Source: Polystyrenella longa (GTDB lineage Bacteria; Planctomycetota; Planctomycetia; Planctomycetales; Planctomycetaceae). Taken from it: a stretch of DNA of 64,000 nucleotides. Location: NCBI RefSeq assembly GCF_007750395.1, contig NZ_CP036281.1, positions 5,913,001-5,977,000 on the forward strand. The letters are read 5' to 3'. Below are positions 1-64,000 of the stretch, piece after piece (within the stretch, counting starts at the first letter, position 1; each line of letters opens with the position of its first letter). The notes under the pieces were generated by a model. The model was not told where the DNA came from. It made no database searches and worked only from the letters and a program-made list of their open reading frames with translations. The position numbers and the translations under genes were made by a program.

Positions 1-1
1 A

Positions 2-298
2 CCAAGTTGTCTGCACCCCACGATTCCGGTCGACGAACCCCTCATCTTTGATTTTTACGATACCTGGATGGAACGCTCATTGGGCGGATGCACCTATTAT
101 GTGGGTCACCCGGGAGGTAATAACTCGAGCTCCTTCCCGGTCAACGCCTATGAGGCGGAAAGCCGCAGGGCGGGACGATTCTTCAAAATGGGTCATCAAG
201 GTGGGAAGCGGCCCATGGTCCCCGAAGAACCAAACTCTCACTATCCCATGACGCTTGATCTCCGCCGCAATCGGAACAAGAATCAGAACCGGACGTAG
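2..298 (+). CDS. C-terminal end of a DUF2126-type transglutaminase-like protein (5' end outside window)
   Basis: The reading frame is open from the first bases of the window to a TAG at 296-298, giving about 98 residues without a start. The segment with DTWMERSLGGCTYYVGHPGG followed by FPVNAYEAESRRAGRFF matches, from memory, the conserved C-terminus of the large two-part proteins with an N-terminal transglutaminase-like domain and a DUF2126 region. In many bacteria these are encoded beside ATP-grasp/alpha-E proteins and a stand-alone transglutaminase, which is exactly the order of the next two genes, so an operon is likely. The family is thought to make or modify peptide-like compounds; its substrate is not known. 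The family assignment rests on this C-terminal block and on the neighbours. Confidence 0.8.
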   Translation, partial: PSCLHPTIPVDEPLIFDFYDTWMERSLGGCTYYVGHPGGNNSSSFPVNAYEAESRRAGRFFKMGHQGGKRPMVPEEPNSHYPMTLDLRRNRNKNQNRT

Positions 299-477
299 AA
301 CGCACCCCGTTCAGAAAGCGAGACATGCTTGAACACTTGGTATTGCGTCGCTACAACCCGTTACGCTTAAATGGTAAATATGCGGTTCTGCGGTTGAATG
401 CGATTCGATACTGAATGTCAGGGTATCGATTCATTTGAGGTTTCGCTCACTTCATTTCATGGGAAACAAAATCGCGC

Positions 478-3018
478 GTGTCGACTACTTCACCAGCTTC
501 GGCTAACAATGTGCTGCGAGATTATGCTCCACCCGAGCAGGTCTTCGACGAGTATATGCTTTCCTCTCGTCAACCACGGCCGCACGCCCAGAAGTTTCTA
601 CAAGCGATAAACAGTATCGGCCGTGAAGAATTCGATCTTCGATGGCAGCAGGTCCAGCGTTCTGTACAGGAAAACGATTTCGCGTATAGCGGATACATTG
701 GTGGTGAAGATCGTCCTCGTCCCTGGGAACTCGACGCACTCCCCCTGCTAATCACAGCTAAAGAGTGGAGTTCCGTTTCTGCTGCACTGGAACAACGGGC
801 TCGGTTACTCAACATGGTCCTGCAGGACCTCTATGGTGAGCAACGATTACTTAAAGATGGTGTCCTGCCGCCCGAACTGTTTTACTCGCATTCCGGTTTC
901 AAACGGGCTCTGCATCGGCACCAACCTGCCGATAGCTGCTTCCTCCATTTCTACGCCGCCGACCTGGCACGGTCCTCCGATGGTCAATGGTGGGTGCTGT
1001 CGGATCGTACCGAGGCCCCTTCGGGCGTCGGCTTTGCCCTGGAAAATCGCATCCTTGTCTCTCGCATGCTGCCCGAAGCGTTTCAACAATGCCGAGTTGA
1101 ACGGTTAGCACCTTTTTTCATTGCTGCAAGGAAGATGTTGCGAAACCTCGCCCCGCATCATACGGAGGACCCTCGCGTTGTACTACTAAGCAACGGACCG
1201 GCGAGCAACAACTATTTTGAAGATGCCTACCTCGCCCGTTATCTCGGATACACACTGGTGGAAGGGGGCGATCTGACGGTTCGAAATAATCAGGTCATGC
1301 TCAAGACTTTAGCGGGACTGTTGCCGGTCGATGTTATTTTACGTCGGCAGAACAGTAACGATTGCGACCCGCTCGAACTCGATCCTCATTCGGGTATCGG
1401 AATCGCTGGTCTCACTGAAGCAGTACGAGATGGAAACGTGGCCGTCGCGAATTCACTGGGAAGCGGATTGGTGGAATCGGTCGCCATTATGGCCTTCCTT
1501 CCACGATTGAGCCGTGCACTACTTGGCGAAGAATTATTGATTCCGGGTATCGCTTCCTGGTGGTGCGGGCAACCGCAGGAACTGGAATACGTACTGGACA
1601 ATCTGGAATCGTTGATTATCCAACCCGCCTTTCGCAGCCGCGGAAAAGATGGCCCGACGCGCAATGCGCTGGCGAAGATGTCGCGTAAAAAGCTCAAAGA
1701 AACACTGAAAGGCAATCCACACAGATATGTTGCTCAGGAGCAGGTTTGTCGTTCCAGCCTGCCCGTCTGGGAAGAACCCTGCAAACCAGCGTACCTTGCC
1801 ATTCGTGGTTTTGCCGTGGCCGAAAAAGACTCTTACCATGTGATGCCAGGGGCACTGGCAAGAACGTCTACTGCACTCGATCCATTGCAACTCTCCATTC
1901 GCAAAGGCGAGGGAAGCAAAGATACGTGGATTCTTTCCGACTCACCCGTAGAGCATGTGAGCCTGCTCGAACAACAGGGCCGCTCAACACCTCTGCGGCG
2001 AACGGGGGCCGAGTTGCCTTCGCGTGCGGCGGACAATCTGTTCTGGTTGGGACGTCAGTTGGAACGAGCCGATGCTTATGCCCGCGTGTTGAGGTGTGCC
2101 GTTGATAGGATCAGTGGTGAATCTCGATCAGCCAGCGATTTGGAAATACCCGTCTTAATTCGTTGCCTTGCTGATCAAGGACAGATTGAACCTGATTACG
2201 CAATCGATAAATTACGTGAGCAGTTGCCTTCGCTGGCAGTGGAACTCCCCAAATACGTGTTTGACAAATCTCAACCTTCCAGCCTGCGGTCGGTCGTGGA
2301 TGAACTTTTCCGTTTGGGATCAATCGTACGCGACCGGGTCTCGCTAGATACCTGGCGTACGATCCGTCGGATCGATAAACGCTTCCGCCCTGCCCGGTTT
2401 CGAGCGACGAATCTTTCGGATCTATCGGCATCAACAGACGAATTGATTACTGAGCTCGCCGCCTTCACCGGGATCGTCATGGAAAGCATGACCCGGACAC
2501 AGGCCTTCCGATTCCTGGAACTGGGGCGTCGACTCGAGCGATCGGTACAGATCGTGAGTCTCGTCAAGAACTTCTTCATTCCGCTACCCGAAGTACAGGT
2601 CCCCGTCTTTGAAACCTCGCTGGAAGTGGCCGACAGCATTATGACGTATCGATCCCGGTACCGCTCCAACCTGCAATTGCCAGCCGTGCTCGACTTATTG
2701 CTAACCGACGAGACCAATCCACGGTCGCTCCTGTTTCAGTTTGCAGAGCTTGCTGAACAGGTCGATCAGTTGCCTCGTAAACAGACATTGCCCGGTTACA
2801 CTTTGGAACAACGGCTCGCAATGGAATTGCTTCATTCGGTCCAGTTAATGGACATTGAACATGTCGCTGAAGTCCATGCTTTGGGAAATCATCAACCACT
2901 GGAACAGAGCATTCATTTCTGGGAAGAAAGCCTTCCCCGGTTGTCGGAAGCGATTTCCCACCGCTACCTGATTCATGCGACTCACTCCCATCAGTTGTCC
3001 GACATCAGCCCGCAATAA
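478..3018 (+). CDS. Circularly permuted ATP-grasp / alpha-E domain fusion protein
   Basis: This is an 846-residue cytoplasmic protein with a GTG start. Residues of roughly 75-490 resemble the circularly permuted ATP-grasp domain (DUF404/DUF407 type), for example YYLVLSNGP-like VVLLSNGPASNNYFEDAYLA and DVILRRQNSNDCDPLELDP. From about residue 510 the alpha-E domain (DUF403) begins with LPSRAADNLFWLGRQLERAD and runs to the end. In most genomes these two domains are separate neighbouring genes; here they are fused. ATP-grasp enzymes ligate carboxylates to amines using ATP, and the family has been predicted to act with transglutaminase-like peptidases on peptide tags or small peptides. It sits between the DUF2126-type protein and a transglutaminase, supporting one pathway. 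The exact product is unknown. Confidence 0.88.
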   Translation: MSTTSPASANNVLRDYAPPEQVFDEYMLSSRQPRPHAQKFLQAINSIGREEFDLRWQQVQRSVQENDFAYSGYIGGEDRPRPWELDALPLLITAKEWSSVSAALEQRARLLNMVLQDLYGEQRLLKDGVLPPELFYSHSGFKRALHRHQPADSCFLHFYAADLARSSDGQWWVLSDRTEAPSGVGFALENRILVSRMLPEAFQQCRVERLAPFFIAARKMLRNLAPHHTEDPRVVLLSNGPASNNYFEDAYLARYLGYTLVEGGDLTVRNNQVMLKTLAGLLPVDVILRRQNSNDCDPLELDPHSGIGIAGLTEAVRDGNVAVANSLGSGLVESVAIMAFLPRLSRALLGEELLIPGIASWWCGQPQELEYVLDNLESLIIQPAFRSRGKDGPTRNALAKMSRKKLKETLKGNPHRYVAQEQVCRSSLPVWEEPCKPAYLAIRGFAVAEKDSYHVMPGALARTSTALDPLQLSIRKGEGSKDTWILSDSPVEHVSLLEQQGRSTPLRRTGAELPSRAADNLFWLGRQLERADAYARVLRCAVDRISGESRSASDLEIPVLIRCLADQGQIEPDYAIDKLREQLPSLAVELPKYVFDKSQPSSLRSVVDELFRLGSIVRDRVSLDTWRTIRRIDKRFRPARFRATNLSDLSASTDELITELAAFTGIVMESMTRTQAFRFLELGRRLERSVQIVSLVKNFFIPLPEVQVPVFETSLEVADSIMTYRSRYRSNLQLPAVLDLLLTDETNPRSLLFQFAELAEQVDQLPRKQTLPGYTLEQRLAMELLHSVQLMDIEHVAEVHALGNHQPLEQSIHFWEESLPRLSEAISHRYLIHATHSHQLSDISPQ

Positions 3019-3069
3019 GTATTCAAACATAATAATTCAGAAGTTAATAAACAGTAGCGAAATAACATC

Positions 3070-3963
3070 GTGAAATACCGCATCACTCATAGTACCCGAT
3101 ACCAATATTCGCAGGCGGTGCCGGTCTGTCATAACCTGGTACATCTCTGCCCTCGAGAGTTACCGAGTCAGAGTCGGGATTCTTTTGCGCTGTTAATTCA
3201 TCCCGAACCAACACGGGTGACGACGCGCCAGGATTATTTTGGGAATGATGTCTCTCTTTTTTCCATCGATCATCCCCATTCTGGAATGACGGTGACCTCG
3301 CTCAGCGAAATGACTGTCACCGCCCGTCCGGTCATCGATCCGAAGAAAACGGCCCCTTGGGAAAAAGTGGCCGCTGAAACGAAATCGGCAGCGACAGACG
3401 AAGCACTGGATGCGTACCAGTTCGTCTTTGATTCGATCGGAGTGAAACGGGTTCCGGAACTGCTTGAGTATGTACAGGCTTCCTTTTCCGCAGGACGTCC
3501 CATCCTGGCGGGAGTGCTGGAGCTGACGGAACGAATTAACAAAGAGTTCCGCTACGATCCCCGAGCGACAACGGTGCATACCGAGGTCCGTGAGGTTTTT
3601 GAAAACCGCCACGGTGTCTGTCAGGACTTCGCCCATCTGCAGATCGGTTGCCTGCGAACGCTCGGAATCGCCGCCCGATACGTCAGTGGCTACTTGCGAA
3701 CCCTTCCCCCTCCCGGCAAACCTCGGTTAGTCGGAGCCGATGCTTCCCATGCCTGGCTGTCCGTATATTGTGGCGAAGCAGGCTGGATCGATGTTGATCC
3801 GACGAACAACTTGCTGGTTTCCAGTGACCATGTTTCGGTCGCCTGGGGTCGCGATTACTTCGACGTCTGCCCGATTCAAGGGACAATTGTCGGCGGCGGA
3901 CAACACAGCATGACGATTTCCGTCGATGTCGCTCCCATCGCGGACGAGCCTGTTCTTACTTGA
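3070..3963 (+). CDS. Transglutaminase-like cysteine protease family protein
   Basis: A 297-residue protein with a GTG start, 51 bp after the ATP-grasp/alpha-E gene. Residues 1-85 form the bacterial transglutaminase-like N-terminal domain. The core domain follows, with the catalytic triad visible as Cys184 in HGVCQDFAHLQIG, His227 in ASHAWLSVYCGEAGW and Asp243 in DVDPTNN. Bacterial members are mostly thought to be peptidases or amide-forming enzymes rather than true protein cross-linkers. Absence of a signal peptide suggests a cytoplasmic role. Third member of the DUF2126/ATP-grasp/alpha-E/transglutaminase cluster, which seems to end here because the following 500 bp hold no gene on this strand. 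Confidence 0.9.
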   Translation: MKYRITHSTRYQYSQAVPVCHNLVHLCPRELPSQSRDSFALLIHPEPTRVTTRQDYFGNDVSLFSIDHPHSGMTVTSLSEMTVTARPVIDPKKTAPWEKVAAETKSAATDEALDAYQFVFDSIGVKRVPELLEYVQASFSAGRPILAGVLELTERINKEFRYDPRATTVHTEVREVFENRHGVCQDFAHLQIGCLRTLGIAARYVSGYLRTLPPPGKPRLVGADASHAWLSVYCGEAGWIDVDPTNNLLVSSDHVSVAWGRDYFDVCPIQGTIVGGGQHSMTISVDVAPIADEPVLT

Positions 3964-4470
3964 TTCATCGCAGCCAGGTTTCCAGTCAGCAATAGTACTG
4001 AATTTGGTCGAACTTTCTCCCCCGCTGGTTTCGTATAGCTATGTAGGGGGACTCATCTGCCTATAATTTCAGTAATTAGGTGAGTTTGAGCAGTCTGCGA
4101 CTCCTCTCTTAATTGGCTATTGCTCCACATCTTACTTGCATAATCGGAACAGATTGCCCTGTAGGCACTTAAGCTCCAAACTTATTGCGTCGTCGCTCTT
4201 TGAGTTTACCAGACGATCAGCTAATATTCATAAAGTTGAACAATAGTTGGAATGTCCAGCGTAAGCGACCTCTAAGGGAAAACCCTGAAATATCGAGCGA
4301 AAGCGGGAATAGATTGTCCCGATTTCATCGAGTCATACTCTCCCTCCCGATTGCCTGGCTCAGTTTGTCTTTGATTGTTTCCGCAAAGTCCCTCCCTGGA
4401 AATGATCTGTTCTCCCAAATTTTCAAACTCTTAGAATCGAACGAAATTCGATAAGGAAATTCGTACGCCT
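3964..4470. other. Intergenic region before the DtxR-type regulator, no gene seen
   Basis: About 500 bp with no convincing coding sequence. An 89-codon open frame at 4185-4454 lacks a ribosome binding site and has a composition unlike a real protein. The region must hold the promoter of the metalloregulator gene that starts at 4471. No clear operator palindrome was found by eye. Confidence 0.5.
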
Positions 4471-5172
4471 ATGCCATCCCAACAGAGGCACCGCAAATTA
4501 AGCCATGCGGTGGAAAACTATTTAAAAGCCATTTTGCAGATCGGAAATCGCTCCGGTAATGAATGGGTTTCTACCGGCGCTCTTGCCGAGGAACTCAGTC
4601 TTTCGCCTGGTACAGTGACCAGTATGCTGAAAACGCTGGATGAGTCGAAGACGGAAATTCTCGTCGAATACAAACCTTACGAAGGCGTACGGTTGACCGA
4701 CGAGGGGAATCGAACCGCCTTGATCATGCTACGCCGTCACCGGTTGATTGAACTCTTTCTGACACAGACGCTTGGACTGAGCTGGGATAAAATCCACGAA
4801 GAAGCAGAGAATATGGAGCATGCCGTTTCAGACGAGTTGATCGATCGCATCGACGAGTACCTCGGCCATCCCGATTCTGACCCGCACGGGGATCCCATTC
4901 CCAGTCCGGAGGGGAAATTACGGGGCGAGAATTTGGAAATGGTCAGTTTGGGTTCCTTACCACTGGGATCCCGGTTCCGTCTCACCCGGGTGACGAACCA
5001 ATCGCCCGAGTTTCTTCGCTATCTCACCAAAAGTGGAATCGAACTGGGTGTCGAAGGAGAGATTCTGGAAACGAACCCGGATGCGGGAATTCTCTCGCTG
5101 AAACATGAGCAACAGACGGTGGTTCTAGGCTTCGTTAATGCCGAAAGCCTACTTGTCCAGCGTTTGGATTGA
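4471..5172 (+). CDS. DtxR/MntR-family metal-dependent transcriptional regulator
   Basis: A 233-residue regulator in the DtxR/MntR layout: an N-terminal winged helix (residues 10-75, with LAEELSLSPGTVTSMLKTL as recognition region), a dimerisation and metal-binding domain (75-145), and a C-terminal FeoA/SH3-like domain (about 155-233). Likely metal ligands are His90, Glu113, Glu116 and His117. Glu113 stands where DtxR has Cys102 and where MntR has a glutamate, which points to manganese sensing. Against this, the N-terminal ligand position (Met10 in DtxR, Asp8 in MntR) is Asn16, so the metal is uncertain. No manganese or iron transporter gene lies beside it, so its targets are elsewhere or it acts on its own promoter. 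Confidence 0.88.
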   Translation: MPSQQRHRKLSHAVENYLKAILQIGNRSGNEWVSTGALAEELSLSPGTVTSMLKTLDESKTEILVEYKPYEGVRLTDEGNRTALIMLRRHRLIELFLTQTLGLSWDKIHEEAENMEHAVSDELIDRIDEYLGHPDSDPHGDPIPSPEGKLRGENLEMVSLGSLPLGSRFRLTRVTNQSPEFLRYLTKSGIELGVEGEILETNPDAGILSLKHEQQTVVLGFVNAESLLVQRLD

Positions 5173-5458
5173 TAGTTTTTGGTCTCGCTATTGTCCGATT
5201 GATTCAATTTGTTCCTGATGTAGCATCATTTCTATGCCTATAATGTCCAGTAAGGTATCTCCCTGCACTGTGACGGCTAATCTCAAGTGAGCCCGATCCT
5301 CCATGGCGGCGGATCGAAGTTCTTTTTGCTCACCCTGCTGGCGAGATTCTCTTCGCCCCTCCCGTAGTAACTCCACTTTCAGTTCTGGTACGCCCTTGCG
5401 ATATAGCCAGGCCGTTTCCGTAGTGAACATCGACATCATTTCATTGAAGGAGAAGACA

Positions 5459-6007
5459 ATGCGATCTTTCGTATTAAGTGTGTTTTGCTTAATGGGTTTG
5501 GGGATAGTCGTCATGGCTCAGCAACAGAAAGAGCCCTCTGAGCCAGTGCCAAACAATGTCTCCGGAATCGCCGATTCAATTGAAGTCAAAGTCGTCGGCA
5601 CATTATCAACTGGGGCAGTCGCCATCGGAGGCGAAACCACAGGCATCACCATCAAATCGGGAAATATCACCTGGGAGATCGATTTCAGCCAGGCTCCGGA
5701 ACTCCAGGAACTGGCGATAAAGCTGGTCAAGGCCAAGGTTCAACTGGAAGGAGAACTGGTCCGTCGCTCCGGTACCGAAGTCGCGAACAGAGATACTGTT
5801 GTCGCCCGTTCGATGAACTCCCTCACTATGCCTAAACCGGGACAGGATGAACGGATCATTCGGAATCAATCGAAGTCCAACAACGACCCTGTGATTCGGA
5901 ATACACCTGCAGGAACGCGCCCGAAATCGCCCAATCTACCTGTCTTGAAAAGAGGTTTGGATAACCAGACGGAAGTTCCCGCCAACCCCTCTCCGTTTGG
6001 GAATTGA
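5459..6007 (+). CDS. Secreted hypothetical protein
   Basis: A 182-residue protein. I chose the ATG at 5459 over an earlier in-frame start because AAGGAGAAGACA lies just upstream and the protein then opens with a clear signal peptide (MRSFVLSVFCLMGLGIVVMA). The mature part, about residues 30-110, contains VKVVGTLSTGAVAIGGETTG and a run ELAIKLVKAKVQLEGELVRR, which looks like a compact beta-rich domain. The tail is rich in Asn, Pro and Arg and probably disordered. I do not recognise the family. The sequence suggests a periplasmic or surface location; its function is unknown. Confidence 0.7.
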   Translation: MRSFVLSVFCLMGLGIVVMAQQQKEPSEPVPNNVSGIADSIEVKVVGTLSTGAVAIGGETTGITIKSGNITWEIDFSQAPELQELAIKLVKAKVQLEGELVRRSGTEVANRDTVVARSMNSLTMPKPGQDERIIRNQSKSNNDPVIRNTPAGTRPKSPNLPVLKRGLDNQTEVPANPSPFGN

Positions 6008-6354
6008 TCTTGCTCTGAATTGGGATTCTGTCTACCTTTCCCGCCTCTCTCCAGGTCGAAAGACCTAACCAACAGACAAAATCCGTACTCGATTACCACC
6101 CGACAGGGATGTCGGACTGATCTCTGTACGTCGGCATTACTCCTCTCTCTCTACTCTCGGTAATGCCCAAACCCTGATTGTGCCTGATTATAAGTAGTTC
6201 CGATTGCACTCTTCAAAAGTGTCACGCGGAGCTGCTGTTGATGGTGCGCAGAAACAGATTAGTACATACCTCAGGTGATCACTTTCACTTCCTTGCGAAG
6301 TAAAGGTTGTCCCCATGAATTGTTGAATCGTTTCTGAACTGTGTTCCCGGGGAC
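6008..6354. other. Intergenic region with one weak hairpin
   Basis: About 350 bp without a supported gene. An 8-bp inverted repeat (GGCATTAC at 6133-6140, GTAATGCC at 6160-6167) encloses a pyrimidine-rich loop of 19 bases. It is not followed by a T run, so it is a poor terminator candidate and its role is open. Confidence 0.4.
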
Positions 6355-7257
6355 ATGATGTTACGACTGGGAATAGTCGATTTTGATTCCTCACATTCGA
6401 TCGAATTCACTCGCCGCCTGAACCAGGTTGGAGTTTCGCGCGATCAATGGGTGGAAGGTGCGCGCATCGTCGCGGGCTGGCCGGGAGATTCCCGCATGGC
6501 GCCCGAACGCATTGCCCACTTCCGTCCTCAGATCGAAGCGTGCGGCGTGACTGTGGTCGAATCGCCCGAAGCATTGCTACAGGAACAACTCGACGGCATT
6601 CTCATCCTCTCGCTGTCTGGTCAACGCCATGGGGAACGGGCACTCCCCTTTCTTGAAGCGGGAATACCCACGTACGTCGACAAACCGTTCACCTGTGCCG
6701 TCGATGACGCCCAACAGATGCTCGCCCTTGCTGAGAAAACAAACACGCTTTTGTTCAGCTCGTCCGGTTTACGATTCACAGAGGACGTAACCCATTTCCA
6801 GTCACAGCAGAACCGCTACGGAGCCTTGCTCGGTTGTCTGTGCTTTGGTCCAGCCAAACGAGCCGAGGGCAACCCGGGGCTGTTCCACTATGGCATTCAC
6901 ACCACCGAGCTACTGTTCACATTGATGGGCCCGGGCTGTATTGAAGTTCGCACCCATTTCCAACCCGATTGTGAACTGGTCACCGCCCAATGGCAGGACG
7001 ACCGTCTGGCGACGTTGCGGGGAAACCGCAGCGGTAGCACAGCGTATGGATTTGTCGCTTTTTGTGAAGAAGGCGTGATTCCCGTTTCCGTTTCGACTCG
7101 CACTGCTTATCGCAATCTGTGTGAGCAGATCGTCCTCGCTTTTGAAACAAACACGGCTCCTGTTCCTCCTTCGACCACATTGGAGATTGTCCGATTCATT
7201 TCGGCCAGTCTCGAAAGTGAACAACACCACGGGAAACCGATCGCGCTCGCCGCGTAA
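6355..7257 (+). CDS. Gfo/Idh/MocA-family oxidoreductase
   Basis: A 300-residue protein with the shape of an NAD(P)-dependent sugar or inositol dehydrogenase. The N-terminal Rossmann segment LRLGIVDFDSSHS is unusual because the glycine-rich GxGxxG loop is replaced by D-F-D-S-S. The mid-domain carries DGILILSLSGQRHGERALPF followed by GIPTYVDKPFT, the position of the conserved EKP motif, here DKP. A C-terminal alpha/beta domain follows with HYGIHTTELLFTLMGPG. Two adjacent ATG codons could start it. Planctomycetes carry many such paralogues. The weak dinucleotide-binding loop leaves open whether it still uses NAD(P); its substrate cannot be inferred. Confidence 0.8.
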   Translation: MMLRLGIVDFDSSHSIEFTRRLNQVGVSRDQWVEGARIVAGWPGDSRMAPERIAHFRPQIEACGVTVVESPEALLQEQLDGILILSLSGQRHGERALPFLEAGIPTYVDKPFTCAVDDAQQMLALAEKTNTLLFSSSGLRFTEDVTHFQSQQNRYGALLGCLCFGPAKRAEGNPGLFHYGIHTTELLFTLMGPGCIEVRTHFQPDCELVTAQWQDDRLATLRGNRSGSTAYGFVAFCEEGVIPVSVSTRTAYRNLCEQIVLAFETNTAPVPPSTTLEIVRFISASLESEQHHGKPIALAA

Positions 7258-7312
7258 ATCCTTCAATTAATTCGTTTAGTAAATTCAGACCAACTATAAA
7301 TCAGGCAGAACT

Positions 7313-8191
7313 ATGACTGCATTATCAACATTGAAATATTCCGTCCGCACGACCTGCCCCCGCAACATGATCTCGTGGGGAACCGGCCTGTTGTGGATGC
7401 TGCCCGTATGCTGGCTGCTCTGTGCCTTCGGCGGCGCGAGTTCAGCCGAGGCGCAGGAATTTTCCATGTATACCAAGGTCTACGACGACAGCCTGCTCGA
7501 TCGCCCTGTGGTTAGTCGGAGCCTGACGATGTTCCATGCTGGAGAAGTCTATGACTATCTGGACGGTGTGGGGGAAGTCATCATCATGCAACCGATCCGC
7601 AAGAAGTTCGTCATTCTCAATTTGCGATCCGAAATCCAAACCGAAATCAGTTTCGCTGAGATCGAAAATATGTTGCAGATGGCCGACGACGAAACGACGA
7701 ACTTCCTCAAGAAGCTGGCGAACGAACCCCATGACGAGCAGCTCTATCGCCGCATTCGCTTTTACCAGGAACCTCACTTTTCGCGATCGGTCGACGTCCA
7801 GGAAAAACAACTGAAGTTAACCAGTCCGTACCTGACGTACTCCGTGAATTTTCATAACGATCGACCTGAAGAATACGTGCGGAAGTATCTCGACTTCGCC
7901 GACTGGGTCAAAAAGCTGAACTACGTCCGCCACCCGATAGATACCTCTTACCGAGCCCGGGTGGAATTGAATAACCGCATGCGGTCCATCCAGGCCCTGC
8001 CATTGACGATTCAATTAACCGCCAACACGGGGGCCGGGGAAGTCAAACTGCGATCAGAACATCACATTGACTGGAAGCTGAACCAGATGCACAAAGAAAA
8101 GATCAACCTGTGGAACCAAAAGATCAAATCGAACGAAACCCGTAGTATTTCCATCGCGCAGTATCAACAGAATCTGCACGCACAACGGTAG
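7313..8191 (+). CDS. Exported hypothetical protein, probably planctomycete-specific
   Basis: A 292-residue protein with a long N-terminal region: about 20 polar residues, then a hydrophobic stretch (GLLWMLPVCWLLCAFGGASS) and a likely cleavage near AEAQ, so it is probably exported. The mature domain contains HAGEVYDYLDGVGEVIIMQP, RRIRFYQEPHFSRSVD and many charged residues toward the C-terminus. No known enzymatic motif is visible. It starts 55 bp after the oxidoreductase gene on the same strand, so co-transcription is possible but the pairing does not suggest a function. Confidence 0.75.
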   Translation: MTALSTLKYSVRTTCPRNMISWGTGLLWMLPVCWLLCAFGGASSAEAQEFSMYTKVYDDSLLDRPVVSRSLTMFHAGEVYDYLDGVGEVIIMQPIRKKFVILNLRSEIQTEISFAEIENMLQMADDETTNFLKKLANEPHDEQLYRRIRFYQEPHFSRSVDVQEKQLKLTSPYLTYSVNFHNDRPEEYVRKYLDFADWVKKLNYVRHPIDTSYRARVELNNRMRSIQALPLTIQLTANTGAGEVKLRSEHHIDWKLNQMHKEKINLWNQKIKSNETRSISIAQYQQNLHAQR

Positions 8192-8242
8192 GTGCCACCC
8201 GGTTGAACGACTCTGCTGGTATACTTGAACAGATCGCGTTGA

Positions 8243-9202
8243 TCAAATTTTCTCGCTGTTGTCTTTCGTGTCTTCCTGTCGCATCGCGTGCAGAGAACCT
8301 TCCCGGTATGCTTCCGCCATTGCGAGGGGAATCTCGGCTTCGGCCAGCACGACCTTCGCCCGGTTTTCCTGGGTGAGCGCTTTCATGGCCTGTTCATCGG
8401 CAACCGCCATGGCACGGCGTTCTTCCGCCTTGGCCCGGGCAATTCGCTTCTGAGCTTCGGCCTGGTCCGCCTGCAATCGTGCGTCAACGTTGTCTCCCAC
8501 ATCGATATCAGCGATATCGATGGAAACAATTTCGTAAGCAGTCTGCGAGTCGAGCCCCTTGGCCAGCACTGCTTTCGCAATCACGGTCGGGTTGGCAAGC
8601 ACATCGTTGTGAGTCTTGGAGGATCCAATCGCCGAGACGATTCCTTCACCCACGCGGGCGATGACGGTGTCTTCCGTAGCTCCGCCCACAAGTTGACTCA
8701 GATTGGTACGCACCGTCACGCGGGCACGGGCTTTCAGTTGAATTCCATTTTTAGCAACGCCGTCCAGCGTGTTGCGACCGAACCGGGGATTGGGACAATC
8801 AATGACTTTCGGATCGACCGAGGTGTGAACCGCTTCGACGATATCACGACCGGCCAGATCGATTGCAGCGGCCGTATCCCAGTCGAGTTCAATCCGGGCT
8901 CGCTGCGCGGCAATCAACGCCCGCACTACACGGTCAACATTTCCGCCTGCCAGATAGTGGGCGACCAGTAGCTTCGTCGGAATATTCTGAATCGCCGACT
9001 GGCTGATCATAATCCGGGAATCGACAATCGCATGGGGATCCACTTTCTGTAGCGACATCAGAATGATCTCAAAGATTCCGACACCCGCTCGGGAGAACTG
9101 GGCTTGTAGCCACAGCTTGAAAAAACGAGCAAACAGGAAAACGAGAATCAACACGATGAGGGCCGCCATCGCGATTCCGCCGTACAGCAAAATGTCTTCC
9201 AT
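8243..9202 (-). CDS. floA: Flotillin-like protein FloA
   Basis: A 319-residue protein with one N-terminal membrane segment (residues 7-27, [19 protein letters not shown]) followed by an SPFH/flotillin-type domain and a heptad-rich tail with [20 protein letters not shown]. The sequence resembles the UPF0365/FloA family, including [17 protein letters not shown] and [20 protein letters not shown]. FloA organises functional membrane microdomains and affects membrane fluidity and protein assembly. Length is as usual for the family. In Bacillus the gene follows yqeZ (an NfeD protein); no NfeD gene is next to it here. Confidence 0.93.
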
Positions 9203-9632
9203 CAGTTAGTTCTCTTTTCAGTTCTGGTCAGCGGGAGAGATTGGCAGGCAACAGTGGCGCTTCCTCTTATATGTTCAGGAAGTGGGCCACACTGTTACGT
9301 GTCACCCTGCACTGTTACTCCGGATACCGACTTTAACAGCCTAGCGGGTAACACGATACAGATGGACCTCTATTCTAGGGAATCCCCCACCGTTTTCAAA
9401 CGATAAACAAATTCTCGCCGGTCGCATTTCCCGGATCGTCCCTTCCGCTGCATACCCGTGCGTCCCCTGAAAATGGTGGTCTGACTGGTTTCTTTCGTGC
9501 TACAGTATCGTGCCAACACCTCTTAATCCCGCTTTTAACCCTCTCTTCGACCAGCCGCGTCGACCGAAACGGCTCCCGTTTCATCACTCGGGAGCAGGAA
9601 CTCGCGAAATCAATTTTTCGGATTTGAACACC
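9203..9632. other. Divergent intergenic region between floA and an exported protein gene
   Basis: About 430 bp that must contain promoters for both flanking genes. The nonamer CACTGTTAC appears twice about 20 bp apart near 9285-9320, but no other structure was apparent. No gene is supported. Confidence 0.4.
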
Positions 9633-10631
9633 ATGAACCATTCCCCCTTTCTCACTGCTGCTCTGTTTTTGTGTTGCCTGCTCCCCGCCCCCATATTGGG
9701 GGCAGAACCGGTCGCGAATCCGGCGCTTGATCAGGTAACGTCCCGGACGCCTAAAACTGTAGTTGAGCTGGACGAATGGTTAAAGAACATGGTTTGGTAT
9801 CACCAATATACTCCAGAGGAAATCATCCAAGCGACCGGACTACCAACGGAAGAAATTGAAGCGAAGCTCGTAGCGTTGAAAATTAATGCGGAGACAAAAC
9901 CGGCTCTCCCGGAAAACCAATTGCTCATGCTGCCCTACCCGGGAGGACGCCATCCGCGAATTGGTTTTTTGGAAGGGGCGATTGATCCTGTCCGCGAAAC
10001 CAAAATCAGTTTGTTCACTCCCTGGGATCCCGATTCGTATGTCGTGATGGATTTGCCGGAGGCCCTGTGGTCCAACCTGGGTTTAACTTATCTCGCCCAT
10101 GTTCATGTTCCCACAATCTGGTCGAAAGAGAATATCGAACTGGAGGCTCAGGAATGGACTCGAGCAGAGGATGGTTCACTCTTAATGAGTCGGACACTCC
10201 CCAACGGCATTCGTTACGACGCCACGGCCAGAGTTAACAAAGCGAAGAACCCGAATCAACGAGCCATGTTGATGACACTCAGTCTGACCAATGGAACCGA
10301 CTCTCCTTTAAAAGATCTTCGTGTGCAGAATTGCGTGATGCTGAAAGGAGCCCCCGAATTCGCCCAGCAGTCAAATGAGAACAAGCAGTTCCGCAATCCC
10401 TTCGTGGTTTGCAAATCCTCCGTCGGGAACCGGTACATCATTACCGCCTGGGAACGCTGCGTCCGCCCCTGGGGCAATAACCGCTGCCCCTGCCTGCACT
10501 CTGATCCTCAATTCCCCAACCTCGCCCCGGGCGAATCGGCCACACTCAAAGGCTGGCTATCCTTCTACGAAGGAGAAGATGTTGAGGGAGAGATGAAGCG
10601 CATTGAAGACGAGTACTTCACCGTAGAGTGA
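9633..10631 (+). CDS. Exported hypothetical protein
   Basis: A 332-residue protein. The ATG at 9633 is preferred over an upstream GTG because it places a signal peptide at the N-terminus (FLTAALFLCCLLPAPILGA). Residues 35-75 look helical and may be a small helix-turn-helix-like segment (YHQYTPEEIIQATGLPTEEI). The rest has a beta-rich look with paired LSLTNGTDSPLKDLRVQNCV and TLKGWLSFYEGEDVEGEMKR, and five cysteines including CVRPWGNNRCPC, possibly disulfide-bonded. I recognise it only as a conserved type in planctomycetes and related bacteria. Its function is unknown. Confidence 0.72.
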   Translation: MNHSPFLTAALFLCCLLPAPILGAEPVANPALDQVTSRTPKTVVELDEWLKNMVWYHQYTPEEIIQATGLPTEEIEAKLVALKINAETKPALPENQLLMLPYPGGRHPRIGFLEGAIDPVRETKISLFTPWDPDSYVVMDLPEALWSNLGLTYLAHVHVPTIWSKENIELEAQEWTRAEDGSLLMSRTLPNGIRYDATARVNKAKNPNQRAMLMTLSLTNGTDSPLKDLRVQNCVMLKGAPEFAQQSNENKQFRNPFVVCKSSVGNRYIITAWERCVRPWGNNRCPCLHSDPQFPNLAPGESATLKGWLSFYEGEDVEGEMKRIEDEYFTVE

Positions 10632-10737
10632 GCATAAGTTAAGATCTGGAAGAGTCATCTGACTCACAGATGAATAATTCAACCCCAGATGAACGCCTTC
10701 AAATTGTTACCACTCTTTAAATAGGTGATTGCTACAA

Positions 10738-11533
10738 GTGAATAACGATGTCTCTCAAGGATTTCCTCGAACGCTCAAAATCATAGGACTCCTGCTCGTC
10801 TGTTTGAGCTGCTTTACACTCGGGCGAGTTATGGATGCCTGGATAAAATTTCAGTCAAAGAGCGACCAGATCCAACAGTTCATCGAATAGGGTAAACAAT
10901 TCGAATCAGAGATAGACGAACGAAATCTTCACGGCGTATCAAGCTGACATTCAATCGATTGTGGACGGGAGTGAGGGACTGATTTCGGAACCTTACCGGA
11001 CTTCAACCGAGTTCGACATTGCTAACCTCGAGCGGCAGCGGCCTCAACGAAAACTTCCTAACGCGACTACGATAAGTTTCAATGAGAAAATCGCTTATAA
11101 AACCAATGATCTGGACGGGCTGATTGACTCATGGGATCGCACAAGCCAAAGCGGATCTCAATCTGATGTAGAGATTCGGTATGATTCTTCGCAGATCCCC
11201 TTATCTTACGATGAGGTTGAAAACAAAGAGGCACTCACTCGTGGCCTGTTCGAGTTTTACAGGGGAGAATCGGTCGCGATTGAGTTCTTATTACCAAGGT
11301 TATTGGAACTGTGGGAACAACCAGAACATTACGAGGTGATAAAACTAAACGGGCGTACGTCATTCTCACTAAAAAAGCAGAGGTTCCGGGCACCTTACTT
11401 GATTAAATCTTACTCCACCCACAACCCACAAGGACTTCTGCTCATTATCGACTGTGAAAATGATATCGAAAAACAGGAACTCCGGTTTAACTTGGAGTCT
11501 TACACGTTTTCTTTACGAACAAAATCTCAATAG
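10738..11533 (+). pseudogene. Single-span membrane protein gene with an in-frame stop and a frameshift
   Basis: The first frame opens with a GTG at 10738 and encodes a polar start and a transmembrane segment (LKIIGLLLVCLSCFTLGRV) before a TAG at 10888. Beyond that stop the same frame continues sensibly (GKQFESEIDE) up to about 10918. The protein then continues one frame later as EIFTAYQADIQSIVDGSEGL and on through a 190-codon open frame to 11533. Two lesions, one probable CAG-to-TAG change and one inserted base near 10917-10921, would rejoin a protein of about 264 residues. The function of the intact protein is unknown. The downstream part alone could still be translated from a GTG at 10961, but there it would lack its anchor. 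Confidence 0.6.
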
Positions 11534-11670
11534 CACCCCAGAAATCGAAGATAATTCAATAAGGCACGCCAACGCCCCTCACTCCCCTGAAAAGCATTTT
11601 GCTAAAAAGGTGAATTCGCCACATTATTTTGAATAGTTTCACCCGTCACCACACATTTTCTCTGTAGAGA

Positions 11671-13629
11671 GTGGGTGATTTCTATTTCGTAAGAGGGGGA
11701 AGATTCTTGGTCACGCGACCTGACGGCCAGTTACTGTCTGAAGTGGCAGCAGACGGATCGGAATCTGCATTTGAAGAACTGGTGCAGCGACATGGCTCTC
11801 TCGTTCTCAATCAGTCCCTGCGCCTGCTCTCCAATCGGCAGGACGCCGAAGACGCCACTCAAGCGGTCTTCCTGGTGTTATGGGAAAAGGCCTCCCGCCA
11901 GCAGAACAGCCTCAGCGTAGCGGGGTGGCTGCATCGGACAACGCAGTATGTCTGCCGCAATGCACAGCGTAGCCGACAACTACGCATAACCAAAGAACAG
12001 AGAGCGATGGAAACAATCGAGTCGTCCCCAAACGACAACGATCAGTGGAATGAAATCAAAGACGTCCTGGATGACGAACTGGATCGGCTTCCCGAAAAGT
12101 ATCGTTTGCCACTCATCCTGTTTCATCTCGAAGAACGGCAACTTACTGAAATTGCCGAACTCATGCATTCAAATTGTTCCACGATTGAAACTCGATTGCG
12201 GCGAGGTCGGGAAATGCTCCGCCAGCGGATCGTCCGTCGTGGAATCGCCATCAATACCGCCTCATTGATGGCGGTGATTGGCATTCACGCGACCACCTCC
12301 CATCTCTCCGTTTCCATAGTGACAGCGACCGTAAACTCCGCAAGTCTATTCGCGGCGGGACAGATTATTCCTACGACTCTGCTTTCCCCTCAAACTATCG
12401 CCCTCGCAAAGGGAGCACTTCCCATGTTGGCAAACACCAAGCTCAAGATCATCGTTGCCGCAATCGTAGGAGTTTTATTGTTGGGAGGCATGTCGAGCAT
12501 GATGATCAGAACAGGAGATCACTCCGACGCACCACAAACTGGCCTGGCATCGTCCGATTCCGATGCAGTAACCAGGCAGGAATTACTTCAAAACAATGCA
12601 GAAGATCGAGCAAGACTTCAGACGATTATTACCGCTCTGGAAAAACAGCGGGAGCAGGTGCAGAGTCTTTCCATTGAAACAAAGTCTTATGGTGAATTTT
12701 TTGTCGATCCCAAGGTGCTTGGTTCCTGGAAAAGATTTGCTTCACCCGGCTTACCAGATCCTACGTACGAGTTCGAGAAAACCTTTGCCTATGCGGTCGG
12801 TAAATATTATTGGCGACAGGTCAGTAGCACCAAACGAACATCGAGTGAGAACGATCAACTGGGCGCTCGCCGTGAAACATCTAACATTGAAAGAGGTTGG
12901 GATGGAATGCGTCTCTGGTCACGACTTGTCAACTTTCAGAATGGCCAGACTGTTCTCAATATATGGCCGTCGGAACCGACGACCTCATGGCCATACAATC
13001 CGGAGTATTTCACTAACATCGGTTGGGATTGCATGACCGCGTTAAACACCAATGATGAAGCAAGACTTCAACAGCATCGGAAATACGACTTCCTATCGCT
13101 GTTAAAGGAGGGCGTGTTCTCTATTGATCCGGGAACGACCAATCTGAACGGAGCTAATTGTGTCGTCTTACGCAGAACGCATGAAGTCGAACTGACGGAA
13201 TACAATCCGGCCACAGAAGAAAATGTGGTGGTCAACTCGACGAACACTGACTCGTATTGGCTGGACATCGACCGTGGATTTGCGATGCAGAAACGTGAAC
13301 ACGACAACCAGAGGTGGGGGTTAAGTCGATCCATCCACTCTGAATTCGTGGAGATCCTGCCCGGCCTCTGGTTCCCTGAGAAGATTCAGTCACTCACTTA
13401 CGCCCCTCCGGACGCGTCTCAGGAATATCAAGGAAAACTGGTCCGGAGCTGGAATTGCGATTTAATCCATTGGTCTGCGAACGATGTCCCCGACATTCTT
13501 TTCGAGGTCGTTACCAATCCCGGTGAAATCCTCTACGAGAACGGCAAGAAGAAAATCATCGACGAGAACAACCAACCCGTTGATTTTCCCTCCGAGAACC
13601 AGGAGACCGACCGCTTTCCGGAGCGATGA
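11671..13629 (+). CDS. ECF sigma factor fused to a membrane-anchored C-terminal domain
   Basis: A 652-residue protein. Residues 25-95 are sigma region 2 (ESAFEELVQRHGSLVLNQSL, then RQDAEDATQAVFLVLWEKA) and about 135-190 are region 4 (YRLPLILFHLEERQLTEIAE and a helix-turn-helix). A transmembrane helix follows at about 257-276 (IIVAAIVGVLLLGGMSSMMI), then roughly 370 residues predicted to lie outside the cytoplasm, starting with a helical LQTIITALEKQREQVQSLS. Such built-in C-terminal extensions are known in planctomycete ECF groups and may act as an internal sensor or anti-sigma part. A TTG at 11707, just after AGAGGGGGAAG, is an attractive alternative start and fits the usual family N-terminus (VTRPDGQLL). 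Confidence 0.85.
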   Translation: MGDFYFVRGGRFLVTRPDGQLLSEVAADGSESAFEELVQRHGSLVLNQSLRLLSNRQDAEDATQAVFLVLWEKASRQQNSLSVAGWLHRTTQYVCRNAQRSRQLRITKEQRAMETIESSPNDNDQWNEIKDVLDDELDRLPEKYRLPLILFHLEERQLTEIAELMHSNCSTIETRLRRGREMLRQRIVRRGIAINTASLMAVIGIHATTSHLSVSIVTATVNSASLFAAGQIIPTTLLSPQTIALAKGALPMLANTKLKIIVAAIVGVLLLGGMSSMMIRTGDHSDAPQTGLASSDSDAVTRQELLQNNAEDRARLQTIITALEKQREQVQSLSIETKSYGEFFVDPKVLGSWKRFASPGLPDPTYEFEKTFAYAVGKYYWRQVSSTKRTSSENDQLGARRETSNIERGWDGMRLWSRLVNFQNGQTVLNIWPSEPTTSWPYNPEYFTNIGWDCMTALNTNDEARLQQHRKYDFLSLLKEGVFSIDPGTTNLNGANCVVLRRTHEVELTEYNPATEENVVVNSTNTDSYWLDIDRGFAMQKREHDNQRWGLSRSIHSEFVEILPGLWFPEKIQSLTYAPPDASQEYQGKLVRSWNCDLIHWSANDVPDILFEVVTNPGEILYENGKKKIIDENNQPVDFPSENQETDRFPER

Positions 13630-13712
13630 AGGGTTTATTTAACGGAGATTGAAACTCCTAAGATTGGAGATAGTTCCTTCGACATAGGAAAGTTCGCTGC
13701 CCCTCTCTTACC

Positions 13713-15107
13713 TCACACTTCGAAGCTCTGGCCTCGTTCGGGGATGATGGGGGATTCGTTGCAGATGTCGCGAATTGATTCGGCCAGGGCCTGAGCGGAG
13801 TCGGGTTCGCCGTGAACGAGGAAGGTGTGGTTGATGCCTTCATCGCCCGCCAGATGTTCGTACCACCATTTCATATCGACGATGTCAGCATGCCCCGAGA
13901 GACCGTTGATCTTTTCCACCTTCGCCCGCAATGGAAATTCCTTGTTGAAGATTTTGACGTACTTCTGTTTCTCGACCAGTTTACGTCCGAGTGTATGTTG
14001 CGCCTGGAACCCAATGATCAGAATGATGTTCTTTTCGTCGGAAACGCACTGCGCCAAGTGGTGCGTCACTCGGCCTGATTCACACATCCCACTGGCGGCG
14101 ATGATGACGCAGGTCTCATCCAGGTCATTGATTTTCATACTCTCTTCCCGGGACTGCACATATCTGATTCCGGGAAAGTGATACAGATTGTCATCGTCCA
14201 TCAATGTCCGCTGTGCGGTGGCATCAAGCAGGTGTTGATATCGCTCATAGACTTTGGTCAGCCGATTCGAGAGGGGGCTGTCGACAAATACGGGGACGCT
14301 AGGGAGTTTGTTTTCATTCACCAGCTCATTCAAATAATAAACTACCTGTTGCGTTCGACCATTACTGAACGCCGGAATGATCACCTTCCCTTTATTCTTG
14401 AACGCTTCGTGGATGATTCGTTCCAGGTGATGTTTCACATCAGGTGCCGGGGGGTGAGTCCTGTTTCCGTAGGTAGACTCCCCAATCAGAATATCACATC
14501 CCTGTAAGGGGAACGGGTCGTGGAGCAGGGGCATGTTGCGGCGACCCAGGTCGCCCGTGAACACGAGTCGTTTGATCTCCCCTTCGTCTTCAATCTCAAA
14601 CCGCATCAAAGCAGAACCCAGAATGTGTCCGGCGTCGTACATCGTGACTTTGATTCCACGATCCAGTTCATGGGTCTCGCGGTACTCAAGTGTCTCGACC
14701 CGCTTCATCACCATTTCGACATCGTCTTCGTCGTATAGTGGTTCGAAGGGAGGGTGCGAGCCTTTGATGTGCTTAGAGAGGTAGCGAGCATCTTCCGCTT
14801 GAATCTTGGCGCTGTCTCGCAACATGATCTCGGCGATCTCGGCCGTAGCGGGGGTACAGAATATTGGTCCGCGAAAACCAGCTTTATAGATCCCGGGGAG
14901 ATTGCCACAGTGATCGATATGGGCATGAGAGAGAAAGATCGCGTCGAGGTCTTTGGGGTCGCAGAGGAAATGTTCGTTCTTCTCGCGAGACTCGGCTCGG
15001 TGGCCTTGAAAGAAACCACAGTCGAGTAAAAAACGATGCCGTTCCGTTTCCACCAGATGCTGGCTGCCCGTGACTTCACCAGCGGCTCCATAAAACGTGA
15101 TTTTCAT
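13713..15107 (-). CDS. Beta-CASP metallo-beta-lactamase-fold RNase
   Basis: A 464-residue protein with the metallo-beta-lactamase signature SHAHIDHCGNLP (HxHxDH), a second metal motif around FTGDLGRRNMPLL, and the beta-CASP region with IIPAFSNGRTQQVVYYL, VFVDSPLSNRLTKVYERY and AASGMCESGRVTHHL. The C-terminus has KINGLSGHADIVDMKWW and FLVHGEPDSAQALAE. These are the marks of the CPSF/beta-CASP family, whose bacterial members act as endo- and 5'-exoribonucleases. It stands alone on the minus strand. It is not RNase J, which has a different C-terminal domain and length. Confidence 0.92.
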   Translation of the reverse strand: MKITFYGAAGEVTGSQHLVETERHRFLLDCGFFQGHRAESREKNEHFLCDPKDLDAIFLSHAHIDHCGNLPGIYKAGFRGPIFCTPATAEIAEIMLRDSAKIQAEDARYLSKHIKGSHPPFEPLYDEDDVEMVMKRVETLEYRETHELDRGIKVTMYDAGHILGSALMRFEIEDEGEIKRLVFTGDLGRRNMPLLHDPFPLQGCDILIGESTYGNRTHPPAPDVKHHLERIIHEAFKNKGKVIIPAFSNGRTQQVVYYLNELVNENKLPSVPVFVDSPLSNRLTKVYERYQHLLDATAQRTLMDDDNLYHFPGIRYVQSREESMKINDLDETCVIIAASGMCESGRVTHHLAQCVSDEKNIILIIGFQAQHTLGRKLVEKQKYVKIFNKEFPLRAKVEKINGLSGHADIVDMKWWYEHLAGDEGINHTFLVHGEPDSAQALAESIRDICNESPIIPERGQSFEV

Positions 15108-15487
15108 GCGCGAATCGATTCAAGATTTGAAGAGGAGAAATGGAACGGAAGGATAGAGCGATGTCCAGCCCTTTTTCGTGTTCTATCATAGGGGAGGACC
15201 TGATTCAGGAAAACCGCATTGATCAGAAATTGACCCTGGGTTAAAACTCTACCTAAGATAGATTGAACACGTTTGTTTTCTCATGGTGTTTTCAACTGGA
15301 TGTATTCAACTGGTTGCATTCAATCGTTGTGGCTCTGATTCCGTTCGTTTTAACGACTGAGATCTTAGGCAACAGAGAACAGCATCCAGGCAGCAAAAAT
15401 CCACCATCAAGAAGATAAACGATTTGTTTCACCTGAAGTTCTGAAGCGCAAAGAACCAAAGCTAACGGACGCCCAAAGGAGGAACAC
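15108..15487. other. Divergent intergenic region
   Basis: About 380 bp between the beta-CASP nuclease gene and a hypothetical gene on the opposite strand. It should hold both promoters. A perfect ribosome binding site (AAAGGAGGAACAC) ends the region just before the ATG at 15488. No gene was found. Confidence 0.4.
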
Positions 15488-16018
15488 ATGCGAATTGTGC
15501 GAGATATCAATGCGCTGCGAAACCTGTTCGCCGCCACAACCGAGCAAACCTTTCAGTCCGAGCTGGGGGTGGTGAATCCCCGCTTTACCGACTACCTGGT
15601 CGATTTGTTGATCCGTTTTGTGCGTTACGACGCCATTCACAAGGTACGCAACAGTACCGGCCAGCGTTTGTACGAAGTCGCGGATATGCTGGCAGAGGCG
15701 GAAGAACGAACCGACTTGCCTCGTCGCGAAGTTTACCGGCACATCGGTGACTACTCTCTCTTCTGGGCCGGTCTCTATCCAGAAACGCTCAAACGCAAAC
15801 AGCAACCGAGCCACCGCGATCACCTGATTGATTATTTCCAACAGGGGAAGCGGTCTTATTACCTCGCCAGCACCTACGACGAGGAACCGTACCAGGAAGA
15901 AGCCATGGTCCTGCGCTGGCTCAGCGACGAATTCGAACTTTGCACCTACGGTCTTCAACGCGTCCGTCAGGAATGGGACCAACTCCTCCAGGAAACGGAC
16001 CATCCGGAGCATAATTAA
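15488..16018 (+). CDS. Hypothetical cytoplasmic protein
   Basis: A 176-residue protein whose ATG is preceded by an ideal AAGGAGGA site. It is charged and helical, with no signal peptide or membrane segment. Recognisable stretches such as GRYSLF-like HIGDYSLFWAGLYPETL and SYYLASTYDEEPYQEEAMVL suggest an all-alpha domain. The end region is acidic. I cannot link it to a characterised family; it looks like a conserved planctomycete hypothetical. Confidence 0.75.
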   Translation: MRIVRDINALRNLFAATTEQTFQSELGVVNPRFTDYLVDLLIRFVRYDAIHKVRNSTGQRLYEVADMLAEAEERTDLPRREVYRHIGDYSLFWAGLYPETLKRKQQPSHRDHLIDYFQQGKRSYYLASTYDEEPYQEEAMVLRWLSDEFELCTYGLQRVRQEWDQLLQETDHPEHN

Positions 16019-16044
16019 TCTGATGTGATTCAAATTCAATTCAG

Positions 16045-16776
16045 CTATGCCTCAGCCAGCTGTCGTGTGTTCGATTCAATGTCGATGATGACCTTCAAAA
16101 ACTCCATTAAAGCCATGGTTATAACATAAGTGAGACGACCGACGATTACATAGAAAGCGAAACCAATCACACCGAGTACAAAGGCTATCAACTTTTCGGA
16201 TAAAAAAGTGGCTTCATAAGCGAGGATTACAGAAAAAACAAAAGCACCTATCCCTGCAAGGATGTAAATACAAAATAGAATTTGCGCAAGAGACTTCAGG
16301 AAAGTCAAAAATCGGTTCAGATTGGGATATCGATCATCACCACCGCCCCAGAAAATACGTAGCCCGGAGTTTTTAAAACCGGTTAATTTCGAGGACGACT
16401 GCATGTCTGGGTATGCTTCCCTATGGACGCGATTGTTTCGCATCCTGCCCTTCTTCGATTTTGGTAGCGTTTCCAAATCGGAGAATTCATCCGCTCCATT
16501 GTGCTGGAAGTCTTCATAAGAATCCGAGTTCACCACGTCCTGGGGAGGCGCATCTTCCAAATCACTCAGGTTAAGATCACTAAGCTGAAGTGGTGGAGGA
16601 GTAACCGCCGCCTTAGCTTTGGATCGCATCTTGCGTGCGGGGATCCACTTCCGTGATGTTTCGTTGCGAACGTAAGCCATTTGTCGGACGTCGTCTCGTT
16701 CCAGCAACTCCCGCAATGCCTCATTCGTTAAAGGTCCGTGAATATTGTCCTCTATTCTGACATACCATTTGGACAT
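16045..16776 (-). CDS. GYF_2 domain membrane protein
   Basis: A 243-residue protein. Residues 1-50 form a GYF_2-type domain (SKWYVRIEDNIHGPLTNEAL) that in these bacteria is thought to bind proline-rich or other peptides. A polar acidic linker follows to about 130, then two membrane helices (about 155-180 and 185-215) and a C-terminal amphipathic tail with ALMEFLKVIIDIESNTRQLA resembling the DUF4282 type. The role is unknown, but one of three GYF_2 proteins in the window. Its 3' end almost meets that of the gene at 15488-16018, with 26 bp between them. Confidence 0.8.
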   Translation of the reverse strand: MSKWYVRIEDNIHGPLTNEALRELLERDDVRQMAYVRNETSRKWIPARKMRSKAKAAVTPPPLQLSDLNLSDLEDAPPQDVVNSDSYEDFQHNGADEFSDLETLPKSKKGRMRNNRVHREAYPDMQSSSKLTGFKNSGLRIFWGGGDDRYPNLNRFLTFLKSLAQILFCIYILAGIGAFVFSVILAYEATFLSEKLIAFVLGVIGFAFYVIVGRLTYVITMALMEFLKVIIDIESNTRQLAEA

Positions 16777-17648
16777 TGTTGGCCCCGTCCGGATCGTTAA
16801 AGAAGTTCTCGCAGTGAATTGTTAGCATGGGACTTTGTGCCTTCACTGTGGGATCTGAATCAAGTCTCATTAGAACAAACGTACCCTCCACGCTCTAATT
16901 TACCCAAGCAGCCTGGAGAATCTCTCGGTGATGAGGCGGTCGATACGAGAATTCAGGCTGAGTTTCGCTGAAGAATAGAGTCTTCCTAAGTCGTTTCCTC
17001 TGCGCCAGTTGATGCCCGTAACCTGAAGAGGTCACCACAGCGGTTCGAAAATCGGGCTCAAGCCGCCTGTCCAGCATGGCCGAAAAACTGCTGTAGATGC
17101 TCGATCTAATATCTGTTCCTCTAAGTGCTTACTGTATAGGCAGATACGTTTTGTTAACCAGCAAATTTGCGTTCGCCACCTTATTCGACTGGACTACTGA
17201 ATTCAGCAACGTCAAAATAATGAATCCGGTATTTCAGCCCGGTTCTGTTTCTGTTCAGGAAGTCGGCCTCATCGAGAGACCATTCTGGCAGAAGCTTCCC
17301 GACAGCGATGTTTACTGTAACTGGCCCTATTCACTTCAGCAGGTCCACGAAGCAGAGTCCGTTTTGACCCGCTGTCGTACTCTTTTAAGCGAAACGTAAT
17401 GATCGTTACTGAATTTAATCTCAATCCGCATCATCGCTTTCCCTTCGAGATTTTCTACGCTAAACGATTGCAGTAGACAAAGCTTCTCCATGAAGAGTCT
17501 CCCCGGCCCCACTTCTGGTTGGCCGCATTCATCACGACGGCTCTTTTCCCTCATCTTACCTTCGAATCAATTTCGATAATCGTCAGTCGGTCTACGGTCT
17601 GGATAGGTCAGACTCTGCCCCTGTCGCCCAAGCTACAAGTTGAAACGT
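16777..17648. other. Long intergenic region upstream of rpe, at most one doubtful small gene
   Basis: About 870 bp without a firm gene. A 59-codon frame beginning with an ATG at 17221 and ending at 17399 reads like a protein (with PFWQKLPDSDVYCNWPYSL) but lacks a clear ribosome binding site and any known family, so I do not list it as a gene. The 3' end probably holds the rpe promoter. Confidence 0.4.
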
Positions 17649-18356
17649 ATGGATCATTCCACCCGAAAACAGAAACTGCGAGCATGCCTGCCCACCATCG
17701 CTCCCTCCATGTTGAAATGTGACTATGGAAATTTGCAGGCAGAGATCGAACAATTAACACGTGACGGCGCTCAGGTACTGCATTGGGATGTCATGGACGG
17801 ACACTTTGTTCCCAATCTGTCTTACGGAGCGCTGTTGCTGAAATCGTTACGAAACAAAACCGACCTGTTCTACGACGCCCATTTGATGATCAGTGATCCC
17901 GACCGCTACCTGGACGACTACCTCGACGCTGGCTGCGATGCGATTACCTTTCATATCGAAGCGGTCCCCGAACCAACAGCCTTGTTGAAACGTATTAAGG
18001 ACGCCGGCGTACTGGCCGGGCTTTCGTTCAATCCGCAGACACCCGTCTCGGCAATTGAACCCTTCTTCGGCGAAACAGACCTCGTTCTGTTAATGAGTGT
18101 CGAACCGGGCTTTGGCGGGCAGTCCTTTATTGAATCCTCCGTCGAGAAAATGCAGCAACTGCGAACCGCCGCCGGACTGGACGTCATCTTATCCATTGAT
18201 GGCGGAATCGGCCCCGACACCCTCAGCGGTCCAGCCAGATCGGGCGCGGATCTCTATGTCGCCGGTAGTTCGGTCTTCGGAGAAGAAGACTACGGCGTCG
18301 CCATTCGCGAAATGGAAACACTCGCGCGGGATCAAGGTCCAACATACTCGAACTGA
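17649..18356 (+). CDS. rpe: Ribulose-phosphate 3-epimerase
   Basis: A 235-residue TIM-barrel enzyme that interconverts ribulose 5-phosphate and xylulose 5-phosphate in the pentose phosphate pathway. Visible motifs are APSMLKCDYGNL, the metal-binding HWDVMDGHFVPN, YDAHLMISDP, the loop LLMSVEPGFGGQSFI and the second metal and acid site LSIDGGIGPDT. All four metal ligands of the family appear to be present. The ATG at 17649 is preferred over a TTG three codons earlier. It heads a plus-strand run with the phosphatase-fold gene and accD. Confidence 0.95.
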   Translation: MDHSTRKQKLRACLPTIAPSMLKCDYGNLQAEIEQLTRDGAQVLHWDVMDGHFVPNLSYGALLLKSLRNKTDLFYDAHLMISDPDRYLDDYLDAGCDAITFHIEAVPEPTALLKRIKDAGVLAGLSFNPQTPVSAIEPFFGETDLVLLMSVEPGFGGQSFIESSVEKMQQLRTAAGLDVILSIDGGIGPDTLSGPARSGADLYVAGSSVFGEEDYGVAIREMETLARDQGPTYSN

Positions 18357-18431
18357 CAAACACGAAGGTGAGGGATTGTTCCCTTTCTTTCAAACACAAA
18401 ACATTACCTCTTCTCTTTTCGAAAATTCAGG

Positions 18432-19052
18432 ATGCCAGCAATTATGGCTTCAATCCTTTTAATTCATCCCGGTTGTACTGACTACGATGAGCAACGGCGT
18501 ATTCAGGGCCGACTCGATTTGCCGCTCAGTGACAAGGGAGAACATCAGGCCGACGATCTGGCGGAAATGCTTGCCGATGCGCCGCTGGAAGTGATCTACT
18601 GCGGTCCGTGTGAATCGGCACGGATGACGGCCGATCGAATCGCCGAGCGACTCGACATTTCCGTCGTCGAACTGAGCGGACTTAGCAACGTCGACCAAGG
18701 TTTGTGGCAGGGTATGAAGCTGGAAGATCTGCAACGGAAGAATCCGCACGTCTTCAAGCAATACCAGGAAACTCCGGAATCAATCTGCCCTCCCGAGGGG
18801 GAACTGGCGGCGGACGCGAAAAAACGCATTCAGAAAAGTGTGAATAAGATCCTCAAAGGGAAATCCCCTTGTGCGATCGTCGTGCCGGAACCATTGGCCT
18901 CATTAATTGCCTGCTCACTCAAATCGGAGCGGTTGGAATTCGCCCTGTTAAACAAAGCGGATAAATGCAAAGACTTCGTAGAAGTCATTCGGGATGACGA
19001 CTCAGTTTTCGCCGACGAAGAATTCGTCACACCTCCCGCCTCACCCAAATGA
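18432..19052 (+). CDS. Histidine-phosphatase-fold protein lacking catalytic histidines
   Basis: A 206-residue protein with the shape of the phosphoglycerate-mutase/histidine phosphatase family: ILLIHPGCTDYDEQRRIQGR, then SARMTADRIAERLD, then GLWQGMKLEDL. The family catalytic motif LIRHGET is here LIHPGCT, so residues 12-13 are His-Pro rather than Arg-His. The second catalytic histidine, usually in VVSHG, is replaced by VVPEP. The remaining fold motifs are well kept, which suggests a non-catalytic protein rather than a decaying gene. An ATG at 18444 is an alternative start. The partner or ligand is unknown. Confidence 0.78.
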   Translation: MPAIMASILLIHPGCTDYDEQRRIQGRLDLPLSDKGEHQADDLAEMLADAPLEVIYCGPCESARMTADRIAERLDISVVELSGLSNVDQGLWQGMKLEDLQRKNPHVFKQYQETPESICPPEGELAADAKKRIQKSVNKILKGKSPCAIVVPEPLASLIACSLKSERLEFALLNKADKCKDFVEVIRDDDSVFADEEFVTPPASPK

Positions 19053-19370
19053 AGAGCACGCCGTCGCCCGGTCTCCCGATCAGGTAGACGCGGATGGGGA
19101 GGAAGAGTAGCGAACCTGTTTAGTGACATTCACCAGAAATTCATGTAAACTCTACCGAATCTCAAGCGAGAATACGTGTCCCTTTGAACAGTTCCTGGCT
19201 GCAAAATGCTGGACTCGCTCTTGTTTCCATCGAAAAAACCGGATAAACAACGCCCAGCGCCAGAGAATCCCTGCGACAGAGCTTCCGGGGAATCGATACT
19301 ATAGAAGCAACCTGAATTTATCATCATCCCGGGAAATCTCTCCCGAGTCGATCGTAGAGCATGGAACCTC

Positions 19371-20231
19371 ATGGCAACTTCTTCCAGTGAAACTTCAAAT
19401 ACAACCGATCCTCGCCAGCAGTCGAATCGCCCAAAACGAGGCGTTCCTGAAGGTTTGTGGCTGCGGTGTAACGGCTGTCAGGAGACCGTCTTTCGCAATT
19501 CGGTCGAGAAAAAAATGGGAACCTGCCCCGAGTGCGGTTACCACTTCTACATTTCGACCGATACCCGCATTCAACAGTTGCTGGACGAAGACAGCTTCGA
19601 AGAGTGGTTCACCGAACTGAAATCGGTTGACCCGCTCGGCTTCGCTGATCGTAAACCGTATCCGCAACGTCTGGAAGAAGAACAGAAACGAACCGGCTTG
19701 AAAGAGGCCTGTACCGCAGGACGTGGTTACCTGCGAGGGCGTCCTTTGGTTGTCTGCATTACGGACTCGTCTTTCATCATGGGAAGTATGGGATCCGTCG
19801 TCGGGGAAAAACTGACCCGGGCGATTGAACAGGCGACCGAACTGAAACTGCCTCTGATTATCGTCAGTGGTTCCGGCGGCGGCGCCCGAATGCACGAGGG
19901 AATTTTCTCCTTGATGCAGATGGGAAAAGTCTCTGCAGCTTTGGCTCGTTTTCATGGAGCGGGCGGACTTTACATCAGTGTGCTGACCAATCCCACCATG
20001 GGGGGCGTGGCGGCCAGTTTCGCTTCGCTGGGAGACATCACTATCGCGGAACCGAAAGCTCTCGTTGGCTTTGCCGGTCCTCGTGTGGTGCAGGCGACCT
20101 GTAAGATGGAACTGCCGGACAATTTTCAGTCTTCCGAATTCCTGCTGGAACACGGTTTCGTCGATCGCATCGTCGCACGCGAAAACATGCGAAGCGAGAT
20201 CTCCCGCCTGATCGACTACTGCGGTATGTAG
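19371..20231 (+). CDS. accD: Acetyl-CoA carboxylase carboxyltransferase subunit beta
   Basis: A 286-residue subunit of the carboxyltransferase that moves the carboxyl group from biotin to acetyl-CoA, the committed step of fatty acid synthesis. The zinc ribbon is seen as Cys33, Cys36, Cys52 and Cys55. The crotonase-like part includes [19 protein letters not shown], the oxyanion-hole region [16 protein letters not shown], and [17 protein letters not shown]. The length is as usual. It works with AccA and the biotin carboxylase, which are not in the window. Confidence 0.97.
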
Positions 20232-20437
20232 TCTGCTGTGAGTATTTACTGTTGAATATCAGTGGCGAGAAACTGCGGCAAGTAACTGGCTATCGTCTGA
20301 TGGCTACATCATGTTGGTTGAAGCTTAGCTTGTTTCGTTGACGCCTCGTATGCCAAACCTTTAGAGGGTATCTCTGCGCATACAAATCCTTTGCATGCAT
20401 TTCGATGTGCCTTATAGACCGATACCCATGTGGGTCG

Positions 20438-23425
20438 CTATTGAACCCCTTGACCACCTTGGAGTTTGTCAATGACGATCTGATTTGTATCGGGATACCA
20501 GGTCATTGCTTTCGCAATCGTGCCTACCGGTTCGCCCCCTGCCTGCTCCTGTCGCCAGAAGTAGACCGACTCGCGTCCCAGCGAACGGAGATGGTACCGC
20601 TCCTTGGATTGGTCATAAGAAACCCGATCGGCGCGGGCATGGAAGGTATCACTTTCCAAGCGGACATTTCCGCTGGCCAGCAATTCGACAAATGTCGCCT
20701 CTTCCTCGGAGCCGGCCACCTGTTTTTTGATCTGGTTGATATCCAACTGCTGTGCGGACATCGTGCCTGAGCCTTCTACCAGCTGAGAACGTTGAATTAC
20801 CTGATGAGGTTGCTGCACCGGCCCGTACAGCATTTCGACGCCTCCATCAAAAGTGTTGTTTCGTTTGCGCAGGTTGCCGCTTGATTTTCGATTGAAATCG
20901 ACACGGATATAATTCCAGGGAGCGTCGCTCACCGAAAGGGATTTGTTCGACATAACTGAAGTGCTCGTTTCGAGAGAGGCCAAGTCCCCTTTGTCTTCGT
21001 CCTGAACCCAGATTTCAAAGTGACCCGGACCGATCGATTCCGTCTCGCCTGTTTGAGGGTGAATGTGGAGTTCCCACATTTCCCCCTTACGGATTTCAGT
21101 TAACTTCTCCCCTTCGAACTCTTTACTGAAGATGCGGACCTGTTCCTTACATTCAATCAGCTCGATCTCCGGCCGTTGTTCCTCTTCTTCATTGGACATG
21201 GCGATGGCTTCGGTGAAATGGACATTCATCGTCTGACAGGTAATTTTGCTTTGATTGGCTTCCGACATCGCAGTAACATGCCCAAAGAAGGAAGCTGTCT
21301 TTCCACTGAAAACCATTTTCTCCTGCCAGGCAATTGTCAGGTTGTCGGGCGATTCCAGGTCCTTGCCTTCGAAGTTCTTACGGATTTCCAAACTAAGTTG
21401 ACCAGGTCCCAGAACTTCGGCCTGTTCTGTTTCGGTATAAACCTGCAACTGATTCCCGGACAGATGTACTTGATGTCCCTGAACTTCCGCGGGGGCACCA
21501 AACACCGTGATCGTTTCCCGTCCGATATTGTCCCTCCAGAAGCGAACCAGATTTCCGGCTATCGCCAGATTGCGGTTCTCTTCAGGACTCGTTCGCTTCA
21601 CCATTACCTGTTCTAGAATCTCTGCCTGATGCAGTACTAGTTCTGGTTTCTTTTTGTCTTCTTCATTCTCTGAGGCAACATTTTCATCGAGATGAATCCG
21701 ATGCACGATGATTTTCATCTCTTTAGAAGTGACTGTGGCTGGATCTTCAAAACGGTCCGGAGTTTTGTTTTCTTCCGGTTCGTCATGACGCTCTATCACG
21801 CCACCCGGCTGATCATCTTCTGTGGAATGACCTGCCTGTTTCAATTGGTTGGCTTGCGCCATCGTCATGTCTTGAATCCAGACCTGCGTTAGCTCATTCC
21901 GGGCTTCCATGCTTTGCATCTGCATTTGCACATTGTCTTCGGCCCGCACAAATACGGGTTGTCGTTTGCTGTCCGGTTCTTCCTGGCTTCCTTCGACCAC
22001 CGGGGCCAACCACTCTTCCAGTCGCACCAGAATGCTCCCTGCAGAAGCAGCGAAGTTCTGTTCAGGAACCTGAAAGAAAGCCTGCTCTTCCAATCGAATA
22101 ATGTCCTGGTCCGATTCAATATCATGCCAGAAATGCATCTGTTTCATCCAGGAGGCCTGGAACTTCGTATCGCCCGATTCTTCATCTAACTGAACCAGTT
22201 TTCCGCGACCCAATCCGATGACCGATTCAATGTCATCAGCATCGTTGTGGATCAGCTGCAGTTCCGGACATTGTAAGTGGTTCTCTCCCATCTGGGCCGA
22301 GACCCCCCAGGAGCCGTTTAAGATCGCAGTCCGTTTCTCCAGGTCATAGACCAGATTCACGGTCTCTACCAGCAGTTCCTGCTTTTCAACGATCAATCTC
22401 ACTGGTTGGCCGGAGGCGCTAATGCGGCGGACCTGACTGAGCCCGTTATCTTCCTCTTCTTCAGACGTTTCTGTAGAAGCGGACTTTACTGCTGGAAACG
22501 CGGGAGGTTCTTCCTCGGCCGCCATTTCTATCGTTAATTTTTCCGGCGCATAAAGATGTTCCGACTCGCCCGGTTTAACTTGGCGGTGGATTTGAACGTT
22601 ATCCAGTAGTTGCGCCACATTCGACTTCAAATCGTAGATCAGGCTTCCCTGTGACGATACAGTTACGGGCCCTGAAAAATCGGCAGGCTCATTGGGATCA
22701 ATTTCCGTCAGGGGTGGTTGGTATTCAATACTGACGTTTTCACGCAGTCGTAAACTACGTACTCCACTGATAGGAATCTGGCCTTCACGTTTCAGAGCTT
22801 CATCTACCTCCAGATTCACGACGAGTCCGTCAGCAAACCCTTCGGTACCGTTGTACTGGAATTGAATTCGTTTATCGTCACAGACGATGCTCATCGCCTC
22901 TTCAGAATATACAAAGTTGCTTCCTTCGATGGAGAGCCCGTCTTGTCCCTTGATCTCGACGTTTCCACGTAGCTGGCCTTTAACCACCCGCAGTCCTTTT
23001 GGAGCACTGGTAAGACTGAACTCGCCGTTGAATTCAACCGTTCCTGAGTCGCAGGTCACGGTGAAGGGTTCCAGCGGTTCTTTGTCTCCTGGTTTCTGAA
23101 CAGGGACCCAGATCATCGCGAATGGCTCAAAGCGAATCATTGTACCTTCCTGTTTCAATTCCTGCGCAAAGATATACGCCTGGTCTCCCATCTTGAACTG
23201 ATACCCGGGGTTCTGCTGAACCCATTCGATGTTCTTTAAATGCTTGAGGGCCAGCTCCCGGTTTTCAATCGGTCCCCGTCTAAGTTCAGGAGAGGTAACC
23301 GGAATTCGATGTTCGAGCGCAAGCGTCGGTGGCGTCAACATGGGATTGACGAACCGGTGATATCCCCAGCCAATACCCATGAGTAGGCTGGTTATTATCA
23401 TCGTGATCATAAATTGGCGACGCAT
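20438..23425 (-). CDS. Very large LptA/LptC-like (OstA-type) envelope protein
   Basis: About 995 residues; I chose the ATG at 23425 over a GTG two codons earlier because GGAAC lies at suitable spacing. An N-terminal membrane anchor (FMITMIITSLLMGIGWGYHRF) is followed by long beta-rich repeats with LptA/OstA-like statements such as DSGTVEFNGEFSLTSAPKGL, ELLVETVNLVYDLEKRTAIL and FHARADRVSYDQSKERYHL. Glu-rich disordered linkers separate them. LptC and LptA form the periplasmic bridge that carries LPS to the outer membrane, and both are normally under 220 residues. The KdsD-type isomerase directly upstream on the same strand supports an LPS context, since kdsD-lptC-lptA is a standard order. Confidence 0.75.
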   Translation of the reverse strand: MRRQFMITMIITSLLMGIGWGYHRFVNPMLTPPTLALEHRIPVTSPELRRGPIENRELALKHLKNIEWVQQNPGYQFKMGDQAYIFAQELKQEGTMIRFEPFAMIWVPVQKPGDKEPLEPFTVTCDSGTVEFNGEFSLTSAPKGLRVVKGQLRGNVEIKGQDGLSIEGSNFVYSEEAMSIVCDDKRIQFQYNGTEGFADGLVVNLEVDEALKREGQIPISGVRSLRLRENVSIEYQPPLTEIDPNEPADFSGPVTVSSQGSLIYDLKSNVAQLLDNVQIHRQVKPGESEHLYAPEKLTIEMAAEEEPPAFPAVKSASTETSEEEEDNGLSQVRRISASGQPVRLIVEKQELLVETVNLVYDLEKRTAILNGSWGVSAQMGENHLQCPELQLIHNDADDIESVIGLGRGKLVQLDEESGDTKFQASWMKQMHFWHDIESDQDIIRLEEQAFFQVPEQNFAASAGSILVRLEEWLAPVVEGSQEEPDSKRQPVFVRAEDNVQMQMQSMEARNELTQVWIQDMTMAQANQLKQAGHSTEDDQPGGVIERHDEPEENKTPDRFEDPATVTSKEMKIIVHRIHLDENVASENEEDKKKPELVLHQAEILEQVMVKRTSPEENRNLAIAGNLVRFWRDNIGRETITVFGAPAEVQGHQVHLSGNQLQVYTETEQAEVLGPGQLSLEIRKNFEGKDLESPDNLTIAWQEKMVFSGKTASFFGHVTAMSEANQSKITCQTMNVHFTEAIAMSNEEEEQRPEIELIECKEQVRIFSKEFEGEKLTEIRKGEMWELHIHPQTGETESIGPGHFEIWVQDEDKGDLASLETSTSVMSNKSLSVSDAPWNYIRVDFNRKSSGNLRKRNNTFDGGVEMLYGPVQQPHQVIQRSQLVEGSGTMSAQQLDINQIKKQVAGSEEEATFVELLASGNVRLESDTFHARADRVSYDQSKERYHLRSLGRESVYFWRQEQAGGEPVGTIAKAMTWYPDTNQIVIDKLQGGQGVQ

Positions 23426-23553
23426 TCGCACAGTTCCAAAGGTAAGTATTCATTTCCGATCCAGTGAACCAGATCAGGAAACATTGTTCTATTTCAAGCT
23501 TGTAGTTGAACTTTTGACAGAGTGATCAAAACCATGGTGATCAAAAGAGGAAT

Positions 23554-24621
23554 TCAGGCTGCTCGTGCTCTCGAAGAATTTTGAATGGGTTGGCTTCCCG
23601 CCGGAAGCAGGCTGATTACGTCGGTGATGTCAAGCATTCCAATGGGTTGATGTTGCTGGTCAATTACGGGTAATTCACTCAGTTTACGCTCAGAGAGAAG
23701 AGCGACCGCGTCCGAGATTAACAGGTCCGGCATGACTGTGGTTGGGTTACGAGTCATGACCGATTTGATGGGCGCATCGAGTAGCGAATCGTGGCGGGTT
23801 TCCAGTAAACGGGCCAGGTCCGAGTCGGTGAAGATCCCGGAGAGCCTCTGTTGTTGATCGACGAGAACAATCGCTCCCGTGCGACGTCCATCGATATGAG
23901 CAGTCGCCAGCACTTCTCTCACTGTCTGTTCTTCAGAAGCTACCCTCACTCGGGAGCCAACCCGCATCAGATCACGGACGGTTTTAAATTGGAGTCCCAG
24001 GCTACCACCCGGGTGCCAGGCTGCAAACTGTTCCGGTTTGAATCCGCGCCGACGGGCTGTGACCAAGGCAAGAGCATCCCCCAGGCCGAGCATCGATGTT
24101 GTACTGGTTGAAGGAGCCAGGCCATGAGGACCGACTTCAGTTTGAGTCCCAAGAGCGATGACAACATCGGCTGATCGGGACAATGAACTTTGGTCATGCG
24201 CCGTTACGGCGATGATCGGGATATCCAGGCTGGTGACAAACGGGATGAGGCGAAGCAGTTCTTCGGTTTCACCACTGTTCGAGAACGCAATCAAGGTGTC
24301 CCCCTGACGCATGAAACCTAAATCGCCATGTACCGCTTCTACCGGATGCAGGAAATGAGCACGCGTGCCGGTCGAAGAAAGGGTCGCCGAGATTTTCTGA
24401 GCGATCAGGCCGGCCTTACCGATGCCGGTCAGAATGACGGTTCCCCGGCATTCGGCCAGCAGTTGAACAGCGCGGCAGAAATCGCGATTCAGCCGTCCAG
24501 CGAGTTTGATCAGCGCCGTTCCTTCCGTCTGCAGAACATCAGTCGCCTCTTGTAGAATTGATTCGACTTCAGCAGGTGCGAGCGGAGCAGAAACAGGTTT
24601 TGTCGTTGCCGCGCGATTCAT
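23554..24621 (-). CDS. kdsD: KpsF/GutQ-type arabinose-5-phosphate isomerase
   Basis: A 355-residue enzyme with an N-terminal SIS domain (about 40-180: VILTGIGKAGLIAQKISATL, FLHPVEAVHGDLGFMRQGD, SNSGETEELL) and two C-terminal CBS domains (about 215-340, ending IGMLDITDVISLL). It converts ribulose 5-phosphate to arabinose 5-phosphate, the first step toward Kdo of LPS. The GutQ and KpsF paralogues have the same layout, so the exact physiological role is inferred from the neighbouring LptC/LptA-like gene 129 bp downstream. Confidence 0.9.
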   Translation of the reverse strand: MNRAATTKPVSAPLAPAEVESILQEATDVLQTEGTALIKLAGRLNRDFCRAVQLLAECRGTVILTGIGKAGLIAQKISATLSSTGTRAHFLHPVEAVHGDLGFMRQGDTLIAFSNSGETEELLRLIPFVTSLDIPIIAVTAHDQSSLSRSADVVIALGTQTEVGPHGLAPSTSTTSMLGLGDALALVTARRRGFKPEQFAAWHPGGSLGLQFKTVRDLMRVGSRVRVASEEQTVREVLATAHIDGRRTGAIVLVDQQQRLSGIFTDSDLARLLETRHDSLLDAPIKSVMTRNPTTVMPDLLISDAVALLSERKLSELPVIDQQHQPIGMLDITDVISLLPAGSQPIQNSSRARAA

Positions 24622-24881
24622 CGGTCATCGTCCCTGACGTGAATTGCGATAATAGATCAGTTCAATCGGGATCCATCCCAACTGTGGGGAGTACAGCTCC
24701 GGCGACACAACCACCAGTACCACAAGGGTTTACTGGCACAATATCACAGCCGATAAAACTTTCGTTTCACCCCGATTTTCGCCTGAAAAACAGGGGCTGA
24801 CTCCGGATCGTGGATTATATCGAGGCACTTTCAGACGGTCAATCCGAGCCTGAACAGGTGAGACGGGGGGATTGGGAAAGG

Positions 24882-26270
24882 TCACTCACCCGATGGTTGA
24901 TCTGCTTGAGGATGCGGATCGACTTTCAACAGGAACAGTAGAGCGAAGTATCGTCCCAGCAACGAGAGCAGAATAATCGTGTGGTATTTGCCGGGCTCGG
25001 AAGGATCGCCCCCCAACTGCCATCTCCACCCAAAGATTTCGAAATAGATATCAGAGATCAACTGCGGATCGCTGTTAGAGAATGGCATGCTGAAAGCGGA
25101 AAAGTACTCGCTCAGCAAGTATCCTCCAAACAGTCCGCTCAAACCGGCCAGCATCCCAGCTACTCGATAGAAGAGGGCAAGTTGCAGCGTATTGTCACCC
25201 GGTGGGCTATGCTTGAGCAGCAAGTTCAGCCCGCCGATGTTCGCCGCCGCGTAAAATCCCCATAGCAGATAACAACCGACCAACCAGCCCGTCTGCTCGG
25301 CTGTTGAAGGAAACCAGAAGAAGAGTCCGGCATTGGCGAGGAGCAACCCACCCCACAACATTTGCTTGTCACGGCCTTGGTCGCATGCCTTGCCTGCCAG
25401 GTAACTGACGGGCAGTTTGACAAACCGCATCAACCCCAGCAACACAAAGCTATAGGTTAGACTGAGGTCGAGCACATTGCGGGAATAAAAGAAGAAAACC
25501 GATTGAGTTAACCCATTAAAGAACGCGAGCGTCCAACTGTGCATCAGCAGCCATCGCAACGAAGGATATCGCCATATCGAATGAAAGAGTTGTCCCCAAT
25601 CAACCCGTTTGATTTCAGGATTCACCTCTGTATCGGGTAATTTCCTCAGCGGCCACCACGAAACCAGTTGCAGAAGAATCCCACTGACAAAAGCCAGAAC
25701 GTAAAAGACATCCAGATCATCGCGCGTGTAATGCGTGTTCAATCGATCTCGAATCAGACCGATGGCAGTCGCCCAGATCATTAATACAATCAACTTGGCG
25801 ATGTTCCGAAACGCAAACAGCTCTCCCCATTTTGAACGCGGAGACAGAACAGACAACCAGGAGACGTACGCCGTATAAGAAAAGGCCTGCAAGATTTCAG
25901 AGACACCCAGAAAGACGAGAAGTAACATCACCAAGTGTGAATTATCGTGATTGTTGTCGTCCAGCAAGAGGCAGAAGGGGATGCCGAGAGCGACTAACCG
26001 GGAGGCAAACAGGCAGCGGGTCCAGATTTTTTTGAGCCGGAACTGGAATTGCAGCAGGACACGAGTGAACAGGGCAAACAGGCCAACCAGTTCGGGGAGG
26101 GCGATGACGATACTGATCGCGGCGAAACTGACATCCAGGTCGTAAATGAAATAATGGAGAAACGCGCCACTGGTAATGACGTGCCCCAGCGACCACAGGG
26201 CCTGGTTTTTAGCCACTCCGACTTCCAATTGCTTCTGGGATCCCGGCGCCACAGGCATTGGATTGCTCAA
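24882..26270 (-). CDS. Major facilitator superfamily transporter
   Basis: A 462-residue polytopic protein with about 12 predicted membrane helices and the usual loop between the sixth and seventh (EVNPEIKRVDWGQLFHSIWR). A TTG at 26270 is preferred as start because AGGGAG lies about 7 bases upstream; an ATG four codons later is too far from that site. The segment KLPVSYLAGKACDQGRDKQM is the typical cytoplasmic A-like loop between helices 8 and 9. The substrate cannot be predicted. It stands 260 bp from kdsD on the same strand. Confidence 0.85.
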   Translation of the reverse strand: MSNPMPVAPGSQKQLEVGVAKNQALWSLGHVITSGAFLHYFIYDLDVSFAAISIVIALPELVGLFALFTRVLLQFQFRLKKIWTRCLFASRLVALGIPFCLLLDDNNHDNSHLVMLLLVFLGVSEILQAFSYTAYVSWLSVLSPRSKWGELFAFRNIAKLIVLMIWATAIGLIRDRLNTHYTRDDLDVFYVLAFVSGILLQLVSWWPLRKLPDTEVNPEIKRVDWGQLFHSIWRYPSLRWLLMHSWTLAFFNGLTQSVFFFYSRNVLDLSLTYSFVLLGLMRFVKLPVSYLAGKACDQGRDKQMLWGGLLLANAGLFFWFPSTAEQTGWLVGCYLLWGFYAAANIGGLNLLLKHSPPGDNTLQLALFYRVAGMLAGLSGLFGGYLLSEYFSAFSMPFSNSDPQLISDIYFEIFGWRWQLGGDPSEPGKYHTIILLSLLGRYFALLFLLKVDPHPQADQPSGE

Positions 26271-26982
26271 TTACATCTCCCTTACCGAAACATGGCGTTC
26301 GTTCCGGCTGATTTCCCCCAAGCCGTTGCCAGACTTGAGGTTCGGATTGCCTCGCTAATATTTTTTCGCTTCTATCATTCCCTTTTTCACCTTTCCGGTC
26401 AACCTGAGGACGATATTTACTTCACCTTGACTGTCCCGTTCGTCGACGGAAATTTGAAGAGGCCATAAAAGCAGGTCGTAGGGGAACTGATTTCCGCGAC
26501 TACAGGAAACGTTAACTCTTTCGCCCAAACTACTTGCATTGCCTAGTAGGAGGCTTAAAATAAGGGAACGGGCGGAAAGGAACTTCTCTCGCGGACGGCC
26601 CGGGTAGGGATACTGCCAGTTGTAGTGAATCTTTGGATTTGCAACGAAACCCTAAAACACGTCCTAAGGTTTACCACACTTTTATGATCTACACCCAACT
26701 CCTGTTTGTCAGCGGGCAGAAGGTGTGAAACAGTAGAGTGTGTCGATCTGACTTCGCGAATAACCGATAAGAACAGAGATTCTCCCCTCTGAAACGAATA
26801 AGACTGTGAAGTCCGTATATAATTACAGGTGAATCTTTTTTAGGCGATCTATCGTTTCCGAAGCGATGTGCCGTTCTCGAAAAAGAGTCACCTCCGATAA
26901 CGATCCTTTCCGCAGCTCATGCTGCAATCCTGTCCCAACCGCATTCACGCGAGCTGGTCAAATACCCGGAGTTCCTGCAAAC
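26271..26982. other. Long intergenic region upstream of the DSDV-repeat protein
   Basis: About 710 bp between two divergent genes. No frame reads as a protein and none of the common small RNAs (RNase P RNA, tmRNA, SRP RNA) was recognised. A 39-codon in-frame extension of the following gene from 26866 was rejected as coding. The region is long enough for complex regulation. Confidence 0.4.
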
Positions 26983-28749
26983 ATGGCTAACCGATATCTC
27001 AGTCTGGAAGAAACCGCTGAACTGCTTGGAATCACCCCTGACGAATTAAAGCAGATTCGGAATCGTAATGAAATTCGCGGGTATGCCGATCGGGGTTCGT
27101 GGAAATTCCGTGAAGACGAGGTCAACGAGTACCGCCGTAGCCAGCGTCCCGATTCCGATCCGGATGTACCGCTCTATCAGCCGGAGCCACCTGCTTCGCC
27201 CGTGACGCCGGAAGACACGGCCTCCATGGCCGACAGTTCGTCCGACAGTGACGTCCGTCTGGTTCTCGACGAAAACCTCGTCGGCGACGACAGTGAACCG
27301 GAAATCTCCTTCGATTCGATTGGAGACTCCGACAGCGACGTGCGACTGGTCGATCAGAATATTGATAAAAAATCAGACAGCGATGTCAAAATCGTCGCCA
27401 ATGACACCGGTGCAGAATTGCCAGTCCCGAACGATTCCCTGAGTGGAACCGACTCCGACGTTAAACTGGTCAGCGCCGAGTCAGACAGTGATGTGAATTT
27501 GATTCAGGACGACTCCGATAGCGATGTCAAAATCTCCAACGACGACACCCAGATGGAAATTGAAACGACCGGCGGAAAACAGTCCGACAGCGACGTAAAA
27601 ATTGTCGAGACAGACAACGACGTCATTCAGCCCATCAGTATCGCGGGTACCGATCCAGATGCCTCGCTCGCTGCCGAAAGCGACAGCCACGTGAATCTCG
27701 AACCGGAACTGGACGAGATGGGCGCAGACTCGGACTCCGACGTACAACTCTCTGAAGATGAACCCGAAACTGGCTTCGACTTCGGAAGCGATAGCGATGT
27801 TCGACTCGTTGGGGACAAGAATCCTCAGCTCGAAGGGAGCGACAGCGATGTCGCCCTCGTCTCTGATGAGGATCTTGCCGACGAAAGCGGCATCTCCCTC
27901 GCCGAGAGTGAAGATTCAGACATTCGTATCTCGGGCGAAAGTGGAATTTCCCTGAACGACCCGATCGACAGTGGTATCTCCCTTGAATCCGATGACAGCG
28001 GCCTGGCTCTCGAGCCGGAAGACGATAGTACCATTTCTCTCCTGCCCGACGACGACAGCGGTATCTCCCTCGAAATGGCGGATGACAGTGGCATCTCTCT
28101 CGAAGATGACAGCGGCATCAGCATGGAACAGGATGAACTTGAGGGAACCATCCCCATGATGGCGACCCAGGGAGGAAAGGATACCGACAACTTCGACACG
28201 ATGGCCGACGAATTCGCTCTGTCTGATGACACGAGCGACGATACTGAAATGCTCTTCATGGAAGATGATGAAGATCAGGCGTCGACGATGGCCGGAGCAG
28301 AATCAGCCGATGCCTTTGAAATGGCCGATTCTGAATTCGAAGACATGGAGAGTGAAGAATTCGAACTTGAAGGTTCGCTCGACGAGTTCAATGAATTCGA
28401 AGGAGAAGATTTCGACTTCGAAGAAGATGGTGAATCGGTCTCCACGCTGGATGAATTCGACGTCTTCGATGCCGACGATGATGTCTTCGATGAAGAAGGG
28501 TTCGAAACAGGCGAAAGTGCTGCCGACTTTGGTCGTCCCATGCCAGCCGGTATGGGCGGGCGTTCGGAAATGGTGGCAGCTCCCGCCGAATGGGATGGCT
28601 TGTCAGTTGGACTCGCATTCGGCTCCGCCCTGGTAATGCTACTTTGCATGTTCATCGCTATCGACCTCGTTCGCTCCATGTGGGCACCACTCCCCGCAAC
28701 CGGCAGCCCTGGTGGACTACTGATCGACACGCTCGGTGGCATGTTCTAA
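26983..28749 (+). CDS. HTH protein with DSDV and DSGISLE acidic repeats and a C-terminal membrane helix
   Basis: A 588-residue protein with the ATG at 26983, where the family-like N-terminus ANRYLSLEETAELLGI begins. Residues 1-55 are an excisionase/MerR-type helix-turn-helix (LGITPDELKQIRNRNEIRGY, then RGSWKFREDEVNEYRR). Then come about ten copies of a D-S-D-V-x-[LI] unit separated by acidic spacers, then about eight copies of [DE]-S-G-[IL]-S-[LM]-E, then a Glu/Asp/Phe-rich block. The C-terminus has one hydrophobic helix (SVGLAFGSALVMLLCMFIAI). The layout suggests a membrane-tethered protein with a long flexible acidic linker; whether the helix-turn-helix binds DNA is not known. A strong terminator follows. 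Confidence 0.75.
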   Translation: MANRYLSLEETAELLGITPDELKQIRNRNEIRGYADRGSWKFREDEVNEYRRSQRPDSDPDVPLYQPEPPASPVTPEDTASMADSSSDSDVRLVLDENLVGDDSEPEISFDSIGDSDSDVRLVDQNIDKKSDSDVKIVANDTGAELPVPNDSLSGTDSDVKLVSAESDSDVNLIQDDSDSDVKISNDDTQMEIETTGGKQSDSDVKIVETDNDVIQPISIAGTDPDASLAAESDSHVNLEPELDEMGADSDSDVQLSEDEPETGFDFGSDSDVRLVGDKNPQLEGSDSDVALVSDEDLADESGISLAESEDSDIRISGESGISLNDPIDSGISLESDDSGLALEPEDDSTISLLPDDDSGISLEMADDSGISLEDDSGISMEQDELEGTIPMMATQGGKDTDNFDTMADEFALSDDTSDDTEMLFMEDDEDQASTMAGAESADAFEMADSEFEDMESEEFELEGSLDEFNEFEGEDFDFEEDGESVSTLDEFDVFDADDDVFDEEGFETGESAADFGRPMPAGMGGRSEMVAAPAEWDGLSVGLAFGSALVMLLCMFIAIDLVRSMWAPLPATGSPGGLLIDTLGGMF

Positions 28750-28780
28750 GAGCCACTAAAACTACCACTCATAAAAATCA

Positions 28781-28816
28781 AACCACCCGTCTGAAATCAG
28801 GCGGGTGGTTTTTTGT
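28781..28816 (+). terminator. Rho-independent terminator after the DSDV-repeat gene
   Basis: A 9-bp stem AACCACCCG / CGGGTGGTT with a 12-base loop is directly followed by a run of T. It starts 31 bp after the stop codon of the repeat protein gene. The run of A before it means it may also act for the convergent gene that ends at 28841. Confidence 0.9.
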
Positions 28817-28840
28817 TTGTAGTGTTGTTTGGAATGAATG

Positions 28841-29581
28841 TCATTCCGTCGCTAAAAGCGTTTCGCCGCAGACGGGACATTCGGCGAGGTTATTACGAAC
28901 CTGTTCACCGCAGGCCGGGCAGGTGGTTCCCAGCTCGAATAGAATGGCGTGCTTCTCTTCCTGTTTCTGGTGTAATTGCCGTACCAGTCGCACCATCACA
29001 ACAATCGAGGCAACTTCCACAATGACCAGGGAGAGTTGCCCCTGGTAAGTCCACTCAGGCGCAGCAAGAGTTGTCCAGAAGGTGACGATCATCGACAGAA
29101 TCGTTCCACCGACCCAGACGAGCCACCAAGTCAACACGACCGGACTTGGCCAGTTGCGACCTTCTTTCTCTAGATCAGTAACACTGTGATTCCATATTCG
29201 TGAGACGATCGGGAGGCCAAGTCCGAAGTTGACGAACGGAATAAAAAAGAACAGCGTGGCCCATCCCGGAGTAAAAGCAGGAGGCTGAGTCACTGATAAA
29301 GCAAAAGCATTCACGCTGCTTCTGTATATCCAGACGAGAGAAGCAATCAGAAACACCCAGTTCACGATCCCCGCGAAGATGCCGAACCCCAGTTCGACGT
29401 TTGTTGCTAACTTAAACAGAAAATCGTCATTCTTATTCTGCCCATTCATTTCGAGATAGATAAAAAACAGACTGATGCCGACCCAAACCGGCACGCAAAC
29501 AGCGCGAACCAGACAAACGCCAACGACAAACCGGGAAATTGATCGCGTACTGGTGTATTCGTAATCAGTGGAAATGGCCAA
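28841..29581 (-). CDS. DUF4328-type membrane protein with C-terminal zinc ribbon
   Basis: A 246-residue protein with a TTG start preceded by GAGAGGATAGC. Four to five predicted helices (about 18-42, 65-90, 105-128, 148-170, 178-200) include FTPGWATLFFFIPFVNFGLG, typical of the DUF4328 family. The last 35 residues form a small zinc ribbon with two C-x2-C pairs (CPACGEQ and CPVCGE). Its function is unknown. The zinc ribbon tail is an addition that many planctomycete small membrane proteins carry at one end. Confidence 0.78.
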   Translation of the reverse strand: MAISTDYEYTSTRSISRFVVGVCLVRAVCVPVWVGISLFFIYLEMNGQNKNDDFLFKLATNVELGFGIFAGIVNWVFLIASLVWIYRSSVNAFALSVTQPPAFTPGWATLFFFIPFVNFGLGLPIVSRIWNHSVTDLEKEGRNWPSPVVLTWWLVWVGGTILSMIVTFWTTLAAPEWTYQGQLSLVIVEVASIVVMVRLVRQLHQKQEEKHAILFELGTTCPACGEQVRNNLAECPVCGETLLATE

Positions 29582-29789
29582 GTTGCTATCCTCTCCCGAT
29601 GGGTTATTGCAAAACCAGCGATCTGCTGTCCATCCAGCATGACGACTCCTGTGGAATGCGTAAAGGGGATCAACTGCCCTGAGACCAAGTCATGATGTTA
29701 TTCGAATCTTATCGAGCCAATAGGGTTTCACCGATAGGGAAATTGAGTATCTCAAATTCCCCATTCCCGCCACGGAATCTAAGTTCTCT

Positions 29790-30128
29790 CTATTTGGCGG
29801 GAACGGAAACAAGACATTCCAGACGGAGATAATCCAGTGGGCATTTTTTTATGCAGAATCATTCGCACCAGTGCTTCTTCGATTATCCCGGAATCAACTA
29901 TTGCATGAATGTATTTGGAATAGGTGTCGTTCAAGGTTTCCCACGAATCGGGAAATGTTGGCTCCAAATAACCCCGGGATACACCAGAAGGAATGATCTC
30001 TGATGAAACATGGCGGGAATCAACAGGTCAGCTTTCGCATCAAAGCTGATAAATGCCCCCGCTACTTCTTCTTTCGTTGCAGGCAAGGCCCTCTTGTGCT
30101 GCAAGGAAGGCATATCGACAATTCCCAT
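29790..30128 (-). pseudogene. Small gene broken by two single-base slips
   Basis: Three overlapping frames join into one plausible protein. It opens with an ATG at 30128 and reads GAFISFDAKADLLIPAMFHQ. Near 29997 a lost G shifts the frame into EIIPSGVSRGYLEPTFPDSW and on through NDTYSKYIHAIVDSGIIEEA. At a run of seven T (29844-29850 on the plus strand) a second slip would end the protein as CPLDYLRLECLVSVPAK at a stop at 29790. Neither slip can be proved without a homologue. The reconstructed protein of about 113 residues is unfamiliar. Both lesions are of the type caused by replication slippage or by sequencing error in homopolymers. Confidence 0.5.
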
Positions 30129-30268
30129 TTAACTTGACGATTTTCCTTATAGAATTTCACAAAGGCCGTGACTGCCCAGACCAGCCATACAGTCGCAAAC
30201 AAAGCTGTTATAATGATGCCATTTTCCAGTCTAAAAAAACAGGAGTCGCTGTTGCTGGAGAACTCTTT

Positions 30269-31495
30269 TTAGTCATCTGAGTCCCCTCCATCTCCCGTAT
30301 ATGGAATGGGGACTGTTAATTTCGACCAACTGAAATCGATTTCCTGTTTAGTATCAGTGAGTCGATTATAATACAGTGCGCGTTTTTGCTTCAGATGAAT
30401 GAGAAACCAGGCGCTTGCATCAACAACAGGAGTAATATGCGTTGCATTAAACGGGATTGTTTTGCGATAAACAACTTTGCTGGTAATTGGTTCGAACAAC
30501 AGAATTTCACTGCCTGTTCTATCTTCTGTGGCCATTGTTGCCCAAAACACTAATGAGGAACCATCTTGCTGTGGGCATAGTTGGTATGTGAAGTGTGAGT
30601 AATCGATCTCTTGATCCGTAGCAAATCCTTCCGGATGGATAAGTATCAGCTCGGCTCGCAAGTGAAGATTTTCATCAGTAAATAATCGTGGTAATTTGGT
30701 CACAGAATCCAGACTATACATACCCAGGTTTGGATAATACCCAGACCATTGCTCGGTCGTTTCCGGCAAATCAAGAGTTTCTGTGAAGACTTGTTGGTCG
30801 GGAGAATAGACTGCGAATGAACCATCGTATAACCTCACCCCAAGTTTACCTTCGATCAATTGCCATCCAGCCCCTACCGCTTCGGTGTCAGGTAATTCAG
30901 GGACGATGACCTCTCCGGAATGAATATCCAGAACCGCGTTGACCGTTACTGTAGCACGCTGTTTAAAAACTCGATTACCGATAGTTTCTTCTCGAACAAT
31001 GTTCTTGGTCGCGATAAAATAGACATCATCAAATCCGTCAAACAGGATTAAGCTCCCTGCTGCTCCAATTAAGTAAGTAAAAAAACCGACTTCAGTTGAA
31101 TTCTTAACCGAACATTGTTGTCCTTCTTTTCCTGTTTTCATGTCATGGATTTTAAGTTGCAGAGTACCGTCATGAGTCCCCATAATTGCCAACCTTGTGG
31201 CAGAGACACCATAGACGACTTCTTGTCCTAAATTTGTGCGAGACTCAATCTTGCCATCGACAAGACGCACTAACTCTGTTTCGCCATACAAACTGTTCTC
31301 GGAAGACAATATATGCAAGATACTTGGCTCGTCTGCTCTCAGATGAGAGGAGGCAAGCAGCAGCAAAAGAAGAAAGGTTTGGACAACACATCCTAAGGTA
31401 CATGAACGCTGTATCGGAGTGCTTGAATCGGAGGAGCGACATTGTCTGATATTCAAAATGGATACAACACCGACAGTTTTTTTTAAAATTTTCAT
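30269..31495 (-). CDS. Exported hypothetical protein, possible beta-propeller
   Basis: A 408-residue protein whose ATG at 31495 follows CAGGAG. The long N-terminal region ends in a hydrophobic segment (TFLLLLLLASSHLRA), so it is probably exported, with a cleavage site near LRADEPS. The mature part has repeated blade-like phrases, such as TLQLKIHDMKTGKEGQQCSV, KLGVRLYDGSFAVYSPDQQV and SEILLFEPITSKVVYRKTIP, which suggest a WD40- or PQQ-like beta-propeller of unknown function. The tail is GDGGDSDD. No operon partner is apparent. Confidence 0.68.
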   Translation of the reverse strand: MKILKKTVGVVSILNIRQCRSSDSSTPIQRSCTLGCVVQTFLLLLLLASSHLRADEPSILHILSSENSLYGETELVRLVDGKIESRTNLGQEVVYGVSATRLAIMGTHDGTLQLKIHDMKTGKEGQQCSVKNSTEVGFFTYLIGAAGSLILFDGFDDVYFIATKNIVREETIGNRVFKQRATVTVNAVLDIHSGEVIVPELPDTEAVGAGWQLIEGKLGVRLYDGSFAVYSPDQQVFTETLDLPETTEQWSGYYPNLGMYSLDSVTKLPRLFTDENLHLRAELILIHPEGFATDQEIDYSHFTYQLCPQQDGSSLVFWATMATEDRTGSEILLFEPITSKVVYRKTIPFNATHITPVVDASAWFLIHLKQKRALYYNRLTDTKQEIDFSWSKLTVPIPYTGDGGDSDD

Positions 31496-31575
31496 TTTTC
31501 AACTCCTGTTTCAGGATATATCGGAGGCCATTTTTCCTTGTTGAAAACATCCTTCTGGAACTCGCGTCTCTTTCG

Positions 31576-32314
31576 ATGTCGATTTCCAGAAAGTACGTCG
31601 AACAGTATTCGCACCCCAAGAGTCCCAAGAAGTATACGCAGTTGCAAAAACGATTACAGCTAAAGCAACTGCCAAGTTACTCCACACTCAAGTACTTTGC
31701 AGATCGGTCGTATGTACTCGATCTCATCGACAAAATGCTGGCGAACATCATCAAAGAATTCGCCCCGACTGTCGAGGAAGCGACAATCGACCCGACACGC
31801 ATGGAGACCACTTCTATAAGCGCGCACTACAAAACAGGGAGTGGAAAAGACCGCTAAAATATGTCAAGCTTTCCGTCGGTGTGTTGGTGAGCTCAATATG
31901 ACCAGCCAGTCTCGTGGTCAGTTGGGGGCCTTACAATGACAAACGAGAAGCACGACCACTACTCGCTAAAACTAAATCAGTGACGCAACCACAACGTTTG
32001 TTTGCGGACAACGGTTGTTAGCGGATAAGGGACACGACGCGGAGTAGGTACATGAATTCTGCCGTGAAGACTGTAACGTGGAAAGCTGGATTCCTCCGGC
32101 AGTACATCGACAGGATGGCCAAGTCATCGGTCGGTATCGTTCACGAATGACACAGTAAACATTGCAGGAAAAAAGTTACGGAAAACGTTGGATCGTGGAA
32201 TCCTTCATGAGTGGCTTGAAGCGAACGACAGGCTCCGCCCTGTCTGCGAGATCGGAGAAGGCTCTGATCGTCGAAGCTGGACTTCGAGTCCTGGCCTATG
32301 CCCTGCGGCGTTAG
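31576..32314 (+). pseudogene. Degraded DDE transposase of an insertion sequence
   Basis: The first 93 codons (31576-31857) read KSPKKYTQLQKRLQLKQLPS and EEATIDPTRMETTSISAHYK. Later frames give YVKLSVGVLVSS, then PASLVVSWGPYNDKREARPL, VESWIPPAVHRQDGQVIGRY and, ending at a TAG at 32314, YGKRWIVESFMSGLKRTTGS with LRVLAYALRR. These phrases are those of DDE transposases of the IS4/IS5 superfamily; the exact family is not certain. At least two frameshifts and three stops (for example after NGC near 32011 and after RMTQ near 32155) separate the parts. Clear terminal repeats of the element were not seen. The next gene ends 48 bp downstream. Confidence 0.85.
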
Positions 32315-32362
32315 CCCACAAACTACGCTCTATGATTTGTTTTCAACAAGGCAAGACTGCTT

Positions 32363-34078
32363 CTAAGTGAAGTCAGTCGGGTTTCCGAACAGGCCGCTGC
32401 CACCGGTGTTACCAGTACCACCTTGCAGGGGCTCTTTACGTTTGCGAACGTAAGGAGTGACATCTTCTTCTGGCTCATCCTTCGCTGATTCTGGTTTGGC
32501 GATCAGAGCTTTCAGCGACAGGCCGATACGATGTTTCTTCTGATCGACTTCGAGGATCTGCACGTCGACCTGCTGGCCTTCTTTCAAAACGTCCGTCACT
32601 TTGTTCACTCGTTTATGATCGAGTTCGCTGATATGGATCAACCCTTCGACCCCCTGTTCCAGTTCGACGAATGCTCCGAAATCGGTTGTGCGGGTCACCT
32701 TGCCGGAGACCGAGTTTCCTTTTTCGTATTTCGTCTCCGCTGTCGTCCAGGGGTTCTGAACGAGTTGCTTCATACCGAGGCCGATTCGTTTTTTCTCTTC
32801 GTCGATCGAAATGATCTGGACTTCGACTTCCTGACCTTCTTTCAAAACGTCGGAGGGATGGTTGATCCGCATCCAGCTGATTTCACCGACATGCAGGAAA
32901 CCATCAATCGAACCCAAGTCAACAAAGGCACCGTAGTTCTTGATCGTTTTGACTTTACCCTGGTGTTGCTGACCAACAGCGAGAGTTCCCCAGATTTCAC
33001 CCTGCTCTTCTTCGCGCTGCGCCTGCAGGTACTGCCGACGACTGACGACCAGGTTTCGTTTTTTCGGGTTCACTTCCAGGACAACGGCGGTCACTTTCTG
33101 ACCGACGAATGGCTCGAGGTCGCTGATGAATCCGATATCAACCTGACCTGCGGGCATGAAAGCACGGAGATTACTGACCGAGACCTCAAGGCCCCCTTTG
33201 ACTGTTTTGGTAACCATTGCGTCGACAACTTGACCGACATCGACGGCACTCCAGTCGCCGCCCACTTTCTGGCGACCACCGGACAGGTTCAAGTGAATTA
33301 ATCCCTCATTCGGATCGACTTTCGCGACACGCACGCTGATTTCGCTGCCCACTTCGGGAGGCCCTTTGGGGAACTGTCGAAGTGAAAGTACTCCAGAGGA
33401 GCGGAGTCCCAGTTCGATGAAGACATCGTCGCCGTTGATGGAATCAACTTTTCCTTTGAGTCGATCACCTTCACCAACTTCAGCTTCGCTGATTTTGACG
33501 GGGTCAGCATCGGAGTTTGATGCGGCGGTGGCAGCAAGATCGCCACTGGCCATTTCCCCAGCCATCGCTGCTTCCAACTGAGCGTCGATATCGGCATCGA
33601 GATCATCGGCTTTAGGAATATCGACTTTTGCGGCCTTCGGTTTAGGAGCCGAGGCTTCTTTCATCTGTTCCAGAATCGCTTCGCTATTCACGGCGCTCGT
33701 GTTTACTTCGCTTATCGCAGTTTCAGGATTCGTGGTGGCTTCCATGGCGGTTGTGGCTTCGGCAGTCGCTTCGGCCGCTGGCTCAACTGCGGGTGTCTCG
33801 GCGACCTCGGAGGTCGGAGCGGATTGTTCCGCTGCCGGTGTACTCGACTGCTCCTGAGACTGTGTTTGTTCTGGGGCAGATGACACTTCCGGTGCGGGTT
33901 GGGTTCCGACCGCTTTCATCTCCTGAGGTTGATTCCGCTTCATCCGTTCGGCCAGGGGCGCCTTTTCGGACGAGGTTGATTCCTCAGTCGCAGAAGTTTC
34001 GGGCTGAACAGTTTGTTTTTGCTGTTCCGTATCCGCTGAAGTGTTTTGGTCCGGAGTCACAGATTCGTTCGAAGTCAT
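32363..34078 (-). CDS. rpsA: Ribosomal protein S1-like protein with four S1 domains
   Basis: A 571-residue RNA-binding protein. Residues 1-195 are low complexity, rich in Ala, Glu, Thr and Pro. Four S1 domains follow at about 205-275, 290-358, 375-445 and 460-530, each with the G-x-V-x-x-I pattern, for example YGAFVDLGSIDGFLHVGEIS and FGAFVELEQGVEGLIHISEL. The tail is basic and Gly-rich. Bacterial S1 helps the 30S subunit bind and unfold mRNA. Six S1 domains are usual in Proteobacteria and four in many other phyla. The long disordered N-terminal extension is unusual and may be lineage-specific. Confidence 0.88.
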   Translation of the reverse strand: MTSNESVTPDQNTSADTEQQKQTVQPETSATEESTSSEKAPLAERMKRNQPQEMKAVGTQPAPEVSSAPEQTQSQEQSSTPAAEQSAPTSEVAETPAVEPAAEATAEATTAMEATTNPETAISEVNTSAVNSEAILEQMKEASAPKPKAAKVDIPKADDLDADIDAQLEAAMAGEMASGDLAATAASNSDADPVKISEAEVGEGDRLKGKVDSINGDDVFIELGLRSSGVLSLRQFPKGPPEVGSEISVRVAKVDPNEGLIHLNLSGGRQKVGGDWSAVDVGQVVDAMVTKTVKGGLEVSVSNLRAFMPAGQVDIGFISDLEPFVGQKVTAVVLEVNPKKRNLVVSRRQYLQAQREEEQGEIWGTLAVGQQHQGKVKTIKNYGAFVDLGSIDGFLHVGEISWMRINHPSDVLKEGQEVEVQIISIDEEKKRIGLGMKQLVQNPWTTAETKYEKGNSVSGKVTRTTDFGAFVELEQGVEGLIHISELDHKRVNKVTDVLKEGQQVDVQILEVDQKKHRIGLSLKALIAKPESAKDEPEEDVTPYVRKRKEPLQGGTGNTGGSGLFGNPTDFT

Positions 34079-34381
34079 TTACCTAAATTCCTGGAATAGC
34101 TGATGGAGCGTCCATCCGAGTTGACCCCTTGATACAGGGGTCAATAGTCGGAATCAATCCATCCGTCGCACGGTGTGTATGGCGAACATCACATAAGTAT
34201 GTTCCCACTCTACGATTGTCACGGTCCGTGGGATCTGTCTCTGTCGGCGCGATGGGGCACGACATCATTCGTTTCATGCTTTACGATAGCTAATGCCTAC
34301 CCCACATTCGAGTCCGTTTTATGCCTGAACAGAGATGTTCATCAAATATTTTTGCTCCGCCGGAAAAGCCCCGCTGCCACC
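34079..34381. other. Intergenic region upstream of the S1 gene
   Basis: About 300 bp between the start of the S1 gene and the stop of the FGE-like gene, both on the minus strand. It should hold the S1 promoter and leader. No gene or autoregulatory structure was recognised. Confidence 0.35.
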
Positions 34382-35233
34382 CTATTGGCCCGTTTCGCCT
34401 CCCGGGACAGGTGTACTTTTGACACAGCGGAACCCAACAGCATCGTCCCGGACCGATTCCTTCATCATTTTTCGATAGCTGCTGGTCAACTCATCATACC
34501 TGTTTTTCCACGATCCTCCTCGCAAAACAGCCTGTTTTGCGTCATTTGTTCGACGTGGAGAACCGTCGGTCGGGGCGTCTGTGAAACCAGCAACCCCATC
34601 GTCCGAAACGAATTCCCACAAATATCCATGCATATCGTACAGGCCCCAAGGGTTCGGTTTGAGGGCCCCAACGGGGGGATCGTTCCCGGCAGCGTTCCCG
34701 GTGTGCCAGGCAAAGTCGTCCAGAATCGAGGCCATCTTGCCGAGATCCTCGTCCGCTTGCGCTTTGTTCCCGAAGCTGTAAACGGTCGTTGTTCCCGCAC
34801 GACAGCAATACTCCCATTCCGCCTCGGACGGTAACCGAATGATTTCGCTCTCGGCGATCAACTTCCGGGCCCGTAACAGACCGGTCAATTTCTCACAGAA
34901 TTCCCGTGCCTCGTCCGGCGACATCATCTCCACTGAGTTCCGCGGCCCGGTCCAGCGACTCGGGTTTTCCTCCATTACCAGTTCATACAGGTTTTGCGGC
35001 ACCTCATACTTCGCTATCGAAAACGAATAATCGAAGGTGACCTCGTGCACTGGCTCCGCCTGTTCTCCTTCAATCCTCGATCCCATCTGGAACGACTTTG
35101 GAAAATTTCCCTCGCCAGGAGTGATGACTACCAACTCCTCCACAAACGTCTTCAGCAAATCAGGCTCCTCCGCATGAAGCGGCACGCAGACCAACAGGGC
35201 ACATAGTATGAATACAGATCGAAGATAGGTCAT
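34382..35233 (-). CDS. Exported formylglycine-generating-enzyme-like (SUMF1) protein
   Basis: A 283-residue protein. The ATG at 35233 gives a signal peptide (RSVFILCALLVCVPLHAEE), so the longer upstream frame was not used. The FGE-sulfatase domain covers about residues 30-275 with FQMGSRIEGEQAEPVHEVTF, RLPSEAEWEYCCRAGTTTVY, NPWGLYDMHGYLWEFVSDD, AVLRGGSWKNRYDELTSSYR and VGFRCV. Members either oxidise the sulfatase active-site cysteine or have other or no catalytic role. Being exported and single-domain, it cannot be assumed to serve the sulfatase at 55203. The REP region lies directly upstream. Confidence 0.88.
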   Translation of the reverse strand: MTYLRSVFILCALLVCVPLHAEEPDLLKTFVEELVVITPGEGNFPKSFQMGSRIEGEQAEPVHEVTFDYSFSIAKYEVPQNLYELVMEENPSRWTGPRNSVEMMSPDEAREFCEKLTGLLRARKLIAESEIIRLPSEAEWEYCCRAGTTTVYSFGNKAQADEDLGKMASILDDFAWHTGNAAGNDPPVGALKPNPWGLYDMHGYLWEFVSDDGVAGFTDAPTDGSPRRTNDAKQAVLRGGSWKNRYDELTSSYRKMMKESVRDDAVGFRCVKSTPVPGGETGQ

Positions 35234-35394
35234 GGGAGAATATGTTTTTCGGGTTGGAACCACAGATGGACGCAGATAAACACGGATTTGATTTAACCAT
35301 ATTTCAATTGAAATAACACGATTAAAACCTGGTCCAGAGTGAAGGCAAATTGAAGTCAGGCACTTCCCCTCAATGCCAGACGACCTATTGAAGT

Positions 35395-35559
35395 GTGCCA
35401 CGGTTTGCTTGTCAAACCGTGCCGTTGTGTGGACGATTGAGGATAAAACTTCAACGGGTTGTGATTGAGGAATCAATCCAAACGAGACAGCTTTTCTCTT
35501 GAAGGAGCATTCGAAGACCGATGTTGCAATCGCACGGCTAGACGAGCTAGCCGTGGCAC
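35395..35559 (+). repeat. REP-like repeat unit A
   Basis: A 165-bp unit that begins with GTGCCACGG and ends with its inverse CCGTGGCAC. Its left arm folds into CACGGTTTG-cttgt-CAAACCGTG and its right arm into CACGGCTAG-acgag-CTAGCCGTG, two perfect 9-bp hairpins 110 bp apart. Unit B is nearly the same, and the block CTTGAGTGATATATCATC plus AGCATGGTCCACAATCATCG after the unit is shared too. This block contains the start codon of the transposase gene at 35585. Confidence 0.88.
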
Positions 35560-35584
35560 CCTTGAGTGATATATCATCAATAGC

Positions 35585-36169
35585 ATGGTCCACAATCATC
35601 GTAAAACAGTTCGCCACTTCGAGGATTCTCCCGACATTCACGAACTCACATTCTCATGTCATCAACGGAAACCGTTGCTGGTGAATGAAACTTGGAAGAA
35701 GCTCCTCGCCGAACATATCACACGGGCTATGGCTCGGCATCGATATGGTCTGATTGCATTCGTATTAATGCCGGAACATGTCCATTTACTTGTCACTCCC
35801 CAACCGGGGAGTGGATCTATCTCAACATTGCTGAGTGGAATCAAACGTCCCTTCTCCTATCGGATAAAGCAAGAATTGATAAAGACGGACAGTCCGTTAT
35901 TAAACGAATTGATGATGCCTAAACGTGACGGTGAGTTCCGCTTCCGATTTTGGCTGGACGGACCAGGCTACGATAGAAACATCACGAATCAGAAGACTTT
36001 GGAATTAGCCATTAACTACATCCACGAGAATCCCGTTAAACGAGGATTAGTCGAACGGGCAGTCGATTGGAAATGGTCCAGTGGACGATCGTATGTCTTA
36101 CCAGAAACACCACCGGACAGCGAGTTACCACGAATCGACAAGCTCGATTCCTTTAGGCTTGAAAAATAA
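35585..36169 (+). CDS. REP-associated tyrosine transposase (RAYT, Y1/IS200-like)
   Basis: A 194-residue single-strand DNA nuclease of the Y1 (HUH) type. The HUH motif is FVLMPEHVHLLVTP, and the likely catalytic tyrosine lies in the segment about 120-140 (AINYIHENPVKRGLVERAVD). RAYTs are immobile host proteins believed to move and maintain REP elements. Three REP-like units surround the gene at 35395, 36187 and 36446, and the first block of the gene is part of the repeated sequence. No left or right ends of an IS200 element are seen, which fits a RAYT. Confidence 0.93.
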   Translation: MVHNHRKTVRHFEDSPDIHELTFSCHQRKPLLVNETWKKLLAEHITRAMARHRYGLIAFVLMPEHVHLLVTPQPGSGSISTLLSGIKRPFSYRIKQELIKTDSPLLNELMMPKRDGEFRFRFWLDGPGYDRNITNQKTLELAINYIHENPVKRGLVERAVDWKWSSGRSYVLPETPPDSELPRIDKLDSFRLEK

Positions 36170-36186
36170 AAATCAACAAGGCAGGG

Positions 36187-36350
36187 GTGCCACGGTTTGC
36201 TTGTCAAGCCGTGCCGTTGTGTGGACGATTGAGGATAAAACTTCAACGGGTTGTGATTAAGGAATCAATCCAAACGTGACAGCTTTTCTCTTGAAAGAGC
36301 ATCGAAGACCGATGTTGCAATCGCACGGCTAGGCGAGCTAGCCGTGGCAC
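36187..36350 (+). repeat. REP-like repeat unit B
   Basis: A 164-bp unit that begins 18 bp after the RAYT stop codon and has the same boundaries and paired hairpins as unit A. One arm carries a mismatch (CACGGTTTG with CAAGCCGTG). It is followed at 36352-36392 by the same 41-bp block as unit A, including a copy of the first 17 bases of the transposase gene. Confidence 0.88.
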
Positions 36351-36445
36351 CCTTGAGTGATATATCATCAGTAGCATGGTCCACAATCATCGCTTCTATT
36401 AATTGCCCATCTCCTTCCCCTCAATATCAGACGACCTATTGAAGT

Positions 36446-36803
36446 GTGCCACGGTTTGCTTGCCAAACCGTGCCGTTGTGTGGACGATTGAGAGTGTAGT
36501 TTCAACGGGTCGTGATTACGGAATCAAGCCAGAGGTGACCGCTTTTCTTGTGATGCAGCATTCGAGGACCGATGTTGCTATCGCACGTCTAGGCTAGCTA
36601 GAACCTGTCCAGGATAAGTGTGGCGGCTATCGGTCCCGAAAAGCCCTTAAAAACAGTAGAGGCCATTTCAAAACCCGGTTGTGGCTGTCTGATACTCTAC
36701 ATGGACAGGGTGAACGTGACCCATCAGAGGGTTTTGAAACTACTACTAGGCTACGCCGCCAGAACACGCTACGGTCATCTGGAATGCGCTCTAGCCGTGG
36801 CAC
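36446..36803 (+). repeat. REP-like repeat unit C, split by an insertion
   Basis: The unit begins with GTGCCACGG at 36446 and ends with CCGTGGCAC at 36795-36803. It is more diverged than A and B. It shares with unit A the 30-bp left flank around CCCCTCAATATCAGACGACC at 36413-36445. The right hairpin is interrupted after CTAG at 36601 by 189 bp of unrelated DNA. Confidence 0.82.
36602..36790. mobile_element. 189-bp MITE-like insertion in unit C
   Basis: Between the two halves of REP unit C lies a 189-bp segment flanked by CTAG on both sides (36598-36601 and 36791-36794), a likely 4-bp target duplication. CTAG is a target site used by some IS5-family elements. Its ends are only weakly inverted, with TCCAG-AT near each end. 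Inside it, TTTCAAAACCC (36666-36676) and GGGTTTTGAAA (36729-36739) form an inverted repeat. The phrase around 36656-36675 matches the 28-bp repeat at 45171 in inverse orientation. It encodes no protein. Confidence 0.6.
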
Positions 36804-36887
36804 CCTATGTTTTGTGCTTACTTAAGTGAATGACATCTTAAGTTGATGATATAGGCCGACAGACGAAATCGTAGGTTGGTAAGAAAC

Positions 36888-37838
36888 TCACTTGCCTAGC
36901 AACTTTCCGATCACCCAAGTAGGTACTTGTGCTAACCCGGATGTAGACAGTCGGCGGGTGGTCCATTTATTCAGGTCGTCCAAGAGAGGTTCGTTATATA
37001 ACTCTTGGGCGTTAACCATCAACTCCAGAGCGAAGCCGTGTTGGTTCTGGAGTGTGGTGAGCATCCAACCGAGGAGATAGCTTCGCAGCGAATGTTGTCC
37101 CTTATAAGTATTGAGGTAACACATCTCACCCCAACCGGGAGAGGGGCGTTGCCCTTTCGACCAAAGACGTTGACGCGTTGGGGATTGCTGGCGAAGTATT
37201 TCGGATGCAATCCGACGAGGGCCTTTGATATCGAAGTGACTGAGCCAGAAGGGTTCTTTGGATAATTGTGCCAGGACTTCGTGCAGTTTGTCTTCCCCTT
37301 CGTAAGCGTCGATCAGGCCGGGTTCGAATTCCGCGAGGAGAATTCGGTTCCGAATCTCTTCGGGCAAGCTCATGAAGAGACGCAAATCCGTCCCCTGCGA
37401 ATCGGTCTTGAACCAGTCGATGCAATCAAGTTCCAGTTTATTGAGGACTTCCGGTAACGTAATGGTCGGGACGGTCGTTTTCTCTTTAACCTCGAACAAC
37501 GGCGCAAAGTCCCAAACGGTCAGTGCCTCGTTGTCGGGGGAAAGCAGGCTGGAACAGAAGGGGGATTCTGTCAGGTAGAAGGGCGCGTCGGTCTGTTTTT
37601 CAGCCACAACTGCGGCGGGAATAAGATGCAACTGCTTATACCCGGAAGAGGCCGTCGTCGTTTCATCGAATTCCCGTTGATCAGCATCGAAGGCGATACA
37701 GATCGAGTGCGCCGCCAGCGATTTCCAAGCAGCGTGCATGTCACCCGACGCGCCAATATCGACCAGCACGGGCGGCTGCTCCACGAGCGTAGGGTGCGAC
37801 AGAACACGATCGAACAATTTGCGGGGAAGGGAGGGCAT
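36888..37838 (-). CDS. FkbM-family SAM-dependent methyltransferase
   Basis: A 316-residue protein with the SAM-binding Rossmann motif VLVDIGASGDMHAAWKSL, an acidic residue at AFDADQREFDE and the mid-motif LELDCIDWFKTDSQGTDLRL, which is the FkbM hallmark of a lysine-threonine-aspartate segment. FkbM methyltransferases O-methylate polyketides, sugars or glycans. Its ATG follows the stop of the molybdoenzyme gene by six bases, so the two are translated from one message. The C-terminal 110 residues are not family-typical. Confidence 0.85.
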   Translation of the reverse strand: MPSLPRKLFDRVLSHPTLVEQPPVLVDIGASGDMHAAWKSLAAHSICIAFDADQREFDETTTASSGYKQLHLIPAAVVAEKQTDAPFYLTESPFCSSLLSPDNEALTVWDFAPLFEVKEKTTVPTITLPEVLNKLELDCIDWFKTDSQGTDLRLFMSLPEEIRNRILLAEFEPGLIDAYEGEDKLHEVLAQLSKEPFWLSHFDIKGPRRIASEILRQQSPTRQRLWSKGQRPSPGWGEMCYLNTYKGQHSLRSYLLGWMLTTLQNQHGFALELMVNAQELYNEPLLDDLNKWTTRRLSTSGLAQVPTWVIGKLLGK

Positions 37839-37844
37839 CGTGCG

Positions 37845-40058
37845 TTATCCGACCGGGGTGGCGACCTGTTCGGAAGCGACTTCTTCGGGAGTGATGGTGA
37901 TGACGATCGATTTATAACTGGGAGTCTTCGACGTATCATCGACCTCGGTTGAAACCAGTGCATTCGCTTCGGGGTAATACATCAAGGCATTGCCCGCCCG
38001 AATGAAGAACGGCCGGGCCAGTAGGTAACGCATTTCACCCGCGCCACTTTTGACTCGCACGCGCTGGTCGGAGGTTAACCCGAGTTTTTGCATGTCCGTT
38101 TCGTTGAGCAGTATGACATCGCGGCGTTCCTGTCCCCGGTAGATATCTTCTTCATCGTAAACAACCGTGTTGAACTGACCTTCGGAACGAACCGTCATTA
38201 ACCGGAGTTCGTTATCCTGCAGAGCGGGTGGTTCCGGAATCGGTAAGGCGTGGAACTTCGCTTTGCCGCTGGGGGTTGGAAAATTGTAGCCTTCCAAGGT
38301 TCGGCCAGTGACGTGAAATTCTTTTTTGGTGGCGTCGATCTCACCCAGTTGTTCGTAACCTGGAATCAATTCCGAAATCAGTTTGCGAATGGCGGAGTGA
38401 CTTTCCAGTTCGTCCCAATCAATCGGGCTGTCGCTGCCAAGCAATTTTTTGGCGATGGCGTTGATAATGCTGACTTCACTCCGTGGACCTTCCAGGCGTT
38501 GTGTTCCTCCGTCGCTCATTCGGACGAAGCTGAACATCGACTCCTGGGTTGTGGGTTGAGGTTCTTCATCGCGAGGAAAAACGGGCAGAATGATCGTTTC
38601 CTGACCAAGTCCCCAGGCGTGGCCGGTGTTTAATGTTGTCGAGAGATAGACGTTTAATTTGAGGTTACCAAACGCCTCCGTCGCGAACTGCGCATCCGGG
38701 TTGCTGCCGAACAGGTTGCCTCCCAGACAGAAGGCAGTTTCCATCTCTCCTCGCCGGGCCGCCTGCATGCAGGCCATCGTGTCGTAACCGGGTGACTTGG
38801 GAATGGAAATGCCGAGTTTTTGCTCGAACCGTTCGAGCATATTCGTTTTCAATTGCGGCACGACGCCCACGGACCCCATTCCCTGCACATTACTGTGACC
38901 ACGAATCGGCATGACGCCCGCTTCACGCCGACCAACCATCGCGCGAAGCAGAGCGACGTTGGCGATCATCTGCACATTTTCGGTCGCATGCAGATGATGC
39001 GTGATTCCCATGGCCCAGGCGATAACACAGTTTTTGGCATCCATGTACTGGCGGCTCAAGTCATCAATCGTCGCGCGATCCACACCCGACTTGGTAATGA
39101 TTTCGTCCCAACTCGTCTGATCGATTTGATCTTTGAATTCCGCGAAGCCTTCGGTGTGTTCATCAATAAACTGTTGAGACTGGGCATTACTTTCGAGCAC
39201 ATTCTTCGCCACACCGGCGAGCAGTGCCATGTCGCCCCCGATATGAGGCTGGATGTAGGTGCTCGCAATTTCGGAACCGAACAACAGGCTGCGGACATCG
39301 CTTGGCACTTTAAAGTTGACGAGGCCGAGTTCTTTAACCGGGTTCAGCACGACGACTTTACCACCGCGTCGCCGAATTTCCATCAACGTGCGCATCAACC
39401 GCGGATGATTGGAGGCCGGGTTAGCACCGACCAGAATATAGAGGTCGGTCTTATCGAGATCTTCCAGTTGAACCGTCCCCGCCCCGGTTCCCAAGCTACT
39501 CGTCAGCCCGACGCCGCTCGGTTGATGGCAATAGAACGAACAGTTGTTGACGAAGTTCGTCCCGAACAGGCGGGCCATCATCTGCAGAAGAAACCCGGCC
39601 TCGTTGGAGGAGCGGCCACTGACATAGAAAAAGGTTTTGTCCGGTCCGCTGGCGTTCATTTGCCCGGCGATTTTATCAAAGGCGTCCTCCCAACTGATGG
39701 GACGATACTGGTCGTGCTTCGGTCCACAAATCATCGGTTGAACCAACCGCCCGCTGTTCTCCAATTCGCGTGAAGAGAGGGACCGAAGTTTGGGGATCGT
39801 CATTTTCTCGAAGAAGTCCGCCGGAATAGCCGCCTGTAAATCGGACGCCATCGCCTGGAACGATTTCTTACAGACTTCGGGGAAGTGCCCCGCTTCGTTC
39901 TTCATCCCCCCGGACTGGCCCCCCATACCAACCGCACAGGTCTTACACGTATTGCGGGCAGACATCGACCGCCACATATTAAGCCACCCGACTCGATGGA
40001 ACAGCTTGAAGCTATACTTCATCGCCTGCCACCCACCGCCACTTTTCAGTTTACGCAT
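37845..40058 (-). CDS. FdhF/YdeP-type molybdopterin oxidoreductase
   Basis: A 737-residue protein of the molybdopterin oxidoreductase superfamily in the YdeP branch. The N-terminus has CKTCAVGMGGQSGG, a partial metal-site motif instead of the full four-cysteine cluster. A molybdopterin-binding core contains FFYVSGRSSNEAGFLLQMMA, SFYCHQPSGVGL, YILVGANPASNHPRLMR and PIRGHSNVQGMGSVGV, followed by a C-terminal molydopterin-dinucleotide domain (residues about 620-720). No selenocysteine codon is involved. E. coli YdeP is linked to acid resistance. The methyltransferase gene directly downstream may act in the same pathway. Confidence 0.9.
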   Translation of the reverse strand: MRKLKSGGGWQAMKYSFKLFHRVGWLNMWRSMSARNTCKTCAVGMGGQSGGMKNEAGHFPEVCKKSFQAMASDLQAAIPADFFEKMTIPKLRSLSSRELENSGRLVQPMICGPKHDQYRPISWEDAFDKIAGQMNASGPDKTFFYVSGRSSNEAGFLLQMMARLFGTNFVNNCSFYCHQPSGVGLTSSLGTGAGTVQLEDLDKTDLYILVGANPASNHPRLMRTLMEIRRRGGKVVVLNPVKELGLVNFKVPSDVRSLLFGSEIASTYIQPHIGGDMALLAGVAKNVLESNAQSQQFIDEHTEGFAEFKDQIDQTSWDEIITKSGVDRATIDDLSRQYMDAKNCVIAWAMGITHHLHATENVQMIANVALLRAMVGRREAGVMPIRGHSNVQGMGSVGVVPQLKTNMLERFEQKLGISIPKSPGYDTMACMQAARRGEMETAFCLGGNLFGSNPDAQFATEAFGNLKLNVYLSTTLNTGHAWGLGQETIILPVFPRDEEPQPTTQESMFSFVRMSDGGTQRLEGPRSEVSIINAIAKKLLGSDSPIDWDELESHSAIRKLISELIPGYEQLGEIDATKKEFHVTGRTLEGYNFPTPSGKAKFHALPIPEPPALQDNELRLMTVRSEGQFNTVVYDEEDIYRGQERRDVILLNETDMQKLGLTSDQRVRVKSGAGEMRYLLARPFFIRAGNALMYYPEANALVSTEVDDTSKTPSYKSIVITITPEEVASEQVATPVG

Positions 40059-40223
40059 AATTCAACGCCAACCTGAGATGAACATAGAGAGAAGAAATGC
40101 CTCCGATAAGAGCATCGTTTCAGTGTATCACAGCGAAGGGGGGAGGGTGAAGGTGAGGGTGGGAGAATGTGGGAGAACTCGACATCGTTTCGATCAGCAT
40201 TGTTTCGAGTTGAACGGCTGATT

Positions 40224-40406
40224 TTCAACACGAAGTCACGAAGACACGAAGTAAATCAGGGTAAGTCCAGACAAACTCGAAGAGTTGTCTGGACTGCATA
40301 GCGACACAAAGCGTGTGCAGAACCATCAACCGGAAATGCACCCTTGAAGGACACCCTCTCTCATTGTCATCTTAAAATCTTTGTGCCTTTGTGCCTTCGT
40401 GTTGAA
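40224..40406. repeat. Inverted repeat pair flanking a 160-bp intergenic segment
   Basis: TTCAACACGAAG at 40224-40235 is the exact inverse of CTTCGTGTTGAA at 40395-40406. Both sides continue as imperfect short tandem copies: CACGAAG on the left and CTTTGTGC on the right. The segment lies between the start of the molybdoenzyme gene and the stop of the VOC gene. A run of 11 C follows at 40419. Phrases of the CACGAAGACACGAAG kind are a common repeat in planctomycete intergenic DNA, from memory. Confidence 0.55.
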
Positions 40407-40427
40407 AGAGAGCTTCACCCCCCCCCC

Positions 40428-40847
40428 CTAATCCTCCAAGATCTTCCATAACTTGGCGGTGGCCAGTTCGATGCTATTGTTGGCCGGGTCGCGGAAGTAG
40501 AGGGATTTGCCGCCCTGGGGCCAGTCGATTTCAGCTTCGATTTCGATTTCTTTCTCAGTCAGTTTTTGTCTCCATTCTTCCAGTTCGTTTTCCTTCATCC
40601 GGAAAGCCATGTGACAGGGGCCGTGGGCTCCATGGCGGGGGATCTCGACACCGGCGACTTCCATGTTGTGCCCGCTGGATCGGTCTGGATTGAAGACGAG
40701 AAACAGACTCTGCCGACAACGAAAAAAAATGTGATGCGGGGGATCCTCATCCAGCACTTCCAGCCCGAGGACATCCGTGTAGAACTGCTTGATCCCCGTG
40801 AGATCGTCGGCGTAAATAATCGTTTCCAGAACACCGTGTGGTTGCAT
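40428..40847 (-). CDS. VOC-family (glyoxalase/dioxygenase fold) protein
   Basis: A 139-residue metalloprotein-fold domain. The ATG at 40847 starts just before the family-like VLETIIYADDLTGIKQFYTD, so the longer frame was not used. Paired beta-alpha-beta-beta-beta modules are seen, with FFRCRQSLFLVFNPD and a final DPANNSIELATAKLW, where the last Glu is a typical metal ligand. VOC proteins include glyoxalase I, fosfomycin and bleomycin resistance proteins and dioxygenases; the metal ligands here do not decide between them. Confidence 0.85.
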   Translation of the reverse strand: MQPHGVLETIIYADDLTGIKQFYTDVLGLEVLDEDPPHHIFFRCRQSLFLVFNPDRSSGHNMEVAGVEIPRHGAHGPCHMAFRMKENELEEWRQKLTEKEIEIEAEIDWPQGGKSLYFRDPANNSIELATAKLWKILED

Positions 40848-41006
40848 GTCGAGTGAGTCGCTTTCGGAATGAATTCGAATGAAATGCCTCGGCGGGCGGA
40901 TGCGAATTATTATATCGTTGAATTCACTACTGGACGAGTCGACCATGCGTAGCTAATATTACAGCACAGTTCTTTCTTCGTTTCCCCTCTCGACAGGGTT
41001 TCATCG

Positions 41007-41627
41007 ATGACCACGATCGAACATGCGCTGGTCGGTATGCATGGTGCTTTACTATTAGGGGTGAATACAAAAGCGGGTTGGGCAGCAATCACGCTGGCGG
41101 CGGTAGCGTCGATTCTCCCCGACTTCGACGGGCTGGCACTGCTGGTGAGTGTGGAGCAGTTTGATGCGGGGCACCGGGTTTGGGGACATAACCTGTTGGT
41201 GATTGTGATCACCTCTCTCATCCTGGCAGGTTCACAGTATCGGTTTCACTGGATCGAACGGCTTGCCCGGCGGTCCAGCCGGATACTCCTCACCGAGGCC
41301 CAGACGCGAGTTAATAGCCCACCAGTCGCGGCCTCGTTTCTCTTTCTGTTTGTAATCGTCGCCACCTGTCAGATCGTGCATCTCTTCTGCGACATGGTGG
41401 TCTCGGGCGGCCACGGCCTATCACACTGGGAAGTCCTCCCCTTCTGGCCATTTCACAACAAGGGCTTTGTCTTCCCCCTCATCCCCTGGGGCGATGTTGG
41501 CCCCACAGTCATCCTGATGCTGGGTGCCATCACCCTCGCCAAACTCCCGCAACTCACAAAAACCATTTCCGGTGTGACCTTACTGACGCTATGCAGTTAC
41601 CTGGCAGCACGCGGCGCGATGAGTTGA
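41007..41627 (+). CDS. YdjM-like membrane-bound metal-dependent hydrolase
   Basis: A 206-residue integral membrane protein with His and Asp motifs typical of the YdjM/LexA-regulated membrane hydrolase family: EHALVGMHGALLLG near the N-terminus, SILPDFDGLALL, HRVWGHNLLVIVI and HLFCDMVVSGG, then FPLIPWGDVGPTVIL. About four to five helices are expected. The substrate is unknown; related proteins are described as phospholipase-like or membrane-remodelling. Confidence 0.82.
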   Translation: MTTIEHALVGMHGALLLGVNTKAGWAAITLAAVASILPDFDGLALLVSVEQFDAGHRVWGHNLLVIVITSLILAGSQYRFHWIERLARRSSRILLTEAQTRVNSPPVAASFLFLFVIVATCQIVHLFCDMVVSGGHGLSHWEVLPFWPFHNKGFVFPLIPWGDVGPTVILMLGAITLAKLPQLTKTISGVTLLTLCSYLAARGAMS

Positions 41628-41686
41628 TGAGAAGTTGAATTGTAATGAAGGAGAGTTTTTGAATCACTCTCTCCCCCCTCTCAACC

Positions 41687-41719
41687 CCAGCTTGCATTAG
41701 TAAGGGTGATGCAAGCTGG
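41687..41719. terminator. Hairpin between convergent genes
   Basis: A perfect 11-bp stem CCAGCTTGCAT / ATGCAAGCTGG encloses an 11-base loop in the 142 bp between two convergent stop codons. It is symmetrical and lacks a T run, so it is best read as a weak or bidirectional terminator or an mRNA-stabilising hairpin. Confidence 0.45.
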
Positions 41720-41769
41720 TAGGACAGTGAGATGGAAGCATTCAAGCCGGGAGAGCAAAGAGTATTATC

Positions 41770-42786
41770 CTATAGCCCTACAATGCTCGCATCGTAGGCG
41801 GCTATCTCAAACCCGGTGGGATCGGGGGTGAAGGCTTGTTGACCTCCGATGGGTTTGAGACGCGAGATGGGGATGCCGGTTAGCTCGGAGACGGTTTGGC
41901 TTAGCGGTCCAAGTTGCGCGAGATCGATTTTGACTTTGCGACCGAATTCTTTTTCATGCATCTTTAGTGCTACGGCGACTTCTTCGAGCGCGGCGTTGCC
42001 CGCTCGTTCGCCAATTCCGTTAACCGTACATTGGACGACGTTGGCTCCCTCTGCGATGCAGGCGAGTGAGTTTGCCACGGCGAGACCGAGATCATTGTGA
42101 AAGTGAACGGCGAGCAGAGCTTTGTGCAGGTTGGGGACGTTGCTCTGAATCTCTTTGATGAAATCAACCGCCTGCGGTGGAGTGAGAAAACCGACGGTGT
42201 CGGGGAAGCCGATGGTGGTTGCCCCGGCTTTGATGGCCTCGGTGTAACATTCGCAAAGAAAATCTTTTTCGGTTCGGCTGGCGTCCTCCGGGCTGAAGGC
42301 GACGATCAGAAATTTTTTGGAGGCATAAGAAACCGTCTCTCCGATGAGATCCAGAATTTCTGTTTTCGATTTATTCAGTTTATGTTCCCGGTGCAGGGGA
42401 CTCGTTCCACAGAACAGGCTGACCCCCCTCTTGGCCAGTGGTTGGCCTTCGAGAGCAACTTCGGCAGCATCGACATCTCCTTTGACAGTCCGGCAGAGAG
42501 CTGTGAGGACCGGCTTTTTGATGACTCCCACCATCATACGAATGGCGTCGATATCGGCTTGCGAGGATGCAGGGAAACCGGCGTCGAGCGAATGAACTCC
42601 CGTTTTCTCAAGTAGTTGAGCAATACGGACTTTCTCGTCTGGTTCCAAGGTGGCGCCCGGCATCTGTTCGCCATCGCGGAGAGTCGTGTCGCTGAGCATC
42701 ACCTTGCCCGACTTTTTGTGAAAGCCAATCACGGTGTGCTTCAGGGACTGCGAAAGATTCCATTCGAGGCGTTTAAACAGATTCAT
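41770..42786 (-). CDS. LeuA-like acyltransferase (isopropylmalate/homocitrate synthase family), catalytic part only
   Basis: A 338-residue protein starting at an ATG at 42786. The TIM-barrel DRE domain shows [20 protein letters not shown] (metal and acyl-CoA site), [55 protein letters not shown] and [18 protein letters not shown]. It ends shortly after the second linker ([20 protein letters not shown]) and has no C-terminal LeuA regulatory domain. This form is seen in homocitrate synthases and in short isopropylmalate or citramalate synthase relatives. The reaction, acetyl-CoA plus a 2-oxo acid, is certain only at the superfamily level. Confidence 0.85.
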
Positions 42787-43140
42787 CGGGAACACTTTTT
42801 GATTCGGTAGGCAGAAGATTTTTTTCTGAACGGGAGTAACTGTATTCAATCAAGCCCAAGTTCACCAGACTCGTTTTCCTTCCCGGTTCCGCGCCAAATT
42901 TTCCCGTTTCCTTCAATTGGAGGCCCTTTGGAGGTAGAGGGACTTCGAGCGAGGTATTCATTAAATGCTGCAAAAACAGGGGTTTGGTGAAACCAACGCC
43001 CGAGGGAACGCCCACCCTCGACATTGGTGTTGACCAAACTTGAATCTTTTTTGACAATCCGCCGACTTTCTCCAGGAAACCGGTGGGCTTGTTGCCGGTC
43101 TCTTCTCTCGATTTCGACCCTGTACTGGATAGGTAGCACT
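42787..43140. other. Intergenic region before the outer membrane protein gene
   Basis: About 350 bp between divergent genes. An in-frame upstream extension of the following gene from 43024 has no ribosome binding site or signal and is not used. No other feature was found. Confidence 0.35.
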
Positions 43141-44292
43141 GTGAAGACAAAACTGTGCACTTTAATACTGACTCTGCTGATTTCGCCCTGTTTACTGGCC
43201 GATGATTTTTTGCCCCCCATTACCATGGCGATGCAGAACTCCGATCCTTTTAGTGGTTTGGGAGATCCGAGTGGAGATTTCAATCTGCCCGCCCCTGGGG
43301 GCAATGACTTTGGCGCTCCGCCCGATTTCTCGGCTCCGCTGCAGTCACCAACGACCCCGTCGCCAGCACCCGATCCGGCCTTTACGGTACCCGGGAACGA
43401 TCCATTCCTCGCACCGCAACAACAGCAATTCAATCCGTATCAGCCAATCATGCCTGGTCCTGCTCCCACGCAGGGGTTCACTGGAGCTCAACCTTACGAC
43501 TTCGGCTGGAAACAGCGTTACGACGTCAACTGGATGCCGGCAGAATCGACCTCGCCGGACGTGGGAGATTTTGGCATTCTCGAGTTCGACGCCGAGTGGG
43601 AATATTCGATGCCGTTCGCTCAATACTGGGTTCTCTCATCAACACCACAGTTTGGTGTTCAGTTCTGGGATGGCCCTGATAGCTCCCCGATTCCGACACG
43701 CAACTTGCCCAGCGAAGTGTATCGCTTTGGTTGGGACTTTGAACTGGAAACACCTGCCAACGGTCCGTGGAGTGTGCAACTTGGATTTACTCCGTCGATC
43801 AATACCGACTTGCAGGATAATTTAACTTCGGATGCCTACAACTGGGATGGTCGCGGAATTTTGTTTTACAATGCATCACCTACGATGACTTATGCTTTGG
43901 GTGTTGGGTTCTGGGACCGTGTTGATGATCAATGGATTCCCTACGCTGGTTTCGTCTGGACCCCCAGCCCCCGATGGGAATTCCGGATCATGTCACCCGA
44001 ATCGCGAATCAGTTACTTCCTGGGTAACTTTATGGGATACAAAACCTGGCTCTATGGTAAAGGGGAGTATCACGTAGATGCTTACGAGATCGACATGGAA
44101 CCCGCAGGTGTTCGAGAGAAAATTCAAATTGAAGACTGGCGAGCCGTCATGGGTATCTATTTCGATCGAGGACACTATCAGAAATTCATCGAAGCAGGAT
44201 GGGTCTTCAATCGTGAGGTGACCTTCAACAATGGCACCCCTGGCTTTGATATCGGCGATGGCTTCCTGTTGCAGGGTGGCTACCGATTCTAA
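43141..44292 (+). CDS. Probable outer-membrane beta-barrel protein
   Basis: A 383-residue protein with a GTG start followed by a signal peptide (KTKLCTLILTLLISPCLLA). Residues 25-125 are rich in Pro, Gln and Asn, and are probably disordered. From residue 130 many alternating strands with aromatic girdles appear (FGILEFDAEWEYSMPFAQYW, ALGVGFWDRVDDQWIPYAGF), ending in GGYRF with a terminal phenylalanine, a hallmark of outer-membrane barrels. This fits the planctomycete cell plan with an outer membrane. No family name is known to me. Confidence 0.78.
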   Translation: MKTKLCTLILTLLISPCLLADDFLPPITMAMQNSDPFSGLGDPSGDFNLPAPGGNDFGAPPDFSAPLQSPTTPSPAPDPAFTVPGNDPFLAPQQQQFNPYQPIMPGPAPTQGFTGAQPYDFGWKQRYDVNWMPAESTSPDVGDFGILEFDAEWEYSMPFAQYWVLSSTPQFGVQFWDGPDSSPIPTRNLPSEVYRFGWDFELETPANGPWSVQLGFTPSINTDLQDNLTSDAYNWDGRGILFYNASPTMTYALGVGFWDRVDDQWIPYAGFVWTPSPRWEFRIMSPESRISYFLGNFMGYKTWLYGKGEYHVDAYEIDMEPAGVREKIQIEDWRAVMGIYFDRGHYQKFIEAGWVFNREVTFNNGTPGFDIGDGFLLQGGYRF

Positions 44293-44366
44293 GACAGGCG
44301 ACCGTCCGAACGGGCCGTGATTAACTTATAATCAGACCACGACAACCTACCTGAAAGCGAAGCACC

Positions 44367-45104
44367 ATGAGCGATCAACTGGCCATTGTACTGGCAGCAG
44401 GACGCAGTACCCGGATGAAATCAGACCTGCCCAAGGTTCTGCATGAAATCCACGGGAAACCGATGATCGACTATGTTCTGGATGCCGTTCGCAGTGCGGG
44501 GTTGAATAAAGTCGTGGTCGTCGTCGGCCATCAGGCTGAACGCGTGCAGCAAGCACTTTCGCATCATGACGAGTTAGAATTTGCTTTGCAAACAGAACAA
44601 CTGGGCACAGGCCATGCCGTGATGAGTTGTCGCGATCAACTGGCGGCACACAACGGACCCGTCGTAGTTCTTGCGGGCGATACGCCGTTGCTGCAAGCAA
44701 GCTCTTTGGAAGGGCTGGTTAAACAACTCGTTGATAATAATGCGAGTGCCGTGATCGGTTCTGCGAACACCGAAAATAACTTCGGCCTCGGACGCGTTGT
44801 CCGCAGCGCCGATGGTCAATTTGAACGGATCGTCGAACAGAAAGATGCCAATGAAGCCGAACAGCAAATCACCGAGATCAATACCGGATGTTACGCGTTT
44901 GACTCGCAGTCGCTGCTCCGTTCACTCGATCAGTTGAAACCGGAAAACTCTCAATCGGAGTATTACCTGACGGACTGCCCCGGCATAATGCAGCAAGCAG
45001 GTGAAACGGTTCTCGCCAGCTGCCTGTTCACCATCGAAGAAGCGATGGGCGTGAACACTCAGGAACAACTGGCCGAAGTCAGCCAGGCCATTCAACCCTG
45101 CTGA
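44367..45104 (+). CDS. GlmU-type nucleotidyltransferase domain protein
   Basis: A 245-residue nucleotidyltransferase matching the uridylyltransferase half of GlmU: VLAAGRSTRMKSDLPKVLHE, EQLGTGHAVM, VVVLAGDTPLLQ, FGLGRVVRSADGQFERIVEQ and ITEINTGCYAF. It probably makes UDP-N-acetylglucosamine from the sugar 1-phosphate, a precursor for peptidoglycan and LPS. The C-terminal left-handed beta-helix with the acetyltransferase is missing and the gene ends cleanly, so acetylation must be done by another protein. A start at 44367 has no strong ribosome binding site. Confidence 0.85.
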   Translation: MSDQLAIVLAAGRSTRMKSDLPKVLHEIHGKPMIDYVLDAVRSAGLNKVVVVVGHQAERVQQALSHHDELEFALQTEQLGTGHAVMSCRDQLAAHNGPVVVLAGDTPLLQASSLEGLVKQLVDNNASAVIGSANTENNFGLGRVVRSADGQFERIVEQKDANEAEQQITEINTGCYAFDSQSLLRSLDQLKPENSQSEYYLTDCPGIMQQAGETVLASCLFTIEEAMGVNTQEQLAEVSQAIQPC

Positions 45105-45170
45105 ATCCCCAAATTGCTCAGCACGGCATGGCAACGTTTGCCATCGCGGGTTTGTATTAGACGCATACCT

Positions 45171-45226
45171 TGTTTTGAAACGGCCCTACGCCTCTGGCGG
45201 TTTTGAAATGGCCCTACACCTCTGTC
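45171..45226 (+). repeat. Two tandem copies of a 28-bp repeat
   Basis: Units 45171-45198 and 45199-45226 share TTTTGAAA-[C/T]-GGCCCTAC-[G/A]-CCTCTG and differ at four or so positions. The second unit overlaps the last codons of the exonuclease gene at 45214. The inverse of the core appears in the 189-bp insertion at 36656-36675, so this is a dispersed repeat family. Confidence 0.7.
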
Positions 45227-46044
45227 GCTGGTGGAGACCATTTGCCCCAGTGTTTCAGGTAGTGTGTATAAGCCGGGCTATCGGTTGCCTGGGTTTCGAG
45301 CCACGTCTTAGTCTTGGAGACGAGATCCTGTTCCTGCTCGATCGTCAGTTGACCGCAGAGAACGCGGCTGCGAAGGAACACGAAATACGTATCGAGCACA
45401 TCGCAGCGACAGTAATCGTTGATCGCTTCGACTTCACCCCGTTCATACATGTCTTGCACATAAGAACCATCGATGCCTGTCTTGCCCGGTTTGCCGATCA
45501 GGTTCGCCAGCAAGTTGAGGCCACCGGTTGCTTTGCCTGCACCAAAGTTGGTGAAGAGATCCATCAGATCCAAATGCGAAGTCGTGTTGTATCTGTTCCG
45601 CGCCTGCTCGAATGACCGGGCGTTGAGATTGAACCACTCTGGAAGACTGTAACCGTATCGATACGCAGCGAGTTCCATCACGGGCAAATCGTAGCCACGA
45701 CCGTTGAAAGTGACAAAAGTAGGATGCTGGTAGTGCCGCCAGCCCATCCAGAAACGCCGCGTAATTTCGTGCGGGCGGTATTCCGGAGAGTCGAGGACCG
45801 TCAGATCGATCAGGCGAAAGTGGGAATCAATCTTTGCCACCGCCACCGAGATCGGCAGCATAAAGGTTGCTGGTAAAACATCTCTCCCAGTTTGCTCCAG
45901 CAACTCATCCCGATACTGCCGAACCGCCTCTTCTGCGGAATGCCCTTTACCCGGGTATCGGACTTTGGCGATTAAATCTCCATCCGCAACCGTTTCTACG
46001 TCAAAGATCAGGTAGGCGACCTGCTGCTGTTGTTCATTTTCCAT
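45214..46044 (-). CDS. PolB-like 3'-5' exonuclease
   Basis: A 276-residue protein starting at an ATG at 46044 that matches the predicted 3'-5' exonuclease family related to the proofreading domain of B-type DNA polymerases. The three acidic motifs are seen: Exo I at [19 protein letters not shown] (Asp and Glu), Exo II at [19 protein letters not shown] (Asp), and Exo III at [18 protein letters not shown] (Tyr and Asp). The role in repair or RNA decay is unknown. It has no polymerase domain. Confidence 0.88.
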
Positions 46045-46241
46045 GAAGCCTCTCTCCTGATGACTGTCTCTATGGGGCCTTAAAGATACGGTGAAAACCA
46101 AGGGTGCCGTTCGTGTCGGTACATGACCTGAAAAACTGGGAATGGCATTCCCCCGGTCCGCTCGATACGATAGTGACGACTCCCCTGTAGTGCTCCGATT
46201 GTACCCGATCCGTGATTTAAAATTAATGGTGACGCTTCTTC

Positions 46242-47330
46242 ATGACGACCCCAGACCAACCCACAACCGAAAGAAACCCCAATCCGAAGGACGCGCAAGA
46301 GGCGTTACAGGAACGGGAGGCCAAAGCACTGCAAGGTCTGGCGGCAGCTCAATCACGGTTGCGGACCGAGATCCGGAAGGTGATCATCGGTCAGGAGGAA
46401 GTCGTTGACCTGATGCTGACATCCCTGTTCAGCGGCGGACACTGCCTGCTGGTGGGAGTCCCTGGCTTGGCAAAGACGTTACTGGTCAGCACCATTGCCC
46501 AGGCATTGGAGCTTTCCTACCGACGAATCCAATTTACGCCCGACCTGATGCCCTCGGACATAACCGGAACGGACGTATTACAGGACGATCCGGAAACGGG
46601 TAAACGGAGTTTCCGGTTCATGAAAGGACCGTTGTTTACCAATATCCTGCTGGCCGATGAAATCAACCGGACGCCTCCCAAAACACAGGCGGCATTGCTC
46701 GAAGCAATGCAAGAACGCCATGTCAGCGTGGGCACCCATACCTACAAGCTACCTGATCCCTTCTTTGTACTGGCGACACAGAACCCGATTGAACAGGAAG
46801 GGACTTATCCTCTTCCCGAGGCGCAGCTCGATCGGTTTATGTATCAGATTACAGTTTCCTATCCGTCCGCCGCGGAAGAACTCCGAATTCTAAAACAAAC
46901 GACACGCGGCGCCCGTCCCGAACTCGATTGCGCGTTGACTGGGGCACAGGTGCTGGCTCTACAGGAAGTCGTACAGAAGATTCCAGTTCCCGAACATGTT
47001 TATGTCTATGCCCGCGATTTGATCCGGCAAACCCGACCACTGGAGGAGGGGGCTTACCCCTTTATTAAACAGTACGTTTCCTGGGGAGCCGGGCCTCGCG
47101 CGGGGCAGTTCCTCATTATGGGGGCCAAAGCCTACGCGCTCCTGCAGGGACGATTTCAAGTAACGACTAAAGATGTTCAGGCCATTGCACGACCTGTGCT
47201 CAGGCACCGCTTGGTGACGAATTTCCAAGCAGATAGTGACCGGATCCAACCAGACGACGTGGTTGCCATGTTACTTGAACAAGTTCAAGTCGAAGCGAAA
47301 GCCTCCGCCAAATCGCTACGGGATGTCTGA
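46242..47330 (+). CDS. MoxR-family AAA+ ATPase without its usual partners
   Basis: A 362-residue ATPase. Walker A is GVPGLAKT, Walker B is ILLADEINRTPPK, and the sensor segment contains ATQNPIEQEGTYPLPEAQLD with the MoxR-specific pattern. The C-terminal lid includes VSWGAGPRAGQFLIMGAKAY. MoxR ATPases act as chaperones for cofactor insertion or complex assembly, nearly always beside a DUF58 protein and von Willebrand factor A proteins. None follow here: the next 470 bp have no gene and the next gene is a histidine kinase. Confidence 0.9.
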   Translation: MTTPDQPTTERNPNPKDAQEALQEREAKALQGLAAAQSRLRTEIRKVIIGQEEVVDLMLTSLFSGGHCLLVGVPGLAKTLLVSTIAQALELSYRRIQFTPDLMPSDITGTDVLQDDPETGKRSFRFMKGPLFTNILLADEINRTPPKTQAALLEAMQERHVSVGTHTYKLPDPFFVLATQNPIEQEGTYPLPEAQLDRFMYQITVSYPSAAEELRILKQTTRGARPELDCALTGAQVLALQEVVQKIPVPEHVYVYARDLIRQTRPLEEGAYPFIKQYVSWGAGPRAGQFLIMGAKAYALLQGRFQVTTKDVQAIARPVLRHRLVTNFQADSDRIQPDDVVAMLLEQVQVEAKASAKSLRDV

Positions 47331-47800
47331 GTAAGGCCCGGCCTTCTGTTGAGGAAATTACCTCAACCCGCCCCTTGCGACTGCTACAAGCGACAGAATC
47401 CAAGCAAGCATCAAAGGCAGGTCCGATACACCTGTAAAGCCTGCTACAGCATTCGTCTAACCGCCACAACCGGCCATGCGTACTCTTCGGCCCTGATCGT
47501 CTGTTCCTAAGAAGCTCTCGAACTAAACCGTCAATCCAAAGTCGATCTGAATTTAAGTAATTCCAGCCGCCTATTTAGCTTAGACGAAATATAGTTAGGC
47601 TGTCTAAACAATTTAGAGACCGTGGAAGTAAGTAGATCCCTTCGTAGAACAGATGCCAGTTTATCGCTGGAAGCAAGGTTCTCGGTTCTGGCAGTTTCCC
47701 CCTCGGGGCATTTGCCAATCTACAAGCTTCTTCACTTCCTACCTCTTCTGCTTTCATTCGAAAGCAGGTCTCTGATTGAGGAACCGGTTGGTACAACTTC
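47331..47800. other. Intergenic region between the MoxR gene and the histidine kinase
   Basis: About 470 bp where a DUF58 gene would be expected. No frame reads as a DUF58 or von Willebrand protein on either strand. A loose inverted repeat TTAGAC / GTCTAA around 47584-47610 may mark the kinase promoter region. Confidence 0.4.
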
Positions 47801-50134
47801 ATGTTAAACACAACTACTAGCGAAGAGTCTGTTGCAAACGAAAGCGCATCGTCGGTTAACGACTTTGTTATCAGTATTCTGCGCCCGCTGGCCGGCTATT
47901 TCAGCCTCTTCTTCCTGGCGCTCACCGGTTATTACTGTTTCGCTTTGCCTGCGAGAGGAAACATGCTTACGGTAGCGGCTGCAAGTACCTCGCTGCTGAT
48001 GCTGACGATATGGTTCTTGTCCGTTTCGACCCGATTTCAGAATCGATCCGCACATCTGAAGCTCAGTTTGTGCATGCTGCAGATATTGACGTTCCTTATC
48101 ATCTCTGAGAACTATTACCATTCCACGCTGGCTGATGTCCTGAACCCGCTCGCCATGGTGGGAATTGGTAGCCTTTATCTCTCACGTAAATGGTTGGTGG
48201 GAACCTTAGCCAGTTACTTCCTCATCTTCTTTTATATTCATCTGGATCTCTCTCCAGAAAACCTGCTGGACGAACATGCAATAATTTTGCTTTGTTCTGC
48301 CGGTGTTTCGCTGTTTGTGAACTTCATCCGTATGAAATCGTTCCACGAACTCAACGAAACCCGCGCTCATGAAGCCGCCCAGAAAGTGGAGATGGAGCAG
48401 ATCCTGCAAGATCTGCAGCGGCGTGAAGAACTGTTCCGTATGTTGGGACAATCCTTGCCGATCGGTATTTTCAAAACCGACGACAAAGGCCGTTGTACCT
48501 TTTCCAATAACCGTTGGCAGTCGATTTCGCAGATACCATTCAGCCAGATGATGAACGCACACTGGTGCGATGCTATTCATAAATCGGAACGCCAGAAAGC
48601 ACACGATGCCTGGACACGAACCACCTTGTCAGGCGAACGTTTCAGTTCACTCTTCCGCCTTAACGACCTGAAAGGCAAAAAACGGTGGGGCATGCTCAGC
48701 ATCAATCCGGTCTGTTCCGATCAGGGTGTCCTGTACTTCGGGGCGGTGGAAGATGTCACCGAATCCAAGCTAGCAGAAGAAGAACTCAAAACCTACGCGG
48801 AAGACCTGCAAACCGCCAAGGAAGCAGATGAGCGTAATGCTCAGCAATTGGTAAAAGTGGTCGAAGAACTGGAAGAGGCCAAGCAGAGAGCAGAAGCCTC
48901 GACGCGGGCTAAGTCCGAATTCCTGGCGAACATGAGTCACGAAATCAGAACCCCGATGACGGCTATTATTGGGTATTCCAACATCTTGCTCGAAGAATAC
49001 GAAGACAATAGGGAACTCTCCGAAGCACTCTCCATCATTAACCGTAATGGTGAGTTTCTATTACAAATCATTAACGACATTCTGGATATTTCCAAAATCG
49101 AAGCGGGTAAGCTTCAGGTCGAAAATATTGTCTGTCGCCCCATCGAGTTGATCGAAGAAGTCTTTTCCTTGATGGAAGGACGGGCGAAGGATCAGAATAT
49201 CCCACTGCTCGTGGAATACATAGGTACGATTCCGGAACTAATCCATAGTGATCCGGTTCGGTTGCGGCAGATTCTGTTCAACCTGCTAAGTAATGCGATT
49301 AAGTTTACCAAAGAAGGTTTCGTTAAACTGCGGGTTTCCTTCCTGCCTGAAGTGGAGCAGCTGGTATTCGAAGTCATCGACAGCGGAATCGGAATGAATT
49401 CCAATCAGGTTGCCAATCTCTTCCAGCCATTTTCTCAGGCCGATCAATCAACGACGCGTAAATATGGCGGAACGGGCCTTGGTCTGACAATTTCCAGACG
49501 TCTCGCCGAGATGCTCAACGGAAAATTGACAGCCGCATCCGAACCAGGCAAAGGGAGCACCTTCACCGCAACGATTGGAGTCCATGGTGTCAATGATTCG
49601 TGCATGGTCAATCCCGTCAGTTTCAAAGCCATCGAGTCGACCACCTCGACGTCAACAGAGATGGCCTTACCCCCAAAGCAAGTCGCTCCCGTTGCTGAAA
49701 TCGCCTCCACCTCGCAGAAAGAAACCCGTATTCTGCTTGCTGAAGATGGTAAAGATAATCAACGACTGATTTCGATGCTACTTAAAAAGGCGGGGATGGA
49801 AATCACCGTGGTCGAAAACGGACAGTTAGCCGTAGAAGAAGCGATGGAGAAAGAAGCGGACAGACGGCCGTATGATGTGATCCTCATGGATATGCAGATG
49901 CCGGTCATGGACGGTTACACCGCAACATCGACTTTGCGACAGCTTGGCTACCAGCGTCCTATCGTCGCTCTGACTGCTCATGCGATGAGTAGCGACCGAC
50001 AAAAATGTATCTCAGCCGGAACAGATGATTTCGAAACGAAGCCAATCAATCGCAAACGTCTTGTTGATGTGATTGAGCGGGCTCAACAGAAGTATCTGCA
50101 GGAAAGCACTAAGGATCATGCTCTCCACAGCTAG
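47801..50134 (+). CDS. Hybrid sensor histidine kinase/response regulator
   Basis: A 777-residue membrane kinase. About six helices occupy residues 20-185. A PAS domain follows at about 205-320 ([20 protein letters not shown]), then a coiled coil, a HisKA domain with His380 in [20 protein letters not shown], and an HATPase domain ([38 protein letters not shown]). A C-terminal receiver holds Asp697 in [13 protein letters not shown]. No partner regulator or phosphotransfer protein lies next to it, and the LuxR-type regulator at 53184 cannot accept a phosphoryl group at the usual site. The signal is unknown. Confidence 0.93.
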
Positions 50135-50226
50135 TGAATGGCGTCTCCAGTAGCTGCACCGACGTCTTTATTAGAGCGGGAGCGGCCGACGGTGGAAACC
50201 GTGAACGTCACTTACCCCCCTTGCCT

Positions 50227-51789
50227 CTATTGAGCCAAGTTAGAATCACGAAGTGGTTCAACACGCTCAAAAATGATCCCGGTGCGACCCTCATAAATTG
50301 CTCGCCAGTTGTCTGAGTCCCGCAGACGGTTGATCATCATAGCTCGCCGAGGCTTGTCGAGCACGACAAGGTCAATCTGGTAGTCGTCCAACCGCTTCAA
50401 CCATCCAGAGCGGAGTTGCATCATCAGCCGATAGTCAGTCCAGACTTTCCGTGGTGTCAGATGGACGTGCGAATAAACAAAGACTGGCTGATCGGCATCG
50501 CTCGCCCAGATAAAGAAATCACCCCACTCCATTGTATGAAACATTCGAAAGGGTTTTTCGTCGTGTTCCAACCGCTCCTGTAATCGTTGATTTAAAAATG
50601 ACGTCAGTTCCAGTGGAGTTTTAAAAGAAACAGCCTTCGTAAGTGAGTGGGTAATGTGATCGTTTTTCAAAGCAATAGTCACTCGTTGAAAGCTCCGTTG
50701 GGAGACCGTCAAGGAGATCCCGACCAAAATAATCAATGCACTTACCGCCAGATAAAGTCGATTCAGCCCGACCGATTCATGTGATTTAAATCTCGTCATA
50801 AGCGAGCCGAAGTTGCCCTGCAATTGTCGAGTCGCTTCTATTGCCGCCACTGGAGCCCACCAGACAATCATGCGACTGTTGAGCAACATCGCAATCCCCA
50901 ACACCAACAGCAATAAGCCATTGAATGTGCTGATACTTGCTCGATTACGCCGCCACAGGACGAGCAGTAACAAGCAGGCAAATAACGCGGCCTTCCCCTG
51001 GCGCATCTGTAATGTCAGCGGTTTCCATTCGATGAGATCATATAAATTGGGATCCTTCGAAAAAGTCCGCACCGTCTCATACAGGTAGGCCCCATAGGGA
51101 TTCACCAGCGGAACAACGAAGGTTACCAGCAACAGAAGACCACTGAATAGAATCTCCGGTTGGCTGATCCAATGTGTCAAACTTCGTGACTGACGGATGG
51201 AATCAATCAGCTGCGCCAGCACATACGCTCCCGACAAGCCAACCCCCATGACGAAGGACCCATGCAAGTTCGCACTGATCAGCATTACAGGCGGAATCCA
51301 CAGGAGCAACGTAGGTCTGAATGGAAATTGGTAACGGCAGACGAGCAGTACAAACAGAAATGCCCCCGCCAGTTGGGGGCGAATAATTTGAAATTGCTCC
51401 CATTCCAGCCAGAGCATCAACCCCGCTCCCAAGATTGAAATGAGTACACTCTGCGACAATCGATATCCGGTCAAGAAGAAGAATCCCACCATGGAAGCCA
51501 CGACCAGGCCAAAGCTCAACTGTAATCCCCCGACACCGTAATCCGCTTCGATCCCATACAGAATAAGTTGAGAGAGCCAGGCGGTATCGACGACATACCG
51601 GTCATCAGGAGTGAGTAGAAAGGGTTCCCGGACAGGAAGTTCGCCAGTCTCCCAGATCATACGACCGAACGAGAGATGGGCCCACAGATCGGTATGCCAG
51701 AGGGGCAATTGAGAAAAGTAAAAGAAGACGGCGCAGAACAAAAGGCTTGCAGCCAGCAACGAACGAGAATCGGTAAACCAGCGGGACAT
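50227..51789 (-). CDS. Polytopic membrane protein, glycosyltransferase-like (GT-C type)
   Basis: A 520-residue protein with an ATG at 51789. About ten to eleven helices cover the first 380 residues; the first loop has LWHTDLWAHLSFGRMIWETG, where paired acidic and aromatic residues resemble the first extracytoplasmic loop of GT-C enzymes. A C-terminal soluble part of about 130 residues contains FRMFHTMEWGDFFIWASDAD. GT-C enzymes transfer sugars from lipid carriers, but no firm family hit can be claimed. The ECF factor gene lies 126 bp upstream on the same strand. Confidence 0.65.
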   Translation of the reverse strand: MSRWFTDSRSLLAASLLFCAVFFYFSQLPLWHTDLWAHLSFGRMIWETGELPVREPFLLTPDDRYVVDTAWLSQLILYGIEADYGVGGLQLSFGLVVASMVGFFFLTGYRLSQSVLISILGAGLMLWLEWEQFQIIRPQLAGAFLFVLLVCRYQFPFRPTLLLWIPPVMLISANLHGSFVMGVGLSGAYVLAQLIDSIRQSRSLTHWISQPEILFSGLLLLVTFVVPLVNPYGAYLYETVRTFSKDPNLYDLIEWKPLTLQMRQGKAALFACLLLLVLWRRNRASISTFNGLLLLVLGIAMLLNSRMIVWWAPVAAIEATRQLQGNFGSLMTRFKSHESVGLNRLYLAVSALIILVGISLTVSQRSFQRVTIALKNDHITHSLTKAVSFKTPLELTSFLNQRLQERLEHDEKPFRMFHTMEWGDFFIWASDADQPVFVYSHVHLTPRKVWTDYRLMMQLRSGWLKRLDDYQIDLVVLDKPRRAMMINRLRDSDNWRAIYEGRTGIIFERVEPLRDSNLAQ

Positions 51790-51915
51790 AAATCTAAAGG
51801 GAACCAGGGCCAAAGGGGAGGGAAAGCGACGGAACAGAGTAATCGCGAGTTTAATGAGTCAACCGTCGAAAGAGCTACCCTTACCCCAGCATCATTATTT
51901 CAATCACCAGTACCT

Positions 51916-52491
51916 TCAGCCGTCCTCTTTTTTCAATTCTTTGCGGAACCAGGCCCGGATCATTTTCCATTCGAGTTCGGCCGTTCGTTTAGAGATCCCC
52001 AAGTGCTTCGCGGCTTGTTCGACTGTCAGGCCTCCATAAAAACGAAGTTCTACCAGCTCAGCCTGGCGCTCGTCGAGGCGTTCCAGTTTCAACAACATGT
52101 CTTCCAGGCTCAGGATGTCCTCGGGTTTATCGTGCGAAAATACGATTGCTCGATCCAGCGGAATTCGCTCCAGATCGCCACCTCGCTTATGTGTTGCTCT
52201 TGCACGGGCATAATCGACCAGAATACGTCGCATCTGACGCGCCGCAATCGCGATAAAATGCGAGCGACCTTCCCACTCCACCTTATCCTGGTTCACCAGT
52301 TTAAGGTACGCCTCGTGTACCAGATCCGTCGGCTGGAGCGTATGTCCGACGCGCTCGTTCTTCAAAAAGTAGGACGCCAACCGTCGCAATTCCTCGTAGA
52401 CAATGGGCAACAGCTTTTCGGACGCTGCCTGATCCCCTTGGGATAGGGCCTGCAAGAACTGCGTCGTTTGTGAAATTTTCGTGTTAGTCAT
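51916..52491 (-). CDS. Planctomycete-type ECF RNA polymerase sigma factor
   Basis: A 191-residue stand-alone ECF factor with region 2 (VYEELRRLASYFLKNERVGH, then TDLVHEAYLKLVNQ) and region 4 (LDERQAELVELRFYGGLTVE, then LGISKRTAELEWKMIRAWF). It matches the ECF class that is abundant in planctomycetes and often sits beside a serine/threonine kinase. No kinase is near it here. The ATG at 52491 is chosen over a GTG four codons upstream; both lack a clear ribosome binding site. Confidence 0.92.
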   Translation of the reverse strand: MTNTKISQTTQFLQALSQGDQAASEKLLPIVYEELRRLASYFLKNERVGHTLQPTDLVHEAYLKLVNQDKVEWEGRSHFIAIAARQMRRILVDYARARATHKRGGDLERIPLDRAIVFSHDKPEDILSLEDMLLKLERLDERQAELVELRFYGGLTVEQAAKHLGISKRTAELEWKMIRAWFRKELKKEDG

Positions 52492-53183
52492 AGGGAAACT
52501 CACTATGTGAGAGGGTGGCTCAAGTGAGTCCTATTTAAAGTATTTAACTGGCGTCCCCGGGAAGCTTCTGAAATATATTAAACCCGAAAATATTTATTTT
52601 AGCTAGTTCGGGGTCACGCTGCAGAATCGATGATCGCACACTTTCGCAATTTGATCCCTCTTCGCCCCAATTCCCCTCGAATGTTTAAGTCGATCTTTTA
52701 CAAGCACTTAGCCTCTTAATTCATACAAAAAAGAAAATTAATCACTTTTGATTGCGCAGTTTTCCCTTAGATATCGCGGGTTTAATTAAGGCGATTGACT
52801 GATGTCTGCTCACGATCGAAGAGAACGATCTTCCTGTTCTTTTAACGCTGCTGGTTGTCCGGCAGAGTTATCAGACTAAAGATTACATAACTTCTCAAAT
52901 GGAAAAAAAGCGGTTTCACCTCTATCAGTCGTCTTACCCTCAATAAGACTATCGCTGCCGGGCCTCAGCGAAATGAGGCCTTTACGGTAAAAGGACAGGC
53001 TTGGCGAAAGCCACAGTCAGTCGATTTCCCCCCGCTTTACTTAAGTGGGGAGGATCCTTACCTGCTCCGGCAAACTAGTTAGATTTCGAGACCGTTCGAC
53101 TGTTTTGAACCTTGGATTTTCTTTTCAGTCGTCACATCAATAATCCCTCTCCGGGAAACAACTCATACGAAAGGATTGAATTC
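52492..53183. other. Divergent intergenic region between the ECF and LuxR-type genes
   Basis: About 690 bp, noticeably AT-rich near 52550-52610 and 52720-52790. It must hold both promoters. No small RNA or gene was recognised, and no repeated operator was seen by eye. Confidence 0.45.
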
Positions 53184-53855
53184 ATGTATGACGCCAATCC
53201 GCAACCACCTATCCGTGTCCTGTTGGCCGATTCTCATAAATCAATTGCTGATGCTTTTTCTTATGTTTTTCAGAACGTCTATAACATGGTTGTTGTAGCA
53301 ACGACGGAAAACACCCAGGAAACTCGGGAAGCTATCGAGTTCCATAAACCGCAACTCGTTCTATTGAGCGTCGATCTGCCGGGCAGTTCTCCCTTTGCAC
53401 TGGTCGCTGACTTGTCAAAAGAGATGCCCGAGATCAATACCGCATTCCTGGCAGATCGCGGAGCGGACGTGCTTGTTGACCAAGCCATCCGAGCCGGTGC
53501 CACCGGGTTCCTGCTCAAGTCTGATCCTATCCTGGAACTCGTACAACACTGTCGCCGTATCGCTTGTGGCGGGACGAGTTTCTCTACGGAAATTAAAGAG
53601 AAACTCGAGCAAAAAGAAGGTTCTCGTCACTACCGGTTGGATAGTAAAAGCACGCTGAGCGCTTTAACTAAACGTCAACTGGAAGTACTGCGACGCCTGG
53701 CCGAAGGAGACTCCGTGAAGAAGATCGCTAACGATCTACACATCTCTTCCAAGTCGGTCGACAGTCACAAATACCGTCTGATGCAACGACTCGGTATCCA
53801 TGATCGTGTTGAACTTTGCCGACTGGCGATTCGTGAAGGCTTGATCCACGCCTGA
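53184..53855 (+). CDS. LuxR/NarL-type response regulator with a degenerate receiver
   Basis: A 223-residue regulator. The ATG at 53184 has AAGGATTG upstream. The receiver domain opens with RVLLADSHKSIADAF, where the acidic pair is Asp16-Ser17. The phosphoacceptor position in VLLSVDLPGSSPF is Ser62 in place of Asp, though Lys112 of the switch is kept. The C-terminal helix-turn-helix (about 160-220) contains LTKRQLEVLRRLAEGDSVKK and HISSKSVDSHKYRLMQRL. It therefore probably acts without phosphorylation or is controlled in another way. A terminator-like hairpin follows. Confidence 0.9.
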   Translation: MYDANPQPPIRVLLADSHKSIADAFSYVFQNVYNMVVVATTENTQETREAIEFHKPQLVLLSVDLPGSSPFALVADLSKEMPEINTAFLADRGADVLVDQAIRAGATGFLLKSDPILELVQHCRRIACGGTSFSTEIKEKLEQKEGSRHYRLDSKSTLSALTKRQLEVLRRLAEGDSVKKIANDLHISSKSVDSHKYRLMQRLGIHDRVELCRLAIREGLIHA

Positions 53856-53957
53856 TGCGAGGACAACCTGAGTAGAATCCAGTTAGCTCCACTCCGAAAG
53901 AACTTTAAAGCTGATCAATAACAACGATCACTCACAGCGAAGCACTTCAGCAACAGT

Positions 53958-54030
53958 CCAGGGTTCCCGTCCGACAGTGTCTACCCTTCCAGTAAATCTG
54001 TCCATCAATCGGGAGCCACTGGGCTTTTTT
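53958..54030 (+). terminator. Possible terminator after the LuxR-type gene
   Basis: CCAGGGTTCCCG at 53958-53969 pairs with CGGGAGCCACTGG at 54010-54022 with small bulges. Six T follow at 54025-54030. The loop is long (40 bases), which lowers confidence. Confidence 0.45.
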
Positions 54031-54111
54031 ATGCGCGGTCAGTGAAATTCAATTCGTAGGCAAGCAACTACCTGAACAGTGATTGCCGTTCCCTATTACT
54101 TCTCGCCCTGC

Positions 54112-54927
54112 TTATTCCTCCGGCTTTTCCGGCAGCGCTAAATCGGCTTCGCTTAAATCAACTTTGGCACCCTCCTTGGGCACATCGACATGGGCGGTCC
54201 AGAGGATCGCGTTGACGATCATCTTGCGGAAAGCATCGTCCTGGAAATTTTCGTAGAAATGACCAAGCGTCGTACCGTAGGAGCGACCGTCGTTCTGTTC
54301 TCGTTCAAAGGCCCAACCGACGACCACGGGGTTGTCATTGGCCGTGATTTCAAGAACGGGAGTGGCGGCGTCGGTGATGGACGGGTTGAGGTAGTATTCG
54401 TCGTAAATCTCGTACTCGTCCCACCCGTGGCTAATCGGGTGGTCCGGAGCCAGTTGTGTCAGATGCGACTTGCCAGTGTGCTGCCCCACGTTACTGATCC
54501 AGGTGCCGCCCAAGTAACTCGTCCAAACTGGCCCCAGTCGATCCAGGTTTTTCTCGTAGATGGAAGAGGCCCAGTGAATCGTGACGAGCCCCACGCCTTT
54601 GTCTAGCTGCTCGATCACTTGATCGCGAAATGGACTGTCGAACAGAAACTCGGCCGCCGGCGTCGAATAGACGACGATGGTGTCGATCCCTTCCAGTTGA
54701 GAAGCCTCTTTCGGCCAACCATCGCTGATGACAGTTTCGATCTCTCCATTCAATTTCAAACACTTCGCCAGCATCTCACTCGTATGTAAATACATATGCG
54801 TCGCGAAAGGATGATCGGGCTGCTTGCCGACGAACAGAACTTTGGCTTTAGGGGCGGCCTCAGCGAAGAGGGATAGCGTGAGGACGAAGAGTACGGGCAA
54901 AGTGCCGTAAAAGAGAGAGCGTTTCAT
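54112..54927 (-). CDS. Exported ThuA-like protein
   Basis: A 271-residue protein with an ATG at 54927 and a signal peptide (SLFYGTLPVLFVLTLSLFAE). The class I glutamine amidotransferase-like ThuA domain is suggested by KVLFVGKQPDHPFATHMYL, LDKGVGLVTIHWAS, WTSYLGGTWI, HPISHGWDEYEIYDEYYL and YGTTLGHFYENFQDD. ThuA-type proteins are common in planctomycetes beside sugar-catabolism genes and include heme- or sugar-linked members. Here it is isolated and divergent from a sulfatase. The reaction is unknown. Confidence 0.87.
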   Translation of the reverse strand: MKRSLFYGTLPVLFVLTLSLFAEAAPKAKVLFVGKQPDHPFATHMYLHTSEMLAKCLKLNGEIETVISDGWPKEASQLEGIDTIVVYSTPAAEFLFDSPFRDQVIEQLDKGVGLVTIHWASSIYEKNLDRLGPVWTSYLGGTWISNVGQHTGKSHLTQLAPDHPISHGWDEYEIYDEYYLNPSITDAATPVLEITANDNPVVVGWAFEREQNDGRSYGTTLGHFYENFQDDAFRKMIVNAILWTAHVDVPKEGAKVDLSEADLALPEKPEE

Positions 54928-55202
54928 GAGTGTGCGAGACCATAGACGGGAGTGGGGTATAATGAATGACAGCACGTCCATCATAGCGGAAGCGGCACAT
55001 CTGGAGCGATCATATTCTCACATGGAATTGAATTATACATTGTGTGTAGCGTCTCTAAGCTTCAAGATGGAATCTTCGAGGGATGGGTGGTCTTTTCACA
55101 CACTCATTAAAGAGCACCTGTCGCTGCTCGTTGAAATATCATCATGAGATAGAGTCCAAAATGCAGATCTGGTTCGCTTCAAGAATAAGAGAAACAAAAG
55201 TT

Positions 55203-56621
55203 ATGAATCGACTCCTCTACGTCACTCTGTTCTCGTTCTTCCTCTTGGGGATGTCTACTTCTTGTGGTTTCCTGCATGCCGACGACCGTCCCAATGTGTT
55301 ATTCATTGCTGTCGATGATTTACGTCCAGAACTTGCCTGCTATGGTAAAACACATATCCATTCTCCCAACATTGATCGGTTGGCTGAGACGGGCGTATTG
55401 TTCGAACGGGCCTACTGCATGGTGCCCACCTGCGGCGCCTCTCGAGCCAGTCTGATGACGGGCATCCGGCCGGCGCCCCATCGGTTTGTCAATTATCTGG
55501 CATGGGCCGAGAAGGATGCCCCCGATGCGAAGACAATGAACACGCAGTTCAAAGAAAATGGGTACCACACTGTTTCGCTTGGGAAAATTTTTCATCACCC
55601 CGAAGACAATGAGCAGGGTTGGTCGGAACCGGCATGGCGTGTTAAGAACGTTTCCTGGTGGCAAGATCCGGCGAGCCAGAAGATACACAATCAACGACAG
55701 AAAATGGGCAAGGGAATACGTGGCCCCGCCTTTGAATCCCCCGAGGTCCCGGACAATGCGTACTCGGACGGCTTATTGGCCGAACAAGCCATTTCCGATC
55801 TTCAGAGGTTGAGCAAACAGAAGGAACCGTTCTTTCTGTCTGTGGGGTTTTTAAAACCGCATCTTCCCTTCAATGCACCGAAAAAATACTGGGACTTGTA
55901 CAATCACGCCGAGATTCAGCTTCCGGATAATTATCACGTTCCGAAAGACGCCCCGTCGGAATCGATACACAGATCGGGCGAATTACGTGCTTACTCAAAC
56001 ATTCCTGCCAATGGACCCGTCTCCACTGAAACTGCCCGCAAGCTGATTCACGGTTACTACGCCTGTGTCAGTTACACGGACGCCCTGATCGGCCAGGTGC
56101 TGGAAGAACTGGACCGACTCGAACTGGCCGAGAACACCATCGTGGTCCTCTGGGGGGATCATGGTTGGAACCTGGGAGAGCACACGCTCTGGTGTAAACA
56201 TTCCTGCTACGAAACATCACTCCTAATTCCAATTATTATACGTGCCCCTGGAATTGACGGTGGTCAGCGAAGGAGGCAGTTAATCGAGTCGATCGATCTT
56301 TACCCGACACTCTGTGACCTGACCAGAATTTCCAAGCCGATCCATTTGCAGGGTGATAGCCTTGTCCCGCTACTTCTGAATGAACAGAGCGAGTGGAAGA
56401 AGTCCGCGATCAGCCGCTATCGCAAAGGGGACACGATCCGTACCGAGGGTTACCGTTACACCGAATTTCGAGATCATCAGGGAATTCAAAGTGGTCGAAT
56501 GCTGTATGACCATGGGGCAGATCCGGGTGAAAACGTCAATGTCGCGAAAGAGTCTCCCGAAGCAGTGTCCGAGTTGGCTGCAGAACTGAACAAGCGAAAA
56601 GGACAGGATGATGGCCATTAA
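55203..56621 (+). CDS. Exported sulfatase, iduronate-2-sulfatase-like
   Basis: A 472-residue arylsulfatase-family enzyme with an ATG at 55203 and an N-terminal signal (LYVTLFSFFLLGMSTSC). The metal site begins VLFIAVDDLRPELACYG. The active-site cysteine to be converted to formylglycine is Cys77 in MVPTCGASRASLMTG (C-x-A-S-R). Further marks are FLKPHLPFNAPKKYWDLY, IVVLWGDHGWNLGEHTLWCK and YETSLLIPIIIRAPG. This form resembles the IDS/choline-sulfatase branch. It probably removes sulfate from a polysaccharide in the periplasm. A strong terminator follows. Confidence 0.94.
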   Translation: MNRLLYVTLFSFFLLGMSTSCGFLHADDRPNVLFIAVDDLRPELACYGKTHIHSPNIDRLAETGVLFERAYCMVPTCGASRASLMTGIRPAPHRFVNYLAWAEKDAPDAKTMNTQFKENGYHTVSLGKIFHHPEDNEQGWSEPAWRVKNVSWWQDPASQKIHNQRQKMGKGIRGPAFESPEVPDNAYSDGLLAEQAISDLQRLSKQKEPFFLSVGFLKPHLPFNAPKKYWDLYNHAEIQLPDNYHVPKDAPSESIHRSGELRAYSNIPANGPVSTETARKLIHGYYACVSYTDALIGQVLEELDRLELAENTIVVLWGDHGWNLGEHTLWCKHSCYETSLLIPIIIRAPGIDGGQRRRQLIESIDLYPTLCDLTRISKPIHLQGDSLVPLLLNEQSEWKKSAISRYRKGDTIRTEGYRYTEFRDHQGIQSGRMLYDHGADPGENVNVAKESPEAVSELAAELNKRKGQDDGH

Positions 56622-56750
56622 ATCTTGTTCAGGAAAATGATGACAACCTTGGGACGCACCGAGGGCTTATAAAACGAGAATTGCTCCGTCTGAATTCGCC
56701 AGAATTAAGTAAGAGGCGATCAGGAACAGGAGTACGAACCGCGCACAAAA

Positions 56751-56781
56751 AAACCACACGTGAAAGTTACGTGTGGTTTTA
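56751..56781 (+). terminator. Rho-independent terminator after the sulfatase gene
   Basis: An 11-bp perfect stem AAACCACACGT / ACGTGTGGTTT with a 7-base loop ends in TTTT and is preceded by seven A. It is symmetrical and so could work in both directions. It marks the left border of the accessory region. Confidence 0.9.
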
Positions 56782-56929
56782 ATGGTTGATTGATACTGCT
56801 GAGACTTGGTTGTGGACGTCAATTCGACGCCTCAGAGCCTTTAGCAAGATATCGAGTGGAGGATACCGGAACAGAACATTTTTCAGGAAACTCTATTCTT
56901 ATAGGATCAAAGCGATATACGAAAAATAA

Positions 56930-56982
56930 AATCGGGGTTGAGGCATCGGAAATCGGGGGCAAAATCGGGATCAAATCTGGGT
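56930..56982 (+). repeat. Four short AAATC[G/T]GGG direct repeats
   Basis: AAATCGGG occurs at 56930, 56951 and 56963, followed by AAATCTGGG at 56974, all within 53 bp in one orientation. The spacing is 21, 12 and 11 bp. The array lies in non-coding DNA. Iteron-like arrays can bind replication or regulatory proteins, but the set is small. Confidence 0.45.
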
Positions 56983-57046
56983 CCTAGGGATTGGAGACGT
57001 AGTTTCAGAGGGGGGACGTGCATGCTTGGAATGGGCGTTATTTCCA

Positions 57047-57419
57047 CTACACCCGCATCTCTATTATTATTTCCTTTTTACTTGTAGACATCACGAACTC
57101 ATCATGTAGGCAAGCTCTGGCGTTGTCACTGTTCACCGTCGGGTATAGCGTGCTAGAGGGTGCTGTTTCTAGCATTGCTGCATCGTTCGTAAGGAGCTCT
57201 GCCCTAATCACCGCCTCTTCTGAAACCACGAGAGATTCATCCCAATTAACTGAATCAAATCCATTGAGCAGATTTAACCGCCTTGATGCATTTCTTGTGC
57301 ACAGAGAAATTTTCCCTCTTTGGCGTAATTTCGAAGCTCACGTGGTGACCCGTCCCAAGATGTGAGACGGCATGGAATAACGACCCACAAAAAACTGATC
57401 GTAGTCGTTTTGATGTCAT
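57047..57419 (-). pseudogene. Possible frameshifted hypothetical gene
   Basis: A 55-codon frame starts with an ATG at 57419 after an AGGT and includes GTGHHVSFEITPKRENFSV, ending in a TGA at 57255. About 10 bp earlier, the next frame takes over with NGFDSVNWDESLVVSEEAVI and LLTNDAAMLETAPSSTLYP, ending at 57047. Joined by one shift, they give a protein of about 125 residues. No family is recognised. The alternative is that both are chance frames, so the call is weak. Confidence 0.35.
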
Positions 57420-57501
57420 TTACCTGTGCCTGCCTAATCGATTTTAGTTCGAATTATTCAATTTATAAAACCCACCAGCAATGATGGGATGAGAGTATGA
57501 C

Positions 57502-58197
57502 TCAATCTATATTCATTGCAATGATAGTCATAATGAGTGGGACGAAGGCGATTCCCGTCCCACCAATAAGGCCCATCACGAAGGCGTCTTCTTCCATTGG
57601 ACCGCCCGATGTCATTACCTGTGCAATAACGAAACCTATAATGAAGCACCCGATAGTAAACAGCCATCCCCACTTTTTGAGTGATTTCCATTGAGTTTCG
57701 TCATCGGGAATGCCTATAGCCTCCCGAAAATCATAGATTGCTTCCCGAATTTGCTCTGTATTATGAAATACATGTAAATCCGGTATACCATCACCACTTA
57801 TGTCGTGCGATGTGGCGAAATCGATGCCGGAGTGAGAGTATTGATCTTCTGCTTCCAAATCAGATTCGTCGAACAGTACGCAACCACAAGAAGGGCAAGA
57901 AATAGCTCTAAAGGACACTAAATGGTCGCAATCAGGGCAGGGACATAGATTCGGATTGTTTAGGTTAACCAGCAGATTCTTTTCATTCAGCGATTGACCG
58001 TTCCCGGAATTCGATTCGAGAGAAGGCGGCTTTATCGAAAGACCCTTCACTTTTTCTGGGGGGTACCATTTCCCGTTTTCTCCCTTGCGAATCAGCGTAT
58101 CGCTGTCGATCCCCCCTTCATCAGCCAACCGACTTAGGTCACCAACGGACATAGGCCCGTAAACATGATGATTGATTTTTACGTACCACGAAGACAT
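57502..58197 (-). CDS. GYF_2 domain membrane protein with zinc ribbon
   Basis: A 231-residue protein with an ATG at 58197. Residues 1-50 are a GYF_2-type domain (SSWYVKINHHVYGPMSVGDL). A zinc ribbon with C-x-C-x2-C and C-x2-C cysteines follows at about 84-107 (LCPCPDCDHL, then CPSCGCVLFD). Two membrane helices lie at about 175-194 and 205-225. The pattern, GYF_2 then ribbon then membrane helices, is typical of planctomycete small proteins of unknown function. It is the second of three GYF_2 genes in the window. Confidence 0.8.
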   Translation of the reverse strand: MSSWYVKINHHVYGPMSVGDLSRLADEGGIDSDTLIRKGENGKWYPPEKVKGLSIKPPSLESNSGNGQSLNEKNLLVNLNNPNLCPCPDCDHLVSFRAISCPSCGCVLFDESDLEAEDQYSHSGIDFATSHDISGDGIPDLHVFHNTEQIREAIYDFREAIGIPDDETQWKSLKKWGWLFTIGCFIIGFVIAQVMTSGGPMEEDAFVMGLIGGTGIAFVPLIMTIIAMNID

Positions 58198-58853
58198 AAC
58201 TGTTCTCGCCACCTAAATATTTTTCGACATCTCACTAAGTTTATATCATACTTTACCATTTCAGAATCGCAGTGACACCATAGTTCGGTAGCAGATGATT
58301 TATTTTTTAACGTTCGTTGCAAAAGTATTGATAGCCGGAGCCTCGTGGCCGACTCGAAAGAAAACTAAGAATGTGTCTTGTTGCCCGTGGACCTCTAGGC
58401 AGAGATATGGTGGGCAGATTCCGGTGCTTATTTGGTGATCGCTGCTTTAATCTTTCGAGAAGAATGGGAGGTGTTCGAGGAAAGCCGGGACGAATAAGCC
58501 GCTGGTGGTCGTTCGACTACAGTCCGGCAGGAGATTAACGCCGTCCCCCCCCTTATCTTCTGAAACAGATCGACCCCGTTAGATATCTCAATTTCTCGCC
58601 CGCCGAATTTTCGAAATGCACTAGGAAAAGCGGTTTCAGATATGAACCGAGTTTTTTCCAAGGGGTACTATAAAGAAAGTGCAACGGAGTTGCATCAAAG
58701 GCGGGGGTGGGTGTCTGTTAAATACCCTTTTCGCTTGGAATTGTTGCATTTTTAGTTATGCAACATGGGTGTCGCAGTTCCACAATTGTCCCTGTCGTTG
58801 AGCAAAGAAAAAGAAGAACTCCCGTCCGTGGGAGCTCTTCTTTTGATACTTTG
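58198..58853. other. Intergenic region, no firm gene
   Basis: About 650 bp. A minus-strand frame at 58428-58661 of 78 codons has no ribosome binding site. Two inverted repeats on GTTGCA are present: TGCAAC-gga-GTTGCA near 58680 and TGTTGCAT at 58742-58749 with ATGCAACA at 58758-58765. Their role is unknown; one possibility is an attachment region. Confidence 0.4.
58811..58842 (-). terminator. Rho-independent terminator after the interrupted DUF6927-like gene
   Basis: On the minus strand a 13-bp stem with one mismatch (AAGAAGAGCTCCC / GGGAGTTCTTCTT) and a 6-base loop is followed by TTTCTTTGC. It begins 12 bp after the stop codon of the gene at 58854-59270, which supports that the gene was recently functional. 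Confidence 0.8.
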
Positions 58854-59270
58854 TCAAGCAGATTCGACCTGAGTATTACGTCGTTTCTGCCGACGTTGTT
58901 CGTGGTGAGAATGGAAGGTCTCTCGCCACTCCGCATTCCCTATTGGCACCATTCCAAGGTACTTCAGCGGGCATGAGTAATAGTACGGTCCCATTGACTC
59001 ATCCATATCCTTATAGCCCCACGCCCCTGATTGGTATTTCAGGAGGTCGCAAGCGATCCATCGCTCAGTCGGTTGAGTGACCTCTCCGTCCTTGTGAAAG
59101 GTCCGTTCCCAGACAGACCAAAGTGCTCCCGAGAATGCGTTGCCACGGTAACAGTGAGTAAGGCATGTTGACGTGACGACGATGCCGTCGTCTCTCGTTC
59201 TCTCCCAATCTTTGGTCCGCTCAGTGATCAGTTCTTTGCGTGTCCGATCGTTGGTAAATGTTCAACCCAT
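58854..59270 (-). pseudogene. DUF6927-like gene interrupted by TGA at codon 3
   Basis: The ATG at 59270 follows AGGAG at good spacing and is followed by GGT TGA ACA TTT. From the next codon a single frame of 135 codons runs without any lesion to a TGA at 58854, with FTNDRTRKELITERTKDWE, GALWSVWERTF, RWIACDLLKYQS, WGYKDMDESMGPYYYSCP and LGMVPIGNAEWRETF. The family (DUF6927, name from memory) usually begins M-G-W-x-F, so the third codon was almost surely TGG. There is no other ATG, GTG or TTG early in the frame. Other genes in the window use TGA as a stop. Function of the family is unknown; members are frequent on plasmids and integrated elements. Confidence 0.75.
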
Positions 59271-59325
59271 TTGGATGCTCCTATTTTCAAGTGACTTGTG
59301 TTGTTCGATACTTGAAAAGTAGGTG

Positions 59326-59613
59326 TTAGTACTCCTCGGGTAGGAGAATGCAGGTTGAAGAACGATCTGCTTCGGTGATGATCCAGATCTTCGTCCCATC
59401 TGATAGCTTGTAAGCGGAGAGAATGCGATACCCCTCTTTGACGGCTTCATCGTTTGTTGTCTTATCCTCTTCGTGGAGGTTTCCCCAGTCGCCTCCAACG
59501 TGACGGCTGAGCAACGAGCTCATGGTCTCATCTACTTTTTCAAAGGTGGTGATAGCTACGGGAGTGGCTACGACCTGTCCGAGGTTGAAAAGTTGTTTCG
59601 ATTCCTGAATCAT
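59326..59613 (-). CDS. Small accessory-region protein (common on mobile elements)
   Basis: A 95-residue protein with an ATG at 59613 behind AAAAGGAACG. It reads LGQVVATPVAITTFEKVDET, then LLSRHVGGDWGNLHEEDKT, and ends ITEADRSSTCILLPEEY. From memory this small family is common on plasmids and genomic islands and is often mislabelled as a restriction subunit, for which the length gives no support. It lies 56 bp upstream of the interrupted DUF6927-like gene, a frequent pairing. No function is known. Confidence 0.82.
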   Translation of the reverse strand: MIQESKQLFNLGQVVATPVAITTFEKVDETMSSLLSRHVGGDWGNLHEEDKTTNDEAVKEGYRILSAYKLSDGTKIWIITEADRSSTCILLPEEY

Positions 59614-59801
59614 GTGACGTTCCTTTTTGTGAAGGTGCGGTGTTAAGAACGTCTGTGGGGAGGGTGTCATAGATTGTCGCAAGAAACAGATGGTTGCTAC
59701 TTTGTTTTAACGAGCTCTCTTATATTGAGATGTGTACGTACGATCTGTATGATCTGTGTTTGAAGTGGCTTGTAATGGCATCTTTCTGAGGGTAAGGGGC
59801 A

Positions 59802-60521
59802 ATGAAAAAACATTGGTACTACGAGTTTATGGGGCAAGTAATTGGGCCAGCAGATGCCCACGAAATCCGAGTCCTCTCATACAAGGGAGTGATTTCCGTC
59901 GATACCATGCTCCGAAAGGGCGTTGACGGAAAGTGGGTACCTGCTGACTATGTTAAAGGTCTATTTCCATTGCCTCCTCAAACAGAGCAGCCGGCATCTT
60001 CAAAAGAACAGAAGATTCAAGATGCCCCAGTTGATTTGACGAACGTTCAACCAAACCATGTCATAAACCGTAAGACTAATAGTGAGTCGGATGAATCTGC
60101 GATTCTCACGCCGGAAGAACGAGCGGAACTTCTGCTTCAATTCAAGCACGACATGAACAAGATTCAAGATGTCAAAGACGTCGATGTTAAACCTGCCCTT
60201 ATAATATTTGCTGCGGTATTCGTAATGGTGTTCGTAGTAAGCCTCATCTCTCGAATCTCAGATCCAAGAACGAAAATATCCCCAGAGCCGACAGGAAGAG
60301 GTTTCACAACTGAGCGAATTGATCCCAGAACTTCAGGTTGGTCAGAACAATTTGGGCGTTCTGAGGAATGGGTTCGTGAAACTACCGATTCCGCCGACAC
60401 AGAAGTTGAAGCTCATCTCAAGATGAACCGAGCACTTATCATGGAAGGTGCGAGATTCAATGTTGAAACAGGAGTATGGTCGAGGGCGGATTACGAAGAA
60501 TGGACAGGAGAGTCCTACTAG
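59802..60521 (+). CDS. GYF_2 domain protein with one membrane helix
   Basis: A 239-residue protein with an ATG behind AGGGGCA. Residues 3-55 form a GYF_2-type domain (KHWYYEFMGQVIGPADAHEI, then GKWVPADYVKGLFPL). A polar linker follows, then one membrane helix at about 132-153 (ALIIFAAVFVMVFVVSLISR). The C-terminal 85 residues are charged, with a tail GVWSRADYEEWTGESY. The orientation and function are unknown. It is convergent with the integrase gene, which ends 22 bp away. Confidence 0.78.
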   Translation: MKKHWYYEFMGQVIGPADAHEIRVLSYKGVISVDTMLRKGVDGKWVPADYVKGLFPLPPQTEQPASSKEQKIQDAPVDLTNVQPNHVINRKTNSESDESAILTPEERAELLLQFKHDMNKIQDVKDVDVKPALIIFAAVFVMVFVVSLISRISDPRTKISPEPTGRGFTTERIDPRTSGWSEQFGRSEEWVRETTDSADTEVEAHLKMNRALIMEGARFNVETGVWSRADYEEWTGESY

Positions 60522-60543
60522 AACCTGAGTGATTACTACGAAT

Positions 60544-61455
60544 TCAATACGCCAACCTCTCAGACGCCTCCGCCAATTGCCCCTCAGTCCGCTGGACGTA
60601 TCTTTTGGTTGTGTTTAGATTCTCATGCCCAAGGATCTGGGCAAGCGAAACGAGATCTCCCGGATTGTCTTCGAGAAACTGATGAGCCATCGTATGACGA
60701 AGTAAATGTGGATGAATGGCGACGCCACACAGAGCGGCATATTTATCACAAAGGTTCCTCACTCCCCGATCCGTTAATGGTCCCCTTTCTCCGACGAAGA
60801 TCAACGAGGTGTCTATTGGTGGTCGCATTTCTAGCCATTCCTCAATTGCTCGGCGTGCAGGTAAAGGTAGCGGGACTGTTCTCTGCTTGTTCCCCTTTCC
60901 CTGACGGAAAACGACTGAACCGGTTCTCTCTCCGATCATCACGTCATCGAGTTCCAGATTTACCAAGTCGCCAACACGACAACCAGTATAAAGAAACAGG
61001 TTGAAGATAGCTTTGGATCGGGTGTCTTCTCGGAGTTCCACCTCTCGAAGGAGTCGCCGTACCTCGGATCGACTCAGCCCCTTTGGAGCGAGAGCCTGTC
61101 GCTTTAGTTCCTTAACAGGTGTTGCTGGATTGGAATGAAGGTGTCCATTTACCACCAGCCATTGCAGCCATCGACGGATCGACACAAGGCAGCGGTTAAC
61201 CGTAGCGACCGCTTGCCCTTTCTCTCGACGAAGGTGGTCCCTAAAGTCAGAAACATCCCGCACTGTGATCCGTTTTAATGCGAAGGACTCCTGATTGGTA
61301 CTTGAGAACCATTGGGCAAACTTTCTGATGTCTTGGATGATCGCCCTGACCGTATTTGGGGAGAAATCGTGTTCTGCAATGAACCGCTGGATGAGCTCCT
61401 CTTCCGCAGTTCCGGTAAGGATATTCTGAAAAACATTATTGCCCGAATTCTTCAC
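60544..61455 (-). CDS. Tyrosine recombinase (phage-type integrase)
   Basis: A 303-residue recombinase with a GTG start behind GGAGATAAG. Residues 20-105 are the SAM-like core-binding domain. The catalytic domain holds Arg160 (LYTGCRVGDLVNLELDD), a lysine near 180 (QGKGNKQR), His250 and Arg253 (HPHLLRHTMAHQF), His277 (QILGHENLNTTKRYVQRT) and the nucleophile Tyr286. It is complete and probably active. It is the last gene of a minus-strand run with an HTH protein and a RuvB-like ATPase, and so is likely the integrase of an integrated element rather than XerC/XerD. Confidence 0.94.
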   Translation of the reverse strand: MKNSGNNVFQNILTGTAEEELIQRFIAEHDFSPNTVRAIIQDIRKFAQWFSSTNQESFALKRITVRDVSDFRDHLRREKGQAVATVNRCLVSIRRWLQWLVVNGHLHSNPATPVKELKRQALAPKGLSRSEVRRLLREVELREDTRSKAIFNLFLYTGCRVGDLVNLELDDVMIGERTGSVVFRQGKGNKQRTVPLPLPARRAIEEWLEMRPPIDTSLIFVGERGPLTDRGVRNLCDKYAALCGVAIHPHLLRHTMAHQFLEDNPGDLVSLAQILGHENLNTTKRYVQRTEGQLAEASERLAY

Positions 61456-61503
61456 GACTTATCTCCACATATTAGACACAAAGTTGACATTGAATTGCTC
61501 AAA

Positions 61504-61533
61504 CTGGGGCGATAATGGTAGTTATCACCCCAG
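61504..61533. promoter_or_regulatory. Strong inverted repeat across the HTH stop codon
   Basis: CTGGGG-c-GATAA (61504-61515) mirrors TTATC-a-CCCCAG (61522-61533) around a 6-base centre. It covers the last codons and stop of the HTH gene and lies 49 bp before the integrase start. Without a T run it is not a good terminator. It may be an operator for the HTH protein or an RNA hairpin that lowers integrase expression relative to the upstream genes. Confidence 0.6.
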
Positions 61534-61998
61534 ATTATCGGTCGAATCCTGACGCTTTAGATGCAGGAATACTGTCTGCAAAATAATTGACTCATCAGTT
61601 TGGAAGGTCCCGTTCGGGAAGCATTCAGCAACTGCTTGCTCAACGTCCTTCCCTTTGACATTTGTCAAACCTAGGGATGCTAGATCATTGATCAGCTCAT
61701 TGTACTTGGTCGATTGAGTAGGTTGTTTCACTCTCTTTGGTTTAGAAGTAGGTGTCGCTGTCCCTCTCGAATAGAAGAGAATCGGCTTTCCATTGACGCC
61801 GCAGTTCCGACGCCGGACCTCAACACATATCTCTTGAAGATCTTCTGGATAGAACGGTCTTTTGTTGTCCAAACGATAAAGCGGAGATGGGAAAACACCT
61901 TCCTTGACCAACTGGTAAAATCGGGCTCGACTCAATCGACAAATGCGTGCCATTTCAGAGACGGAAATGATAGTCTTTGTTCGTAATTCGACACTCAT
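61525..61998 (-). CDS. HTH (excisionase/AlpA-like) protein of the integrase module
   Basis: A 157-residue protein with an ATG at 61998 behind AAGGA. Residues 10-65 form a MerR/AlpA-like winged helix (ISVSEMARICRLSRARFYQL, then FPSPLYRLDNKRPFYPEDLQ). The rest is basic and then helical. AlpA-like proteins control excision and integrase genes, and the order here (HTH gene directly before the integrase) fits. The C-terminal 75 residues are not typical of small excisionases. Confidence 0.8.
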   Translation of the reverse strand: MSVELRTKTIISVSEMARICRLSRARFYQLVKEGVFPSPLYRLDNKRPFYPEDLQEICVEVRRRNCGVNGKPILFYSRGTATPTSKPKRVKQPTQSTKYNELINDLASLGLTNVKGKDVEQAVAECFPNGTFQTDESIILQTVFLHLKRQDSTDNLG

Positions 61999-62019
61999 TA
62001 GACAGAATTCCTTCACAAA

Positions 62020-62964
62020 TTAGACAGAGTTTGTACGCAGTTCGGACAAGTGATCCTGTCCAGATTGTGTCAAAATGCGTTTCCCCTGATCGTCTTTCGT
62101 GATCAGTCCGCTTCGTATCAGGAAGCTTTCAGTGACATTGCTCACTGTTCTTGTGGGGAGTCCCAATAGGGAGGCGACCACGTTTAATCTTGTGGCTCCA
62201 TTACTAACGATTTCCAGATATTTCTGCTCCGTGACGTCGAGTCCGAGATGATCGATTCCCTCCAATTCACATGCTCGAAAGAGATGATCAGGAACGATGT
62301 GATGTTCACCCTCTGAACGGCAAACTCGGTGACACGACTGGAGCAGCCTAATAACAATACGGGGTGTCCCCCTTGACCGGATTGCGATCAATGGAAAGAT
62401 GGTGTTTTCAACAGACCAGCCCAGCGAGAGAGCTCTTTGTTTGCATAAGGTGAAGAGTTCGTCGTCTGAGTAGTATTCGTAACGCAGCGTTAATCTCATG
62501 CGATCTCTGAGCGGTTGCAACAGGCAATGTTCATCGGTAGTTGCAAGAAGCAAAGTGAAGTCTGCAAGAGCGATGCTCTTGGGAGACTTCCCACCACTAA
62601 CGATGACCTTCCGCTTGTCCAATGCAAGGTACAGGGCGGTTTGGTATTCCTTTTTGAGTTCGTGTGCCTCATCGATGAACACAATCGATTTGTCTCTTGC
62701 CGAAAGCAGGACGGCATTCAGATCAGAAGGTGTCGTAATTGATTGTCCTAATACCTCATGGAAATCACTCGCCATCTCAGAGGCGATGACCTGTGCTAGA
62801 GCGGTTTTCCCCAAGCCGGGACCACCCGTTAAAAGCGAATGGTCGAAAATCTTTCCATCCATTTGGCATGCATCTAACGCCACGGTGACTTGATCGATCA
62901 CCCTCGTCTGTCCGATGAGATGGGCGAGAGAAGAAGGTGAACTTGATCTGATATCGTTATTCAT
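62020..62964 (-). CDS. RuvB-like AAA+ ATPase in an integrase module
   Basis: A 314-residue ATPase with an ATG at 62964 behind a perfect AAGGAG. The Walker A motif is GGPGLGKT (residues 47-54), Walker B is IVFIDEAHEL, sensor 1 is LLLATTDEHCLLQPLRDRM, and the lid contains IAIRSRGTPRIVIRLLQSC. The order of these elements matches RuvB, the branch-migration motor of Holliday junction resolution. The C-terminus (about 255-314) is a winged helix. It is a second RuvB-type gene outside any ruvABC context, probably serving recombination of the element. It is not the housekeeping gene. Confidence 0.88.
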   Translation of the reverse strand: MNNDIRSSSPSSLAHLIGQTRVIDQVTVALDACQMDGKIFDHSLLTGGPGLGKTALAQVIASEMASDFHEVLGQSITTPSDLNAVLLSARDKSIVFIDEAHELKKEYQTALYLALDKRKVIVSGGKSPKSIALADFTLLLATTDEHCLLQPLRDRMRLTLRYEYYSDDELFTLCKQRALSLGWSVENTIFPLIAIRSRGTPRIVIRLLQSCHRVCRSEGEHHIVPDHLFRACELEGIDHLGLDVTEQKYLEIVSNGATRLNVVASLLGLPTRTVSNVTESFLIRSGLITKDDQGKRILTQSGQDHLSELRTNSV

Positions 62965-63012
62965 TTGTTTTCTCCTTGTAGGATATATAGGTGTCAATAT
63001 TTTTGTGAGGTG

Positions 63013-63612
63013 TCAAGGTGTGGCGACGAACTGTAGGTCATCGAACGCTTCCCGCAGTTCATTCTCATCTGGATATCCACCTTGATCGTCCCGGTTTTCG
63101 ATTGCTGACGGATTGTTGTCTGAGAGCCAGCAGTAGACTTTATCTTCCCATCCCTCAGGAAGGTCGTATTCGTCCTTTAGTCGCCTCGCAGCGTCCTCCA
63201 GATTGGCGAAGGTGGCTTCTGTTTCCCGTTCGCTGTAGTCGTCCTCGTCAAGGATAGGGTAGGTGTCCATTCTCTCCTGCAATTCGAGGTAAACCTTGAA
63301 TGCTTCGGTGATTTGACCATGTCTGATGACCCGAATAGAGAAGCCATCGACGTGCCCTACTGCCCAATGGTTGTGCGATTCGAAAATCACGTCAGGGTCG
63401 TCTGCTTCTGTGAAAGGTGTCATCTCTCTATCGATAACGGATGCGTTCGACAGATCGAGCAGCCCGCTGTCTCGATGGTGGGTGTAGATAATCGCCCAGT
63501 TATCAGCGTCATCTAGTTCTTCAAGTCGGTCCCAAATGAAGCAATCAAATCGTTTCCAGTTGCCAGCATATTGTTCAACAGCTTCTTCGTGTGATTGGTC
63601 ACAAATGGTCAT
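63013..63612 (-). CDS. Hypothetical protein of the accessory module
   Basis: A 199-residue acidic protein whose ATG at 63612 follows AAAGGAACG. It reads NWAIIYTHHRDSGLLDLSNA, HWAVGHVDGFSIRVIRHGQI and LKDEYDLPEGWEDKVYCWLS. From memory the family is widespread on plasmids and integrated elements and remains uncharacterised. It is the first gene of the minus-strand run, 48 bp before the RuvB-like gene, so likely in the same transcript. Confidence 0.82.
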   Translation of the reverse strand: MTICDQSHEEAVEQYAGNWKRFDCFIWDRLEELDDADNWAIIYTHHRDSGLLDLSNASVIDREMTPFTEADDPDVIFESHNHWAVGHVDGFSIRVIRHGQITEAFKVYLELQERMDTYPILDEDDYSERETEATFANLEDAARRLKDEYDLPEGWEDKVYCWLSDNNPSAIENRDDQGGYPDENELREAFDDLQFVATP

Positions 63613-63885
63613 CAGTGCGTTCCTTTCGATGGATTGTTGATCGTTATGAACGCTTACGAGGTGTCCTTTCTGGACTTCATATGTTGATCAGAGAAAGGAA
63701 GCGAATATTACGCAGAGAACATTCCTCGAAGTCTCACAGTTCAGTTACTGGCGGATCGTAAAGGCAAAGCTGTTGTGAACCATTGGAAAACCGGTATTTG
63801 ATTGACTTGGTTTGGTTGAGTCTCGAAAATGCTATTGTTCGGTATCCGAAATACGACAAAGACTTCTTGACCTAAGGAAAGCTTG

Positions 63886-64000
63886 ATGAAACGACTCTTA
63901 TTCGCTTTTGTGCTTCTGGTTGCGGTGGGGCAAAATGCAGTAGCCGAATCGCTAAACGTGATGACGTGGAATATTCGTTACAACAATTCAAACGACGGAA
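63886..64000 (+). CDS. Start of an exported endonuclease/exonuclease/phosphatase-family protein
   Basis: The ATG at 63886 follows AAGGAAAGC. The first residues are a signal peptide (KRLLFAFVLLVAVGQNAVA), and then SLNVMTWNIRYNNSNDG, the classic beginning of the EEP fold with the metal-ligand asparagine. The window ends after 38 residues. This family cleaves phosphodiesters in DNA, inositol phosphates or phospholipids; only the fold can be told here. It marks the right border of the accessory region. Confidence 0.85.
   Translation, partial: MKRLLFAFVLLVAVGQNAVAESLNVMTWNIRYNNSNDG

Follow-up and report, generated by a model that had tools for sequence, protein, structure and literature searches.

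The stretch of DNA analysed here (hereafter the window) comprises 64,000 nucleotides of the Polystyrenella longa genome (NCBI RefSeq assembly GCF_007750395.1, contig NZ_CP036281.1, positions 5,913,001 to 5,977,000 of the forward strand). On this strand lies a gene, single-copy in the host genome, coding for a protein with an N-terminal winged helix-turn-helix (wHTH), a long acidic array of short motifs and a C-terminal membrane segment, referred to below as the HTH-tether protein (Table 1). The ATG at 26983 was chosen over the alternative start of the longest open reading frame (ORF), at 26866, because the N-termini of the homologues begin at M-A-(K/N)-(K/R)-Y. The gene is followed by a terminator-like hairpin, a pattern found nine times in the region as compared to 3.2 times in shuffled sequences.

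Table 1. Features of the HTH-tether gene and its product, and the FHA-domain protein encoded elsewhere in the host genome (coordinates refer to the window unless otherwise indicated)
Feature	Position	Strand	Basis
GGAG, likely ribosome-binding site, 11 bases 5' of the ATG	26968..26971	+	Read from sequence
CDS, 588 aa, membrane-tethered wHTH protein	26983..28749	+	Start placed by homologues
Winged helix-turn-helix, residues 5-55	26995..27147	+	Pfam HTH_17 E 3.3e-8; AF2 mean pLDDT 80.1
Block A: 11 units SDSD[VI]-x-[LI] (10 DSDV, 1 DSDI), residues 88-316	27241..27930	+	
Block B: 8 units [DES]S[GT][IL]x[LM], residues 301-381, overlapping the last block A unit	27883..28125	+	
Strongly acidic segment, residues 385-535; amino acid identity with two congeners, 0.84	28135..28587	+	Sequence
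T-I-P-M, Thr389, candidate phospho-threonine/FHA site	28147..28158	+	
DDTEMLFMEDD (with Thr421), third motif variant, corresponding to orthologue D-[TS]-S-V-[LI]-x-F-D; candidate FHA ligand	28237..28269	+	
Transmembrane helix, residues 539-567 (window of residues 542-560)	28597..28683	+	Hydropathy; AF2 helix, low confidence
28-residue tail past the hydrophobic window, hydrophobic end	28663..28746	+	
Terminator-like hairpin, 14 pairs, then T-rich tail	28780..28811	+	Pattern scan
Small FHA-domain protein, 128 residues, ending SDSDVRLIED	L123 3047-3433, host genome outside the window	-	PF00498 E 6.6e-15

No conserved operon was found around the HTH-tether gene among 41 loci: a divergent MFS gene lies nearby in six of them, and no more than seven have a downstream gene on the same strand, three of the seven having been placed by eye. 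In the window, a DUF4328 membrane protein with a zinc-ribbon-like C-terminal end is encoded convergently at 28841-29581 (-). Genes for a KpsF/KdsD-type sugar-phosphate isomerase and for a 997-residue protein with a weak match to LptA/LptD_N occupy 20438-24621 (-), possibly lipopolysaccharide genes. A search for defence systems using PADLOC returned no match, and a defence role was discarded with the MAD1 model at only 13.2 bits (cut-off 80). The match of residues 56-315 to the ClfB adhesin model (E 0.00012), an NCBI model of the exception type with a cut-off of 999, reflects DS-repeat composition; the adhesin reading was dropped because no export signal is visible and the protein has an N-terminal HTH.

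A preliminary description of this gene, made from its sequence, had proposed an excisionase-type HTH at the N-terminus, and such a domain is indeed recognized by Pfam HTH_17 with 34.1 bits, above the curated cut-off of 27; the excise model TIGR01764 scored 24.1, under its cut-off of 28.8. An AF2 model of residues 1-72, built from a two-sequence alignment, is a winged HTH with a strand (residues 5-7), two helices (8-15 and 19-27), a two-stranded wing (33-36 and 39-43) and a further helix (44-54), as for winged helices of the MerR/Xis type. The solved folds nearest to this model were BldC (6ama; Foldseek E 0.02, TMq 0.59), Xis (4j2n; VIA Z 7.4), RacA (5i44; E 0.083) and CbpM bound to the J-domain of CbpA (3ucs; TMq 0.61, VIA Z 6.3); no Foldseek match reached E <=0.001 and no VIA Z reached 8. 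Among solved chains, none of MerR type was matched by the HTH profile A1 at E values of up to 1, no sequence similarity between BldC and the head was detected in profile searches, and profile A6 matched RacA weakly (E 0.19). The top match of both HTH profiles among solved chains, 8vd6 ('cap repeat'), was set aside, its alignment covering the HTH helices only.

Lysine or arginine is found in the head at columns 26, 32 and 52 in all 35 aligned family members and at columns 37, 41 and 43 in 34 of the 35, six positions that map to the modelled helix 19-27, the wing and the last helix. At column 24, R/K occurs in 29/35 members, but the HTH-tether protein of P. longa has Q24. The weak profile alignment with RacA sets a recognition-helix arginine of that protein opposite this column, and this residue would be the arginine, equivalent to BldC Arg30, that makes base contacts in RacA (PMC5859096). 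The head carries almost no net charge (median 0, range -4 to 5), which, like Q24, counts against DNA binding. Considering that BldC and RacA both bind DNA through such a wHTH (PMC5859096), the fold matches and the conserved basic residues make it likely that the head binds DNA.

The linker following the head had been described as containing about ten DSDV-x-L units and then about eight DSGISLE units, and the counts obtained here, 11 for DSD[VI]-x-[LI] and 8 for [DES]S[GT][IL]x[LM], agree closely with that description. DSD[VIA] occurs 11 times in the linker against a shuffle mean of 0.44, and [DES]SG[ILV] seven times against 0.34 (200 shuffles, maximum of three for each motif). Among 43 representatives, the consensus is S-D-S-D-V-[RK]-L-[VA] in block A (331 sites) and D-S-G-I-S-L-[ED] in block B (317 sites), the two having the common core S-[DG]-[VI]-x-L. 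The acidic form S-D-S-D-V-x-L-V looks somewhat like a SUMO-interaction motif, and a SUMO-type reading is speculative. A third variant, D-[TS]-S-V-[LI]-x-F-D, is located C-terminal to block B in 34 of 60 distinct orthologues, when 1.2 would be expected.

Repeat number varies between homologues, as the preliminary description had asked: in the 60 orthologues, remaining from 68 after merging of identical sequences and all filtered for at least two block A units, it ranges from 2 to 19 in block A (median 7) and from 1 to 13 in block B (median 7). One locus (L042), with no ORF containing two or more DSD[VI], is absent from this set. Block A precedes block B in 3373 of the 3592 pairs in these orthologues. 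Conserved repeat spacing, whose absence the preliminary description had named as a ground for refuting the design, holds for most of block B, where 149 of 232 steps measure 8-10 residues, but not for block A, whose 289 steps range irregularly from 9 to 131 residues (43 representatives). In comparisons with two congeners, amino acid identity amounts to 95 and 96% in block A and 98 and 98% in block B, as against 67 and 70% in the spacers, the HTH reaching 91 and 82%; synonymous sites of the motifs are heavily changed (pS 0.53-0.90). Because motif identity stands far above that of the spacers despite this heavy synonymous change, the motifs are, judging from these comparisons, selected as short linear motifs borne by a flexible chain, and are not DNA repeats of recent origin. 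The earlier proposal of repeated partner binding by the periodic motif gains strength, as a prediction, from this conservation over the spacers and from the recurrence of the motif in the FHA protein described below. A full-length AF2 model, a poor one (mean pLDDT 40.4), is free of long helices from residue 55 to residue 538 and suggests disorder followed by a C-terminal helix.

The single membrane helix anticipated at the C-terminus corresponds to the one hydrophobic segment of the protein, whose best Kyte-Doolittle window (2.54, residues 542-560) ends 28 residues before the C-terminus. The same arrangement of HTH, acidic motif tether and membrane helix is kept by the homologues: one C-terminal hydrophobic segment exceeding the usual hydropathy limit is present in all 60 orthologues, 24-30 residues from the end, and no second segment scores above 1.13 in any of them. 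The charges flanking the helix (median of one K/R on each side) give no indication of its topology, and the fold of the head would place it in the cytoplasm.

The HTH-tether protein was matched in 162 of 170 host-family genomes (128 of the 130 good genomes) and in 55 of 58 genera. At least two host-family genomes (L120 and L158) encode a second, similarly built copy; that of L158, at 2481-4406 (+), has eight DSD[VI] and nine [DE]SG[ILV] and a wing devoid of the usual basic residues. Across the phylum, profile A1 at E 1e-10 retrieved 66/392 genomes, and 12 of 13 same-class genomes outside the host family, while the broader profile A6 at E 1e-7 retrieved 297/392 (178 of 217 good ones). Since HTH_17 domains are common, the latter count alone proves little, and ORFs were therefore read: a hydrophobic window of at least 1.84 was found in 16/16 ORFs read among the profile matches, and the HTH, a membrane segment and an acidic linker (D+E, 19-41%) in 20/20 further phylum ORFs, these being hand-picked from the lower part of the match table and not drawn at random. 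A short tail is not universal, some distant members (e.g. L222, L225, L226) having 90-140 residues past the helix. The linkers of distant members (L208-L227) have neither of the two repeat types and, by eye, recurring D-T-[FIL]-[ILV]-[DE] and GM[AS]T. Taken at the level of sequence, the HTH-tether protein is a conserved planctomycete protein, near-universal and single-copy in one family. Literature searches by motif letters or keywords yielded no publication recognizable as dealing with it among the top-ranked matches.

The block A motif is also found in an unrelated protein with a single FHA domain, encoded outside the window and ending in one copy of it (Table 1). A DNA motif scan of the host genome gave 24 matches, nine in the HTH-tether gene and 15 elsewhere (control, 5), five stretches of the latter having been read. 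In nine other host-family genomes, 58 exact matches were distributed over the HTH-tether gene (43), a paralogue (5), the FHA gene (1) and other places (9, close to the control of 8). An FHA orthologue at about 2e-30 or better is present in 154/170 host-family genomes, and the FHA protein was detected in 140/198 class genomes at E 1e-18. The FHA domain is retained by these orthologues throughout the family and much of the class, whereas their C-terminal tails change. Near the C-terminus, 27 of 40 family orthologues have an SDSDVRL-type motif, against 0.16 expected from shuffles; the motif is missing from the other 13, one of which ends at a contig end. Outside the host family, 20 loci were inspected, two of them without a recognisable ORF. 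The block A form of the motif was found in none of the 18 tails read, the tail from genome G612 having the near form SDIDL; it is likewise absent from the FHA protein of G518. Of 18 HTH proteins encoded in this set of genomes, by contrast, 14 contain between one and three block A units. A role of the motif as a general tag of FHA proteins is thus ruled out (0/18 tails outside the family versus 27/40 within it), and its sharing between the two proteins is, on present sequences, a host-family trait.

The FHA and HTH-tether genes are not neighbours. A gene that we assign to the LpxI-like family adjoins the FHA gene in 8 of 42 loci and provides no clear lead. In the FHA tails of family f101 (L262-L268), another conserved stretch, N-x-LPD[VA]Y, was noted by eye and is perhaps another docking motif.

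Threonines resembling FHA ligands are conserved in both proteins. The column of Thr389 is occupied by Thr in 33 of 35 aligned orthologues and by a gap in the remaining two, and the patterns TxP[MLI] and T[SEGN][VM][LI] occur in 47/60 and 39/60 HTH-tether proteins (5.5 and 3.5 expected, respectively), T[EQ]x[ILMVF] being found in 37/40 FHA tails (2.1 expected). In the FHA self-ligands of GarA, OdhI and DgcB, as described in PMC6733907, the threonine is followed by serine at +1 and by hydrophobic residues at +2 and +3, a pattern that the DTSVL of the third motif variant fits. The host FHA protein is one of the three without a T[EQ]x[ILMVF] site, and the DDTEML of the host HTH-tether protein is of the type commonly seen in FHA tails, an exchange possibly due to chance. 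Because the FHA tail has the same motif as the tether and both proteins keep FHA-ligand-like threonines, we propose that the FHA protein is a member of the assembly, which may be regulated by Ser/Thr phosphorylation through it.

Our tentative first choice, held with somewhat less than even confidence, is that the HTH-tether protein constitutes a membrane-fixed, DNA-linked recruitment hub of RacA/RocS-like design, phospho-regulated together with the FHA protein. This proposal builds on the observed architecture, its family-wide conservation, the selection on the motifs and their sharing with the FHA protein, and has DNA binding, a cytoplasmic head, the identity of the partner and phosphorylation as its putative elements. 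In such a single-pass membrane protein, a winged helix of the MerR/Xis type would be carried by an acidic, disordered tether about 480 residues long. The tether is an array of D-[ST]-[DGS]-[VI]-x-[LIMF], a motif that takes the forms SDSDV[RK]L, DSGISL and DTSVLxF, and with about seven such docking sites it would concentrate a soluble partner close to the membrane and, if the head binds DNA, also near a DNA site. In the host family, the FHA protein, with one motif copy in its tail, would belong to this assembly and phosphorylation would regulate it. An extension of the proposal appears rather unlikely to us: planctomycetes would have a core phospho-regulated membrane-chromosome link with up to 19 docking motifs, to which the Planctomycetaceae-like family would add a GarA-like FHA adaptor that also bears the motif. 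If true, such a link could serve to place the nucleoid at the invaginated membrane, or to condense it there, in bacteria dividing without FtsZ.

The main rival of the recruitment hub is a transmembrane transcription regulator (TTR), whose head would control promoters either from the membrane or after cleavage, the acidic array contacting a co-regulator or RNA polymerase. Proteins combining a DNA-binding-type domain with a membrane helix are by definition TTRs, most commonly single-pass (PMC10269533), and the short distal tail and the small residues of the helix would suit intramembrane cleavage. However, the 24-30 residues beyond the membrane leave no room for an outer sensor domain, and the low counts of MFS and downstream genes around the locus offer no conserved neighbour to be regulated, so that we regard a TTR as possible but doubtful. 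Alternatively, the winged helix might bind a protein, as in CbpM, the whole being a membrane scaffold without a direct link to the chromosome. The presence of the CbpM-CbpA J-domain complex among the fold matches and the net charge of about zero are consistent with such a head, but the basic residues kept at six positions in at least 34/35 members, in helix 19-27, the wing and the last helix, argue against it, and we consider it improbable. Finally, a functionless low-complexity acidic filler, growing and shrinking by DNA slippage, would be in keeping with an acidic, Ser-rich and disordered linker of variable repeat number, but is very hard to believe in, as it requires motif and spacer residues to evolve at equal rates, which is not the case (motifs 95-98% identical with heavily changed synonymous sites, spacers diverged), and is at odds with the conserved block order and with the same motif in the unrelated FHA protein.

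The membranes and the division of planctomycetes are unusual, and many of their phylum-restricted proteins have no known role (PMC10632474). The HTH-tether protein deserves attention here, being nearly universal and single-copy in one family and having similarly built relatives phylum-wide. It furthermore offers two handles: its short motif could serve as bait for the partner, and the FHA protein is a candidate member of the assembly. If the head binds DNA, it would also open a direct route to the question of how these bacteria attach their nucleoid to the membrane.

The design is less odd than the preliminary description claimed. Many bacterial proteins combine a DNA-binding domain with a membrane anchor (PMC10269533), and the same order of parts has been reported for RocS of Streptococcus pneumoniae (PMC11500499). 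With TTRs, the HTH-tether protein has in common a DNA-binding-type domain and a single-pass membrane helix, called here by hydropathy, and it falls under their definition as proteins with a DNA-binding domain and at least one membrane region; it differs from them in having no outer sensor domain, a long motif array and a near-universal presence in one bacterial family. The main text of the TTR survey was found to contain no mention of HTH_17 or excisionase (PMC10269533). The BldC family has a wHTH without the coiled-coil dimerisation domain of MerR, as here, but BldC is a soluble regulator of 68 residues (PMC5859096), and a protein of 588 residues with a tether and a membrane helix lies outside that family of small stand-alone wHTH proteins binding direct repeats head to tail, the mode of DNA binding left aside. 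Rv3852 of Mycobacterium tuberculosis, compared by description only, is likewise DNA-associated, anchored by a C-terminal transmembrane helix and provided with a partner at the pole, but is described as exclusive to M. tuberculosis and its close relatives (PMC8233713).

With regard to the FHA companion, GarA, OdhI and DgcB similarly have an FHA domain and a conserved tail threonine site with a hydrophobic residue at +3 (PMC12321487, PMC6733907). In contrast to these proteins, the candidate site of the companion lies C-terminal to the FHA domain and not before it, and its tail adds SDSDVRL; indeed, the host protein starts about 20 residues before the FHA domain, and the T[EQ]x[ILMVF] of the family lies after it.

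RacA of Bacillus subtilis also begins with a MerR-like wHTH head followed by a long region and ties the nucleoid to a membrane-associated anchor, but, as described, it has a coiled coil, reaches the pole via DivIVA and is devoid of a membrane helix or of such a motif array (PMC11500499, PMC5859096). The closest working parallel, by analogy, would be RocS, with an N-terminal MerR-type wHTH, a long middle region and a C-terminal membrane anchor, in which a Ser/Thr kinase turns DNA binding off (PMC11500499). In place of the apparently disordered motif array and the transmembrane helix of the HTH-tether protein, RocS contains a coiled coil with DUF536 and an amphipathic helix. DNA binding and a role in chromosome segregation have been demonstrated for RocS (PMC11500499) and would be putative for the HTH-tether protein. 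A DNA-binding-type domain on a membrane anchor was therefore already known, and what the HTH-tether protein adds is a tether made of a motif array, its wide distribution and an FHA companion.

Follow-up and report, generated by a model that had tools for sequence, protein, structure and literature searches.

Why should a gene for a RuvB-like ATPase lie in one run with the gene for a site-specific recombinase, given that RuvB is familiar mainly as the partner of RuvA in RuvAB? The question is raised by four consecutive minus-strand open reading frames (ORFs) in the stretch of Polystyrenella longa DNA analyzed here (the window; 64,000 nucleotides, C1:5913001-5977000 of a closed 6.13 Mb genome), which an earlier note had read as genes for a hypothetical protein, a second RuvB-like ATPase, a helix-turn-helix (HTH) protein, and a complete integrase.

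The gene run and its RuvB-family ATPase

The ORF listing agreed with the earlier placement of the run at 60544-63612, and the gaps of 48, 21, and 69 bp are correct given the conserved ATGs of the ATPase (62964) and HTH (61998) genes (Table 1). The integrase (Int) is indeed complete, with the catalytic residues R-K-HxxR-H-Y kept in 24 relatives. The same gene order had been proposed as something to look for in other planctomycete genomes; with the HTH protein as bait, the order RuvBx-HTH-recombinase (RuvBx being the ATPase) turned up in about 27 loci, almost all of them planctomycete, and a few short contigs labeled as non-planctomycete may be misbinned. Because the order recurs in this many loci, and thus in many genomes rather than in this one only, the four-gene run is far beyond chance, and RuvBx-HTH-recombinase is a conserved module. 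The gene distances of the module genes correlated, most strongly for RuvBx and HTH (0.81) and less so for HTH and Int (0.70). A second copy in the same genome (copy 2) encodes RuvBx, HTH, and Int proteins that are 94%, 89%, and 84% identical to those of the window copy, and the two copies share a backbone but differ in their neighboring cargo. Recurrent neighbors of the module include ArdC, the hypothetical protein of the run, and a pair of small proteins; GYF_2-domain proteins (57502-58212 and 59802-60521 in the window) recur beside modules in several genomes. The RuvBx stop codon and the HTH ORF lie in one frame, usually as V-stop-F (window 61998-62026; L012, L026-L028, L030, L033, L034, and L037), an arrangement that could possibly reflect coupling or read-through.

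Table 1. Positions in the window of the module, its cis sites, and the surrounding island features
Feature	Position	Strand	
Simple (Xer-like) tyrosine recombinase Int, 303 aa, without arm-binding domain, catalytic residues intact	60544..61455	-	
Pair of TGTC direct repeats at 11 bp spacing, TGTCAACTTTG TGTCTAATATG, presumably bound by HTH	61466..61489	-	
dif-like inverted repeat, 28 bp, 11 bp arms and 6 bp center, TGGGGTGATAA CTACCA TTATCGCCCCA, presumed Int crossover site	61505..61532	.	
Putative AlpA/MerR-type winged-HTH protein with C-terminal three-helix domain, conserved ATG 61998	61525..62016	-	
TGTCTAAT motif at HTH start	61997..62004	-	
TGTCTAAT motif at RuvBx stop; RuvBx and HTH genes share frame	62019..62026	-	
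RuvBx, RuvB-fold AAA+ ATPase of distinct clade, conserved ATG 62964	62020..62997	-	
Hypothetical protein, in part phrog_4313-like, conserved in several islands upstream of RuvBx	63013..63612	-	
Small LFNLGQVVATP-type protein, recurrent module neighbor	59326..59682	-	
Shortened remnant of recurrent island protein (142 aa in copy 2)	58854..59006	-	
Left copy of 19 bp island direct repeat ATCGAGTGGAGGATACCGG	56851..56869	.	
In-window part of 19.3 kb island (entire island C1:5969851-5989122)	56851..64000	.	

The description of the ATPase as RuvB-like was well founded. RuvB_N, AAA_lid_4, and RuvB_C matched above the Pfam cut-offs, so that the N, lid, and C winged-helix domains of RuvB are all present, and the Walker, sensor, and arginine-finger positions are retained. 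Membership of an established non-RuvB family, which the earlier note had named as evidence against its reading, was not found; structure comparison gave Z 34.4 to Thermotoga maritima RuvB over 294 residues, with the next non-RuvB match at 19.6. Because it scored 225 and 208 bits against NCBIfam RuvB equivalog models whose cut-offs are 282 and 299 bits, respectively, RuvBx is, by sequence, a RuvB-family paralog and not RuvB itself. In a set of 392 genomes from the phylum, scores of 411-502 bits were confined to 12 proteins from 8 genomes, all others reaching at most 264, and RuvBx was present twice in 4 of these 8 carriers. RuvBx thus shares the three-domain fold and ATPase motifs of canonical RuvB but differs from the RuvAB system in forming a separate clade (split from ordinary RuvB at 100/100 in the tree), in being extra to the host RuvB, which is encoded elsewhere (C1:2134904-2135824), and in having an HTH partner, with no RuvA in the module. 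The hairpin region of the window RuvBx is shorter than in canonical RuvB. In plasmid and phage collections, only RuvB-type matches of low identity were obtained (about 31-35% among the matches listed). The word "second" in the earlier description does not hold, as the nearest other RuvB-like ORF in the window (46233-47327), presumably the one taken there as the first, encodes a MoxR-type AAA_3 ATPase.

Two further arrangements were observed. In Phycisphaerae-type modules, a weakly RuvBx-like AAA gene is convergent on Int (L083:7434-8183, L084:12486-13259, and L046:15724-16482) and possibly encodes a partner subunit. At L025:1468-2920, a RuvB-like ATPase with a degraded Walker B motif and an HTH gene adjoin a VWA-like gene, with no recombinase nearby.

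Two kinds of cis sites and two kinds of recombinases

Structural matches of the HTH protein included Pukovnik Xis (Z 5.8), RdfS (Z 5.4), and MerR proteins (up to Z 7.5), and its Phage_AlpA match remained below the Pfam cut-off. A resemblance of its C-terminus to RuvA domain III, suggested by eye, was not supported (hhalign probability against RuvA, 1.3%), and the listed families with E values up to 10 did not include RuvA_C; weak calmodulin matches of the C-terminal part were taken as chance. The stretch from the palindrome to the recombinase gene contains TGTCYAMTT repeats, which are often spaced by 11 bp. A spacing of exactly 11 bp was found for TGTCH pairs in 11 of 21 loci (expectation for 11 or 22 bp, 0.1), and across spacings of 6-30 bp in these 21 loci TGTC pairs were otherwise seen only at 22 and 23 bp. 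The HTH protein probably binds these repeats.

The palindrome, which follows the HTH stop codon, is an inverted repeat of 11-6-11 bp whose arms vary yet stay complementary, with compensatory change in 9 of 11 pairs and the observed values reached in 0 of 500 shuffles; the arm match in several individual loci is no better than in random windows. The arms covaried with Int (Mantel 0.39, P 0.005), whereas no covariation was found with RuvBx (Mantel 0.11, P 0.24) and no clear covariation with the HTH protein (Mantel 0.21, P 0.06). Int falls in the simple, Xer-like recombinase class (described in PMC8138268), and its palindrome has the geometry of dif, with 11 bp arms and a 6 bp center (PMC5357621). 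We consider it likely that Int acts at this 28 bp site. The search yielded a single intact core site per locus and no second dif-like site at the element ends. In genome G287, the Int genes of two modules (L083:8192-9139 and L084) share 88% DNA identity while their RuvBx and HTH are far more diverged, which points to an exchange of Int; the Int gene of L084 is interrupted by an insertion.

The same sites could be read as transcriptional elements, with the HTH protein, perhaps together with RuvBx as an AAA+ co-regulator, only regulating transcription of the recombinase, the repeats serving as operators, and the palindrome being an operator or an RNA hairpin. The repeats do lie just upstream of the recombinase start, in the promoter region and near the HTH start, and the HTH domain has structural matches to MerR and excisionase proteins. 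However, such regulation leaves unexplained both a complete RuvB motor and palindrome arms that track Int rather than the HTH protein, and the palindrome itself has the 11-6-11 geometry of dif with no T-run terminator. We therefore regard this explanation as unlikely.

At two loci, one of them a single MAG contig, a serine recombinase takes the place of Int. A 199 aa serine resolvase follows RuvBx-HTH at L119, where the TGTC repeat motif occurs twice in the HTH-resolvase gap and nowhere else in 20 kb; at L047, the gene after the pair encodes a 498 aa protein whose sequence, on inspection, suggests a large serine recombinase, and TGTCTAATTT is kept. The palindrome is absent from both. Because these loci have the repeats but no palindrome, the pattern assigns the TGTC repeats to the HTH protein and the palindrome to Int. 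It also shows RuvBx-HTH to be independent of Holliday-junction chemistry.

This exchange also bears on the idea, put forward in the earlier note, that RuvBx branch-migrates a Holliday junction made by the tyrosine recombinase. The RuvB fold and motifs of RuvBx and its close linkage with a tyrosine recombinase whose catalytic residues are intact are in keeping with this idea, and its premise of a RuvB-family ATPase stands. The same RuvBx-HTH pair, however, also accompanies serine recombinases, and tyrosine recombinases normally need no branch migration because their crossover region is 6-8 bp. As the serine reaction proceeds without a Holliday junction, dedicated Holliday-junction processing is probably not the function of RuvBx; the two serine-recombinase loci, few as they are, weaken that part of the proposal, and we judge branch migration to be quite unlikely as its role.

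Islands that carry the module

Flanking direct repeats, which the earlier note had suggested seeking, were found. The window copy lies in an island at tRNA-Ala(GGC) bounded by direct repeats identical to the tRNA 3' end, the right copy being located beyond the window in the tRNA itself (L015:6104-6122), and the left and right flanks of the island are joined as an empty site in two genomes of the same genus. In six further contexts, RuvBx is enclosed by direct repeats of a tRNA or tmRNA 3' end, delimiting islands of 36-47 kb: tmRNA in G408, G355, and G378 (13-17 bp, the shorter repeats being weaker evidence), tRNA-Ala in G247 (48 bp), tRNA-Gly in G287 (30 bp), and tRNA-Glu in G127 (26 bp). No empty site was found for these six islands. 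An empty-site search in genus g12 aligned only the antiporter gene; no enclosing tRNA/tmRNA repeat was found in G274, G355b, and G408b, and the right end of the copy 2 island has only a weak 16/18 candidate. Genes in the flanks include those for Gabija GajA/GajB, a DRT-type reverse transcriptase, type I methyltransferases, and a PDC-S36 protein. In copy 2, a Pnkp-RlaP-ATP-grasp-RlaP-Hen1 RNA-repair operon (L012:2568-9257) separates Int from the small LGQ gene. ArsR-, ArsC-, ArsD-, and ArsA-like genes, which read as an arsenic-resistance set, directly adjoin the module Int of G274 (L082:7876-10919).

About 200 bp from the att site of the window island lies the gene of a 520 aa protein without Pfam hits, P0001 (L015:4340-5902, minus strand; window coordinate 74340-75902). 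The alignment of its family with the module Int spans both recombinase domains (E 4e-4, with a low hhalign probability of 36%), and at 16 of 25 loci the family member adjoins a tRNA-Ala or tmRNA gene. In P0001 and its homologs (L146-L169), the box I arginine is not conserved (LNCGFGxAE), and the R and H positions, and mostly those of K and Y, are. P0001 appears to be a very diverged tyrosine-recombinase-like protein. Other tyrosine recombinases lie near one end of the G247 and G127 islands, and the edge gene of the G287 island is a candidate recombinase by position and N-terminal appearance only. At the edge of each delimited island there is a different recombinase or a candidate for one, and the module is internal. 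In the window island, 3.7 kb separate the module Int from the nearer end; in the other delimited islands, its distance from either end is about 10 kb or more. Because it is internal, Int is unlikely to be the island integrase; the module is very probably an island component distinct from the integrase. The earlier claim of a mobile module thus holds for a conserved module within mobile DNA, but not for this integrase integrating or moving the element, given the separate recombinase-like protein or candidate at the edge. A smaller mobile element within the islands, consisting of the module and mobilized by its own recombinase, would fit the two copies in one genome with a common backbone and different neighboring cargo, as well as the two copies in 4 of 8 carrier genomes, but is very improbable, as integrated copies have the presumed crossover site whole, not split, between HTH and Int, and a second core site was found at no edge.

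A proposed motor for site-specific recombination

We take as established the conserved gene order, the RuvB fold and ATPase motifs, the two kinds of cis sites, the tRNA/tmRNA-bounded location, and the exchange for serine recombinases. Our preferred reading, to which we give about an even chance, is that RuvBx, the HTH protein, the recombinase, and the cis sites form an island-borne site-specific recombination module in which an HTH-loaded motor powers or gates the recombinase. The HTH protein would bind the TGTCYAMTT repeats and, by conjecture, take the place of RuvA and load a ring of RuvBx onto the DNA next to the crossover site; using ATP to pump DNA, RuvBx would then power or gate the neighboring recombinase, by analogy with FtsK for Xer at dif. 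The prospects that RuvBx is the motor of the recombination reaction of the module are likewise evenly balanced. The purpose would most plausibly be the resolution of island multimers or cointegrates, which is the weakest step and is offered tentatively. With similar reserve, RuvBx-HTH could be a recombinase-independent, sequence-addressed motor, in which the HTH protein on short repeats loads a RuvB ring beside a tyrosine or a serine recombinase and so controls the reaction.

Known systems resemble the module in part. In Tn4430-type TnpI and its internal resolution site, a tyrosine recombinase lies beside an inverted-repeat core with direct repeats nearby, all of which the module shares; however, the module has no transposase, its repeats go with the HTH protein rather than the recombinase, and an AAA+ motor is present. 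Gamma-mobile-trio elements combine a tyrosine recombinase, fixed partner genes, and defense cargo, as does the module, whereas Int matches the GmtY model at only 22 of 340 bits, the partners differ, and integration is by other enzymes. In XerS/difSL and XerH/difH, the hexameric DNA translocase FtsK governs recombination (PMC5357621). These systems and the module both have a simple recombinase of about 300 aa beside a dif-like site of its own (arms of 11 bp, center of 6 bp); the module, however, is island-borne, has a dedicated RuvB-family motor and an HTH protein instead of FtsK, and admits serine enzymes in place of its recombinase. A search of open-access papers gave no earlier account of a module that joins RuvB to a recombinase.

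The module defines a family of planctomycete islands with defense, RNA-repair, and metal-resistance genes. If the proposed mechanism is true, a RuvB paralog with a sequence-specific partner and exchangeable recombinases would represent the recruitment of an AAA+ protein to site-specific recombination outside FtsK-Xer, in a compact and testable system.
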